Below, piece after piece: positions 1-64,000 of a DNA stretch of 64,000 nucleotides; positions within the stretch are counted from its first letter, which is position 1, and every line of letters begins with the position of its first letter. The notes under the pieces are model-generated. The model did no database searches. It was not told the origin of the DNA and worked only from the letters and a program-made list of their open reading frames with translations. The stretch is taken from positions 248,001 to 312,000 of the forward strand of contig WFMF01000190.1 of NCBI GenBank assembly GCA_011033025.1. The letters are read 5' to 3'. Source of the DNA: Beroe forskalii. Taxonomy: Eukaryota > Ctenophora > Nuda > Beroida > Beroidae. Position numbers and translations under genes: made by a program.

Positions 1-320
1 ATACACTAAACCCACTTATTTTTGTACGAGAAAAACGATGCAAGTATCCATTTTTGTCTATGGCCATCATGGAAGCCGATAATGGGCCACGCCCTTTAAT
101 ACCGTGGGAATTTTGGCAAAAAAATTGAATCGTAAGACCATGATCTTTACAAGCAAGATTATACACTAAACCCACTTATTTTGGCACGAGAAAAACGATG
201 CAAGTATCCATTTTTGTCTATGACCATCTTGGAAGACGATAATCATAATGGGCCACGCCCTTTTCGACCGTGGGAATTTCCGAACAATTTTTTGAGCGTT
301 TAACCACTTATTGTTGGACG
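1..320 (-). repeat. ~160 bp satellite A, first block
   Basis: Two tandem copies of a ~160 bp unit; the motif TACACTAAACCCACTTATTT recurs at 2 and about 161. A diverged third start lies near 300. The same unit, reverse-complemented, makes up 1590-2520, so the two blocks face each other. Confidence 0.85.
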
Positions 321-1589
321 AGATGAGCGATTCAAGTATTTATTATTTGAGCCATAACCATAGTGAAAGCCGATATAATAGCTTGCGCACTTTTGACTGT
401 GTGTTACACCGATTTGTCACTAGAAGTGTTGATATACCATGAGGACATATTTTATGTATCTTGCAAACTCTATTACAGGCTGACAGGTGAAAAATCCTCA
501 AACTCAAAAAGTCAAAACACCAGTTTGTCACTCTTGTAATACCACTCGAATATGTGTTGGGCAATAACATTTTGGAGTGCCTATTGCCTATACTTTTGGT
601 GTAAGAAAGAAGAACAGTAAATAAGAGTGTATCCATCTATAAAAAACTATCAAACAATCAATGCCGACTCAACCTCATGAACCTGGTATTGATGTATGTG
701 GCATAAGGCGTTGTGAGGTAATCTTATCTGCTTTCAGCTCATTAAATTGGCCAAGGTCACATCAACTGGCCCGTTTGATTAATGTGACCTTGGCCAATGA
801 CGACCACACCACTTTAGTAGACTTAAGGTTCGCCGACTTCCCTTTGAAAGTTTGAAGAAGACCACGCTAGAAGACACGAGAGATAACATTAGAGAATCAA
901 CATTAGAGGAACAATGTCGAAGGACGTGTTTCGTGGCGTCAACAGGACCTTCCTGCGACTTGTCTTCTTCTTCAGTAAACAATCCATGACGAACCTGGAA
1001 GTTTTTACCCTCACTGGACTCAGTGTCAAGTGTGTGAGAGAGTGGAATCTCCGCCCTATATCTCCTTCTTCACTTATCCATCTATGATGGCAAAGTTAGA
1101 AAGTTCAGATCCAGACCTGCCCTTCCCGCATCTGCTTCACCTCCACCCACCACCCTCCTTCCCGCCTCATCCATCAGTCTTCACATCCGCTAACACTGCT
1201 CCTATAGACCCTGCTTTTACAGACCCTGCTATCCCTGCTCCAACAGATCCTAAACTTGCTGCTGTACAACTCTCTCATACAGTTTACACGGATCGGACTT
1301 TGTATAATGTCTCAAGTAGCCAAGTAAACCACTTGATTGCTAGCGATGACCCACTTACCCAGGCTGAGAGGTGAAAGATTGGAAGGCAGTATAGTAACAG
1401 ACTTCACGGGCACAGAAATCCAATTCCGAAAAGCGTCAAACATTATGACGTAGAGTAGTACGTATTAACATGCTTGCAATATTAGTCCGATATGATTCGG
1501 AGAACCACAGAGCTGTGATTTCAAAGTTGCCAACTTTTGGCTTTCACGATGTTTATAGCCTAAATATTAAACACTTGAATCGTTCATCT
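321..1589. other. Spacer between inverted satellite A blocks
   Basis: The edges (about 300-340 and 1563-1610) are inverted, diverged satellite A ends with a GGACGAGATGAGCGATT-type motif, so the stretch may be the inside of one fold-back element. The short ORFs here, including a proline-rich one at 1030-1374, show no recognisable domain and are not called as genes. Confidence 0.4.
747..797. repeat. Perfect 16 bp stem hairpin
   Basis: TTGGCCAAGGTCACAT at 747-762 is the exact reverse complement of 782-797, with a 19-base loop. The stem contains an AGGTCA half-site on each arm, which is a nuclear-receptor-type sequence, but nothing shows it is used. Confidence 0.8.
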
Positions 1590-2520
1590 CGTCCAATGAT
1601 AAGTGGGTTTTGTGTATAATCTTGATTATGAAATCTTGAAATTTCAATTTTTTGCTGAAATTCCCACAGTCAAAAGGAGTGCAGTGCAGCTGTTCATTAT
1701 CGGCTTCCATTATCGTCCTACATCATTGCCAAAAATGGACAGTTGCATCGTTTTTCTCGTGCCAAAATAAGTGGGTTTAGTGTATATTCTTGCTTGTAAA
1801 GATCATGGTCTTACAATTCAATTTTTGCCAAAATTCCCACGGTCAAAAAGGGTGTGGCCAATTATCGGCTTCCATGATGGTCATAAGTCTCATAGACAAA
1901 AATGGATACTTGCATCGTTTTTCTCGTGCCAAAATAAGTGGGTTTAGTGTATAATCTTGCTCGTAAAGATCATGGTCTTATGATTTTATTTTTTTTGCCA
2001 AAATTCTCACGGCCAAAAAGGGCGTGGCCCATAATCGGCTTCCATGATGCTCATAGACAAAAATGGGTACTTGCATCGTTTTTCTCGTGCCAAAATAAGT
2101 GGGTTTAGTGTATAATCTTGCTTGTAAAGATCATGGTCTTATGATTCAATTTTTTGCCAAAATTCGCACGGTCAAAAAGGGCGTGGCCCATAATCGGCTT
2201 CCGTGATGGTCATAGACAAAAATTGATACTTGCATCGTTTTTCTCGTGCCAAAATAAGTGGGTTTAGTGTATAATCTTGCTTGTAAATATCATAGTCTTA
2301 CGATTCAATATTTTGCCAAAATTCCCACGGTCGAAAAGGGCGTGGCCCATTATCGGCTTCCATGATGGCCATATCCAAAAACTGACACTTGCATCATTTT
2401 TCTCGTGCCAAAATAAGTAGGTTTAGTGTATAATCTCGGTTGTAGAGCTCTAAATCTTGAAATTTCAATTTTTCCCAAAAATTCCCACGGTCAAAAAAGG
2501 GCGTGGCCCGTTTTGACCAC
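1590..2520 (+). repeat. ~160 bp satellite A, inverted block
   Basis: About six tandem copies. The phrase GTGCCAAAATAAGTGGG recurs at 1759, 1926, 2086, 2246 and 2405, spacing 159-167. Orientation is opposite to 1-320. Confidence 0.9.
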
Positions 2521-2639
2521 TTCCGACAAAGATCGGTTGGTAGACTTTTTTGTGGTGAACAAGGACACCATAAGGGACATAACTCCCAATTTTCAGCTTG
2601 CTAGGTGGTAGTCTCGGGTCAAGCCCTATTTTGGCAATA

Positions 2640-4140
2640 TTAGCCTAGACTATATGCTTACAATTGTTACACATTTGTTCCACTTTTTCCAGAAACTATG
2701 TTCCACTTCCTCAAATGTTTCCAACGTGATGTACGGATGAAATATCATCAGACACACTCTCTAGAACATCTGCAGCAACAATTTGAGTACCTATGACCCA
2801 CTTGGCCTGGTCAAAACAGCTCGAAAATCGGCATATATGCGTACGAAATAGGTGGCTTTGGCGGCTATCTAACGGCGCCATGACGGCTGGCTCACCTAAA
2901 ACCAATCAGAATATCGATTCAATGTATCCTCAACACATTTACGTGATCGGAAAGTCAAACCAAACCGAACTCTGGCCGCAAACATATGCTTACAATTGTT
3001 ACGCATACGCGTATATGCTTACAATTGTACACATTTGTTCCACTTTTTCCAGAAACTATGTTCCACTTCTCCAAACGTTTCCAACGTCACGTACGGATGA
3101 AATATCATCAGATACACTCTTTTAGAACATCTGTAGCAACAATTTGAGCACCTATGACCCATTTGGACTGGTCAAAACAACAAAAAAATCGGCATATATG
3201 CGTACGAAAATAGGTGGCTTTGGCGGCTATCTGGCGGCGCCATGACGGCTGGCTGACCCTAAAATTTATCAGAACTATCAATTCAATGTATCTACAACAC
3301 ATTTACACATGATAAGAAAGTCAAACCAAACCAAACTCTGGCCGCAAACATATAGCACAATTGTTACACGCATACGTGTATATGCTTACAATTGTTACAC
3401 ATTTTGTTCCACTTTTTTCCAGAAACTATGTTCCACTTCCTCAAACGTTTCCAACGTGACGTACGGATGAAATATCACCAGACACACTCTCTAAAACAAC
3501 GTAGCAACAATTTGGTACCTATGACCCATTTGGACTGGTCAAAACAGCTCGAAAAATCGGCATATATGCGTACGAAAATAGGTGGCTTTTGGCGGCTATT
3601 GGCGGCGCCATGACGGCTGGCTGACCTAAAAATTTATCAGAACTATCAATTCAATGTATCTACAACATTTACATGATTAGAAAGTCAAACCAAACCAAAC
3701 TCTGGCCGCAAACATATGCTTACAATTGTTACACGCATACGTGTATATGCTTTAATTGTTACACATTTCCCATTCCACCTTTTCAGAAACTATGTTCCAC
3801 TTCCTCAAACGTTTCCAACGACGTAGGGATGAAATATCATCAGACACACTCTCTAGAACATGTGTAGCATAACAATTTGAGTACCTATGACCCATTTGGA
3901 CTGGTCAAAACAACTCGAAAAATCGGCATATATGCGTACGAAAATAGGTGGCTTTGGCGGCTATCTGGCGGCGCCATGACGACTGGCTGACCCTAAAAAT
4001 TTATCAGAACTATCGATTCAATGTATCTACAACACATTTACATGATTAGAAAGTCAAACCAAACCAAACTCTGGCCGCAAACATATGCTTACAATTGTTA
4101 CATATTTGTTCCGATTTTGTTCCATTTTTGTTCCAAAATC
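2640..4140 (+). repeat. ~365 bp satellite B, four copies
   Basis: Direct tandem copies of a ~360-370 bp unit; the phrase ACTATGTTCCACTT recurs near 2695, 3054, 3424 and 3789. Copies differ by small indels. Short ORFs in it are shifted pieces of the same unit and are not genes. Confidence 0.9.
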
Positions 4141-5109
4141 GGCGAAAGACTGACTCTTTGATGTCATAAATCTTTCCCAAAAAGTGGCACAGAATGTCAA
4201 AAAGTGCCTTAACATGCTAAAGCACGAAATAAAATGCTTATTAGATTTTCAATTTAGTCGTTTGGTAACTAATGATATAAAGATCATGAATAATTAATCG
4301 AATAGTTTCCCTATCGGCTCAAGTTGAGTACTCTCCTAAGTACAATCACTGTTCAAAAATATATATTATACCCCTCCCAAGCTTGTTTTAGCGACCGTGT
4401 AAGTTTGCTTATACGGTCTCCACTGAATTACAGTGAGAAATAGGTTTAAATGAAATTTGATTTTATAAAGGAGCACTCAAAAATCTACTTAAGCGTTGAA
4501 TCCAGACGAGGGTCGTCGGGCCGAGTCGGAAACTGTTGTTTGGTCGGATAATAGTAGGTCCCAGCTGTTTCCGGTCGGGGTATAATCCGGTTCCATGATC
4601 TCAGCTGTGACCGTATACCTTCGATAATGAACTCGGCACGCCTCGTCCATTATCCAACTTACACAGTCTCGGCTGTCGCCTCGACCATGTAAGTTGCGGT
4701 ATACGGTCACCACTTCGACATGTAACCGCTTAATATCTTGCCTTTTTGGTACTTTTTATCTCCAACTATGATTTCTGCTTTTGTTCCGTTTATCGACACA
4801 TTATAACAATACGTTTATTCCATTCATTTGAAAATTTTAAACAAAATTTCCCGCGACAATTTCGAAAACCTCCCCGAAACCCTTTCATTCAAAAGTATCG
4901 ATTGACAAATCCTTACAAACAATTTTGGCTAAGAAGTTTCTTACACGTGGTTTGAAGTTGTTCCAGTTATTTTACATTTTTAGCACTCTTCTTCAGGGCA
5001 AATTAAATGATTTTCGGCCCTGCACACCCTAAAGTATAAGTTGGCGATGAAAGGTTCGAATAATTCACGTAAAGAATATCATTTTTTCGAAGTCAGAAAG
5101 TTAAGTCAG
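4141..5109. other. No gene seen
   Basis: AT-rich sequence. Two similar short stretches containing CATGTAAGTT/CGTGTAAGTT and TATACGGTC occur near 4395 and 4685. No coding or RNA feature is supported. Confidence 0.4.
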
Positions 5110-5947
5110 TGTTATACCCCGAAACCGTGGAAGTCGGGGTTCCCTTCCATTAACCTTCCATTAACCATCCATTAACCTTCCATTAACTATCAGCAGCTTA
5201 CAGTGACATCCTCCAGTGCTCCTCTCATTCACCCCTCAACGTGACATCTCCTAATGTAAGCCATTCAGGTAACGGTTGTTGAAAGCCGTTATTACCTACC
5301 CATTGAACGGAAGATAAGTGGTCAAGTGGTCACGAGGACCAAGCCTATTACGGAGCAGGTCATGTGGGAACCGAGAGGAGTGACCATCGTAGGTGTGCCG
5401 CAGCGGCCAGCGACGCTACGTCACGAGCAACAGGCTACAAAAAGGCCGAGGAGGAACAAAGAAGCGGCTTCAGCTTTCCCTACCTTTCCTCCTCCTCTCA
5501 TCCTCTCCTAAAACCCTAAGTTAGTAGCTCTCAAGCCCTCCTCTCTGACTTAGCTGACCCCTATTCAACTACTACCTTACTATCTGATATGAGATCTCCC
5601 GTTCTGATTTACCTCTACCCCAGTTATTTGATTGTACTAAGTACCTAAACCTAACCCTATTTCTCTCCTCCTAGTGACGCTGCGCCCACGGTTCTTATCC
5701 TAACGTCCACCGTCGTCCCTTCCCCGCGATCCGCCTACTTCCAGACCTACGAACTTCTCCTCGTCTAACTTCCTAAGAGACTCTTCCCTATCCAGTTCTC
5801 GTTTATGTTTTATTATTTATTGATTGTACTTTTGTTTTAAGATTCAGAATAAAGCCGTTAGATTTCCTAGAACCAAGTCTACTTTATTGTCTATTCTCTC
5901 CTTCAACCTAAGTTCCCCAAATGATTTGTTCACAGCGCGAACCAACA
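5110..5947 (+). mobile_element. Candidate LTR (838 bp)
   Basis: The segment starts TGTTATACC and ends GAACCAACA, giving TGTT/AACA ends. It has a poly(A) signal AATAAA at 5848-5853 in the last sixth, as an R region would. It is followed immediately by TGG, the usual first bases of a tRNA primer-binding site. No second LTR and no gag-pol coding region are visible, so it would be a truncated 5' LTR. A small tandem of CCTTCCATTAA-type units lies near 5145-5195. The call rests on ends and signal only. Confidence 0.4.
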
Positions 5948-6732
5948 TGGTTGACCCTGTCTGAAAGCCCCAGCTGAGCTGACCCAGGCGAGGCGGCTGC
6001 TGGGCACAGGCGAACCAAATAAGTAGATTCCAATATTCGCATTATCGTATTAACTGGAGCCTGGCTGCTCACCGCCGAAACAAATGTTAGTATGATTAAG
6101 TAGCAGAAGAACCGAAGATCTGGGAGATTATCAGTCAGGTTTGATTAAAGCTGGGGAGAAGACGTGTGAGAGAATCATTGAATACCCAGAGCCTGTTCAG
6201 TGTTCGGTGTGATAAATGGGTCTTGAAAGTTTCATCAAGTTTGCTCAAAAACTCGGAGATATGCACATTTTTGTAACGCAAATGTAAAGGTCGCATAGTT
6301 TTGCATTTAAAATGGTATTAAATTACAGTGTTATGTGTCATAACAAACACATGATATAAAACGCGTAGAACACGACTCTACGCATATAGTAATAACCTCA
6401 TAGCTTCTTATTACTTGTTATACCCTTTAAATCGGCCTAAACCTACTACACTGATACACTCTACACATAAAGCTACACATGTACATGCGCTGCTCTGCTA
6501 AATGCTCACAGCTGAATTTCTATTACTTTTGTCCCTTAATTTGTTAGTATTATAGATGACATATGATGTTCATAATATGAACATCATGTCATCTATAGTA
6601 TCATATTAAAGATCATATTATGATCTTTCCGCAAGAGTGGAACAAATGTGTAAAATATGTCGGCATACGCGCGCAAATTCTTACTTAAGGAACTCGCGTG
6701 CGTAAGATTAACGGAGGGAAAACCTACCACGC
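5948..6732. other. Gene-free stretch with two palindromes
   Basis: No gene seen. A near-perfect palindrome lies at about 6553-6597 (arms around ATGTTCATAATATGAACAT) and a second at 6608-6627 (AAGATCATATTATGATCTTT). These could mark ends of a small inserted element. Confidence 0.45.
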
Positions 6733-7088
6733 GTGAGGGTCCTGTATCAAGTCACGCCCAGAGGATATTCCCGTCCCCTTTGATCATTTCCGTTGCCTGT
6801 TACGTGACATCAATTAGCTCCCCGTGCCCCTTACACGAGCCCAACTCCTTCTTCCCTGACTTCCTAATATGGACTTTTAACCGATTTCTGGTACTTTATC
6901 ACTCTTTTGAAAAGCTAGCACCAGCTGAAATCAGCATTTTGTCCAACATGAATCAGATACCTCAGCCCATCATTTTGACTTCAGTGCTAAGGAACGGTCA
7001 GGCAATGAATCCTGGAACATACTACTGGTTAAGATGGAAGAAGGTTGGGCCGTTTTCGACAATATTGGTCCATCTGATTCCACATCTA
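6733..7088 (+). pseudogene. Duplicate of the 5' end of the giant transposase gene
   Basis: This 356 bp segment repeats 7783-8136, which spans the leader and first ~73 codons of the ORF starting at 7917, with a few small indels. The indels put stops and shifts into the reading frame; the codons after the equivalent ATG close almost at once. It is therefore a broken partial copy. The longer open frame covering it (6657-7139) mixes frames and is not a gene. Confidence 0.8.
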
Positions 7089-7124
7089 CCTTATTACAGG
7101 AAATATCGCCTTCAGAAAAATGAG

Positions 7125-7768
7125 CCTACATGTCATTAAGCTGCATGAAATTAAGCCCTTTTTGAGGCCCAAGGGCTTAATTACATGTAAGCGTAATTCA
7201 ATGCATTCTTAATTACATGCAGCCAAATTAATCCATCATCATTGTGGAATTCATGAAGTAGAAATTTCGGCCTTGTATTCAAATAATTGAGACTTTATGT
7301 CACGAATTAGAATTTGTGGCTTTATTTTTCATTTAACACTTTGATAGTTTGAATTGCTCTCCAATTACCTCTGAGAGAGAGACGATAATTACTATGACTT
7401 AATAACCTATTGAATAAATCATCTAGCATAATGAGAATCTGATCAGGCACATCAAATTGATGATCGAATATATTCCATTATTTCCACAAAAACACCACAT
7501 AATAGCTGATAATCATAACGGCCTTGGAAACGTTGCATGCTATGTAAATTCAGGAATAAAGGGTCAACGAATGAGCTTCATAGCCATCATAAGATGTCTA
7601 TTGCATCATTGATAGTCTTGGCAATACCAGTGGCTATCCATCCGGCATCCATTTAAAGCTTAATAAATGCTGAATAGAAAAATATTAGTCCTCATGAAAT
7701 TAAGACTACATGTCATTAAGGTGCATGAAATTAAGCCCTTTTTGAGACCTTAGGGCTTAATTATATGT
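7125..7768. repeat. Hairpin direct repeats flanking 507 bp
   Basis: Two ~69 bp copies of one sequence lie at about 7125-7193 and 7700-7768, same orientation. Each contains an internal stem, TTAAGCCC pairing with GGGCTTAA around a T-rich loop, and the outer ends ACATGTCATTAA/TTACATGTAA also pair. Together with the duplicated leader the order is leader', hairpin, 507 bp, hairpin, leader. The 507 bp between them shows no gene. Confidence 0.7.
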
Positions 7769-7916
7769 AAACTAAATTTCCTGTGAGGGTCCTGTATCAA
7801 GTCACGCCCAGAGGATATTCCCGTCCCCTTTGATCATTTCCGTTGCCTGTTACGTGTGACATCAATTAGCTCCCCGTGCCCTTACACGAGCCCAATCTTC
7901 TTCCTGACTTCCTAAT

Positions 7917-10900
7917 ATGGACTTAACCGATTTCCTAAGTACTTTATCACTCTTTGAAAAGCTAGCACCAGCTGAAATCAGCATTTTTGTCCAACATGAA
8001 TCAGATACCTCAGCCCATCATTTTGACTTCAGTGCTAAGGAACGGTCAGGCAATGAATCCTGGAACATACTACTGGTTAAGATGGAAGAAGGTTGGGCCG
8101 TTTTCGACAATATTGGTCCATCTGATTCCACATCTATTTATTGTGCATTGTCCTCGAATATTCCACATCCGAACCCGTCTGATTTCAAAACAATTCTAAA
8201 CCACTACTACCCTGATAAGTCCTCATTGTTTGTTTATGATGTTATCAGTCATTCCAGCCATGACCCTCAAGGAATGGTAGCAGCGTTGCTTTATGTTTAT
8301 TGTCGTATATTCAGACAGCAATGGCCTAAACGTCATATCTTAGAACTAGAACGCAATGTAGCTGCGTTGAAGCTCCAGTTAAGGTCATGTGTTATTAGCA
8401 AAAGCTTAGCTAAATTTCCATCGTGGGCACTCCGTAGTGCATTAGACCAGGACTCCATAATAACTCCGGTAGTGTATGAGGGTCTAATGACTGAGGAGGA
8501 GCTGCATCGTCGGGGACTTTTGAATCAGGCCATGAGGCAGAACAGAGCCACTAGTAGGAGTAAGGTGAGTGCTGTGAGTAGACCGAGTGGATCAGGGAGA
8601 CCAGCAGTAGTTCGTGAGAGTAGAGTTGGAGAGACAGCAGAGGATTTAGCTAGCATGAGAGAGGAGTTAGATAGTTATGTCCTACCACCATCAGACGAGG
8701 AAGATGAAGTAGTTAACGAGAGAGATGATGATATTTTCGATATTCCTTCTATGCTGGACGGGGTGTCTGTAAGTCCTTACTTCAGAGGGACGTATTCTGT
8801 CTTATTTGAAGTGCATCTAGACAGCTGTGAGGAGCCTTCAACATCGAGGCCAAGTGTTACACAACCCTTACAAAATGAACTCAATGCTGTAGACAAGGCT
8901 TGTAAGGCTCAGAAACAGAAGGAATATCGCGAATCAGTGAGAGAGAGGCAGGAGAGGTTAAGAGAAGAGCAGGAGTATAGATTAGAACGTGAGAGAGATA
9001 GTAAGAGGAGATTAGTGAGTAGATCAGACTCAGGCGATTCTACGGACGATGAGTTGCCGGTTATTGATGGACTGACCTCAGACGATACAGCTCCCAATGT
9101 TATTGAATCTCATAGTAGTGTCTCGAATGTTACTGTGGTCGCAGAAGCATTGGACAGTAATCAAACACCACAATCTTGCATTTTAGATTCAGATCCGTTG
9201 AATGCCGAAGCTTCACCGTTGACTGCTCTTGTTGAGAAAGAGACAGGAAAGCCGGAAGCAAAGCAACAATTGCGTTTAACTAACATTACTTCAGCTGATT
9301 GTTGTCGTGATTTAGCTAACCCGTCTCTTTTGAAACAAATTCTTGATGGAGATGTTAAGCTAAAGAAGGAATACAAAATACACATGTCGTATCAAAAACC
9401 ATGTTGTAACAGAAAATACAGGAATTCTGAAGTAATGTATAACTGCTTGATATGTAAGAGTTATGTATCACATAATTTCAAGAGGGTAATTGCACACTCA
9501 TTAAAATGTACGCCACTAAATGAAATATCACTTGATTATGTACCGTATAACATGTTGTTGAAGAATTCAGACAAAACTTTAGTTTCCAAATACAAAAAAG
9601 CAATGTTCTGTAAAGCGTGTAGCCAAATGTCAACCCAAGGCCACTATCATTGCTTAGAATGCAGAACCTATTGTTCGTATAATTTTTCGAGGGTTCTTAA
9701 ACACGGAGTGAAGTGCTCGAGCGGGAAGAGTTGTGTGCCCAGTGGTGTGCCGAGGGGGAATGATGAGGGTGCAGTTGGTCCGAGTGGTGTGCCGAGGGGG
9801 AATGATGAGGGTGCAGTTGGTCCGAGTGGTGTGCCGAGGGGGAATGATGAGGGTGCAGTTGGTCCGAGTGGTGTGCCGAGGGGGAGTGATGAGAGTGCAG
9901 TTGGTGCGAGTGGTGTGCCGAGGGGGAGTGATGAGAGTGCAGTTGGTGCGAGTGGTGTGCCGAGGGGGAGTGATGAGAGTGCAGTTGGTGAGAGTGGTGT
10001 GCCGAGGGGGAATGATGAGGGTGCAGTTGGTCCGAGTGGTGTGCCGAGGGGGAATGATGAGAGTGCAGTTGGTGCGAGTGGTGTGCCGAGGGGGAGTGAT
10101 GAGAGTGCTGCTGGTGCGAGTGGTGTGCCGAGGGGGAGTGATGAGAGTGCAGCTGGCGCGAGTGGTGTGCCGAGGGGGAGTGATGAGAGTGCAGTTAGTG
10201 AGAGTGGTGTGCCGAGGGGGAGTGATGAGAGTGCAGTTGGTGAGAGTGGTGTGCCGAGGGGGAATGATGAGAGTGCAGTTGGTGCGAGTGGTGTGCCGAG
10301 AGGGAGTGATGAGAGTGCAGTTGGTGAGAGTGGTGTGCCGAGGGGGAATGATGAGGGTGCAGTTAGTGCGAGTGGTGTGCCGAGAGGGAGTGATGAGAGT
10401 GCTGCTGGTGTGAGCGGTGTGCCAATGGGGAGTGATGAGAGTGTAGTTGGTGCGAGTGGTGTGCCGAGGGGGAGTGATGAGAGTGCAGTTTGTGAGAGTG
10501 GTGTGCCGAGGGGGAGTGATGAGAGTGCAGTTGGTGCGAGTGGTGTGCCGAGGGGGAGTGATGAGAGTGCAGTTGGTGCGAGTGGTATGCCGAGGGGGAG
10601 TGATGAGAGTGCAGTTGGTGCGAGTGGTATGCCGAGGGGTAGTGATGAGAGTGCAGTTGGTGCGAGTAGTGTGCCGAGGGGGAGTGATGAGAGTGCAGCT
10701 GGTGCGAGTGGTGTGCCGAGGGGGAATGATGAGGGTGGTGCAGTTGGTGAGAGTGGTGTGCCGAGGGGGAGTAATGAGAGTGCAGTTGGTGCGAGTGGTG
10801 TGCCAATGGGGAGTGATGAGAGTGTAGTTGGTGAGAGTGGTGTGCCGAGGGGGAATGATGAGGGTGCAGTTGGTGAGAGTGGTGTGCCGAGGGGGAGTGA

Positions 10901-13900
10901 TGAGAGTGCAGTTGGTGCGAGTGGTGTGCCGAGGGGGAGTGATGAGAGTGCAGTTGGTGCGAGTGGTGTGCCGAGGGGGAGTGATGAGAGTGCAGTTGGT
11001 GCGAGTGGTGTGCCGAGGGGGAGTGATGAGAGTGCAGTTGGTGCGAGTGGTATGCCGAGGGGTAGTGATGAGAGTGCAGTTGGTGCGAGTGGTGTGCCGA
11101 GGGGGAGTGATGAGAGTGCAGTTGGTGCGAGTGGTGTGCCGAGGGGGAGTGATGAGAGTGCAGTTGGTGCGAGTAGTGTGTCGAGAGGGAATGATGAGAA
11201 AGCGCCAGGTAAAACAGAATTTGATAGGGGAGTCATTGAGAAATGCCGAAGTTGTAGGAGTGATTGTGTGAGTGTGGCTAAACATATTCATTATCACTGT
11301 GACGTTTGTGATAATATGATACACAAGAGTAAAGAGAGAGTGCTAAAACATATAAGTAAGTGCCTGGAGAAACATTGCAATCCAGCAACTTCACATTGCA
11401 ATCCAGCAACTTCATTTAATGCACAAAAAATTAATAAACGCGAGTCACAGCGCGACATTTCTGCGGAGGATAAGATGCAGGCAGTACTTATTGACCCGTC
11501 CAGAGGTATATACCTGGTTCGGAGAAACACACGCGGTCCAGCGAGCCCTGTACATGTACGTGTCGATAGTAACGAGAGTATAATGCTGTGTGACAATGAC
11601 GAGTGTAAGGAAATGGCTAAGTTCAATGCTCACAGTCTCAATCCTGCATACGCCTGTCGACATATAAAATCGTGTCAGAACGCTTTTACTGACACGGGCC
11701 CTGATGTTTTTGACCCAGCGAAGGTGGCAGGAAGTTCATTTGCAAGTAGCCAAGAACAGATAAATAAGCTAGTTGAAGCAGCTAAAATTCATCAAACACC
11801 AGTAGCAAAAATGTTTATTCCCGATCCTAAAACCACGGGTATGGATACAAACAAGCATATAATGTACTTTTCTATATTCGGTAATTTCGGTGTTCAAAAA
11901 TACTATGCTCATTTTGAGCGCGTGCTGGTAGTTTTTGATCGCGATTCGAAGCGTATAAAATGCCACTGTAAGAAGGATTCTTGTGTACACCGAAAAATAG
12001 CTGGTATAATACTAGACAGTGACAGTCAATTGACCTCACAGAGGCCCGAAAATGTAGCTGATGTGGCCGAGATCGAGAAGGCTCGCAAGATTGCAGTCTA
12101 CCAAATTGAATTTAAGAAGATACCACTTAATGTAACCGTATACTTTAAACCGAAAGAAATAACGCATTTCATACCCTCCGAAGAAAAATGTGTTTACTGC
12201 AACGTAAAATTGGAAATGTTGCCCACAAACAAGCGGGGATTCATTTTTAAGAAGAAAACTAAAGTGAGTGGTATTAAAATTTCAACTAAAATTTGCCCAA
12301 AATGCTCCTTAGAATATAGATATTCCGATTACACCGATGGTTATTATAATTACAACAACACTTCATTATTCTCAATTTCATTCTTGGAAAAGCTCCTAGC
12401 TGTATGGGTTGCAGGAAATAAGGTGGAGGGGGAGTTGGAGGCAATCAATAGGTTAAATAACATTGAACACGACACGAACATAGTAATGGATGCATTAAAA
12501 TCCTATTTATCCCTCAAAGATATTGGTGATTATGAGATGAGTTGCAATAGGTGTGGGTATTTCCTAATAATGGCAGATTACGATGCAATACGTAAAGTTA
12601 ATTTTGAAGTTGATCCTGAGGAATTCCTAGAAAATGAACAGGACCCTGATGATGAGGATGAAGCATCTAAGCCATATGCCTCGTTCCAAGAGATGTACTA
12701 TCAGTGCTGCGTGCACGATCTCGCGCGTGGGATTTTGAATAAAAAGGCAGTTAACTATAGGGCAAATCTGAAGGCACTGTCTGTTAAGCTTAGCTCACAT
12801 TTTCCCGCCTTCGTTACTCCACAGAACAGTGGCCCTGTTCCCCCGTACACCGGGGGGAAAATTGATAACGATAGGGCAGAGGAAATAGAGCTCCCATTAG
12901 ACCGCTTAGAAAGCTTGATAAAAAGTAAGAAGTCTTACAAAGAGATTAAGAAAATCTGTGACCAATTTAAGATCAATACTCGTGGGGGCAAAGCTCATAT
13001 CATCCATAAGATTACTGGTATGGACAGTACATCAGAACTTTATAGTGTCATCAGGAAGAAGTTCTTTAGTATTGCTAGCAAAAGTGGCGGATTGATGCGA
13101 GCATTTTGCCCTCACGGTATTTGTTGTGGGCTGAAATTTCTTACTCTTCCAGAATCAGTAGCTGATTTCCTCAGTATAATGGACCAATTCAGGATCCCAC
13201 CAACCTTCAACATGTGTGATAGTGCATCTCTTGTGGCGAGGCATGCTGAAAATAACATGCCAGGGTTTTTTAGGCCTTACAACGGCAGGTTGGATGACTT
13301 CAAAGATCCTAACAGTGAGCTTTACAAAACAGGTGACAAGAAGGCCATTTTTAATTTTAAGACACATACCACCAAGCCTGTTGACCTAGCCTCGTACACT
13401 AAAAATAGTGCACATCCTGTTAGTGGACTAGTGGCCAGGCAACTGTACTACGACAGGTTCCATGAGTCAAACCACAAGGAGGTTGACAATCATCTTCGTA
13501 GGATTGACAACACTAATTTGGAGGGTACGGTAAATACTCAGGCTAGCGAACAACAAAACCATATAACTGCTATAAGTAAGACATCGTTGAATGGCATGGA
13601 GAGAAACCAGTTCATCAAAGCTGTTCTCTACTTGACTGCTATCCACAACTCTGACATCAACTCTAAGTGGAGAAAGAAAGTTGAAAAGCAGTCTAAAACT
13701 ACAACAAGCATTGATGATCTTGGTTTCCTTGTAAAAGTTGGAGTAGACAAGGGCTCACTTGGACCATCCGGCAATGTATCAAAGCCAGCAAGTGGGACTT
13801 CGTCATCAAGTTTCCCGACTGCTACTCTTGCGTGCAATAGTACTGAACCAGGTGCTCGGGAGTTAGTGAGTAACGTCAACACTCTAGTTTATTTGGTATC

Positions 13901-15326
13901 GTTTACAGCCTTGGGGCAAGAGATCGCTGATTCTGATCGTGTAGACTTGCGCTTTAGAAAGATTGCTAGGTATGTGAAAGGTCTCGCTGATTATGATGCT
14001 GCAGAACACCACCGTGCCTGTCTAAGATTGTGTAAGGATGCCACACCAGACCAGCAGGCAAACCTGACATTCAAAGATCTGACTGCTAGGGTCCTGTTTA
14101 ACAACCTAGATAAATGTAGATCTAAGTGCGTGCACGGCGATATGTCCAGCAATGATATAGGAATTGCGGTATCTAATCTAGCGCGTCAATCGCTACCAGA
14201 AATACCTGAATACTTATTCCTGGCAACTGAAAGAATCAAAGGCATGTCAGCAAGTCACTTCAGTGGGCCCTCTTCACACTTTGACGTGATCATTAGCGGT
14301 CTACAGTACAGGTATCAGCTTAACGGTATGGTCATCAGACGTGCTGGAAAAAATATAGCTACGATTCTATTTAAAGACGGATATTATGAGTTGAACAATG
14401 CACAGATATCGTCAATAAAGCGAGACCAATTCGTTTTCAGCTCTCGAATTGCTGTGCTGATGATGTTCAATCTGGTCAACGACGACACGTCAAAGCCAGA
14501 ACAGAAGACTAGCGTCAACAAGAAGACCCAGAAGCGTCCATTGAGTGAGGTGGGAGTGGATCAGTATGATTTTGTCACCCAGGAACACTCCTTACCTAAG
14601 ATGCATCCTGACAAGAAGATTAAGATATCACAGGCAACTGTAGTGCACATTCCTCCGACACCATGGCGTGCAGCTAGCAGGTCGGGGCGTCTTGAGTTGA
14701 CATCTGATCAGGAGAAGATCGTGACGTCCCCGAGCCAGTGGTATGATGACGTGGTGGTTAACTCATATGCCAGGATGTGTAGAAGTTACATGCGCAATAC
14801 CTTCAGATATCAGGACACGATTCTGGGCAACATTTGGCGACACGGTCACTTCAGTTCTGTTGACGGGAAATTCGTACAGATTGTAAACATCAATAACAAT
14901 CATTGGATCACGCTGTCCAATGCTCTCACCTTCACCAGAGAGCCAGGAACAGTTGAGGTATTCGACTCTATGAAGTACGATGACTCATTCTGTCAAAACA
15001 GTGTTCTCCATTCGGAGGTAGCCATGTATGTTTTACAGCTGAGACCTCATACCAACTGTGTCCGGTACATTAAGACCCAGCGTCAGATTAATGGTAATGA
15101 CTGCGGGCCGTTCGCTCTTGCATTTCTCTGGTCGCTGAGTAGAGGTCAAAACCCTGCTAATTTTGGACAAAACCTCAATCCAGTATTCATGAGGAAAATT
15201 GTCTTTACCACCCTTTCAACTGATACCTTCAGACCACCAACAGAACGGCCACCCAAATATTCACAGAAAGCAGTATTACAGGAATTTCATCTAAATGAAG
15301 TGGATGGGGTATTCTTTGCTACATAA
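7917..15326 (+). CDS. Giant KDZ-like transposase with SWIM finger and Ulp1/C48 protease
   Basis: A single 2469-codon ORF with no visible intron; ATG 7917 is the first after an in-frame TGA at 7905. Order of parts, in residues: acidic/charged N-terminal region; two Cys/His modules (about 493-531, 564-600) ending RVxxHxxKC; 35 repeats of a 14-residue unit (about 607-1096); a third module of the same type (about 1109-1150); SWIM finger CHCKKDSCVH at 1349-1358; further CxxC clusters (1424-1468, 1542-1547); a SAP-like segment (about 1659-1702); and CPHG at about 1730. Candidate catalytic acids are Asp1554 (MADYD), Asp1768 (MCDSAS) and Glu1878 (QASEQQ). The C-terminus is a C48-type protease with His2329 (NNHWITL), Asp2350 (VFDSM), Gln2390 and Cys2396 (NGNDCG). 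This order of cysteine clusters, SWIM, DDE core and Ulp1 protease matches my recollection of KDZ transposons and the related region of HMGXB3. Function in transposition is inferred; whether it is active or domesticated is not shown. Confidence 0.8.
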   Translation: MDLTDFLSTLSLFEKLAPAEISIFVQHESDTSAHHFDFSAKERSGNESWNILLVKMEEGWAVFDNIGPSDSTSIYCALSSNIPHPNPSDFKTILNHYYPDKSSLFVYDVISHSSHDPQGMVAALLYVYCRIFRQQWPKRHILELERNVAALKLQLRSCVISKSLAKFPSWALRSALDQDSIITPVVYEGLMTEEELHRRGLLNQAMRQNRATSRSKVSAVSRPSGSGRPAVVRESRVGETAEDLASMREELDSYVLPPSDEEDEVVNERDDDIFDIPSMLDGVSVSPYFRGTYSVLFEVHLDSCEEPSTSRPSVTQPLQNELNAVDKACKAQKQKEYRESVRERQERLREEQEYRLERERDSKRRLVSRSDSGDSTDDELPVIDGLTSDDTAPNVIESHSSVSNVTVVAEALDSNQTPQSCILDSDPLNAEASPLTALVEKETGKPEAKQQLRLTNITSADCCRDLANPSLLKQILDGDVKLKKEYKIHMSYQKPCCNRKYRNSEVMYNCLICKSYVSHNFKRVIAHSLKCTPLNEISLDYVPYNMLLKNSDKTLVSKYKKAMFCKACSQMSTQGHYHCLECRTYCSYNFSRVLKHGVKCSSGKSCVPSGVPRGNDEGAVGPSGVPRGNDEGAVGPSGVPRGNDEGAVGPSGVPRGSDESAVGASGVPRGSDESAVGASGVPRGSDESAVGESGVPRGNDEGAVGPSGVPRGNDESAVGASGVPRGSDESAAGASGVPRGSDESAAGASGVPRGSDESAVSESGVPRGSDESAVGESGVPRGNDESAVGASGVPRGSDESAVGESGVPRGNDEGAVSASGVPRGSDESAAGVSGVPMGSDESVVGASGVPRGSDESAVCESGVPRGSDESAVGASGVPRGSDESAVGASGMPRGSDESAVGASGMPRGSDESAVGASSVPRGSDESAAGASGVPRGNDEGGAVGESGVPRGSNESAVGASGVPMGSDESVVGESGVPRGNDEGAVGESGVPRGSDESAVGASGVPRGSDESAVGASGVPRGSDESAVGASGVPRGSDESAVGASGMPRGSDESAVGASGVPRGSDESAVGASGVPRGSDESAVGASSVSRGNDEKAPGKTEFDRGVIEKCRSCRSDCVSVAKHIHYHCDVCDNMIHKSKERVLKHISKCLEKHCNPATSHCNPATSFNAQKINKRESQRDISAEDKMQAVLIDPSRGIYLVRRNTRGPASPVHVRVDSNESIMLCDNDECKEMAKFNAHSLNPAYACRHIKSCQNAFTDTGPDVFDPAKVAGSSFASSQEQINKLVEAAKIHQTPVAKMFIPDPKTTGMDTNKHIMYFSIFGNFGVQKYYAHFERVLVVFDRDSKRIKCHCKKDSCVHRKIAGIILDSDSQLTSQRPENVADVAEIEKARKIAVYQIEFKKIPLNVTVYFKPKEITHFIPSEEKCVYCNVKLEMLPTNKRGFIFKKKTKVSGIKISTKICPKCSLEYRYSDYTDGYYNYNNTSLFSISFLEKLLAVWVAGNKVEGELEAINRLNNIEHDTNIVMDALKSYLSLKDIGDYEMSCNRCGYFLIMADYDAIRKVNFEVDPEEFLENEQDPDDEDEASKPYASFQEMYYQCCVHDLARGILNKKAVNYRANLKALSVKLSSHFPAFVTPQNSGPVPPYTGGKIDNDRAEEIELPLDRLESLIKSKKSYKEIKKICDQFKINTRGGKAHIIHKITGMDSTSELYSVIRKKFFSIASKSGGLMRAFCPHGICCGLKFLTLPESVADFLSIMDQFRIPPTFNMCDSASLVARHAENNMPGFFRPYNGRLDDFKDPNSELYKTGDKKAIFNFKTHTTKPVDLASYTKNSAHPVSGLVARQLYYDRFHESNHKEVDNHLRRIDNTNLEGTVNTQASEQQNHITAISKTSLNGMERNQFIKAVLYLTAIHNSDINSKWRKKVEKQSKTTTSIDDLGFLVKVGVDKGSLGPSGNVSKPASGTSSSSFPTATLACNSTEPGARELVSNVNTLVYLVSFTALGQEIADSDRVDLRFRKIARYVKGLADYDAAEHHRACLRLCKDATPDQQANLTFKDLTARVLFNNLDKCRSKCVHGDMSSNDIGIAVSNLARQSLPEIPEYLFLATERIKGMSASHFSGPSSHFDVIISGLQYRYQLNGMVIRRAGKNIATILFKDGYYELNNAQISSIKRDQFVFSSRIAVLMMFNLVNDDTSKPEQKTSVNKKTQKRPLSEVGVDQYDFVTQEHSLPKMHPDKKIKISQATVVHIPPTPWRAASRSGRLELTSDQEKIVTSPSQWYDDVVVNSYARMCRSYMRNTFRYQDTILGNIWRHGHFSSVDGKFVQIVNINNNHWITLSNALTFTREPGTVEVFDSMKYDDSFCQNSVLHSEVAMYVLQLRPHTNCVRYIKTQRQINGNDCGPFALAFLWSLSRGQNPANFGQNLNPVFMRKIVFTTLSTDTFRPPTERPPKYSQKAVLQEFHLNEVDGVFFAT
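9736..11205 (+). repeat. Coding 42 bp minisatellite, 35 copies
   Basis: Unit of 42 bp encoding variants of ASGVPRGSDESAVG. I count 35 units; one carries an extra GGT codon, so the frame is kept throughout. Variants at a few positions (P/A/E/V first, N or S before D, G or S after E) recur in patches, as expected from unequal exchange. Because 42 is a multiple of three, several other frames on both strands also stay open here; those are artefacts. Confidence 0.95.
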
Positions 15327-15340
15327 TCACGAACAGATCA

Positions 15341-16030
15341 TTGCGTGGTACGGGAGTAAAACTTAGCTTTGATGTACTTTTTGCCAGAGCTGGGTTTGAT
15401 TCTCGTCCCATCAACCCGAACAAATTCTGACACGAACCCACCATCAAAATACTGGAATATTATTAAAATATACAGCTGTACATAGTCTCATAACTTAGAG
15501 GGCGTGGTACGGGAGTAAGACTTAGCTTTGATGTACTTTTTGCCAGAGCTGGGTTTGATTCTCGTCCCATCAACCCGAACAAATTCTGACACGAACCTAC
15601 CATCAAAATACTGGAATATTAAAAATATACAGCTGTACATAGTCTCATAACTTAGAGGGCGTGGTACGGGAGTAAGACTTAGCTTTGATGTACTTTTTGC
15701 CAGAGCTGGGTTTGATTCTCGTCCCATCAACCCGAAAAAATTCTGACACGAACCTACCATCAAAATACTGGAATATTAAAAATATACAGCTGTACATAGT
15801 CTCATAACTTAGAGGGCGTGGTACTGGAGTAAAACTTAGCTTTGATGTACTTTTTGCCAGAGCTGGGTTTGATTCTCGTCCCATCAACCCGAACAAATTC
15901 TGACACGAACCTACCATCAGAATACTGGAATATTAAAAATATACAGCTGTACATAGTCTCATAACTTAGAGGGCGTGGTACTGGAGTAAAACTTAGCTTT
16001 GATGTACTTTTTGCCAGAGCTGGGTTTGAT
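15341..16030 (+). repeat. 157 bp tandem repeat 3' of the transposase
   Basis: About 4.4 direct copies; GCGTGGTACGGGAGTAA or a one-base variant recurs near 15343, 15500, 15659, 15816 and 15974. It begins about 15 bases after the stop codon, so it lies in the 3' UTR or the subterminal region of the element. Copies are very similar, so the amplification looks recent. Confidence 0.9.
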
Positions 16031-17131
16031 ACTTGTACAACAGTCCAGATAACTATCAAAACATAATACTTGTTCAATCTAGATCCTGTTGCTATAAGTA
16101 AATCTTATCAGCTATATTCGAAATACACGGTGCTATTACCTGAGTGATACACGCGCTTACAAGCATTCAAGAAATTGATGTGGACTTATAATCGTCGTAC
16201 TGTTGTATTATGAATTGGCCGCCCTGGTCACAGGCCCAAAAACTTTGAATTTACCTGTGGCACGAGCAAAAACATCTTTTGACTAGAAACTTGTAGTTCA
16301 CGGGATGTTGCCTCCATAACTCGTGTACTGATATTTGATAATTTCCTGAACGTTTCAAGTCAATAGGTACTTCAGTGAAGTTCAAAGGTTTTGGTCACGT
16401 CACGTTAGCACGTTGCCAGGTCAGCCAATAAATAATGCGACGAGTATATTTCAAAAGTTACGATCAACCGAAAAGCACATATAGATACATTCTCACCGAT
16501 ACTCCGGGTTTTAGCTACAAATAACGTGCGCTTAGCGTTACAGATTATTTGAAAGAAATGCACGAGAGCATTGAGTGCACTATGTTTAACGATAAACGAG
16601 CAAAGCACGTGATCGTAGAGGTTAAGATAGCCGCATGTACTTGTGTTGATGTTCAAGGTATTCTACACTGTCAAAGGCACAGTGTTATTTGCAAATAATG
16701 CACGAGTGAAGTGTTTGTATTATTTGACACGTCAAAAGAACGTAAAGAGAGAGTCGTTAAGGTTAGAAGAATGGTAGTGATTAATTAATGTGAAGCTTGA
16801 AAACAGAAGTGCTGTGTATTATTTACTAATATAATAAAATATACTGTAACATTAATATTGATATTAATATTAATAATAGAAATATATACCTATCACCTAT
16901 ATGTTTTTAAATATGCGTTATCTTATATTGTATTTAATTTCCTGTATTTAATTTCCTGTTTCACTGTTCAAAAATAATTTTAAACTGATCGTTCTGTGTT
17001 TTGTATACATTAATCACAACCACTTGGGCTCATCTAAAAGGTCACTCGCTACGCTCGTTCGGCGTTAAGGTCAAATGATACACCGGCTCTGCTCGCACAT
17101 CATTTGAAAATAACGCGATGCACGCGTTATT
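16031..17131. other. No gene seen
   Basis: AT-rich; no coding region supported. A near-palindrome AATAACGCG...CGCGTTATT sits at about 17109-17131, directly before the next element. Confidence 0.4.
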
Positions 17132-17152
17132 GGGTAAATTGAGCGATCCGTC

Positions 17153-17575
17153 GAGGCCAGTATCGCGCCAGTATCACGCCAGTACCGCGCCAGTATCAGG
17201 CCAGTACCACGCCAGTATCGCGCCAGTATCAGGCCTACCTCACGCCGTTATCACGCCAGTATCACGCCAGTATCGCGCCAGTAGCACGCCAGTAGTGCGC
17301 CAGTAGCACGCCAGTAGCACGCCAGTCTCGCGCCAGTACCGCGCCAGTAGCACGCCAGTATCACGCCAGTATCGCACCAGTCGAAACTAACTTTAAGCCA
17401 GGACGCCAGTAACGCCAGTATATGATCTGAAACTGGCGTGCTACTGGCGTCCTGGCTATAAGTTAGTGTCGACTGGCGTTATACTGGCGTACTACTGGCG
17501 TGCTATTGGCTCGGTACTGGCGTGATACTGGCGCGATAATGGCGTGCTACTGGCGTGCTACTGGCGCCCCATATC
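17153..17575. repeat. 11 bp minisatellite, left arm, itself palindromic
   Basis: Units such as GCCAGTATCGC run forward to about 17418, then the reverse-complement units (TACTGGCGTGC) run to about 17575. The turn-point is near 17424 and flanking unique bases also mirror each other, so this arm can fold on itself. Confidence 0.85.
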
Positions 17576-18134
17576 AACATCGTATCTAATTGGTCATCCC
17601 CGAAGTGAAATTTGGTCATCCATTTTTTGAATTTTTTTCTGGAACAAAAGATATATTGATTTTTAAGCTTTAAAACTCAATGGAAAATTCAGGAAATTTT
17701 GATCGAAGATTTTAGACAAATAGATTATGTTATAATCAACAATCATTCATTATGTTACAGGGTTGGCTGACATGGGCATAGGTCATAGGCAATAAATTAA
17801 AATGTATTATACCTACCTGTGGGCGAACTTCGACATGTTAGAACAAAAGAGCTAGTATCAAAACAACACTGTGAAGTTTTTCGTGGTTCATGTGCTTGAT
17901 AAATTTATTCGCATACTATAGGTACAATTATACCCCACACGCGAAAAATAGGCGGTTATTTTCAACAATTTGACAGTGCATACAAAGTTGATGGCGTCAT
18001 TGCGGCTGCCTATTTATTCTGAGCATATATTATAATATGTGATATCATAATGCCTCTGCGCTCAAGAGCTCAAGGATGACCAAAATCATAGAGATACATT
18101 ATGATCAAATCTAATTAGCTTGCCAACGTTAATA

Positions 18135-18937
18135 CCTTAGTGGTAGAAATTAAGATGTGTATTTATTAAGGACGTACTTATTAAGAAGTGTACTAATTAA
18201 GGCAGTAAAATTTCTCCAAAAATCAGGCAAATCAAGGACTAAATTTCACGTCGTTTCACCAATTTTAAACCAAAAATACCGATATGAAAACAAGCAGAGG
18301 GCAGATTTTTTTTCCATTGAATTCAATTTATTTACTATGAAATAGAAAAAATTAAAACTAGGCGTTCTAGAGAAACGGGTCAATGAGCATCCTAGATTCA
18401 ACACCAGTGCAGTGTGACTGCGGAGTGGGACAACGGAGTAGGAATTGAGATTCTAAGAAATCATGTCAACAAGAACTATCAGTTCGATGAAAGATTGGCT
18501 GATGATTCCGCTGAAATTTTGAAGGCCTTGTTTCCTGATGAAAACATCGAAGAAGATATCGAAGATGGTTCTATTGGACTTGAAGTGGAAGATATGGAAG
18601 ATGTGCAGGAAGACGAAGAAGCTGAAGAAATGCCTATAATTTTTATCGAGTGATAATTGTTTATCATATCAAGTTTGATTTCGTCTGCACTGATGCTTTC
18701 GCTGAAAAATTCTGAACCTGTATTGAGAGAAAATAGAATACCTTGATATTATAGTGAATGAAAAGAAAGGTATAAATGTATAAATCTTTACTTAAACAAA
18801 ATTTTCTAAAATTTTGGTATTGTAAAAATTACGGTAGGTAGAAATTAAGATTTGTAGAATTTAAGGAGTGTACTATTTAAGGCAGTAAAATCGCTTACTG
18901 CCTTAAATAGTACACTTCTTAATTTCTACCACTAAGG
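18135..18937 (+). mobile_element. Nested pogo/Tc1-like deletion derivative (803 bp)
   Basis: Flanked by TA on both sides (18133-18134, 18938-18939). The ends are inverted: CCTTAGTGGTAGAAATTAAG at the left and its reverse complement at the right, with pairing extending on into ACTTATTAAGAAGTGTACTA-type sequence. TA target and this end structure fit the Tc1/mariner/pogo superfamily. The inside is too short for a whole transposase. Confidence 0.7.
18414..18653 (+). pseudogene. Acidic C-terminal remnant inside the nested element
   Basis: A 79-codon open stretch rich in Asp/Glu (EDIEDGSIGLEVEDMEDVQE) with an upstream EWDNGVGIEILRNHV segment. Its place between TA-flanked inverted ends suggests it is the acidic tail of a lost pogo-type transposase. 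I see no DDE motif, so this is inference. Confidence 0.35.
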
Positions 18938-19413
18938 TATAGAATTTTCTGGCTTTACGGAGGTGAGAATCGCAAATCTCACCTCCAGAACCCCAAAAAA
19001 GTATCACTTACATAGATCAAAGTAGAAAATATATAGCGTTTGGTAATCACATTCCTGGTCATCCAGCAGAGCTTTGTATCCGTAATAGTATCTGCTGCAG
19101 CTTTGATAAATTGATAGCTGTTCTGTTAAACCTTTTACCGTCACTAATTCAATACATTGGAACACTATAATGATGTAAAACTCATCCGCCTACTGTTCGT
19201 ACTTACCTATATATCTTTCATTATAATAGCTGAGAGCAATGCTTCTATGTTTTCAACGTATTTCGGAAGCGCGATAAAAGAATTGTATGGGTATTTCGCT
19301 GTCCTATTTACTCATTGAAAATTAAGAAAACCAAGCAGCAAATTTTTAATTAAGTAATTAATTCATGACGTTTGGTCATCCCCATATGGTCATCCGTTCT
19401 CAATGATATTGAT

Positions 19414-19620
19414 CAGGGACTGGCGCGCTACTGGCGTGCTACTGGCGCGCTACTGGCGTGCTACTGGCGCGCTACTGGCGTGCTACTGGCGTGTTACTGG
19501 CGCGATAACGGCGTGAGGTAGGCCTGATACTGGCGCGATACTGGCGTGGTACAGGCGTGGTACTGGCGTGGTACTTGCCTGATACTGGCGCGATACTGGC
19601 GTGATACTGGCCTCGACGGA
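19414..19620 (-). repeat. 11 bp minisatellite, right arm
   Basis: Tandem TACTGGCGTGC / TACTGGCGCGA units in reverse orientation to 17153-17418; forms the inner part of the right inverted end of the 17132-19634 element. Confidence 0.85.
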
Positions 19621-19634
19621 TCGCTCAATTTTCC

Positions 19635-22429
19635 CGTTATTGATAGATATTAGATATATCTATAGATCACGCTGAAGCAGTTGCAGTGATCAATGTATAA
19701 ATACATCCAGACGCAGAAGACAGTTCCAGTGTTGTTTTTCTTTTATTTCTGAGCCACCATTACTATGGTACCTGTACCGACATGCTGTCGTGAATATAGC
19801 GTGTCATATTTAAACGTTTTATTATTTTATTAAAACCATATCACTTAAAGCACTATATGTTCTTGTGAATTATTTTCGGTTTTACTTTTACTTCACTTCA
19901 ATTGTTAAATACTATACAAGTTTTACTTGCAGTGTTTTAAATTCGATAATTTCAGAAACAGCAATTACAAAGATTGCATTTCTGATTTTGATTTTATTTC
20001 ATAACCTTTTTAAAAAACTGAACTGTTTTCCTGATATTTTTTTACTTGTGCAATTATTTTCATAATGCTTTATACTTTTATACTGTATATATATAGCAAT
20101 AACATTTAGTTCTCATCTATTATTTCGTAGTAGGGAAGTGAATGATAACGCATTATATTACTCTGAACAATGGTAAAAAGACTATAATAATAGACTAGGA
20201 TTTATAGATAGAAAGATAGCTAGACATGTAGATAGATATATAGATAGAGCCGCTTCTACCTCCCGTACAAATAAGTGCCGTGCAGTTAGATTAAAATATT
20301 TCTGGTGATGGTACGTGTACCTGTACACTACAAAAATATAACGCCAATTAGTAGCACTGTTGCTAAACATCGGTCTTAATGAGTTAACTCTTTTTACTTA
20401 CAACCGAACCCAATCGATAGTTTTCAAACAGATTTTTTTATTAGTATTACCTTAATATAATTTATCTAGAAATGCGGTTATCCCAGCTTCCCAGTAATAA
20501 CATTCGGTTTGGCCCCGTTTGAACCCCGTTTTTATCTAATTATTATTTCTTATTAAGATATTTTAAACAATTTACAATTTTTAAATTTTTGACATCAAAT
20601 TCTATCAATTCTTATAATTATCTTAATTATACGCTCATAAAAAACCTTGCATAATTCAAGTGAACTGCGATTGTAAATGTACCGTGACCAAACCCCTACA
20701 CATTCGCAGGAATCTCGAATTATCTTAGGTGTTTTAAATTGGTAGGTATTAAACGTATTTTATAACAGTATTTTCTTTGTTTGAGATAGGCATGAATTGA
20801 ATTAAACAGCAAATAATGTCACTGTTTACATACTATGATGAATGTGACAACCTGTGCGAGAGCCTTTTGTTTCTTACGGACAATTCGCTTGATGACCACC
20901 TAATCACAATCTGAGAAAATTGGGGATACATTCGACACATTATGTCAAATCATTAGAATATTATCTTATGATAGTAACTATATTCACTATTCAGCTCGAC
21001 ATACCATTGATCATGATGGTTATATTCATAGACGGAGTTTACCAGAAGTTCAGCACTCTCTAAGAGACATGAATTAGAACAGGCTACAGAACAATGAACA
21101 TTTATATTTTGATGATTATTAAAATCAATATTCATTATTTAAATTTTAGAGAAATGTTTATACTACAAAGATTGCCGGCCATAGAAAGATAGAATATGAT
21201 CTCTTTCCTCCTGTCCTTCAATATGTATGAGCAATGGTCAGGAAATTGGTCACATGAATAAGTGATAGTTGATAATAACTGATTACTCTAAAAACAAAAA
21301 ATCCAATTAAAATGCAACATCTTTCTGCACGTGGATGGTCTTTTGTCATGACGTACACAAAAGGTATCAACACTTGCGATGGAGATGTTAATGGCCCGGC
21401 CACAGATCACTGATTAGTAATAATGCCTTCAGCCTATTTCAAAGTTTCAAGCTTGCTGTCATTAAATTGTAACGAACCTGGGAGCAGGTAAGGGATTAGT
21501 TATAATACCTTTATTATTTTTACACCCCGTTTAGCAGTTGGTACATTACCTCTGGATTACAAGTAGATTATCTGAAATATAAGATAGCCATTATTTCAAA
21601 TTGTACACTTAATTATTACAATAACCATTTAATTTTACAGATCTGTTTGGGTGTTTGACACGTCTCAGAAAGAATGGATCAGAAGAAATTTTAGCTGCCT
21701 GGAGAAATGATAGCGATTTAAAGCATATGAAGCAAACTGCGAAAAGAGAAGAAGAGATATAACACAGTATAGGAGTCGCGTACGAGTAATGGTAGAATCA
21801 GCGAAGCAGCGGAAGTACGAGGATTTTTGTTATTTACTAAGAGTTAATTACTAAGAGTAAATTTAAGAACACCTTCATATCCATTGTGCGATTTTACAGT
21901 ACCGTCTGTCTGTCTAGCAGAAATACCTATTACTCTATAACAGAATTAAATTTCTTTAATTGCGATTAAAGATAAATTATTGTGACTACGTGTTTAATAA
22001 ATCCAAACAATGCATACTCGAAAATCATCACATTTCAAGCGAAGTGAACATTTAGCATAGGACGTAATTTCGTAGGGGTTTTTACGTTTGATGCCAAATG
22101 CAATGCTTGAAATGTGCATTATAAGGTGCAATGTTGTTGTACTTGTAGAGTAGGAGTAGTATCTTAGGTGAAGTTCTTATGTCCAGAAGGCAGAATTCAC
22201 GTTTAATGGTAATAAATATCTATGGCATTTTCAGTAACATAGGCGTGTAAATCAAATCATGTGATTATTGTCATCACGTCGGTGCATATTTCAGTTTAGT
22301 AACGAGTGCAAACCTTAAGAGGCAGGGTCGATTTTCCGTTTTTTTGATAGAGGAGCTGGAGAGCATAAGCTGCCAGTAAGATTTTACCCTATGGATAAAT
22401 ATTGTTCCAACATTCTGAGTCGAAGTTAT
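19635..22429. other. Gene-poor AT-rich stretch
   Basis: A GATA-type simple repeat lies at about 20205-20250. One exon-like segment follows a good acceptor (ATTTTACAG, ending 21640) and stays open to a stop at 21760-21762 in one frame (about 39 codons), but another frame is also open for 22 codons and no family is recognised. Nothing else is supported. Confidence 0.35.
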
Positions 22430-22890
22430 GAATTTCTTAATAGCAGATTTGCCCTTCTGTAATTCTAACGCAATTTGCCGAAAATAAATCTCCTCCAACA
22501 CATTCTGGGTAAAACCATTGAAACTTGGAAGTTATGTAATATGGCATAATCGAGCCAATTTTTTTAGGCCTCAGACGTGAAAAAATCTATTTTTTAAATT
22601 TGAAAATCAACATTTTGGCCATTTTTGTTACAGGAACCAACTTTGAAAATTCATATTTTCACTCCTGAGACCGAAATAAAAAATCAGACCCATCAATTAA
22701 AGTTTTGTTTCATAACATAGAACTATGAAAAACCACAACGTTTCAAGGTAATATTTCAAAAAATGGCAGAGGAGATATATTTTGACGTTTTTTTTCGGCA
22801 AATAACGTTAGAAGTTCGCCCACGCACTGGAATTCGTAACACGAAAAAAACTTTATTTGAAAAATTCATAACATCAGCTGGGAATATTTT
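22430..22890. repeat. Fold-back repeat
   Basis: About 110 bases at 22430-22540 recur reverse-complemented at about 22715-22890 with indels; the shared core includes GAGGAGAT(A)TATTTT and TTTCGGCAAAT followed by AAATTCATAAC. Open frames at 22274-22501 and 22756-22950 come from this repeat and are not genes. Confidence 0.6.
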
Positions 22891-23243
22891 TATTCTGTAA
22901 ATGTGTACTACCTTAGCACACTTAAGAACTACATCACGTAATTGGTGCACACTAAAAGTGTGCGAGTTTTTAATTGAACATTTAACATTACGAGAACATA
23001 ATTTTAATCAGTGCAAGTTTATCAAAGTCGCATTAATCGCACTTTATCAAAGTCGCACTTAAGTGTTGCAGTTTTAAGTGTTCTAATATAGTAGCTGTTA
23101 TTTTGCTCTATCAGAATCTGGGGTTGTGTTGAGAAACACACTTTTGTATATAAGTATATACCAACATTTGACACAATAGCTGTTCGGACTGAACGGAACC
23201 TCTCAGCTTCAGTTCCTTGGTATACCGATCATCGGCATACCGA

Positions 23244-23370
23244 TCATCGGTATGCTTGATTGGGTACTGAGTGATGTCAGAGAGGCCTGTGGCTATATAT
23301 AAGGAAGACCGGACAGACAGATATATATATTTTTTAATTTATATATGAGGAAGAATTATAAGTAGTAAGA
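23244..23370 (+). repeat. Left copy of ~125 bp inverted repeat
   Basis: From GGTATGCTTGATTGGGTACT to AAGAATTATAAGTAGTAAGA. Its reverse complement is at 27976-28100 with few differences, including the block TATATAAGGAAGACCGGACA. The pair bounds about 4.6 kb. Confidence 0.85.
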
Positions 23371-23704
23371 TAACTATAACTGTCTAAGACGCTATTCAGG
23401 CAGTCAATAGACCGATACGATATATATTTTCATGATGCTAATGAATCGAAAAGTTTGACAACTGAAATTTTCGCAGTTTATGCTTTTGAAGCAATTTATG
23501 TGTTCCAGTTTCTACCGTCAAAACAAAAACTACAAATGCAACTATTCATTGGGTGCGATGAAAAATATGTTATTATTTATGTTAGTTCTGTTTTATGCTT
23601 TTGAAGCAATTCAAGTGTTTCAGTTTCTACTCTCAAAACAAAAACTGCAAATGTAACTATTCAGTGGGTGCGAAATAGATGTAAAATATGTTATCATTTA
23701 TGTT

Positions 23705-24470
23705 AGTTGCGTGTTAGTTATGTGTTAGTTATGTGTTAGTAATGTGTTAGTAACGTGTTAATTATGTTAGATTTTCATTATGTTAGTTATGTTAGTTATG
23801 TTAGTTATGTTAGTTATGTTAGTTATGTTAGTTATGTTAGTTATGTTAGTTATGTTAGTTATGTTAGTTATGTTAGTTATGTTAGTTATGTTAGTTATGT
23901 TAGTTATGTTAGTTATGTTAGTTATGTTAGTTATGTTAGTTATGTTAGTTATGTTAGTTATGTTAGTTATGTTAGTTATGTTAGTTATGTTAGTTATGTT
24001 AGTTATGTTAGTTATGTTAGTTATGTTAGTTATGTTAGTTATGTTAGTTATGTTAGTTATGTTAGTTATGTTAGTTATGTTAGTTATGTTAGTTATGTTA
24101 GTTATGTTAGTTATGTTAGTTATGTTAGTTATGTTAGTTATGTTAGTTATGTTAGTTATGTTAGTTATGTTAGTTATGTTAGTTATGTTAGTTATGTTAG
24201 TTATGTTAGTTATGTTAGTTATGTTAGTTATATTATGTTAGTTATGTTAGTTATGTTAGTTATGTTAGTTATGTTAGTTATATTATGTTAGTTATGTTAG
24301 TTATGTTAGTTATGTTAGTTATGTTAGTTATATTATGTTAGTTATGTTAGTTATGTTAGTTATGTTAGTTATGTTAGTTATGTTAGTTATGTTAGTTATG
24401 TTAGTTATGTTAGTTATGTTAGTTATGTTAGTTATGTTAGTTATGTTAGTTATGTTAGTTATGCTAGTTA
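23705..24470 (+). repeat. 9 bp minisatellite array 1 (TTATGTTAG)n
   Basis: About 80 copies, nearly perfect, degenerate at the left edge and with three TTATATTATG variants near 24230-24335. Nine is a multiple of three, so long open frames coding SYV or MLV repeats arise; these are artefacts. Confidence 0.97.
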
Positions 24471-24479
24471 AGTTACTTA

Positions 24480-24909
24480 CCTTATTGGCCTTTATTTAGC
24501 CGGCCTTTTTTCAAGCGGCCTTTTTATTAACCAGCCCTATGGACAAAAATCGAATCATTTTGAGCCGTTTTAACCGGCCCCTTGGACAAAAATTTTTCTA
24601 TTGGTTACCAGATAAGGGATTTAATGCTTTAAAATGGCCACTAAAACCCATTTATACTTAATAAATTACATCAAAAGACCCAAATACCGATCTAATTTGA
24701 TGATACAGGTCATTATCGTGCCATATAATGACGTTCAAGATAATTTAACACTGTATAATGCAAGTCACAAAAGTTACCTTTGACCTTGATTGACTGGCCT
24801 TTAATTTGACCGGCCCCACTTTAACCGGCCTTTTTTTAACCGGCCCTTTGGACAAAAATTTCAAAGTCGTTTTTGTCCTTAAGGTCCGGTTAAATAAAGG
24901 CCAATAAGG
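24480..24909. mobile_element. MITE with TA target duplication (430 bp)
   Basis: Inverted ends: CCTTATTGGCCTTTATTTA at the left and its reverse complement TAAATAAAGGCCAATAAGG at the right, flanked by TA. The inside carries several GGCC and GGACAAAAAT motifs. No coding region. It begins about 10 bases after the minisatellite ends. Confidence 0.8.
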
Positions 24910-24989
24910 TATGTTAATTATGGGTGTGTTTATGGTATTTTGACCATGATTTGAGGGTGCATTGGTAGACTGTAACTAAAACAATTATA

Positions 24990-25145
24990 ATTGCTAATAA
25001 AGAATGATCAGAAAGTGGTCGGGAGTGAGGGGGTGTCAGTAGGGGTTCACCAGGGTCCAGGGGGTCAGCAGGGGTTTACCAGGGGTCAGCATGGGTTCAA
25101 CAGGGGGTCAGTAGGGGGTCATCAGTATAATACTGTCATAGGCCG
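24990..25145 (+). repeat. GGGGTCAGCAGGGGTTCACC-type repeat, copy 1
   Basis: Irregular tandem of GGGGTCAG(C/T)AGGGG and GGTTCACCAGGG words, preceded by AATGATCAGAAAG. A related, partly inverted copy sits beside the second 9 bp array at 39700-39990. Confidence 0.75.
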
Positions 25146-26009
25146 GAAATTATAATTTTTCTCATGTGAGAGAAAATGGGTAAAATTGAGACAAAAATTT
25201 CGAATTTTTTGTCTAAATTTGATGTGGCTAGATAGGTAATAAGAATGTACAATAAGATATTCATGATACATGTTAGTATAAAATACGATGGAAACTGTGA
25301 AGAAGCCTGGAATCTGAATCATTAACGATCGAGACCAAAAGCCATCATTGCGGCTCAAAGTCAATCACAGCTTTAACCTATTCGTTAATGGATAACGAAA
25401 ACAGGAAATTCTTCCTCTGTCACACTCCTCAAACTCAACCCCGCCGTGCAAGTTCATGTACTTTAAGATCATCATGGGACCATGGGTATTAACTTATTCA
25501 GCACCTACTGCATGGTTATCATACTTTGAAAATAAACAGTTAACGCCTAGGTAGCTAATAGTACATAGAATGGGAGAGGCCAGATCAGCTTCTTGGAGGG
25601 CACTTGACGTCCTACTTGTAGGAGGTACGTTTTTATCTTTTCAGATCGTGATTGAAATTCTTCAGACAGACTATGTTACGAAACTCCAAACACACCAAAA
25701 GTTATGAAGCTTTACTTCTGTTCACTTTTTGGGCCACCCGGAATTTTGAAAGTCTGAATGTGCATTTTTATCACCGTTCGATGTAAAATAATTTCAGATT
25801 CAAATAGTAAGAGAGTTGAGTTCAACAGAGACAAATTGGCGCCGGGTGCAAACGTACGCCTCAAAGAAACAAAGGTTTAGCAACCTTACTTTTTCACCAG
25901 CCTTTTTTAACACCCCTAGGGACAAAAATCATCTCTTGGACAAAGTTTCTCAAGTGGACATTACCATATAGTACCATAATAGTACAAAAATGAAAATGAA
26001 ACTGTACAG
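25146..26009. other. No gene seen
   Basis: Mostly AT-rich. The last bases (ACTGTACAG, ending 26009) form the acceptor used for the SGNH exon that follows. Confidence 0.4.
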
Positions 26010-27447
26010 GTTACCTGTTACACAGTGGAGGATTTAGAAAACCAGATGAAGAACAAAGATCTAAAACACTTCACCGACATCATTGTATGGGTGGGGATTA
26101 ACAACATTAAGCACCCAAGCTGCAGCAATGCACGTGTTCGCGAGGTAAAATTTAATCAATGAATGCGGAATGCCTTGATATAACTAAAGTGATAATATTC
26201 ATACACTGTAGGACCACTCCCGTGCAAATTACTGCCGTGCAATTATTTCAAGGGCATAACTGGTCGTGCAACAATGCGCTAATCTAACGACTTTTAGTGG
26301 TACTGTTGTACTAATTGCACTGAGTTTCACCTCGTGAAATTATTGCACTAATCAAACTTGGCTTCGCTTCGAGTAATTTTATAGTTCTGACACCTCGTGC
26401 CAATGAGTGTACTTATCAAAACTTGGCTTCACCTCGGGTGATTAATTGGCACTCGGTTTCACCTCGTGGGATTACTGCAACAGTACCAATCCAATGTTTC
26501 ACCTATAAAGGTGTATGGGTATACTACAAACATAACAAAATACTGCATATAATCGATTTTCTAATTCAAGGATTGACATCAGAGGCGGAAGAGACTAAAC
26601 TGTGAATCATCAGCGGTTGCCCTACAGTTGTAAGGCTTCCCTGTCATCTGCGATGTAGATGTCCCATCAGCAGGTGACAAAGGGAAACGGAGGGGTTTCA
26701 GCCCACCGTGCCCCTCACAGCTTACAACTGTTAGGCTGGGCCACCCATGACTCCGGAATCCTGAGCATTATAGTTTAGAGGGAAGGGAGAGGAAAAGAAA
26801 AACAGTTCAGTAGAAGGGAAAGATCAATTAGTGCTAAAATCGTGTAAATAATCCTAATATAAAGCTATTTTAACCTGAAAGTACAAGTTAAAATTAATGG
26901 GAGGTTGCAGGCATCTGCCTGTCCACCCGGGTTTGGCCTCTTAAATTATGATCCCACTTCGTTCAACCAATCACTTATTTTTCGCAACAACTACCTTTTC
27001 TCCTGTTATGACAATGTCATTGCCTCTCAAGTGATGTAATTTATAGCACTATTTAATACTGTAATACAGACAAACAACACTGCATGAACTAACAGGATGG
27101 CAGGATTATTGCAAGTCATTTTACAGATGGCAGTCAGACTGACAACGGTGGTGAGTACACTATCCCAAAGAAGGAGAGTGTATGTTGTGGGCATCCCTCC
27201 AAGCCTAGACGAGGACATCACAAGAAAAGGAATACTTTTCAACCGAGTCCTCATAAAAGAGCTCCAGGATGCTCACTTTATCTCAACTTGCGACCTATTA
27301 AATGAAGAGGGAACAAGGTTGCAGGCAGAATATGCTATCCATGGTGAATCTGTATGTTTACATCTTAACCTCAAGGGCATCCGACATATAGTGAGCAGAT
27401 TGAATTCTGCAATAAAACGCAGATCAGGAATATTAAGGTTCCGGTGA
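26010..27447 (+). CDS. SGNH/GDSL hydrolase-like gene, last two exons
   Basis: Two coding pieces join in phase 0. Exon A, 26010-26144, follows acceptor ACTGTACAG and ends GAG|GTAAAA; it encodes TDIIVWVGINNIKHPS, which fits the SGNH block with a conserved Asn (usual form GxND). Exon B, 27127-27447, follows acceptor ATTTTACAG and encodes VYVVGIPPSLDED, then NRVLIKEL, then CLHLNLKGIRHIV, which matches the C-terminal block where the catalytic Asp and His normally stand (often DGVHL). Here the residue before HL is Cys and an Asp is not at the usual spot, so activity is uncertain. Stop at 27445. Upstream exons with the catalytic Ser were not found. Joining is inferred from splice signals and family block order. 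It could instead be a retroelement-borne esterase domain. Confidence 0.55.
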
Positions 27448-27975
27448 TGTCTTTCGTTAAGTATTTAGTCAATTTATTCTCTAATTTTACTGTGAATACT
27501 AGATAAAAGACTCTTTAACTTGATTCAGTAGCAATATTGGTACGATGACTTGGGACCTAATTGATTAATTGGTAACGTCAATGACTCTTTAGAACCACAT
27601 TATATGCAGAGATATGATCGACCCCTTGATAGTATTGTTTTCGTGGCACAACTGTGCAATTAATTAAGTTGATGTGCCACTATAATTAATAAGGTTAAAT
27701 TATTATTATTGTTCAGCTTAAATACTGAAATAGGAGTATACCTCTGTAATTTTAAGTGACAGGTACCTTTAGCTCTTTAGGAACGTTTAGCCTGACGGTA
27801 AATTTAGGTTGGGAGATATGTGATCAAACTGCAAAATGCATGATGTCGGGTGGAAGTTTTGTAGAAAATGGCTTATATAATGGGAATAAGAGATATATTA
27901 GTTATTATCTGGTGACTGGTATGACAAATAAATATTAAATTATGAAATTTTTTATTATAACCGATGTGATGCATC
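27448..27975. other. 3' flank, no gene seen
   Basis: AT-rich sequence after the SGNH stop; an open frame at 27756-27938 has no recognisable content. Confidence 0.4.
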
Positions 27976-28100
27976 TTACTACTTATAATTCTTCCTCATA
28001 TATAAATTAATGAATATATATCTGTCTGTCCGGTCTTCCTTATATATAGCCACAGACTTCTCTGACACCACTCAGTACCCAATCAAGCATGCCGATGATA
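27976..28100 (-). repeat. Right copy of ~125 bp inverted repeat
   Basis: Reverse complement of 23244-23370. It begins TCTTACTACTTATAATTCTT and ends near CAAGCATGCCGATGATA. Confidence 0.85.
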
Positions 28101-30835
28101 GGAATGTTCATACAAAAGTACCAGTGACGTTTGACACCACCAGGTATAAAGACATCACTTAGAGGAGTAGGCACACCCGATTAAAATATGACCTCATCAC
28201 TGATAAGAACTTCAGTACTACATTGTACTGTACGAATTGCTGAAGCGAAAAAATGGTGAACGGTGGCCGGAGGCCACGGGCCCTGCTAGTAATTTCAATT
28301 GTTGTAAAACCGATATGAATCGAATCATTAGCTATCGTCAACATATTTTTCCAATAAAAATGCTAGGCATTAATAAGTTAATACAACAAAATGACATTTT
28401 GAATATTATACACATCATTTTGTTTAAATCTTAATTCAGTGGTCCAAAATACAATGAGATTAATTAGCGAGTAAAAAGAATTTGTCTTATCGCTGGCATT
28501 TAGTTAAACTGAGTTTTGAACCAATATCTCAATACTTCAATAGAATGATTGTAGTAACATAAAATCGTGAAAAAACATTTGAAAAAATGAAGATTGAAGA
28601 GAAATAATATTATACTATTTATCATATAGGATGAAACAGATTTTTAGACGGTCGACACGATCTCTGCAATGGCGATGGCTGCAATATTCGGGTGGAGCTT
28701 TAGGCTTCTACAGCAGAAGGACTTCCGGTATTGTGTATTGTCCTGCATTTTTATCTACTAACCACAGTTCAATTCAAAAAATTTGTGTCTTTTAAAACAC
28801 ATTGCACGCGATTTAAGTTTATTTTCTTCAGAAATACTGTTGCAACGCTTACTGAAGGAACTCCCCTGGGAACAAGACACAACGAAGCAGACAAGAAAGG
28901 TCTTGTGGTACTGTGATAATGGCGATACTGTCTACAAATATGGCAAGGTATGATTCAAAAATACCTGTAGTTAACATTTGTTCAGATTCTAGTGTCTAAT
29001 TGAGTATTGAGTAGTTGACTCTGAAGGACCAACATTCTAACATTTCTTTTAAATTTTGGTATGGGTGGTGGTCCCATTACAAAGTATAAGCTCATGAGCC
29101 TTGTTATGACAATAATTGATGAAATGTCGAATCAAAATTATAATATTGTTATATTGTTATCATTGTGTGAATGTAATTTTCGCTATTGATCGCTTTCTTA
29201 TCTTATAATGTTACCTGTCCACCTATCCATCCTTTCGCCAGTAATGAAATAGCACCACGAGACCTGGTAGCACAACCACTGTTGACAAGCATTATTAAAA
29301 CTATGTAAAGAAAGAGACACAAAGGGAATTCAACTCAGTCCTGGTAAACCCCTACAAGGACCAGAGGGATTACGTGGGCTGCATGCTGACAATGAACCCG
29401 TGCTCGACAAGAGGGCAACATAGCATCTCTGTTGGTTGGTGAAACTAGAGGTTTCAACTAAAAGTGCAAGTTTAATCTACAGCAGTATACACTTAATTTA
29501 AACTTAGCCCTCGTTACCTATATCAAAAAATAAAATAGATTAAATTAATGAATTCATGAATAAATTACATTGAGTAACACTCATAATGAAAGATATAATA
29601 ACTTTTCAACAGCTGCTTGATGAGATCAACCACATAATAACGTAATAACGCGAACTGCTGTAAAATGTAGTATAAGTATAACTTTCAAATCTGACAAAGG
29701 AATCTGAAACATTTAACCACTAATGCAAGAAAATTTAGATAAGTAGATAACTGAATTCACCGAGTGAGTTCTGGAGAATACTATTTTGCCTTTTGAAATA
29801 TAAAGAAATGTTTTCCTTGGTCTTCAAAGCCTGGCAAGAAAGGTGCTCGGTAGCATATGCCCCGCTAAGCTGTTTTAGCCCTTGGCTGGCACCATGGTCC
29901 TGTGTTAGAGGGCGGTCAGATTACTGCTGCCTGCACTGGTATTCTACCTAAATATCTAGATTAAGAGACAGTTAAAAGCATATAATAATGAAAATTTAGG
30001 TACTTCCATATTCAAATCAATTCTGATTGTACTACTAAGTTGTCGATTGTATAGAGGGTTAGGGTGAAAACATCTGGATGCAGAGGCCAAAACATCAGTA
30101 TAACACATGCTCTGCATGCAATCCATGCCTGCAAATGTTATGTATAGGTTAAGTTTCAGGACTTGATTAAGTCATACCACAAGGTTGCATTAAGTATTTG
30201 AAACGACATCAAGATGGTATCATGTGATAAGACAGTTTGTGTGTCTTTTGTATACATGGCTCATCCCACTACATGCCAGGAACTACTCCGGTATAGTGGT
30301 ACTAGTATATATCATAGGACCTGGCTTATAATGGGTTAAGCTTGGCAGTTTGAAGCACCTTATGTCACGTTATGTCTATGAACCATGCAAACTTATGCTA
30401 TGCACTCGAACAACACACAGAGTACAGTTTAAACTGACCCCATTATAATCAAAATATGGTTCAAACAGTTCGAAATGTGTGTTAGTGTCAATTTATTGAT
30501 GATTTATTGTTAATTCATTGTTGCCATATAGTCAAAATAGATTCACGGTTGACAATTAATTGCCATGATTTATTTCAAAAGTTTAATTTGATATCAAATA
30601 ATCAGGTAACAATATCACTTTGCTAAACAAAACTCCGTTCAAGAATTATTAACAGCCCAAAAATCTGGCACCAAATAAGGGCCCAGAACACACCTTACGG
30701 CATAATAACACTGGTCCCCTTGCAAGTAAACAATCAATCTATATCTTATAGAAATATTTATAAATGGCTTAGGAAGTGTCTTGTGAAAATGGACTAATGA
30801 ATATAAAATTAACAATTCCGTTATCAATATAAATA
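28101..30835. other. Mostly empty, one candidate exon
   Basis: Apart from the candidate exon at 28832-28947, only short unsupported open frames are present. No RNA gene or clear repeat was seen in 28950-30830. Confidence 0.35.
28832..28947 (+). CDS. Candidate internal exon, possibly AlkB-like
   Basis: Bounded by a strong acceptor (TTTATTTTCTTCAG) and a donor (GGCAAG|GTATGA). The only frame open right through reads LLQRLLKELPWEQDT and then LWYCDNGDTVYKYGK. A hydrophobic run ending LPWE followed by a (Y/W)xGDxxYxY-like piece recalls the AlkB dioxygenase N-terminal region, but the usual Pro-Arg between them is missing. Flanking exons were not found. Treat the family as a guess. Confidence 0.25.
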
Positions 30836-31149
30836 AATAAATAAATAAAAATTGCTATTATAAAGCACTACTTTAAAGCAAGCTTATACTCAGTAGTGCT
30901 GAACCAAACTGTAAACTAAAATTAAAAATCTATGTTGGAAACTAATACCAAAAAGAGCAGATCTCGCAAAGAGCAAAAAACAATGTCATGCAGAAAGTAA
31001 AATGTCCTAAGAATTCCACAAAATTAACAACAAAATAAGTTAAAACTTTATGCCATTTATTCTAAAAATCAAGAGATGAGAATAAGTAAGTTAAAAAGAG
31101 TTGATAAGTTAAATAAATAAGTTGATAACAACTCCTTTAATAATGAACA

Positions 31150-31731
31150 ATTAAATTATGCAATCAATTTCTTCAATTCAAGAGTTGATAAGTTAAATAG
31201 ATAAGTTTTTAACAACTTCTTAAATGAACAAACATCATTTGCAGTAGTTATTTCATTGGGTAAACGATTCATCAATTTTGGACCAATGACACTTAAGCTA
31301 TGATTACCATGCATTGAATCAAGGATAGGAACAATAAGTTTGAGATGATGGCCATGGTGTTCATATTTGAAAAGTTCCTGAAGATACTTAGGGCAAGACC
31401 AATCACTGATTTATAAGACAGAAGACCTAATTTAAAAAATAACACGTTTTCTAACATCAAGCCAGTGTAAATCATACAAGTCATTTTCCATGTGGTCATG
31501 CTTATACTTTCCAGTAACTGTTTTGGAGCAGGCATTCTGTATGAGCTGAAGTTGGTTGAGAAGCTTTTCTGAAACACCAAAATATAATGCATTACAGTAA
31601 TCCAGGCATGAAACCACCAATGAATTAACAACAGTTTTTAGCTGATCCCTGCTGAGCAGAAAACGTATTTTATTAATGTTCCGAATAGTCCTGAAGGATT
31701 TCTTTTTCAGCTCAATAACCTGTTTACTCAT
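31150..31731 (-). pseudogene. 3' end of CR1/L2-like reverse transcriptase ORF2
   Basis: The first frame reads IRFLLSRDQLKTVVNSLVVS then CLDYCNALYFGVSEKLLNQL and QLIQNACSK, the thumb-side tail typical of CR1/L2 LINEs, then HDHMENDLYDLHWLDVRKR. Frame breaks near 31432 and near 31385 are needed to continue into SVIGPKLMNRLPNEITTA and SFKKLLKTYLFNLS, the usual last motifs. It is therefore a broken ORF lacking all catalytic residues. Confidence 0.8.
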
Positions 31732-31759
31732 AGTGAGCTTTGTTACTCAAAATAACGAC

Positions 31760-32764
31760 TCATGTGACCTCAGCTGCTGTATTAGCTACAGTTCTTAGTC
31801 GTTTCCGCTCCTCCACCTTCCTCTTGATTTCCTGACGCTCTTCGACTGATCGGTCCGGGCAAACAAACACAGTCTTGCAGGCAGCAATGTCCTTCAGATT
31901 CTTTGCTTTCCTGAGAATCTGCTTCACGTGATCTGAACCTCGCAAGACGACCTTGATTGGTCTCTTCAGTCCAGCCTTGGGTACCAGCCCCATCCTTGAA
32001 CTCTGAATCACGCACGGCTTTTCTCTCAGGTGAGAGAAAATTTCTCCAACCTTTTCCTCCACGATCTCGTTGTTTTGTTCTTCCACGCCGAAGATAATCA
32101 CATTACGGGATCTGTCTTCCGCTTGTACAACACTCTTCACTGCCTCTGCGATCTTCTTTTCGGAGAAAACTTCTGAGCATTTGCTCTCCAGTGCACTAGC
32201 ATAGGTCTGGATACCACCCTTCACTGTCTCTTCAACTTTGGCAGAGTAAACTTCGGAACATTTCGTCTCTACTGCACTGGCATAAGACTTCATCCCAGCT
32301 TTCACAGCTTCAGAACATGTAGACTCCACTGCACTAGTACAGGTCTCTATTCCAGTCTTCACTGCTTCCTGAACCCTTGTGAGCTGTCTGTTCTTCTGCG
32401 TGATGACTTTCTCCTGCAGACTGATGATCGTTTTCTGATCTGTAATCTTCTCTGTCTTGAGCTTCTCAACTTCTTCCGCTACTCCACACGCAGCACTCAT
32501 GAGTGGCTCCATGTAGTACTCAGTGAGCCAGGCAAAGTGCCCCAACCACTCGCAAAGTTTGTCTTTGTTTACCCTCGTGTAAACAGCACGGCCGTCTCGC
32601 ACAGCGTCCTCACCCATATTCAATACTCGAGCCATGTCTTTAAAAACAAGTCCCGTAACTCTCTGAACTGCTGGAACATCTCCTTTCCGGAACTCCGTGT
32701 GGCAGGGTCTGTCAATCCCAATCCCTTCAAAATAGGGACTGAATCCTTCAAGAGGGATGGGCAT
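31760..32764 (-). CDS. LINE ORF1: coiled coil plus RRM-like RNA-binding protein
   Basis: An intact 334-codon ORF. Residues ~94-140 are a heptad-rich charged helix. They are followed by three similar segments of the type EAVKxGxxxxxSAVExxCSE (about 138-200), then RSRNVIIFGVEEQ (about 219), a beta-alpha RRM-like start, RPIKVVLRGSDHVKQILRKA (about 270), and CPDRSVEERQEIKRKVEERK at the end. This order is that of ORF1p proteins of invertebrate LINEs: trimerising coil, RRM, basic C-terminal part. It would bind the element RNA in trans. The lack of stops suggests the copy is young, although the element itself is internally deleted. Confidence 0.75.
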   Translation of the reverse strand: MPIPLEGFSPYFEGIGIDRPCHTEFRKGDVPAVQRVTGLVFKDMARVLNMGEDAVRDGRAVYTRVNKDKLCEWLGHFAWLTEYYMEPLMSAACGVAEEVEKLKTEKITDQKTIISLQEKVITQKNRQLTRVQEAVKTGIETCTSAVESTCSEAVKAGMKSYASAVETKCSEVYSAKVEETVKGGIQTYASALESKCSEVFSEKKIAEAVKSVVQAEDRSRNVIIFGVEEQNNEIVEEKVGEIFSHLREKPCVIQSSRMGLVPKAGLKRPIKVVLRGSDHVKQILRKAKNLKDIAACKTVFVCPDRSVEERQEIKRKVEERKRLRTVANTAAEVT

Positions 32765-32800
32765 TATACAAATGTACTACGAATTGTACAATGATTAAAT

Positions 32801-34668
32801 ACCTCAAGGTACGCGTTGCAAGATAACTTGGTAGGTTGCAAGAGCTGATAAGACGAGCAACAAAAGCGATAACACATTACACACTCATAACTTACAATTC
32901 AGTGTTGCTACTGCCTTCCATTATATATCATGCTTATTGGCAATAGATTCATTTTCACCAATGAATGCTCATAGCAATTCAATGAATTGTTATTGCTGAC
33001 AATAAAATCAAAGCTGCCTCTGAAAAAAAATCGTCATAGTGAACCCTGAGTCATACCCTGACTCTAACACAAGCCAAAATGAAGTGTGGGGTTTGTTTAG
33101 GGTTTGGATTTATAAGTTAAAGTTCATTTTCGTTACTAAAGATCCATTTTTGACAATTACGGTCATATTGAATTCATTGTCAACAATGATGGTTCATTGT
33201 CAACACTGGTGATTCATTGTCAATTATAGAAAGTTTAGTTAATCCATAACTGTCAACATTGCCACTAATGGCAATGAAAATTTGTCAGATTCCCTGTACT
33301 GTGTACAACCTTTTGTTGATATATTGTGCTCAAATCTAGATGTCATGAAAATTTCCTCCTTGTCTGACCAGATGATATTTGTATACTTGAATTGTTTTAA
33401 ATAAGACAAATGATAACTTTGATACCAAATGAACATGAAACTTATTATGAAACTATACACTAAATTGTGGTAGGAAGAGTATTAAGGCGTCCATCTAATA
33501 AATTTAAACATTTGCATTTTTGAAATTTGCCTTCAAAAGTGATTGGGCTCTATTTCTAGTGACAATTGACTTTATACTTTAATCTTGTCTGACAAGATAA
33601 AGTTTCCCAATAAAGATAAAGAATTCTCAATAATGCACAAGGACCAACTTATGACACTGAAGCTCATGAAACAAACACACTCCATTGTGGTAGGGGCATT
33701 AAGTTAATAGGTTAGGTACCTTTGCAAGCATTTTATTATTTGGATCTTGCATGTTCTTAGTCTGTACTCTGTGTGACATAGTTAGTTTTTTAAAACATGG
33801 TCATATCAATTTGTTGCCTCACCGATCATTAAAGTACTTTGTCCTGTTTCAAACTACCAAGGCTATAATGGAGGCATCTCATCAAGACCTAAGGATAGTG
33901 ATTAGAACTGGTGGAATTAAGTTTTTTCGTCAATCTTGTTATTTTAGAAGTGTATCAGAAATGAATAAATTGTAATATGGGTAATGCAATATTTGGCAAT
34001 GCAATATTTGACAATGCAATATTTGCCAACCAACAAACTTAATCAGTACTCAATCCTCAATAAACAGGTTGCTGCTTTGATGAAACAAGGTAGTTCTCCA
34101 GAGACGAAGTCAATAACAATCTACAAAGAGTACAAAGAAGAATCTATAACATAACACAGATTGTAAATATAATCTATTTTCATAATTTCAACAGCACATC
34201 ATCAAAAGATATTTTTGCTGATGATTTAAAATAAAATAAAATAAAATAAAGTATTTTGATTAACACATCAACAATGTTTTCATAAATCAACTGCCTTCAA
34301 ACTTCCACTAATAACTGGATCTTCCAGCCTCTAATGAGATAATTAAAATTAAAAATATACCTAGGTAACAAAACCTGCAATAATGAAAAGGAATGATAAC
34401 CAGAGTATTAATTATCAACTTAAAAATATGCTGATTAAAAACATGAAATTTGAATGCTTCTAATAATTTAAATAAATTTTAAAAAATATGGTGAATATAA
34501 TAAGTTAGATTTAATTACATTAAAGTAATTAGTCAGATTTTTTCAGAAACATAAACCAAGACAAGAATAGCACAAAAATTGTATTATTTGATAATAACAA
34601 AAACTTTCCAAGACATTCGTGTAATTGTTATTACAAAATATTCTAATTGCAAAAATTATTTAAATTTG
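32801..34668. other. No gene; short tandem words
   Basis: Small repeats: about three copies of a GATTCATTGTCAACA-type word at 33170-33228, three to four of GGCAATGCAATATTT at 33980-34028, and AAATA microsatellite near 34230. No coding region supported. Confidence 0.5.
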
Positions 34669-35402
34669 AGCCGCGCGCGCGCCGCGCACACCGATCACTG
34701 AATGCGCAAAAACTTGGTCATGGTACCCGAAAAGAGCCTCGTCGGCCATGGTTTGGCCGACGTGGCTCACTTTTAAAACAATTTGGACCTAAAAATTGAT
34801 TTCAAAAAATTTTCCCCAAGTGAGCCACCTCGGCCACCATAGATCAGGATGTTATCTTCCTAAGCCCGCATAGGTGTGTGTACGCGCGCGGCGCTTCCCT
34901 ACGCGCGCGCCGCGCAACGCAGACAGGGATATACGTGTTTAGCAAGATGTTATCCTACCCTCGCGCGCGCGGCGCAACGTTCCACATAATTGGACGTCAT
35001 CTTTGCATTTGAATCTTCGACAAGTCAGAAGAAAGGGACGGACATCGCCCGTCGACGTGCGCCCAGACTCGAAGTCTGCCTTATTTTTAAAAAATATGGG
35101 CCAGATAACGTCTGGCAATGGATCGTTTGATGGATTTCTCCCCCACTTGCTAAACACGTATATCCCTGTCTGCGTTGCGCGGCGCGCTTCCCCAGAAGCG
35201 CCGCGCGCGTACACACACCTATGCGGGCTTAGGAACTCCGCCACCAAGAATATGAAACTAATACAGTGATCAATAATCTCCACAATGACAAATGTTGCCA
35301 GGCGTTGCCTGGCCCCCTGCGCGCGCGAAGCGCGCGCGCCCCGACTCGCAGAGTCCCATAATTTAATTTAAAATTATGGGACAGACAACGTCTGGCAAGA
35401 CA
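34669..35402. repeat. GC-rich nested palindrome cluster
   Basis: In AT-rich surroundings, islands of CGCGCG. At least four structures: 34748-34772 pairs with 34819-34842 (GTGGCTCACTT core); 34857-34942 pairs with 35151-35236 over ~85 bp (AAGCCCGCATAGGTGTGTGT); GCGCGCGCGAAGCGCGCGCGC near 35320 is a hairpin; and CCCATAATTT...AAATTATGGG near 35355-35380 is another. A ~60 bp direct repeat ending CAGATAACGTCTGGCAA / CAGACAACGTCTGGCAA lies at about 35060 and 35340. Related GC-rich pieces occur at 42112-42172 and 59157-59182. The overlapping open frames are not genes. Confidence 0.75.
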
Positions 35403-36232
35403 AATGAGCTGAGACTACCATTGCAACTATGCACCTCAGAACTGAGTAAATGAAATTTCAAAAGACAAGTTGAGTTCATACTTCATATGTGCCAATTTAC
35501 AGTTTGGGGACCAAATTCCTTCAGTATGAATATAAACTGTGCTGTATTTTAATGTATTTTTGTCAATTAGCGAATCTCCAACTGTTAATGAATGACAATA
35601 CATTTTTTACCATTGTTATAGTAATTTACAATTATAGAAGTAAATCAACAAGATAATTTACTGATTTTAACCTGTTGGCTCTTTGATAGATTTTGGTGTG
35701 TATTATTATGAAGAAATGAGCCTGCCTTATGTTCTTTATGATTGGTACCTGCTTGTGGTACAATGCTTATGTTTTTTTAACTTATTGTTGTATTTCGAGT
35801 ACCTTGTTAGGGTACATGATGAGTGAATAAGTGTGGCGAGGAATTGTATCCAATCATGTTGTATGACAAAATTTTAAACTAAACTAAACTATTACCTACA
35901 TAACTGGTATGTGTGCTCATCAGTCAATAAAGGTCGTCAATAAGGGTTACATTTTCATGCTATGTTTTTCAAATCAGAAAAACATAGCATCCCATTTTAG
36001 TGGTGCAGAAACCACCGACTCCCCCTCCTGCTGCAAGCAGATCTATCCCTCTACCTGGGTGCAACCCTTGGTGCCTTGAAAAATGGCTTAGCCTCCACAT
36101 CCTGGATATGATAGATGATAGTACATCTGGTCCCTTATCATTGGAGTTTTTTGATCAGACCCCCCTAAAGAGTGGCAAATATTTAATTTGAAAAAAACAA
36201 AAAAACAACCAACCAACCAGCCATTTGCCTAA
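35403..36232. other. No gene seen
   Basis: AT-rich; a 63-codon open frame at 36000-36191 has no recognisable domain. Confidence 0.4.
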
Positions 36233-36344
36233 AATAAGGTCTAATTTTGGCCAATTGGCAGATGTTCATTGGCTGATGACCCCCTCCCCCCATTTAAAAA
36301 AACCACACTATTAATGTTGGGAGGAAAATGGAGTAACAGTATGA

Positions 36345-37085
36345 ACTTGAGAACAAATAACCATGACATTGCTGCATTGAAGCAAATTTTCGTCAATTAA
36401 CTTATGACATTTTCAAGCTGAAAGATTTAATTATTACAATACCTACTGGCAAACAAATAATTGATAACCTAAAGGTATGAAAAACGTCTTACTATCAAAC
36501 ATGTAAAGCACTATAAAGCAATTCGTGTTCAAAAGTCAAAAGTCCTCAAAATATTGAAATTAAAAAGTTACGAACTATATACAAATTCAATGGTGAAATG
36601 CAACCAATTACAATTACAATACCTTTTTCGAGGTAATATTTATCAGTTTTGACGTTTTGGTTATAGCCATTTAACACTGCTGAGTATAAGCTAGCCTTAA
36701 AAGTAGTGTTCCTAAAGTACAATTATTATTATTATTATTAAACATGATACAAAATGAAATAAATCTGTGTAAATCAAATATGCCCGGACAGATAAGATAA
36801 ATAATCAAAATACACCCAATGGTATAGAGTATTCCTGTGTATTGAGCGACTGTTTTCTACCTACTTTAAGCATAATGCTCTCCATATAGCGAAGCCGAAG
36901 GTCGTTCGAGCAATTTCCAAGGATTTTGATATCCTTGAAAACAAACTCGCACTCAGGATCACTTATTATTCGTTTGCCAGTAGGTATTGTAATAATTAAA
37001 TCTTTCAGCTTGAAAATGTCATAAGTTAATTGACGAAAATTCGCTTCAATGCAGCAATGTCGTGGTTATTTGTTCTCAAATTCAC
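36345..37085. mobile_element. Fold-back element with ~113 bp arms
   Basis: 36349-36460 recurs reverse-complemented at about 36973-37085, nearly without change; shared core TTCAAGCTGAAAGATTTAAT. The interior (~510 bp) has no gene. Just outside, a ~73 bp sequence containing AATTTTGGCCAATTGGC occurs at 36233-36305 and again, same strand, at 37116-37191. Confidence 0.75.
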
Positions 37086-37222
37086 AGTATTAATCTCAAA
37101 TAATTCGCTATTGCTTAAATAAGCTCTAATTTTGGCCAATTGGCTGATGTTCATTGGCTGATGACCCCCCTCCCCCCATTTTAAAAAAACACAGTATTAA
37201 TCTCAAATAATTCGCTATTGCT
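37083..37222 (+). repeat. ~107 bp partial tandem duplication
   Basis: CACAGTATTAATCTCAAATA followed by ATTCGCTATTGCT appears at 37083-37115 and again at 37190-37222, with the shared GGCCAATTGGC block between. Confidence 0.75.
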
Positions 37223-37450
37223 CCTAATATGATGAGCAGGATCTATTGTCAGTTGTATACTGATAGCTGAATCTTGTTTGAAGTGATTGGTCATTGATGC
37301 AGTGAAACACAAATCTCAAAAAAATTTCAGTATATCCTAGATGCTTCATTATATAGCCCAGAGAAAAATATATTTCAAGTTTTGTGCTGTAAAAATTTAT
37401 AATTGAATTGAATTGAAATATAATTAATTTTTTTGATTTGAGATCAGGCT

Positions 37451-37813
37451 ATGGCTCCTGTTGCTAGAGGTAAGAAGACCAAGAGGACTGTTACAAAGTA
37501 CACCTTAGACTGCACTCATCCTGCAGAAGACAGTATTTTGGATCCAGATGATTTTGCTACATTTTTGACTGGTCGTGTTAAAGTCAGTGGTAAAACTGGG
37601 AATCTTGGAGATAACATTATCATCACAAAGGAGAAGAATACAGTAGCTCTTAGTGCAGATATTCCACTGTCTAAGAGATATCTCAAGTATTTAACCAAGA
37701 AATATCTAAAGAAGAATAATTTGAGAGATTGGTTAAGAGTAGTTTCTAACAATAAGCATTCTTTTGAATTGAGATACTTCCAGGTTGACAATGATGAAGA
37801 AACTGAGGAATAA
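37451..37813 (+). CDS. RPL22: Ribosomal protein eL22 (RPL22), intronless ORF
   Basis: 120 codons, the usual length for eL22 (about 120-130). A Lys/Arg-rich N-terminus ([19 protein letters not shown]) is followed by the conserved core [20 protein letters not shown], then [16 protein letters not shown]-like sequence (here [16 protein letters not shown]), NLRDWLRVV and FELRYFQV, and an acidic tail. It is a component of the large cytosolic ribosomal subunit. The coding region has no intron, whereas vertebrate RPL22 is split. AG dinucleotides at 37442 and 37447 after a T-rich run could be the acceptor of a 5' UTR intron. No poly(A) tract or target-site duplication is visible, so retrocopy status is not demonstrated. 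Confidence 0.95.
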
Positions 37814-38670
37814 ATGATATTTGACTTTTATAAATGTGTCATTTATTTGTCTCTTGATTGATAATGATTATATCTGCATAAATCATTAACTTTGTAATTG
37901 GTCCATGGATTTTGCATACATTGAATTCCTATTCTAACACATTTTTTTGTGTGCAAACACAGGAGGACTAAAAACTGCATAAATTGATTGTTTGTGCTTT
38001 AAATTTCTATAAAGTTTCCAACAAAAGCACACAGTTTTCTGTGTCTTTTTCAATTTATTTATTTATTTCAAGCACTCCAGTAATCAAGCAGTCTGCACAC
38101 ATATGTGTCATGACAGCATTAATATGGATGATGATTTTGACCTAATCATATAAAACTCTCAATAATTTATGATATTTTATTTATTTATATATCACATAGG
38201 ACATGAATGAAGACATAGTTCCTGCTAAAGTCCTGTTGAAAATGGTGAGTACTATGCCCCACCCCCATTGAGTATATTATTTGCTAGTACTGGGGGTGTC
38301 AAGCACATGTCATTATGTCAATGTCCATTTTGTCTAAAAAAGTAGAAATGGACACTGACGAACTGACACAATTTCATATTGCAAGCCTAAGGGGTGCTCA
38401 CCTAAGTGGGATGTATCATATAGCACACAGGGCTCAAAGAGCCTGAGTGCTTTACAAAATTCAGTCCATGAGGGGTAGAGGACATGATATATATTATCCA
38501 CTTGTGTGAGCTTTTGAATTGAATTGAATTGAAAATGATTTTTACAGCACAATTACAGTATATAATATTTTGTTCATGGTTCAAGCTTTCAAGCTTCTTA
38601 GTTCAAACTTCTTAGTTGTGTTGAAGGAAAGCACTTAGCCAAATTTTTGGGAGAATCCACAATTCAATTG
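37814..38670. other. eL22 3' flank with one exon-like segment
   Basis: AATAAA overlaps the stop codon region (37809-37814). At 38200-38244 an exon-like segment lies between an AG (ATCACATAG) and a consensus donor GTGAGT, with open frame MNEDIVPAKVLLKM. It is too short to assign to a family. Confidence 0.35.
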
Positions 38671-39605
38671 CTTAAGGGGGGGTTCAAGCCAAATTTTTTG
38701 GAAAGATAATGGTTGACCCAAAAGGTACAACCCATCAGCCAACTTTTAGGCCAGGTTTGGTACCCCCAGACCCACTGGTGCTGATGCCAAAAGTGTGCCC
38801 AAAATGGGGGCATTTTTTGAAGGAGACTTGGACAGAGTCTGATGTGTGCAATCGATATATAATGGTCACCTGAGTTACCATAAACAAATTGAAGTCAATA
38901 TCTCAAAAATTGCCGAAAATTTCAGAATCGCTTCAAAACTAAATTTTGCACTTACGTTAATAAGGGATCGTTCACATATTACGTAATCACCTTCATGGGG
39001 GAGGGAGGGGGTTTCCAAATGATTTCGTTACATGTTATTGTAAAAAATACAACTACTGTAAACTTGATTATGGGGGGGGGGGGTAAAAATCGGCCAAAAT
39101 CCGATTATGTAATATGTGAACGGTCCCTAAACAGCGGAATTTTGATTTAAGTCCCCCAAAAAATTGGTCCTCGTACCAAAAATTTCTTTTGTTTTCCAAA
39201 ATAGAGATATTACGTGACCCAGTGCTATTTATTGAATAAAGTTGGTTTCATTCAAAAATATTGATATTTGGCCAAGTAATTGGCCAAAATAGACGCTCAT
39301 ATGCCCATATATGGGCATACGTTTTTCGGCCCTAACTCGGCATTTTTTGAGATATCGACTTCAAATTTTATGGTAACTCAGGTGACCATTATCTATCGAT
39401 TGCACGCTTCAGATCCTGTCCAAGTTGCTTTCGAAAAAATGCGCGCATTTTGGGCGCACTTTTGGCACCAGCACCAGAGGGTCGGGGTTACCAAACCCGA
39501 CCTAAAAGTTGGCCCATGGGGTGTACCTTTTGGGTCAACCTTTTGAATCTCAGAAATGTGTTTTCCTAAAAATTTGGCTTGAACCCCCCCCTCCCCCCTC
39601 AATAA
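38671..39605. mobile_element. Long fold-back element (~935 bp)
   Basis: Arms of ~210-230 bp: 38671-38885 and 39370-39605 are reverse complements with substitutions. The ends are TTAAGGGGGGGTTCAAGCC and GGCTTGAACCCCCCC; inner landmark GGTCACCTGAGTTACCATAA pairs with TATGGTAACTCAGGTGACC. Another element is nested inside (38961-39130). The open frame at 39280-39546 lies in the arm and is not a gene. Confidence 0.8.
38961..39130. mobile_element. Nested small MITE (~165 bp)
   Basis: Starts AGGGATCGTTCACATATTAC and ends with the near reverse complement GTAATATGTGAACGGTCCCT, with TA(A) at both edges and G-runs inside. A truncated relative is at 49013-49125. Confidence 0.8.
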
Positions 39606-39699
39606 GTTTCAAACGTTTTGAAATCAAAGGATTTGGCTAAAATGTGGTGTGATGCTCAAAACACTTGAAGTAATTTTGGCAAAGCAAAAAATAATAAGG

Positions 39700-39990
39700 T
39701 ATATCAGCAGTGGGTCAGTAGGGGGTCATTGGTATACTCTCATACAGGTCGTATAAAAGTATACCAGCAGGGGTTCAGTAGGGTTCACCAGGGGGTCAGC
39801 AGGGTTCACTTTAGGGGTCATTGATATTACTCTCATACGGGTCGTATGAAAGTATACAAATGTCCGGTGACCCTTACTGACCCCCTCACTACTGACGTCT
39901 GACACCCTAATGAAACCCTGCTGACTTTTTAGCCCCCCTGGTGAACCCCTCCTGACGACTTCTTGATCATTGTTTTAATGAATGTTTTGA
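39700..39990. repeat. GGGGTCAG/GGTTCACC repeat, copy 2
   Basis: Words such as GGGTCAGTAGGGGGTCATTG in both orientations, with ATACTCTCATACAGGTCGTAT twice (near 39747 and 39829). The right part (about 39870-39985) is the reverse complement type of 24990-25145, including TGATCATT. Confidence 0.7.
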
Positions 39991-40093
39991 ACATTTGAAT
40001 AAATAAATGATAATTAAAGGCACTTTGAAATTCACTTTGCCTTATTATCATGACACTTCACTGGTCTTTTGGTCAATGACCAGTCGGCTGCAA

Positions 40094-41745
40094 CATAACT
40101 AACATAACTAACATAACTAACATAACTAACATAACATAACTAACATAACTAACATAACTAACATAACTAACATAACTAACATAACTAACATAACTAACAT
40201 AACTAACATAACTAACATAACTAACATAACTAACATAACTAACATAACTAACATAACTAACATAACTAACATAACTAACATAACTAACACTAACAACTAA
40301 CATAACTAACTAACATAACTAACATAACTAACATAACTAACATAACTAACATAACTAACGCAACTAACAACTAACATAACTAACATAACTAACATAACTA
40401 ACATAACTAACATAACTAACATAACTAACATAACTAACATAACTAACATAACTAACATAACTAACATAACTAACATAACTAACATAACTAACATAACTAA
40501 CATAACTAACATAACTAACACCAACTAACATAACTAACATAACTAACATAACTAACATAACTAACATAACTAACATAACTAATATAACTAACATAACTAA
40601 CATAACTAACATAACTAACATAACTAACATAACTAACATAACTAACATAACTAACATAACTAACATAACTAACATAACTAACATAACTAACATAACTAAC
40701 ATAACTAACATAACTAACATAACTAACATAACTAACATAACTAACATAACTAACATAACTAACATAACTAACATAACTAACATAGCTATTTCAACTAACA
40801 TAACTAACATAACTAACATAACTAACATAACTAACATAACTAACATAACTAACATAACTAACATAACTAACATAACTAACATAACTAACCTTATAACTAA
40901 CATAACTAACATAACTAACATAACTAACATAACTAACATAACTAACATAACTAACATAACTAACATAACTAACATAACTAACATAACTAACATAACTAAC
41001 ATAACTAACATAACTAACATAACTAACATAACTAACATAACTAACATAACTAACATAACTAACATAACTAACATAACTAACATAACATAACTAACATAAC
41101 TAACATAACTAACATAACTAACATAACTAACATAACTAACATAACTAACATAACTAACATAACTAACATAACTAACATAACTAACACAACTAACATAACT
41201 AACATAACATAACTAACGCAACTAACATAACTAACATAACTAACATAATTAACATAATTAACATAATTAACATAATTAACATGATTAACATGATTAACAT
41301 AATTAACATAATTAACATAATTAACATAATTAACATAATTAACATGACTAACATGACTAACATGACTAACATGACTAACATGACTAACATGACTAACATG
41401 ACTAACATGACTAACATGACTAACATGACTAACATGACTAACATGACTAACATGACTAACTAACATGACTAACATGACTAACATGACTAACATGACTAAC
41501 ATGACTAACATGACTAACATGACTAACATGACTAACATGACTAACATGACTAACATGACTAACATGACTAACATGACTAACATGACTAACATGACTAACA
41601 TGACTAACATGACTAACATGACTAACATGACTAACATGACTAACATGACTAACATGACTAACATAACCAACATAAATAACATAACTAACATAACTAACAT
41701 AACTAACATAACTAACATAACTAACATAACTAACATAACTAACAT
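40094..41745 (-). repeat. 9 bp minisatellite array 2 (CTAACATAA)n
   Basis: About 180 units, the reverse complement of array 1. It has blocks of sequence variants: CTAACATAA to about 41227, TTAACATAA/TTAACATGA to 41340, CTAACATGA to about 41663, then CTAACATAA again. Short slips interrupt it near 40285, 40362, 40785 and 40888. All long open frames in it are periodicity artefacts. Confidence 0.97.
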
Positions 41746-42344
41746 AAGATAGATAGATAGATAGATAGTTGACGGCAGGCTTACTAAAGCCCCCGTAGTG
41801 CCCCCAACACACAGGATTGGAGGACATATATGCCCGACCATACCCTTGGCCGACATGGTTCCTTGGTGGTATGCGAGCAGTATTCATATTTAGTACTCCA
41901 GTGAGTACGTCTCTGCCTTAGCATAACTCTAGTGCAGAGATATGAATGAGATAACTGCAGTCGGCCCTGTCTCAGCATATCTAGTGATTTGGTGCTCAAT
42001 TTGCTGCGTCAGTGCGTTCAAGTTGTTAGTGCCACACACAGGTTTCCCATTGACTAGTGCCTACGCGCAGCCGTACGGGGAGTGCCAATCGTGCGCGGCA
42101 CTTTATCAGAACGTATAACCCTGTTTGCATAGCGCGGCGCGTCCCGGGGGAGCGCGGCGCGTGCACGCTCTTGGACTCCTGTGCTGATGCGGTTAAGTTT
42201 TGTGGACTGTAAGATAGTTGATACAGGTTGCGTTACCTATGTGATGTATACAGTTATAACTGAGAGTGCATTGGGAGGTTCCCCAGTCCGGCAGTCGAGA
42301 CCTTGATTGTTGATATCGCTAGCGTAATAGAGGAAGATAATTTT
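41746..42344. other. Simple repeat and GC-rich fragment, no gene
   Basis: GATA microsatellite at 41747-41768. At 42112-42172 a GC-rich segment (CCTGTTTGCATAGCGCGGCG) resembles 35159-35216 in the nested palindrome cluster. Confidence 0.55.
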
Positions 42345-45300
42345 CTTTATGTTAGTGCATGATAATGAAATGGCAGGGGCATTCGATTTCCGAGCTGCTG
42401 AAAACGCAAATCACGGGTTGTCATCTGATTTGACTAAGTTAAACTTAAAGTACACCTGCGCGATAGCAATACGCCGGGCAATGCTGCCAAAAGTGCGCAA
42501 GAGACGACGTCCAGCCATCCGGCAAATCATTAACATAAGAAGAAAAGTTTAGCGATCGCGATGCAGTAGTGACACTTGGTTCAGAGATCGGCGTCCTCAG
42601 TAAAAAAGTTAGTAGAGATTGGAGTCCTAGGGTTTTAGATTGACTAATGAATCTCAGAGCATGATTCATTGAGATGGGGTCTTCTCAAAAGTTTCCATGC
42701 GGTTAGTTGAGAAATAAGAGCAGGAGCAGATAAGGTGCATGGCAGTTTCGTGGGAGTCTTCATCTCGCAGAAGCGACAGTGAGAGGGGTTTTGAAGTCCA
42801 GTTTGTTTTGAAAGTAGTTCAGGTTATTGTGTCCTGTGATAAGCCTTGTGAGAGGCCTCAAGACTTCGGCAGAGTATTTGAAAAAAAGATGTTGACCATG
42901 AAGGCGTGATTGTTGCTAATGTAGCTGACGATATTTTTTGGTAGAGGCGCTAATAGACGAATTGTTCCAGGAATCCGTGTGTTTGGAGTTGATGTGGTTG
43001 ATGATCTTGTTCTTAAAGAAGGTAAATGGTATAGGAGGGTGGTGGGCTAACGAGGAGTTAGCGATAGAAGGGATGTCTCTGATGTTTGCTAGTTCATCAG
43101 CTAATTCGTTTCCCTGATGTCCTTTGTGACCCGGTATCCATTCAATTGAGATGGTATGTACTGTGGATACATTATTGAGATTATCATGAAGGTTCGTGAT
43201 AGTCTTACTGGTAGAGTGCGATTTACTGAGTGCTTTGATGAGGGCTTGTGAGTCAGTATAAACTGTAGCTACTTTGTTAGCAGAGGTATAATTGGGGGAG
43301 TCGAGGAGGTCGAGTAGGTTAATGCTTGCTCGAAGTAGTGCATGAGCCTCGCATTGGAAGACTGTATTCAGTTTGGAGAGGGTATAGTTTTTTCGGTAAA
43401 GAGAGAGTCGTTATCGTCAAGGAAAATAACGACACCGTATCCTGTAGAGTTATCGGCGTGTTTGGAGCCGTCAGTGTAAGCTACAACTGTTGATTCGCTA
43501 GGTTTTTGTGGTTTGAAAGTGTTTGGTTCTGAAGTTATGTGAAGCTGGTAGTGTTTGCTACTGATATCTATAGGTTTTGTAAGGTCAGAATCTTCGATAG
43601 AGAATGTACCTAGGATATTATTTAAAATTCGGTCGATCACGTGGTGGCAAGGTACGAAAGAGGGCTTTTGGCTGTGGTCAATAGAAAGTTTTGGCCAATG
43701 TTCTAGGCTTTTTAGTCTAAGAGCTTGCAGAAGTGATGCCTTCTCGAGTTCAAGTTCTGCAGGAAGGAGGGCAAAGAGGTAGTGAAGAGCATCCTGTGAT
43801 GTCGATTTAAAGGCTCCCGTGGCTAGTAGAAGAGCCAGGTTACCTGACTTGTTGAGAGGTTGCATGTTGGTCTTTTTATTTGTCAGTCTGGGAGCCCAAG
43901 ATACGCATGCATAGGTCATGATGGGTTTAATGATAGAGTTATAGATCCAAATAACTTTGTCGGGACTGATCCCCCAGCGATCTCCTATCATTTTCCGAGT
44001 TGCGAACAGGACGTTAGTGCATTTCTTAGCTGTTGCGTTGATATGATGGTGCCAATTTAAACGATTATCCAGGTGGATTCCTAAGTATTTCACAGTTTTG
44101 CAAAATTCTATTTCAAGTCCTTGAAGTTCAAGAGGTCGAGGTAGCGGTAAGTTGTGTTTCCTACTGAAGATAATGACTTGAGTTTTGACCGAGCTTATCT
44201 TGAGTCCGTTGAGTTCACACCATTTGTTACAGATAGTTAGATATTGTTGGCCTAAGTCTCTAAGAGTTGTAAAGACAGAAACCGATTAACAGAATTGCCA
44301 GATCAAGTCCGCAAAGGCTTGGAGATTTCTCAGGGTCTCAAGGAGAATTAAGAGAGAGTCTAAAACGATGTTCCATAGAAATGGTGACAAGACACCTCCC
44401 TGTGGGGCATCCTGCCAGGATCCAGATAATTAGAGCGACCCCTTTCAGGCTCAGTTTAAGCTTCCTAGTGGAGATGAAGTGTAGAATCCAGTTGCTGACA
44501 TTTCCTCTGGCTTTCGTATTTTCTAGGGCTTCTTTGATGGCACGGAAAGGGATGTTATCAAAGGCTCCTTCGATATCTAGGAAGATTCCAAGGGCAAAGT
44601 TACCTGCCTTAAGGGCTGATTCAACATTGGAGACAAGTTTGAGAATCGCTGGGGATTCTGTGCTGCTGCCTTTCCTAAACCCGTATTGTTTGTGTGATAA
44701 GGATGCTTCAAGCTTGAGATCTCGTTGAAGGTGCCAGAGGATAAGTCTTTCCATGAGTTTGAGTGTGCAGGAAGATAAAGTAATGATGCGAAAGGATTTT
44801 GCAGTGAAGTAGTCCTCCTTACCTGGCTTAGAGAGTATAACAGAGTTTGATGTTTGCCAAGCTTTGGGAAGTTTGGCTCTAAAAGAGAGATTCTGAAAAT
44901 GTTAAGCAGAGGGACTTTAATGTGATGTGTCATAGGCCTCAATGAGGGATTTCATTTGTTATTTGGTCATCGCCTGGGGATTTACATTTCTTGAGGGAAT
45001 TTATCGCTTCATCCAGTCTCTTTGGAGAGATGATATGATTGATCTCATCGATGGTGAGTCTCTCGCTACAGGGAGAGAGTTCACTTCTGTCTGGTTCTGT
45101 TTGCGTGAAAATGTTGGATGCTAGAGTTTCTAAGGTTTCTTTAGGACTTTCTGTAAACGTACCGTCTGATTTGCGAAGTGAGCTGAGGTTGCATTGTTTA
45201 TTACCTTGTAGTGATTTGCAAATTCTTGATACATCTTTTTGTTTCTCTAATCCCGAGCAGAATGCTTCCCAGTTGGCATTTGAATGATTCTTAATCTGTG

Positions 45301-45718
45301 AATGGAGGAATTCTTGGGCTTCTTTAAATTTCGAATTAAGTTCCGGGTTGTCGGGATCAACTTCGTGGTTGTTCCTTGCTTGAATGAGGTCAAGTTCCAG
45401 GTCCGTGAGTTCTGGTGTCCACCACGAAAGGGTTTTTTTGTTCCTGATGAATGTTTTTGGACAAGATGAGATGAAGCAGTTGAGGAGCAATTTGTTTAAA
45501 TTATCGACTTGCTGATTGAGGTAGGTCATATTCTTAGTGTGTATATTCCCAATGGAGCTGCTATAGACGTTTGGTGTGGATTCTAAAGTAGATTTAAGTT
45601 TAGTTTTGAATTTGGTCCAGTCGCATCGTTTTTTGTTAATTGTACGGATTGGTCTGGTTTTGATTTTGTCCTTTGAATCTAGATTTATAACAAATTCTAT
45701 AAGGACGTGGTCGTACGG
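42345..45718 (-). mobile_element. 5'-truncated I-group-like LINE, copy A
   Basis: A minus-strand non-LTR retrotransposon. Its sequence matches copy B (from 62925 on) beginning exactly at 45718, in the codon just before the endonuclease His, so the endonuclease is lost by 5' truncation. It keeps the linker, RT, RNase H and a CCHC-like tail. The 3' boundary below 42680 is not clear. RNase H in a LINE points to the I group (I, R1, LOA and relatives). Confidence 0.8.
42680..45718 (-). pseudogene. LINE ORF2 (RT, RNase H, Cys-His tail), frameshifted
   Basis: Pieces in order on the minus strand: linker (45717-44940); RT with FRIITLSS, YGFRKGSSTE and motif A FLDIEGAFDN (44940-44338), then a PQGG-type motif B and a damaged FAD motif C near 44300; RT thumb (44093-43700); RNase H beginning YTDGSKHADN near 43455, with CEAHALL, YTDSQALIKAL and GHKGHQGNELADEL; and a terminal C-x2-C...H...C pattern near 42790. 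Several single-base indels (near 44930, 44650, 44400, 44290, 43370 and 42890) break the frame, so no full protein is made. Confidence 0.8.
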
Positions 45719-45762
45719 TGTACCAGAAGGATAAGTTATTGCACCCTCCCTTAAAAATAGAA

Positions 45763-46389
45763 ATAACTTATCCTTCTGGGACACGAGTGTGTCCCAGAAG
45801 GATAAGTTATTTTCCAATTTTGAAAAAGAAAAAATAACCCATCCTTCTGGGACACGAGTGTGTCCCAGAAGGATAAGTTACCTTTAATTATTGAAAAAGA
45901 AAAAATAACCCATCCTTCCGGCACACGAGTGTGTCCCAAAAGGACAAGCCATTTCCATTTTTTTTGAAAGGGAAAAATAACTTGTCCTTCTGGGACACGT
46001 GTGTGTCCCGGGGGGATGGGTTGTTTTTATTTTGCAATGTTGGTGTGTCGATGCGCACATCTTTCCTTGGCGAAGCGTGAAGCTGCTCAGGCGAGTCTGG
46101 CAGAAGTGGCATACCCAGTGGTACACTTGTCAGGCGTTGCATGACCCCCATGCTAACCTTGCCCTAACCAGGACCCTGGTTACGCGCACAGATGATGGAG
46201 TGCGCGGCGCGGCAAGCTTCGTGCTTCGCCAGGGAGGGATGTGCGCATTGACACGCCAACATTGTAGAGTGGGGATAACTTATCCTTCTGGGACACACGC
46301 GTGTCCCAGAAGGGTGGGTTGTTTTTCTTTTTCAGTGGTGGAATAACTTATCCTTCTGGGACACACTCGTGTCCCAGAAGGATGAGTTA
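45763..46389. repeat. Cluster of six ~48 bp palindromes
   Basis: Each unit is a near-perfect inverted repeat around a 2-4 base centre: arm ATAACTTATCCTTCTGGGAC, centre near GAGT, then its complement. Units: about 45763-45810 (perfect 22 bp arms), 45834-45881, 45905-45951, 45977-46023, 46275-46320 and 46342-46389. The first four are spaced ~71-72 bp with A-rich linkers. Between the fourth and fifth, 46034-46090 pairs with 46210-46266 (CAATGTTGG and ATGCGCACATC). A half-unit touches the LINE junction at 45722-45740. Confidence 0.9.
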
Positions 46390-48282
46390 TTTTTCTTTTT
46401 CAAAAATAACTAACATAAGTAACATGCGAAATACCGAAGATTCTTCTTCTGGAGTGTGACAGTGAAGAGTGTGACAGTGAAAGGCAGCTGTGAGATCCAG
46501 TGAGCGCTAACTTGGAATCTTGATCTGTATTCTGTGGCTAATTGTAATTACTATACATCGCATAATGTGTTAATGTACTCCGGTCCTCTGACAGCTCCCT
46601 TTTTGCATTATTCCAATCGGAATAAAGTTCTTAAAAATATAATACTTACAGCAGTTAACATTTACTTCGCCACCACTGGCTTCCAATCTGAAACTTGTTG
46701 ACTTCATCACTAGGAAGAAACAGCAAAGTATCTAACTGTCAAGGGTATTAACTAGAAATTTGGTTTGAGAAATTAGAGGTTAAGAACTCACTTCTCTGAA
46801 CGTTACAACGTTGGGTTTCTTGAGAACATATTGAGCTGATTGCCATTGAAAATTTGAAACCAAGCTACAAACTGACAGACCCAGTAAGACTAAGAATTAC
46901 CTACTGCACGGATCCTGCTGTTTAAATCGGGAAACAATGTGAAGTTTGAACTTCAGTCAGAGGCATACCTAAATGCTGTCACCTCGGCATTATTGAATGA
47001 AATGATTTAACATCTTTTCTCTTTCAGATACCGATACGTTGAACCAAGGATCTAACTCCTCCGACGCATCTAAATTCGGGACAAGATTTCGCAATGATAT
47101 GATGAAAACAGACTACAGACCCCAAGCCTCAGATGGAGTCAACAAAGTCCATGCTTTCTGGAATCCTGGATTTTCTCTTAATCTATAGGCATCGTGGTTA
47201 TAAGTTAATTAATTGATTTTAATAAGTTACTTAATTAGGGTAATTAGGGCTATTAATGATAAGTTAATTCATATCCATCTCCATGTAAATAATTACTATT
47301 ACCGTCCCCTGTCTATACTTAACGACGACATCTTGTTTCTGGCGGAAAAGGTTGTGCGCCATGAGAGCAAGAAGTTCAATTCAAGGGGCACGATTGAAAT
47401 TCTGAAAAATTAATATCCGACATGTCATTTGCAGGTTAAGATCAATTAAATTAAAGTTAGTTAACACGTACTACTATTAATTGCCTTTTTGATAAATCAC
47501 AGTAACTGTAGGTTCTGTTTTATGTTGTAAATTGTTTTTAATTAAATTTAAGATTTTATTTTTCAATGTTTAATTTCTTCAATTTCATTTGTTGTTACCT
47601 TAATATTTTATTTAATGAACATTGGTCATTGACTCTTATGATTTTTGATAAGTATTAATTTACTGTTAAATTAACTGTTAATTACTGTTAAAAGCTCCTT
47701 GTTTTTAGAATTAACGATTTTAATTAACATTTATAAATTAACCATTATTTGTAAATATTAAATTAATTGCAGGAATAATCTCTTGAATCTATGATTCTAC
47801 TAACAAGTGACTTGCAGCTTATCCCATTGCCAAGTATCAAATTATAGAAATTTGATGTCTATAATTTCGATAACTTGGTTGGTGACTATACCTCAAACCA
47901 TGGTTATTATGTGGTTAATCACGTACCGATGGGTTCAATATTTATACACGATAAGGGGGTTGCGTTGAAATGGGAAAATGGGAATCGGGCGGCATTCCAA
48001 AAGCGGGCATTGGACATCGAGTGTTGAAATTATACCGAATAGATGAGGGCCAGACAAAAACTAAGTAAATTTCATCAATATCAATTCTTCTATTACTCAA
48101 TACTCAAACTCTCCTTCGAAAATATCCATTTCTTCTTTGAATTATTTCATCTATTCATTCTCAAATGAAAATTTAAATGAAAAGTGATTGTTGCTTGTTG
48201 TACCCTAACCAAATCCACTAAAATAGTTGTACTGTGCACAAAATGTAGTTTGCATAGCTGTGATAAGGGTAACTCTGGATGA
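46390..48282. other. AT-rich stretch, one candidate terminal exon
   Basis: At 47029-47189 an open segment follows a strong acceptor (CATCTTTTCTCTTTCAG) and reads TDTLNQGSNSSDASKFGTRF onward to a TAG at 47187. The family is not recognised and no partner exon was found. The rest is AT-rich without supported features. Confidence 0.35.
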
Positions 48283-48504
48283 ATGAGTAAGAACATAAAG
48301 ATAACACGTTTTTACGGCGATAAAGACGCAATGAAGGGTGAGCCGAAGCAAGCAGAACTGAACGCTAAGAAGGACTACATGACGTCCCTCTCTGACTTGA
48401 CGAGCAACTCCAAGCCTCTCATCAACACACTGTCTATAGTGGCTGGGGAGAACAGAAAGTATGGGAAAAGCATCACCGAGACCATTGAGAGTCACCTTAT
48501 GAAG
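48283..48504 (+). CDS. Pcf11-like first coding exon (CID domain start)
   Basis: 74 codons from an ATG preceded directly by an in-frame TGA, ending K|GTATTA at a donor, phase 0. Residues 31-74 read DYMTSLSDLTSNSKPLINTL, SIVAGENRKYGKSI, then TETIESHLMK. This matches the first helices of the CTD-interacting domain of Pcf11 (pattern DYxxSLxDLTxNSKPxINxLxxxAEEN), the cleavage/polyadenylation and termination factor that binds the RNA polymerase II CTD. In vertebrate Pcf11 an exon also ends near here. The usual AEEN is AGEN, and the next CID helices were not found downstream, so this is either the first exon of a gene with large introns or an orphan piece. Confidence 0.6.
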
Positions 48505-48590
48505 GTATTAACTCATGAAGTGTTAACTCATGAAGTGTTAACTCATGAAGGTATTGTTAACTCATGAAGTGTTAACTCATGAAGGTATTA
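48496..48590 (+). repeat. Tandem repeat over the exon's donor site
   Basis: Five to six copies of TTAACTCATGAAGTG (15 bp) with three GAAGGTATT variants, each a copy of the exon's own 3' end and 5' splice site. Confidence 0.8.
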
Positions 48591-48917
48591 TAGCGGAGGC
48601 AGTGCTCACCAAGTAGTAGTGCTACCCTTGCTGGGGGCCAAGGATCCTTAGTGAAACCTTAGTCCCAATAAGGTCCCATTTATTAATACACTCGAGTTTT
48701 GTAAATACGGCCTGGCCAGCACAGGACCGGTTCTTACGCTGATCTAATGCCTGTTTGACGAGGCTACAGACCCACGCCAAACTGATATTAGTTAGTGCAA
48801 TGAAGTGAGAAATACTTGTGCCTTAAATAATGATGCACGAAATATGGTTTATTGAATGGGATGCCCTTATCATGGCGCAAAGTTGTAAATCGGTGGCGCC
48901 AAACTCTGTGATGGTAT
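48591..48917. other. No gene seen
   Basis: No coding, RNA or repeat feature supported. Confidence 0.4.
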
Positions 48918-49012
48918 GACAAAACACCACCCGGACAAAACGTCACTCGGACATAACACCACCTTAAAGCAGAAATTGCGCGATGGGAACGCTCGTGCGT
49001 ATGTCCTAACCC

Positions 49013-49125
49013 TAAGGGATCGTTCACGTATTACGTAATCAACCGAGGGGGGGAGGGGGTTCACAAATGATTACGTTTGATTACGAGGGGGGAGGGGGGT
49101 TTGGCCAATGATTACGTAATCAAAA
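49013..49125 (+). mobile_element. Truncated copy of the AGGGATCGTTCAC MITE
   Basis: Begins AGGGATCGTTCACGTATTAC and has the same G-run interior as 38961-39130, but the right inverted end is missing. Confidence 0.7.
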
Positions 49126-49130
49126 TATCT

Positions 49131-49260
49131 AAATTTTCATGAAAATTTCAAGGATTTTTATGAAAATTTCACGAATTTTCATGAAAATTTCAAGAATTTT
49201 CATAAAAATTTCAAGAATTTTCATGAAAATTTCAATAATTTTTTATGAAAATTGAAAGGA
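49131..49260. repeat. Tandem ~23 bp unit, self-complementary
   Basis: About six units of AATTTTCATGAAAATTTCAA; each contains the palindrome TTTTCATGAAAA. Confidence 0.85.
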
Positions 49261-49438
49261 TATCCGGATTTTTATTACCAAAAATTAACCATTGCAGAAA
49301 AAATTGTCAAAATTTTATAATTATGATTAACCGTAACATTGCGTGTCAGGATTAAGTACGAACGTCCCTTTTAGGCAATTTTTGCTCTAAGGTGGTGTTT
49401 TGTCCGGGTGGCGTTTTATCGGAGTGGTGTTTTGTCCG

Positions 49439-50229
49439 CGCACCAACTCGTGTCAAACCGCTCAATTTTCAAGTGTCTTATGAGACAATGCCCAAATTGT
49501 CAAGAACTTATACTTGTCTTTGGTTGATCTTCAGCCAACTTTCATCTCTCATCAATTTAAAAAAGTGCACAAATTAAATTACCAGTATATTTTGTTTTTT
49601 TCTTGGATTGATCGTGTCTGGATCAAATCACCATAAATTGGAATGTTGAGCTGTGAAAAGCATTTTTGTGAATTTCCAATCACTGCTTTTTTATACTTGT
49701 GACAAAAAGAATAAACAGATCGTGAAATCACTTGTTTTATGCTTCGACTTCGTAATCTATTATTATTCTAAGTTCATAGTTGAAAATACAGCAAAGCGAC
49801 AGTAGAAACGAGTGATGTCACAGCGTCAGCTTTTTGTTGCGAGTATAGTCTAGCGTTTTTTTCCTTTCAGGCATCATCAGCGCATAAACTTCCCTGTTTG
49901 TACCTTGTCGATTCCATAATAAAGAATGTTGGGGCGCCATACATCGAACACATTTCAAAATGTGTAGTTCGAATGTTCTCCAATACGTTCAATGAGGTAA
50001 TATGAAAACCCGTGATTTCTGATTTAACTTACATATTGTGTACATACATTCAAATAACTTTTCTTATGGTGCGTTTGATTTCATGGAATTATCTATTGGG
50101 AAAAGGGGTTTACAAACTTGTACCATTTAGTTGTAATTCATACAATTGCCACCTCAATTTGGCACAAAATTGGCAAAATTATCGTATTTATGGAAGGCGC
50201 GGAAAAAGAAATGTTATGAGTTCATGATT
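49439..50229. other. No gene seen
   Basis: AT-rich; open frames at 49392-49577 and 50012-50227 have no recognisable content. Confidence 0.4.
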
Positions 50230-51400
50230 CCGTGAAAATGGATGCAAATTGGATGCACTTGGATGCAATTGGGAAAATTTTCCCAATTTTGGGAAAATGG
50301 CTTTTTAGCCTGTTTAATGCACTGAAAATGATTCCAAATGGTTGGAATATGTTTGTATAGATGATACACGAGTCCTAGGACCGTTTTTAGAAAATTTGGC
50401 CATCACTGAGAGCCGATATGGGCGAAAAGGCCGAAAAAAGCCGAAAATTAAAATTGCTCAAAATTGATTTCTATCGACTCAAATGTGTTTATAAACATCC
50501 TAGAAGTCATTCTACGTCGTTTTCCGGGTGAAAATTGCTTTATTTTTCCCCAAAAATGGATGCATCCAAGTGCGAAATTTGGTCTGAGAAAAGTGGATGC
50601 ATTTTCCCAAAATTGGGAAAATGGCTTTTTAGCCTGTTTAATGCACTGAAAATGATTCCAAATGGTTGGAATATGTTTGTATAGATAATACACGAGTCCT
50701 AGGACCGTTTTTAGAAAATTTGGCCATCACTGAGAGCCGATAAGGGCGAAAAAGGCCGAAAAAAGCCGAAAATTAAAATTGCTCAAAATTGATTTCTATC
50801 GACTCAAATGTGTTTATAAACATCCTAGAAGTCATTCTGCGTCGTTTTCCGGGTGAAAATTGCTTTATTTTTCCCAAAAATGGATGCATCCAAGTGCGAA
50901 ATTTGGTCTGAGAAAAAGTGGATGCATTTTCCCAAAATTGGGAAAATGGCTTTTTAGCCTGTTTAATGCACTGAAAATGATTCCAAACGGTTGGAATATG
51001 TTTATATAGATGATACACTAGTCCTAGGACCGTTTCAAGAAAATTTGGGCGATTTTAATTTTCGGCTTTTTTCGGCCTTTTTCGCCCATATCGGCTCTCA
51101 GTGATGGCCAAATTTTCTAAAAACGGTCCTAGGACTCGTGTATCATCTATACAAACATATTCCAACCATTTGGAATCATTTTCAGTGCATTAAACAAATT
51201 TGGGATTGGGAAAATGCATCCACATTTTCTCAGACCAAATTTTGCACTTGGATGCATCCATTTTTGGGAAAAATAAAGCAATTTTCACCCAGAAAACGAC
51301 GCAGAATGACTTCTAGGATGTTTATAAACACATTTGAGTCGTTAGAAATCAATTTTGATAATTTAATTTTGGTTTTTTCGGCCTTTTCGCCCTAGGCCGT
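50230..51400. repeat. ~325 bp repeat: direct copies then an inverted copy
   Basis: GCCTGTTTAATGCACTGAAA recurs near 50309, 50630 and 50957, so units are ~321-327 bp. At about 51050 the sequence turns round and the unit continues reverse-complemented to ~51400 (CGGCTCTCAGTGATGGCC against GGCCATCACTGAGAGCCG), missing a short segment near 51200. Confidence 0.9.
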
Positions 51401-51423
51401 AAAAAGCCCCTTCCAGATTAGGC

Positions 51424-52379
51424 CAGCGCCATAGTAGACGTTGAAAACGCCATACTAATAAAATTAGCGCATTTTTATGAGTATTTACGGCAACAAGTCA
51501 CGTCCCATAAGCTTATTTTGTTACAGGGCGCTAAAAACATTATACATTTGGCGCCACATTAACATTATAATCGCATTTGCTGCAACTAGCTTTATTAAAG
51601 ATATTCGCCATATTAAGAAAATATTCGCCTTGTTATCAAAAATATTCATATAGTTTATTTCGCTGTGTTAAGAAAATAATCGCCACATTAAGTAATCCCA
51701 AGTAATGTATAGTTTCTTAGAGTTGCAGCTAGTTTTAAAGTTACTCTCCATACTAAGAAAATAATCGCCATGTTCTAAAAATATTCTTAGAGTTTTTTTC
51801 GCCGAGTTGAAAAGAAAATCGCTTTATGTTATGATAACATGTACACTCGAGGTTACACACATCAGCCCCAACCAGACTTTGATTCTCATCTGTACAAAAT
51901 GTGTAACCTTCACTACGGAAACATCTATTATTGATTTCGATTGACCAATAAGCGGAAATGAATCGTGTTCGGAATAATATCATACATGAAACCATACAAT
52001 TTCGGATTCAGATAATAACCCCGGATTTCTACCTGGACAACGACACAACTGAAACATCGTCCAATATGTAACATTCTGCGTAATTTTGGCGCCTTTTGTC
52101 ATGTTATGTGAACTGCGATAATATAATTTTGCGATTTTCGTGACATTTGTGGCGTAATATCGACGTCTTTATCGATATAATTTTCGGCGACTTTTATGGC
52201 GTTTTTGCGATTTTTGGCTTTTGCGATTTTTCGGCGACTTTTCGTGCCTTTTGGCGTTTTCACGACTTATTGACGTTCTCCCCGACTGCTCGGCGTTTCC
52301 CCGACTTTTTGAGGTTTTTGCCACAAGTTTTGTTATTTTCGGCGTTTTCTGGCGATATATTGTAAAAGATTAGGCGCTG
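51424..52379. mobile_element. Candidate non-autonomous DNA element, CAGCGCC ends
   Basis: The left end starts CAGCGCC and the right end is GGCGCTG. The left half carries many forward CGCC words, often as TCGCCATATTAAGAAAA-like units of about 20-40 bp; the right half carries GGCG words such as TTTCGGCGACTTTT. Inverted subterminal motifs of this kind fit a hAT-type MITE, but no target duplication is evident. A hairpin AGGTTACACA...TGTGTAACCT lies at about 51852-51912. Confidence 0.4.
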
Positions 52380-52990
52380 AAGTTAATAAACTGATCAAGT
52401 TAATAAGTCAATGTAATAATTAATTTTTAACTTAACAACACCACGTCTTATTACAATCAAATTTGAGGAAACGTTGGGCCTGCTTCTTCGAGGTTCCTGA
52501 AGATAATTCATGACTTATACCAATCTTTTTAAAGGCTTGAAGTTATGTTTCGAAACTGTCAGTTGGCAATACATCAACGTTTATTGAGAGCTTTGCCCAT
52601 TATATACAGTAGTAATTGGAACAAATTTTAAAATATGGACAATGAAGCGGGTACTGGGTGCCATCTTCAGCTCTACGATCGGCACTACATCGCTATAATT
52701 ATCAGTTTTCTTGTGCGTGTTAAATCAAGCAGCTATCTTATCAGTTAATTTGCAACTTGTTACTCGCACTCAACCAAGACAGGTGAACAAAACGGTGTAC
52801 ACTGCATAACAGTCCGAATGATGGAATGCTCTATAGAAAAGCTGTATGTTACTTATCAATCTGATCCTTCTGGTTCTCAATCCTATCCTGCTTTATTAAT
52901 TGCTCGATAGATATGGCTGCAGCCCGTGCCCCGTATCTATCACACTATAATAATGTGGAGAAAAATATGGAAATATGGAAGCTGTGTTCA
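52380..52990. other. No gene seen
   Basis: AT-rich with no supported feature. Confidence 0.4.
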
Positions 52991-52995
52991 GTGGT

Positions 52996-53901
52996 GTGTT
53001 TGGTGCAAAGTACGACTCGACGACTCGACTCGACGACCTCGACGACTCGACTCGACGACTCGACGACTCGACGACTCGACTTGACGACTCGACGACTCGA
53101 CGACTCGATGACTCGACTCGACGACTCGACTCCACGACTCCACGACTTGACGACTCGACGACTCGACGACTCGACGACTCGACGACTCGACGACTCGACT
53201 CAACTCGACGACTCGACTCGACGACTCGACTCGACGACTCGACGACTCGACTCGACGACTGGACTCGACTCGACTCGATGACGTCGGACGACTCCCTCGA
53301 TCTGGTTGTCGACATCGACAATCGATTCAAACAATCCTGACGAGTAACGGTCATCGATCAACTCGATGACTTGAGTTCCATCGACCTGACGAGTCGACTT
53401 CGAGTCGAGTCGATCCGACATAGTCCGATTCGAGTCGTCGAGAATCTAGTTGAGTGCCGAGTTCGAGTCGAATCGTCGTGTTCGTCAGTCGAGTTGTCGT
53501 CGAGTCGTCGTCGAGTCGAGCGTCGTCAAGTAGAGTCGTGTCAAGTCGAGGTCGTGAGTCTGAGTCGAGCTAGTCGTGCCGAGTCGTTCTTAGTCGAGCC
53601 GAGTCGTTCGATCGTGCTGTCGACGGTCGAGTCACCAGACCGAGTCGTCGAGTCGAAGTCGTCAGTCGAGTCGAGTCGATTCCTCGTTTGAGTCGTCGAG
53701 TCGAGTCGTCGAAAGTCGTCGAGTCGAGTCGTCGAGTCGTCGAGTCGTCGAGTCGTCGAGTCGTCGAGTCGTCAAGTCGTGGAGTCGTGGAGTCGAGTCG
53801 TCGAGTCGAGTCATCGAGTCGTCGAGTCGTCGAGTCGTCAAGTCGAGTCGTCGAGTCGTCGAGTCGTCGAGTCGAGTCGTCGAGTCGTCGAGTCGAGTCG
53901 T
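52996..53901. repeat. Inverted GACTC/GAGTC minisatellite
   Basis: 52996-53275 is dense in CGACGACTCGACT-type 8-9 bp units. 53690-53901 is its mirror image (GAGTCGTCGAGTCG), including matched rare variants: CCACGACTCCACGACTTGAC at about 53131 and its complement near 53772. The middle (53290-53690) is degenerate. The right arm runs into the gap. ORFs of Ser-Arg or Asp-Ser-Thr repeats are artefacts. Confidence 0.9.
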
Positions 53902-54001
53902 NNNNNNNNNNNNNNNNNNNNNNNNNNNNNNNNNNNNNNNNNNNNNNNNNNNNNNNNNNNNNNNNNNNNNNNNNNNNNNNNNNNNNNNNNNNNNNNNNNN
54001 N
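53902..54001. other. Assembly gap (100 N)
   Basis: One hundred N bases, a conventional gap size, so the true length is unknown. It falls at the end of a long inverted minisatellite. Confidence 1.
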
Positions 54002-54061
54002 AAAAAACCTTTCCCCTTTCTGTTTTGCAAAATAATTTTCAAAAAGTTTTACATTAACTCT

Positions 54062-54345
54062 AACATTAGGGGGGGGGTGTCATGCCCAATTGTCCCAAAC
54101 TCAAAAGGGAGGGGGGGCCAATTGGGACATTGGGACAAATGGGACAATTGGACAAATAGGACAGTAAAATGGAACAAATGGGACTCAAAAAAGTGAATGT
54201 GGACTGGGACAATTGGGAAATTTAGGACAAAATGGGACAATTGGGACAAATGGGACAGAAAAATGGAACAAATGGACTCAAAAAGTGGAGATACAGACTG
54301 GGACAAATGGGACATTTGGGAAAACAAGAAAATTGAGGAAAACAA
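54062..54345. repeat. GGGACAAATG-type minisatellite
   Basis: Irregular ~10 bp units such as GGGACAATTG and GGGACAAATG, with inserted AAAAATGGAACAAATGG words; flanked on the left by a G-run. Confidence 0.85.
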
Positions 54346-55600
54346 AAAATTTATTTACACAAACAAAATATAAATATTAATTGTCAGAGATAAAGATGAT
54401 TCCAAAAACTCAGGTGGTAAAGTTTGGTGGTATGCTGAAAAATTGTTCTCTGTGAAGCTGTTCTAAAATTATATTCCTTGTCATTTTTGAAACATGAAAT
54501 TTAGTTTTAGCACATGCTTAACTGAGCTCAATTGTTTGCATGGAACTGATTAGTATGGAAATTCACTTTAAATACTTAGATAGACAATTAGACGAGGCAC
54601 TTTTTGGGGTCGTTGTTTTAATACATTGTTTATATCAAATCTCATCAAATCCTTTATTCTGAGTAATAACTTACAATTTTTAATCAAGCCAATACTGTTT
54701 TAGCAATGATATTGTCGATATTGGTTATTATAACAACAGTGAATTGTTCAATAGACTAAATATAATAAATACATTTTATATAAATAAAAACATGCATTTC
54801 ATTCAACTTCAAATTAAATAACAATATTTTCAATTAGTGTGATGAGTTTTCTGCTTATTTAAAATTTTCAAAGTGAAATATTTGAGTTAAAGTGGTAAGG
54901 TCTAAGACACAGAATAACGTTAAAATTACAATCTTGCTAGCCATGATGTTGTGTATGGAGAGTTACGAGCAATTTCTTTGCCTTCTGCCCACCATTCATC
55001 TGGTTGGGCCTTTTGATTCGTTACTTATGTATTGCAAGGAAAATTTAGCAATGCTTGATTCTTCAATGGATCCATTTTTTCGATTTTCAAAAATTATAAT
55101 TACAATTTTTCAAAACATCAACTTTTGCAGATTTTTGCTCACACACACAAGCAAAAAAGAAACATTACACACATCTTTTCAAAGTGCATAGTGAAATACC
55201 TATTTCTATAATGTTTTAATGTTTTATTTGTGGTTGTTTTATTAGTTGTAAAGGCATAATATACATATATTATAGTATAAAATAAAAGATGTAATAAATC
55301 ATTGAAGTATTAGGTATAAAAGTATCACATAGCACACCACCGCAGTCGTTGTGACTGCCTAATACATGTGTAATAGATACCTACCTATATCCTCAACCGA
55401 CCTAGCTGATCTACAGTAACCTTACTGAGTCAGATCCTTGTTACAGTGATGTTTTCACACAATTGGTCGTAGCCTAATAAACTCTTCAAATGAAAAGTTT
55501 TGTTATTGTTTTCAAGTTTATCAGAGCTACCACCAAGCGGAAAGAAAAAATTCCATTAGAGTAAAGTCTGCATAGGGGTCAAAAAAAGTATTTGATTTAA
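54346..55600. other. No gene seen
   Basis: AT-rich; an open frame at 54892-55191 shows no recognisable domain. Confidence 0.4.
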
Positions 55601-56210
55601 ATTATTCATCTTTTTGCTAGAGCTATGTTATTGAATACTGTGTTTAAATGAGTCCATTCATTAGGATCATTTTCACTTTGTAATTTGTAGATGGATTTTT
55701 TCAGAGATGTCTTTGAGGGTTTCAATCGATATATCATCGATTTTCTTGCCCTTCATAATAGACTTAGCCACAGTATTCCAGCCAGTGCTCCACGGTAGGT
55801 AAAGCTCTGTCTAGGGATGTCTTGCAGTATGAGTAATGTTTTATGATTCATTCGACATTTTCAGTTTATCAAATATTACATTAGGCTGTTCAGAGTTGAT
55901 AAGTTTGAAGATTTCAGTATAAGCTGTAATTGTAGCCATTGGTAAATGCTATTATGTCATGTTTTATGAACAGTGGCTTTGAACTTTCCTTTCTGTACAT
56001 TTCTGGATCTATAGCTTCTCCATTCTCCTTTGCTGTTTTGATATAATCTATTTTTTGTTTGTATGTTTCCCGATCACCAAATAGGACCCTAACACAGTGC
56101 TTTTGTATACGGGTGATTTTTTCAGTTAGGTTCTTATATGAACCTGCACATGCAAGAACGGGCCAAGTACAAAACCATAGTTTTGAGATAATCGAAAAAA
56201 ACTTTCCCAT
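55600..56210 (-). pseudogene. LINE reverse transcriptase C-terminal remnant
   Basis: On the minus strand an open segment 56210-55914 reads NLTEKITRIQKHCVRVLFGD, then YRKESSKPLFIKHDI. IxxLQKxxVRxLFGD followed by KPLF...ILxxxxLY is a pattern I associate with the C-terminal end of invertebrate LINE RTs. It continues with stops to about 55600. No catalytic motif is left, and it differs from the other two LINEs here. Confidence 0.5.
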
Positions 56211-56690
56211 TTTTCACTGGATTGTCGGATTTTCATGAAATTTTTTTCCTCTGAAAGGTATTGCTATTTGGCGTCTGATGCACGTTTTATGAATACAAAT
56301 TTCAATTATTTCTTGCAAAAATTTTGATAGTTTTTCGAAAAATGATACTTGGCCCATTTTCACATTTTTAAGAGAAAATTTTTGGGCTATGTTACTTAGC
56401 CCTCTAATTTTGTTATAAAGATATGGGCTAAGATATATAGCCCAGAAAATCTATTTTTAAAACACCCATAGTTTGGGCCATGTTATTTGGCCCACATATT
56501 TCTGTCAATAGTTCTTAGTTTATTAAACTTGGCCCATTTATTTCCCTTTGGTAAGTTACATGGACCAGAAAAACGCTTTAAACCCGGTTCCAATGTCAGT
56601 TGGCCCACTGAATTCTATTGAAAAAAGCTGTATCCAGACTCAGAGTGTGTCTGCACAACACTTAAAAGCGCCCTTGATTGCACTCCAAAT
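56211..56690. other. Gene-free, three look-alike hairpins
   Basis: GGGCTATGTTACTTAGCCC (about 56384), GGGCTAAGATATATAGCCC (about 56426) and GGGCCATGTTATTTGGCCC (about 56474) are stem-loops of the same design, with further TTGGCCCATTT words near 56350 and 56529. Confidence 0.6.
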
Positions 56691-58308
56691 CGCCCCCAAG
56701 CTCCTCAGATCGCTTCAAAGCCCTCCAAATCGCTTCCATTGGAAGCTATTCGGAGGGCATTGATCAGAGGCTTGTTGATATCAGGGCGCTTGAAGAGCTT
56801 GGAAGTTCCAAGCTCTTCAAAGCGCTCCTGATAACTTGCAAGCGCTCCTAATTGCTTCCAAGCACTCCAGATCACTTTCAAGCGGTTATGATTGCTTTCA
56901 AGCGCTCCTGATCGCTTTCAAGAGCTTATGATTGCTTTAAAGCTCTCTTGATCGCTTTCAAGTGCTCAAAATCACTTCGTTACTCTCCGGATCGCTTTCA
57001 AGCTCTCCTGATTGCTTCCAAGTGCTCATGAATACTTCCAAGCGCTCCTGAGAGCTTACAATTGCTCCTGACTCCTTCCAAGTGCTCCTGGTCACCTTCA
57101 ACACTCCTTATTGCTTCTAAGTGCTCCTGATTGCTTCCAATCGCTCCAGATTGCTTCAAAGTGCCCCTAACTCTTCCCAAGAGCTCCTGATTGCTTAAAA
57201 CTACTCCTGATTGCTTCCAAGCGCTCATGACGGCTCCCAAGCACTCCAGATCATTTTCAAGAGCACCTGAGTGCTTACAATAGCTCTTGATTGCTTCCAA
57301 GTGCTCCTTATCGCTTTCAAGCAATGCTTCAAATCGCCTCTAAGCGCTCCTGATTGCTTCCGGGCACTCCTGGGTGCTTCCAATCACTCTAGATTACTCC
57401 TGAAGTGCTCCTTACTGCAAGCCCAAGCGTCCTTACTGCTTCAAGCGCTCTGATTGCTTTCAAGCGCTCTTGATTGCTTCAAAGCGCCCCTTATTGCTTC
57501 TGTGCTCTGATGATCACTTCCAAGCTCTTGATTGCTTCCGGGCACTCCTGGGTGCTTTTAATCACTCTAGATTACTCCTGAAGTATTCCTTACTGCTTCC
57601 AAGCGCTCCTGATTGCTTTCAAGCGCTCCCGATTGCTTCCATGCGCTCCTTATCGCTTCTGTGCGCTCCTGATTACTTCCAAGCGCTCTTGATTGCTTTC
57701 GGGCACTGCTGGGTGCTTCCAATCACTCTAGATTACTCCTGAAGTGCTCCTTACTGCTTCCAAGCGCTCCTGATCGCTTTCAAGCCCTCCTGATTGTTTC
57801 CAAGCGCTCCTGATTGCTTTCAAACGCTCCTTATCGCTTCTGTGGGCTCCTGATCACTTCCAAGCGCTCTTGATTGCTTTTGGACACTCCTGGGTGCTTC
57901 CAATCACTCTAGATTACTCCTGAAGTGCTCCTTACTGCTTCCAAGCGCTCCTGATTGCTTTCAAGCGCTCCTGATTGCTTCCAAGCGCTCCTTATCGCTT
58001 CTGTGCGCTTCTGATCACTTCCAAGCGCTCCTGATTGCTTTCAGGCGCTCTTGATTGCTTCCAAGCGCCCCTTATCGCGTCTGTGCGCTCCTGATCACTT
58101 CCAAGCGCTCTTGATTACTTCCGGGCACTTCTGGGTGCTCCCAATCACTCTAGATTACTCCTGAAGCGCTCCTTACTGCTTCCAAGTGCTCCTGATTGCT
58201 TCCAAGCGCTCCTTATAGCTTCTGTGCGCTCCTGATCACTTCCAAGTGCTCTTAATTGCTTCCGGGCTCTGCGGGGTGCTTCCAATCACTCTAGATTACT
58301 CCTGAAGT
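56690..58308 (+). repeat. 20 bp minisatellite with higher-order units
   Basis: About 80 units of AAGCGCTCCTGATTGCTTCC with variation. From 57360 a marker unit TAGATTACTCCTGAAG recurs near 57390, 57569, 57729, 57909, 58150 and 58290; the spacings (179, 160, 180, 241, 140) are close to multiples of 20, i.e. higher-order repeats of 7-12 units. Confidence 0.92.
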
Positions 58309-59624
58309 GGGGTCCCTGTGAGTGTATTGCGCAGCATACATTCATGTAGGGTGGTCTTGTCTCTGGCACTCTCGTGTCACGAGGCAGCTAGCGAAGTCCT
58401 GTTCCAACCTCCAGCAGCTTCGGTCTGCTAGGTGCACCCCGGGTAACGCTAAGGTTCAGGCAACACTGAGCTGACTCTCATCCAGCTCAGTGCCACCTCA
58501 CCCCACCTCTCTGTCCCCCCCTGTTTTCACCCTCCTCACCTACTTCACACCACGCTCCCCTTTCCCTAGGTCCTCCACCCCCCTTTCTTCTCCTAGTCCC
58601 TTCGGTTCACCCTAGTCCCTTCAGTTCACCCTTCCTCCGTCCCGTCTCCAGTTCTCCCTCTTCAGCCTTCGTTCGTGTCGCTAACTGTCTTGTTAGCTTT
58701 CCTTCCTTACTCTCCCGGTCAGCCCTTGTCACCTCTGTCCTTTCCTTCTTCTTACTCACTTCCTCAGCTCTGTCTCCCAGCCCTGCCCACAACCTAACTC
58801 CTCATTAACCCTCTCTTTACAGTTATCCCCCATGAGATCTGACAAACTGCAGACAGAAATCGGGTATCCTCGTGATGAAGGCTCATCCTATCACCTGCTA
58901 CACTGCTCCCACTGCTGCTAGCACCGAAGCCGCCACAGGAACGTAACGAAATGCAAGGTATACTAAGAGTCATACCTCCACTTATGATCGCAAACAGATA
59001 CAAAACGAACATACCCAGATCTTATCATGCACATCAATCCTACTCAAGTGATTTCTCAAAAATCTTATAACGATTTATAGTCCAAACGGAACGCGCGAAC
59101 TCCTAATGTAAATTTCGTAGAGAAATGATTCTATTCAAAACACTTTCGTAATTAACTACGCGCGCGCTTCGCGCGCGCGGCCTAACAGTTGCCATCAATA
59201 ACTTATACGAACAACCCTTTCAGAACGACTCTCCTGGGGTAGAAGGACACGGAACAACGATTTTGGACATCTGTTCTCTACTCTCACTTACTATTCACTA
59301 TTTACGGACACCTTCGAACTCTCCTCGATTTACTTACATTATATTTTTGCTCTGTTACTTCACTACTTCCTCATCCCAAGTACTTCAGAAATCTTATACA
59401 GGAGCAATTATATTGCATAATGTTAATTTCATCGAATAATTTGGAGTTTCTCACTGCTTCCATATCCTAAGAAACCCCTCTTCTTCAAATTATTCAAATC
59501 AATGCCTGACTTCATTGAAATTCCCCTATTGACTTGGAAAATGCCCCAATCCACTTCTAGAGATTCCAATTTACTTCCATAATATATTGCATCACAACTT
59601 TTAAACCTCACCTACCATAGGTCA
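58309..59624. other. Possible LINE 5' UTR
   Basis: Moderately GC-rich, C-rich on the plus strand to ~58800 (CTCCCCTTTCCCTAGGTCCT). No ORF is supported. A CGCGCGCTTCGCGCGCGC hairpin lies at 59157-59182, of the same design as that near 35320. Confidence 0.35.
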
Positions 59625-60084
59625 ATGACACACAAGAGATACAGCAAGTCAAGCTCCAAGAAAAGGGGCAGAGCATCCCTCGGTGCGGTGTCAACTCCTA
59701 AAACCCCCAAATCTATCAAGCCCCGTATGGTCAACCTGCTAGATCACTTCTCTCAACAGACCTCCGAGGATACCAAACCGGTCATATCCCTACAACTGGA
59801 TTCTGATGTAAGTCTTTTATTGAGCCACTCTTCAATACCTCAACCCATCATAATCATAGCGCATGAAACGGCCAGTCGGGTGTAGCCAGTCGCTCGACCG
59901 GCATCACCTGGGCGGCCGACACTCTGCAGTTTTCACAGATATGCTTGCAAACAACTGTCAATTTAATTGTCCAACTCAGGCTTTCTGGGACACCCACAAC
60001 ACGTTGGACGTTCAGCTTAAGCTGGCCGTACATCTGTTGTCGGTCCCCGAAGCTGGCCAGTCATCTGTGCTACTTACTATTTAG
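59625..60084 (+). pseudogene. Broken reading frame upstream of LINE ORF1
   Basis: Two adjacent open pieces in different frames: 59625-59885 (basic start, SKSSSKKRGRASLG) and 59863-60084 (FTDMLANNCQFNCPTQAFWD). Both have protein-like composition and meet near 59870, suggesting one frame split by an indel. No family recognised; it could be part of ORF1 or an unrelated fragment. Confidence 0.3.
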
Positions 60085-60152
60085 TTATTCTCGGCGCATC
60101 AGGGTGCCGAATACATCATTGCTCTCATCCGGCGCTCTTTGATGCGACGGGA

Positions 60153-61295
60153 ATGACTCATCACTCTCCAGTGGCATTCCCCAATACTCTAGTGGAGAAT
60201 GCCACTGGTGAACACCCCCTCTTCCCTCACAAGCGAGCACTAACTGAACTACTCCTCCAGATCGAGCAACCAGGACCTGCAGCTCCCGACTCCTCTAGCA
60301 TGGCACCACTTCCAGAGGTTGCCGCCGAAGTGACCCAACACCCAACTGCTCAGAACCAAGATGATCACGGATCTGGCCCAGTAGTGCAGTTAAAACCTGA
60401 TGATTTCCCTACCACTCACCCAGATTCTGTCCACCCTACACCCATGGAGGAGACTCAGCTCTCTGCACCTGCCTCTCCTGCAAACGAGGCACAGGCTCAG
60501 CCCATACCTCACGTTAGCAACAGTGATCCCGCCACTGAAGACATCTCTGGCACGAAACCAGCACATGGACCAACCATCCCAGGATCTCCGCCAGTCTTTA
60601 CAGATGAGGACTTACTGGCAATGATGGCAGACTCCGAACCGCAGAACGATCCAACCCAAGATAACTCTGGGACTGATAGATTCAACATCTGGATTCACAA
60701 ACCTGACTTCTCGGCGATATCCCAGGATGAATCCGTTGCACTGCAGAAGCTCCTCCTCGACGAGTTCGTGAAGAAGGCGAGAGCCGGGGAGATTTCTATT
60801 GATTTCCGCTTTACCTCCAAGCTCATTGACCTGAAGTCTGGTAAAATCAAGCTCACCACAGAGAATCCTCAGGCCCCTGCAGTTTTCAAAGATCTCTTGT
60901 CTAATAGCCCATGGGAAGTCCTCGGCCCAGAGGACCTGTCCACCACAGAAGGACAGGTCCTCTGGGTCTTCTGTGCACCAGTGTTAAAGGAATACGTTAC
61001 CAGCAACACGCTCTGTGAAGTTATATGCTATCACACCGGAGGTTTCTTGGACACCAATGATATCAGAACTTATCTCCCACCAAAAAAGATTTCTGATACT
61101 AATGCTTACATCTCTTATCTGTTTTTGTCATTCAAGGCACAGAAGTACTACCATTATTTTAATTGGCATGTAGCACTGATTTCTTCTACAATGAGACTAA
61201 CCCCCCTAAACAGTCCAAGAGGAACTATCCCCACCATAACTAAAGACACTTCTCCTGCTGAGCTTGTATCAGCTTTAGAAACCTCCTCACTGTGA
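60153..61295 (+). CDS. Putative LINE ORF1 protein
   Basis: An intact 380-codon ORF starting in a Pro/Thr/Ser-rich, probably disordered half (about 1-165), followed by a folded-looking half beginning DRFNIWIHKPDFSAI (about 175), with an acidic-to-basic helix (LLLDEFVKKARAGEI) and a C-terminal region with several aromatic residues (KAQKYYHYFNWHV). No CCHC knuckle or RRM is apparent. Position upstream of an endonuclease-RT ORF on the same strand suggests the ORF1/gag-like product. That role is inferred from place, not sequence. Confidence 0.5.
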   Translation: MTHHSPVAFPNTLVENATGEHPLFPHKRALTELLLQIEQPGPAAPDSSSMAPLPEVAAEVTQHPTAQNQDDHGSGPVVQLKPDDFPTTHPDSVHPTPMEETQLSAPASPANEAQAQPIPHVSNSDPATEDISGTKPAHGPTIPGSPPVFTDEDLLAMMADSEPQNDPTQDNSGTDRFNIWIHKPDFSAISQDESVALQKLLLDEFVKKARAGEISIDFRFTSKLIDLKSGKIKLTTENPQAPAVFKDLLSNSPWEVLGPEDLSTTEGQVLWVFCAPVLKEYVTSNTLCEVICYHTGGFLDTNDIRTYLPPKKISDTNAYISYLFLSFKAQKYYHYFNWHVALISSTMRLTPLNSPRGTIPTITKDTSPAELVSALETSSL

Positions 61296-62173
61296 AGAGT
61301 CTTCAATTCTATACATTTTGCATTTCATTTCATGCATTTTTAAAATTCATTAAACTGTTCAAAACTTGATGTATTGGGAATTTTTGGGAGATTAATCTAA
61401 TCCTTTGTTGAGATTTTACAAGTTCTATGTTATTATTCGGTTTCTAAAATTATTCGTTAATTTTTCAAATTGCTTTTTAAACCTTGATTTAATTGCTACG
61501 TTCCATTGAATGGTACGTTTATGAGTTATTATTTATTAACCTAAACAGCGTTTCACTAACAGTTGCTTTCGACTTTCTACTTCAATCTGCTTCGCACAAA
61601 CCTACGTAACTGTAACCCACTGGTCAGATCCTCAACTGCTGTTCTTCACTTCAGTTTCGTCGTCCTGGGTCTGCCCGGCGGGTTGCTGGGGCGTAGGGTT
61701 CTCTAAATTTCAATTCATCTTGGCTACTGAGAGCTGTACCGCCGCCGTAGGATCTACTTAACAGCGGACGGGGTTGCCTGGCGCTAAGAGGTGCGGCCGC
61801 CTGCGTGCGCGGTGCCGCGCTGGAACTTCTAACGTGGTGCTGCGCGCGCTGGCAGTGGTGCCTACTTGTGGCCCTCGCCCGCTGTCTGGTCATTTTATTC
61901 TTACTTCTTAATTTTAATGGGGCGCTTCATTCCTCAAAGTGCGCCGCTCTTTTGGGCGCTTGTCTATGCGTGTGCGCGCTGTTTGTCCTTAAAGTTTTCA
62001 CTTGACATCAACAGCGCGCACATGGGGAGGCATAGTGTATAACTATTTTTATGGACTGAGCCAAGTGCCTTAGGTCCTCCATCACGCAGAAACAGTTACA
62101 TCACGAAATTCTTCCCATGTAGTATTGCTAGAGATAACTACTAAGACGAACGGCAACGATACGGACATCAAGG
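61296..62173. other. ORF1-ORF2 spacer
   Basis: 878 bp without a supported gene: AT-rich to ~61600, then GC-rich (GTGCGGCCGCCTGCGTGCGC) to ~62040. This is unusually long for an inter-ORF gap in a LINE and may contain an inserted or regulatory sequence. Confidence 0.4.
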
Positions 62174-64000
62174 ATGGGCACACTCAGCAAACCTCAGGTA
62201 AACAACTCTATAGTTTCTAATAAAGCAAACCCAAGCAACCAGCACAAAAATTCCTCCACCAAAGGAAGGGGCAACTCGATTACTGAGCTTAGCTTCCTCC
62301 CTTGCTCTCAAATAAACCTCCACCACTCTGAGAGTCCAACGGCCCAATTCTACTACAACATAGACTTAAATGACGATCTTCCCTACATCACTTTCGTGCA
62401 AGAACCGTACTGCGTGAAAGGAATACCAAAACATGTTCCCGGTAATGGGGTCACCTTCTACCACCACTCACAGGACCAAGCCAACCCTAGAGCCACACTC
62501 ACTATCTCAAAAAACATTGCTGATCAATTTTTCTTCCAAAAACAATTTTCCAATAAAGATATGGCAACATGCTCCGTGGAATTGCCCACGAGGAAACTTT
62601 ACATCTCCAGTATTTACATGGATTACACACAAGACATACCACCGAGCTTTATCAAACTCGCAGAACATTGTCTAACTAACAAGCACGGACTTGTCATAGG
62701 CACCGACAGCAACTCTCGTCACACTGCATGGGGCAATCGCATCAGCAACTCACGCGGGCATAAATTGATACAGTGCTTAGCACAGACTGGCCTCCTATGG
62801 ATCAATAACGGTAAATTTACATTTAAACGTAACCACCAAGAATCAGCTATTGATCTCACGCTCCACAACCATTTTTCGCCTAAAATAGACTTCTGGGACA
62901 CTAACCCTGATTTCTCCATATCCGACCACGTCCTTATAGAATTTGTTATAAATCTAGATTCAAAGGACAAAATCAAAACCAGACCAATCCGTACAATTAA
63001 CAAAAAACGATGCGACTGGACCAAATTCAAAACTAAACTTAAATCTACTTTAGAATCCACACCAAACGTCTATAGCAGCTCCATTGGGAATATACACACT
63101 AAGAATATGACCTACCTCAATCAGCAAGTCGATAATTTAAACAAATTGCTCCTCAACTGCTTCATCTCATCTTGTCCAAAAACATTCATCAGGAACAAAA
63201 AAACCCTTTCGTGGTGGACAACAGAACTCACGGACCTGGAACTTGACCTCATTCAAGCAAGGAACAACCACGAAGTTGATCCCGACAACCCGGAACTTAA
63301 TTCGAAATTTAAAGAAGCCCAAGAATTCCTCCATTCACAGATTAAGAATCATTCAAATGCCAACTGGGAAGCATTCTGCTCGGGATTAGAGAAACAAAAA
63401 GATGTATCAAGAATTTGCAAATCACTACAAGGTAATAAACAATGCAACCTCAGCTCACTTCGCAAATCAGACGGTAGGTACGTTTACAGAAAGTCCTAAA
63501 GAAACCTTAGAAACTCTAGCATCCAACATTTTCACGCAAACAGAACCAGACAGAAGTGAACTCTCTCCCTGTAGCGAGAGACTCACCATCGATGAGATCA
63601 ATCATATCATCTCTCCAAAGAGACTGGATGAAGTGATAAATTCCCTCAAGAAATGTAAATCCCCAGGCGATGACCAAATAACAAATGAAATCCTCATTGA
63701 GGCCTATGACATCATTAAAGTCCCTCTGCTAAACATTTTCAGAATCTCTCTTTTTAGAGCCAAACTTCCCAAAGCTTGGCAAACATCAAACTCTGTTATA
63801 CTCTCTAAGCCAGGTAAGGAGGACTACTTCACTGCAAAATCCTTTCGCATCATTACTTTATCTTCCTGCACACTCAAACTCATGGAAAGACTTATCCTCT
63901 GGCACCTTCAACGAGATCTCAAGCTTGAAGCATCCTTATCACACAAACAATACGGGTTTAGGAAAGGCAGCAGCACAGAATCAGCGATTCTCAAACTTGT
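62174..64000 (+). pseudogene. LINE ORF2: AP-endonuclease and RT, frameshifted, partial
   Basis: The N-terminal endonuclease/exonuclease/phosphatase domain has its expected acids and His: Glu77 (VQEPY), YMDY, Asp178 (GTDSNSRHTAW), SAIDLTL and His252 (SDH). A ~230-residue linker follows. Near 63476 a four-base GTAG duplication (GGTAGGTACG, where copy A has GGTACG) breaks the frame, and the 441-codon ORF ends at 63499. RT continues in another frame with KSPGDDQ, FRIITLSSCTLKLMERL and YGFRKGSSTES to the window end. Over ~184 residues of linker shared with copy A I see one difference (WWTT/WWTP). Confidence 0.85.

Follow-up and report, generated by a model that had tools for sequence, protein, structure and literature searches.

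Does the long open frame on the forward strand of the window (herein the whole 64-kb stretch of Beroe forskalii DNA that was analyzed) belong to a transposon that is mobile now or was so recently, or to a retained gene family of transposon descent, and what would such a protein do with the protease at its C-terminus? A sequence-only reading of the same DNA had described an intronless frame that joins zinc modules, a SWIM motif, a D-D-E core, a SAP-like segment and an Ulp1 protease, and had taken it for a possibly complete and active element.

Layout of the 2469-codon frame

The frame at 7917-15326 does run unbroken from ATG to stop over 2469 codons and 7.4 kb, as that reading had claimed, and "intronless" is used herein solely in the sense of one open frame. 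Chance as its source is ruled out (~10^-51 for random codons, and ~10^-41 with the repeat array excluded). The earlier reading overlooked an N-terminal Ulp1-like fold, a USP fold at residues ~1963-2189 and the repeat array, which are included in the following list of features.

6221-7088, +: additional, degenerate copy of the 5' flank and initial codons of the gene
7917-15326, +: whole protein ORF, 2469 codons (open frame and translation)
7917-8411, +: domain with an Ulp1/SENP fold at the N-terminus, residues 1-165, an apparent pseudoprotease that lacks the catalytic residues
9402-9722, +: two zinc-finger-like Cys/His clusters, residues 496-602 (sequence; likeness to paralogues)
9741-11199, +: linker built from a 42-bp unit (14 residues) repeated 34.7 times (tandem-repeat search)
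11241-11372, +: third Cys/His cluster, residues 1109-1152 (sequence)
11961-11990, +: SWIM-type motif CxCx4CxH, residues 1349-1358 (motif level; no Pfam SWIM match)
12153-12401, +: CxC4 cysteine cluster, residues 1413-1495 (PF18717, E 1.8e-8)
12582-12584, +: D1556, first conserved acid (invariant in 13/13)
12888-13022, +: SAP-like segment between D1556 and D1768, residues 1658-1702 with limits set by eye (alignment; PF02037)
13218-13220, +: D1768, second conserved acid, just past a predicted strand (alignment; strand from a low-confidence model)
13548-13550, +: E1878, third conserved acid, within a predicted helix (alignment; helix from a low-confidence model)
13803-14483, +: USP-fold domain, residues ~1963-2189, Ser at the place of the Cys nucleophile (apparent pseudo-deubiquitinase)
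14649-15233, +: C-terminal Ulp1/C48 protease (predicted), residues ~2245-2439, with His2329/Asp2350/Gln2390/Cys2396
15343-16030, +: downstream array of tandem 157-bp units, hairpin-capable, part of it kept 3' of the C991 copy

A low-complexity stretch lies between the N-terminal fold (residues 1-165) and the first two Cys/His clusters (residues 496-602), and H-x-C-x2-C clusters similar to the latter occur in several paralogues. The repeat linker accounts for ~487 of the 2469 codons, and the repeats in the linkers differ among the six paralogues examined. Matches of the linker to bacterial adhesins in the PDB were taken as chance likeness of repeats, and the array most likely also gives rise to the antisense frame at 9654-11324, which lies over it. 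An NCBIfam search of the protein gave no match.

The SWIM signature is typical of Mutator-like proteins, and its four ligands (C1349-x-C1351-x4-C1356-x-H1358) are invariant in all 13 aligned copies, which bears out the earlier assignment at the level of the motif; the Pfam SWIM model matched neither the window protein nor the aligned copies. (Here and below, invariance counts and dN/dS values are drawn from the better-preserved copies.) The KDZ-associated cysteine cluster that had been proposed holds for CxC4, since PF18717 matches residues 1413-1495 at 34.7 bits, above its Pfam cut-off of 26.9 (E 1.8e-8), and CxC4 was found in 13/13 aligned copies (Pfam, E up to 1). A genome search with CxC4 only returned 19 matches, every one above cut-off, and none in 14 control genomes (those named being bacteria and archaea). 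The SAP-like segment stands in part: Pfam SAP (PF02037) matches four of the 13 copies (E up to 1; best E 1.2e-5), whereas the window copy gives no Pfam match.

The sequence-only reading had placed the catalytic acids of the core at 1554, 1768 and 1878. The residue letters at its positions are all as stated in the protein, and D1768 and E1878 are retained as invariant; the first acid, however, is D1556, position 1554 being D in only 6/13 copies, whereas D1556, D1768 and E1878 are each invariant in 13/13. The KDZ transposase model PF18758 had no match in the protein up to E 1 and none in the genome up to E 0.01, the 14 control genomes being equally silent. Divergence of the core may underlie the silence of PF18758. 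Pfam D-D-E families likewise gave no match in the core of the window protein or of the 13 copies, and a core profile against the PDB returned two matches, at E 8 or worse. In the predicted model, with pLDDT of ~38 around each of the three acids, one strand ends at D1556, another lies right before D1768 and a helix surrounds E1878, a low-confidence placement that fits an RNase H-like core. CxC4, the three invariant acids and the surrounding modules support a putative descent from a CxC4-type transposase. A viral origin was dropped as a candidate: a core-profile scan of viral contigs gave 310 pattern matches and no relatives.

Three protease folds

The catalytic set that had been assigned to an Ulp1-type protease (His2329, Asp2350, Gln2390 and Cys2396) is invariant in 15 of 15 aligned copies, and the union of such a protease, core acids and a cysteine cluster in one protein is upheld, with the Pfam C48 match borderline. 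Peptidase_C48 scores 19.2 bits for the whole protein, under the cut-off of 20.7, and 20.7 bits, equal to the cut-off, for residues 1270-2469, with 4/13 copies matching at E up to 1; a family profile of the domain searched against the PDB has SENP5 as its best match (E 3e-4). The C-terminal domain is thus an Ulp1/C48 fold with a full catalytic set by structure prediction and alignment, and its activity and substrate are predicted.

The chain could also be a polyprotein: it is 2469 residues long, contains an extended repeat linker and ends in a domain with an intact Cys-protease set, which would release the transposase, zinc and USP-like portions from one another in the manner of viral and retroelement proteins. 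The viral core protease 6lj9 is among the PDB matches of the C48 family profile. However, SENP5 rather than a viral protease heads those matches and the linkers vary among the paralogues examined, and we consider a polyprotein very unlikely.

Structure prediction gives an Ulp1/SENP fold to the N-terminal domain (residues 1-165) and a USP (peptidase C19) fold to residues ~1963-2189. In the N-terminal domain, the place of the catalytic His pairs with Gly59, which is invariant in 10/10 copies, and a D-x-x-G motif without Cys is found in 10/10 (the register to the Cys being our own reading); the domain is apparently a catalytically inactive pseudoprotease. The nucleophile position of the USP-like domain, placed by what we take to be the USP motif, is Ser in 11/11 copies (this register, too, is our own reading), four of which have a Cys one residue ahead of the invariant Ser, and this domain is apparently an inactive pseudo-deubiquitinase without catalytic Cys and His. 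Both assignments rest on structure prediction because profile searches of the PDB gave no solved relative (nothing under E 0.27 for the N-terminal domain or under E 0.61 for the USP-like domain); Pfam found neither a USP nor a C48 match in either.

Copies, selection and flanks

When the assembly (216 Mb, 1134 contigs) was searched with residues 1087-2469, at least 39 protein matches at 24 or more loci were obtained, fragments counted, the number of loci being a lower bound as 34 of 46 first-look candidates were scored; two further copies, C845 and C266, are 3'-truncated. The sequence-only reading had held that absence of related copies would argue for a host gene; copies are present, yet their pattern fits old duplication better than recent transposition. 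C991, the closest long relative among the matches listed, shows 86% identity across residues 1087-2469 and has its frame split within the repeat region. Stops interrupt C403, C153, C360 and the N-terminal part of C717, and C691b ends ahead of the C48 domain. In a tree of 13 cores the lineages separate deeply and the tips include close pairs, and several loci are clustered (three within ~30 kb at C691, two each within ~65 kb at C173 and C791) or lie ~200 kb apart (two at C237). The best DNA match over 1 kb among the 18 copies compared is 90.9%, and the partial copy C845 has 94.8% identity over 906 bp.

Core dN/dS values, which come from the three pairs of 78 with dS below 1.5, are 0.083 for C237/C991 (dS 0.61), 0.056 for C1002/C717 (dS 0.71) and 0.079 for the C691 pair (dS 0.32). 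By domain, C237/C991 gives 0.134 (N-terminal), 0.085 (SWIM to SAP), 0.184 (USP-like) and 0.087 (C48), and C1002/C717 gives 0.104 and 0.149 in the inactive domains; one 86-codon stretch has dN 0, and five saturated comparisons (four of C791/C1002 and the core of C259/C270) give no value. Pairs at dS 0.3-0.9 thereby show dN/dS of at most about 0.18 in the domains tested. Purifying selection acts on the tested pairs, and the inactive protease domains of C237/C991 and C1002/C717 are constrained too, because dN/dS is low there. Synonymous divergence is uneven along two of these pairs (C237/C991, 0.135 at residues 130-215 and 0.74 at residues 1270-1965; C691, 2.1 in the N-terminal domain versus 0.32 in the core), which suggests gene conversion. 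The stops, splits and truncations of several copies might instead mark a functionless, decaying relic family, its conservation being a trace of past transposon activity; the intact frame of the window copy and the low dN/dS between pairs make such a relic very unlikely.

In six copies, the two flanks of the gene shared no inverted repeat that stood out (ungapped search, flanks of 0.5-2.6 kb), a search that very short or distant repeats could escape: the scores of 8-13 were reached by 34, 36, 13, 7, 23 and 60 of 60 dinucleotide shuffles, and in scoring with four controls each, C1002, C717 and C791 exceeded their controls by 1-2. Homology ends fall at different places in different copy pairs. 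Matches to the 3' region of the window gene are confined to C237 and C991, and those to a 429-bp piece 5' of C1002 are confined to C1002 and C717. For the 5' flank of the window gene, the matches listed (40 of 426 candidates scored, such that more copies of the flank are possible) are two truncated copies and the duplicate of the flank itself.

Two of these flanking pieces have features of their own. The 429-bp piece, which lies upstream of the ORFs (C1002:443764-444192 vs C717:75654-76078), is 97% identical between the two loci, and the coding core is 87.6% identical. Within the window, the fragment of the gene's 5' end at 6221-7088 (L051, L052) lies upstream of the gene and has two 3'-truncated copies on other contigs; a ~700-bp dispersed repeat (7087-7784; at least 37 other places, ~70-93% identity), the ends of which resemble short inverted repeats around ACAGGAAAT (by eye), is inserted between this fragment and the gene.

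An autonomous, low-copy KDZ/CxC4 DNA transposon, mobile now or recently, with Kyakuja-like ends and proteases that evade SUMO-based silencing, would account for the many copies, the intronless frame, the D-D-E set intact in 13/13 aligned copies and the several broken or truncated copies. Absence of terminal repeats is compatible with it, as the available text of PMC12730594 describes two Kyakuja families whose CA..TG termini lack terminal repeats and whose target duplications are 7 bp long, and Ulp1, OTU and C19 peptidases have been reported with other transposases (PMC2836005, available text). Against this stand a best 1-kb DNA match of 90.9% among 18 copies, a nearest core dS of 0.32, homology ends that vary between pairs, two flank pieces found only at close paralogues, and purifying selection between pairs; we regard such a transposon as possible but doubtful. 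On balance, the pattern of copies and flanks speaks against recent mobility, and the "complete and active" transposon of the sequence-only reading is not borne out, with no terminal repeats seen in six copies and the nearest testable pairs at dS 0.32-0.71. An old low-copy element of the Kyakuja type, which has no terminal repeats, is a possible alternative.

The family is old, with two dozen or more loci and signs of local duplication, gene conversion and loss, and a retained gene family of transposon descent fits it better than a recently mobile element. Several points count against this reading: broken and partial loci are also expected of a dying transposon family; an intact D-D-E set in an intronless frame of 7.4 kb recalls a transposon; the 5'-flank search over 40 of 426 candidates may have missed copies; and C845 has 94.8% identity. 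The silence of PF18758 and the core pLDDT of ~38 count against the transposase-derived, RNase H-like core. A low-copy mobile form with ends below detection is possible.

The gene is accompanied by other repeats. The 157-bp units 3' of it (window 15343-16030; L006 5636-6057) have a common 24-nt motif that occurs at eight places in the genome (up to three mismatches), all directly 3' of C237 or C991. Each unit is predicted to fold into a long hairpin; across eight units, two-sided changes affect 4 of 25 consensus pairs and several pairs are broken in one or two units, and the array is possibly a structured 3' UTR element. Rfam had no match in window 15000-16500. Hairpin arrays were dropped as a hallmark of the family, as a palindrome-bearing tandem unit is also found at window 45761-46009, which together with 46268-46402 comprises gene-unrelated units of this kind (TCCTTCTGGGACAC...; palindrome by eye). 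Upstream of the C1002 copy (L053 1653-5999) lie 13.9 copies of a 313-bp unit with ~44-bp palindromes. Elsewhere in the window, arrays of 9-bp units (23698-24479 and 40092-41747; 87 and 185 copies) overlap open frames that are probably spurious, a 441-aa ORF at 62174-63499 contains an endonuclease/reverse-transcriptase-type domain as in non-LTR retrotransposons (PF14529, E 8.6e-15), and a tRNA search of all 64 kb found none. In the same assembly, a very divergent mitochondrial COX1 (contig C1134, L055) reads TGA as Trp and, at sites that we take to be conserved Arg positions, AGA as Arg, which fits genetic code 4 and an animal outside the Bilateria.

Proposed function and relation to known systems

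Our preferred reading, which we hold to be somewhat probable, is that of a CxC4/SWIM transposase-derived protein with three Ubl-protease folds that most likely acts as a DNA- or chromatin-bound deconjugase and belongs to a retained family rather than a recent element. We hypothesize that a conserved D-D-E set with SAP-like insertion and the zinc modules are fused to three ubiquitin-like-protease folds such that the zinc, SWIM and SAP parts would bind DNA and place the protein there, the two inactive folds would hold SUMO, ubiquitin or a similar tag, and the C-terminal Cys protease would strip that tag, most likely SUMO, off nearby proteins. Since SUMO promotes silent chromatin (PMC8131101, available text), a DNA-bound deSUMOylase could counter silencing, either in the service of a transposon or in regulation by the host. 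More tentatively, a CxC4-type transposase may have given rise, in a non-bilaterian animal, to a family of SUMO/ubiquitin erasers that are addressed to DNA, each with its own DNA targets: full-length paralogues would combine an active Ulp1 domain with two inactive folds as tag readers, and each, with its own zinc set and fast-changing repeat linker, would strip modifiers at its own targets. Why several transposon groups carry a ubiquitin-type protease is still at the stage of proposals in the available text of PMC2836005 and PMC9741609. In the family described here, conserved transposase-like acids occur together with three protease folds, of which one is apparently functional and two are apparently inactive, and the tested pairs show purifying selection. 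The family is hence a place to ask whether such proteases shield transposons from SUMO-based silencing and whether hosts have recruited them as chromatin regulators.

The window protein resembles KDZ (Kyakuja-Dileera-Zisupton) transposases in its CxC4 module, zinc clusters and conserved D-D-E set; it differs in that PF18758 has no match and no terminal repeats were seen, and it adds a SWIM motif, a SAP-like insertion, two apparently inactive protease folds and an Ulp1 domain. HMGXB3, which the sequence-only reading named for a related region, is a candidate likeness. Sad1 (4msx, as we take that entry to be) has a USP fold without the full catalytic set; the pseudo-USPs PAN2 and Sad1 share this with the window family and differ from it in having no transposase link.

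Among the titles and beginnings of abstracts listed from a library with few subscription journals, none describes this domain combination. A survey of animal transcription factors that derive from transposons names KDZ, SWIM and Ulp1 nowhere in its main text (PMC10027918, available text), and in fish an F-box is fused to a KDZ-type CxC7 cluster (PMC12062965, available text). Ginger1, Mutator-like and other transposases are alike in carrying Ulp1 (others OTU) C-terminal to a D-D-E transposase, and a C19 (USP-type) peptidase is named for a transposase from a protist; unlike the window protein, Ginger1 has an integrase-type core, terminal inverted repeats and mostly many copies, and the combination of a USP-like domain with a second, inactive Ulp1 domain is not named in the available text (PMC2836005). 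Helitron-borne VTD deubiquitinases, which were domesticated in animals and whose descendants are often inactive, offer a further parallel as transposon-borne ubiquitin-type proteases with active and inactive copies and domestication, although they belong to a tegument-like protease class and to another class of transposon (PMC9741609, available text).
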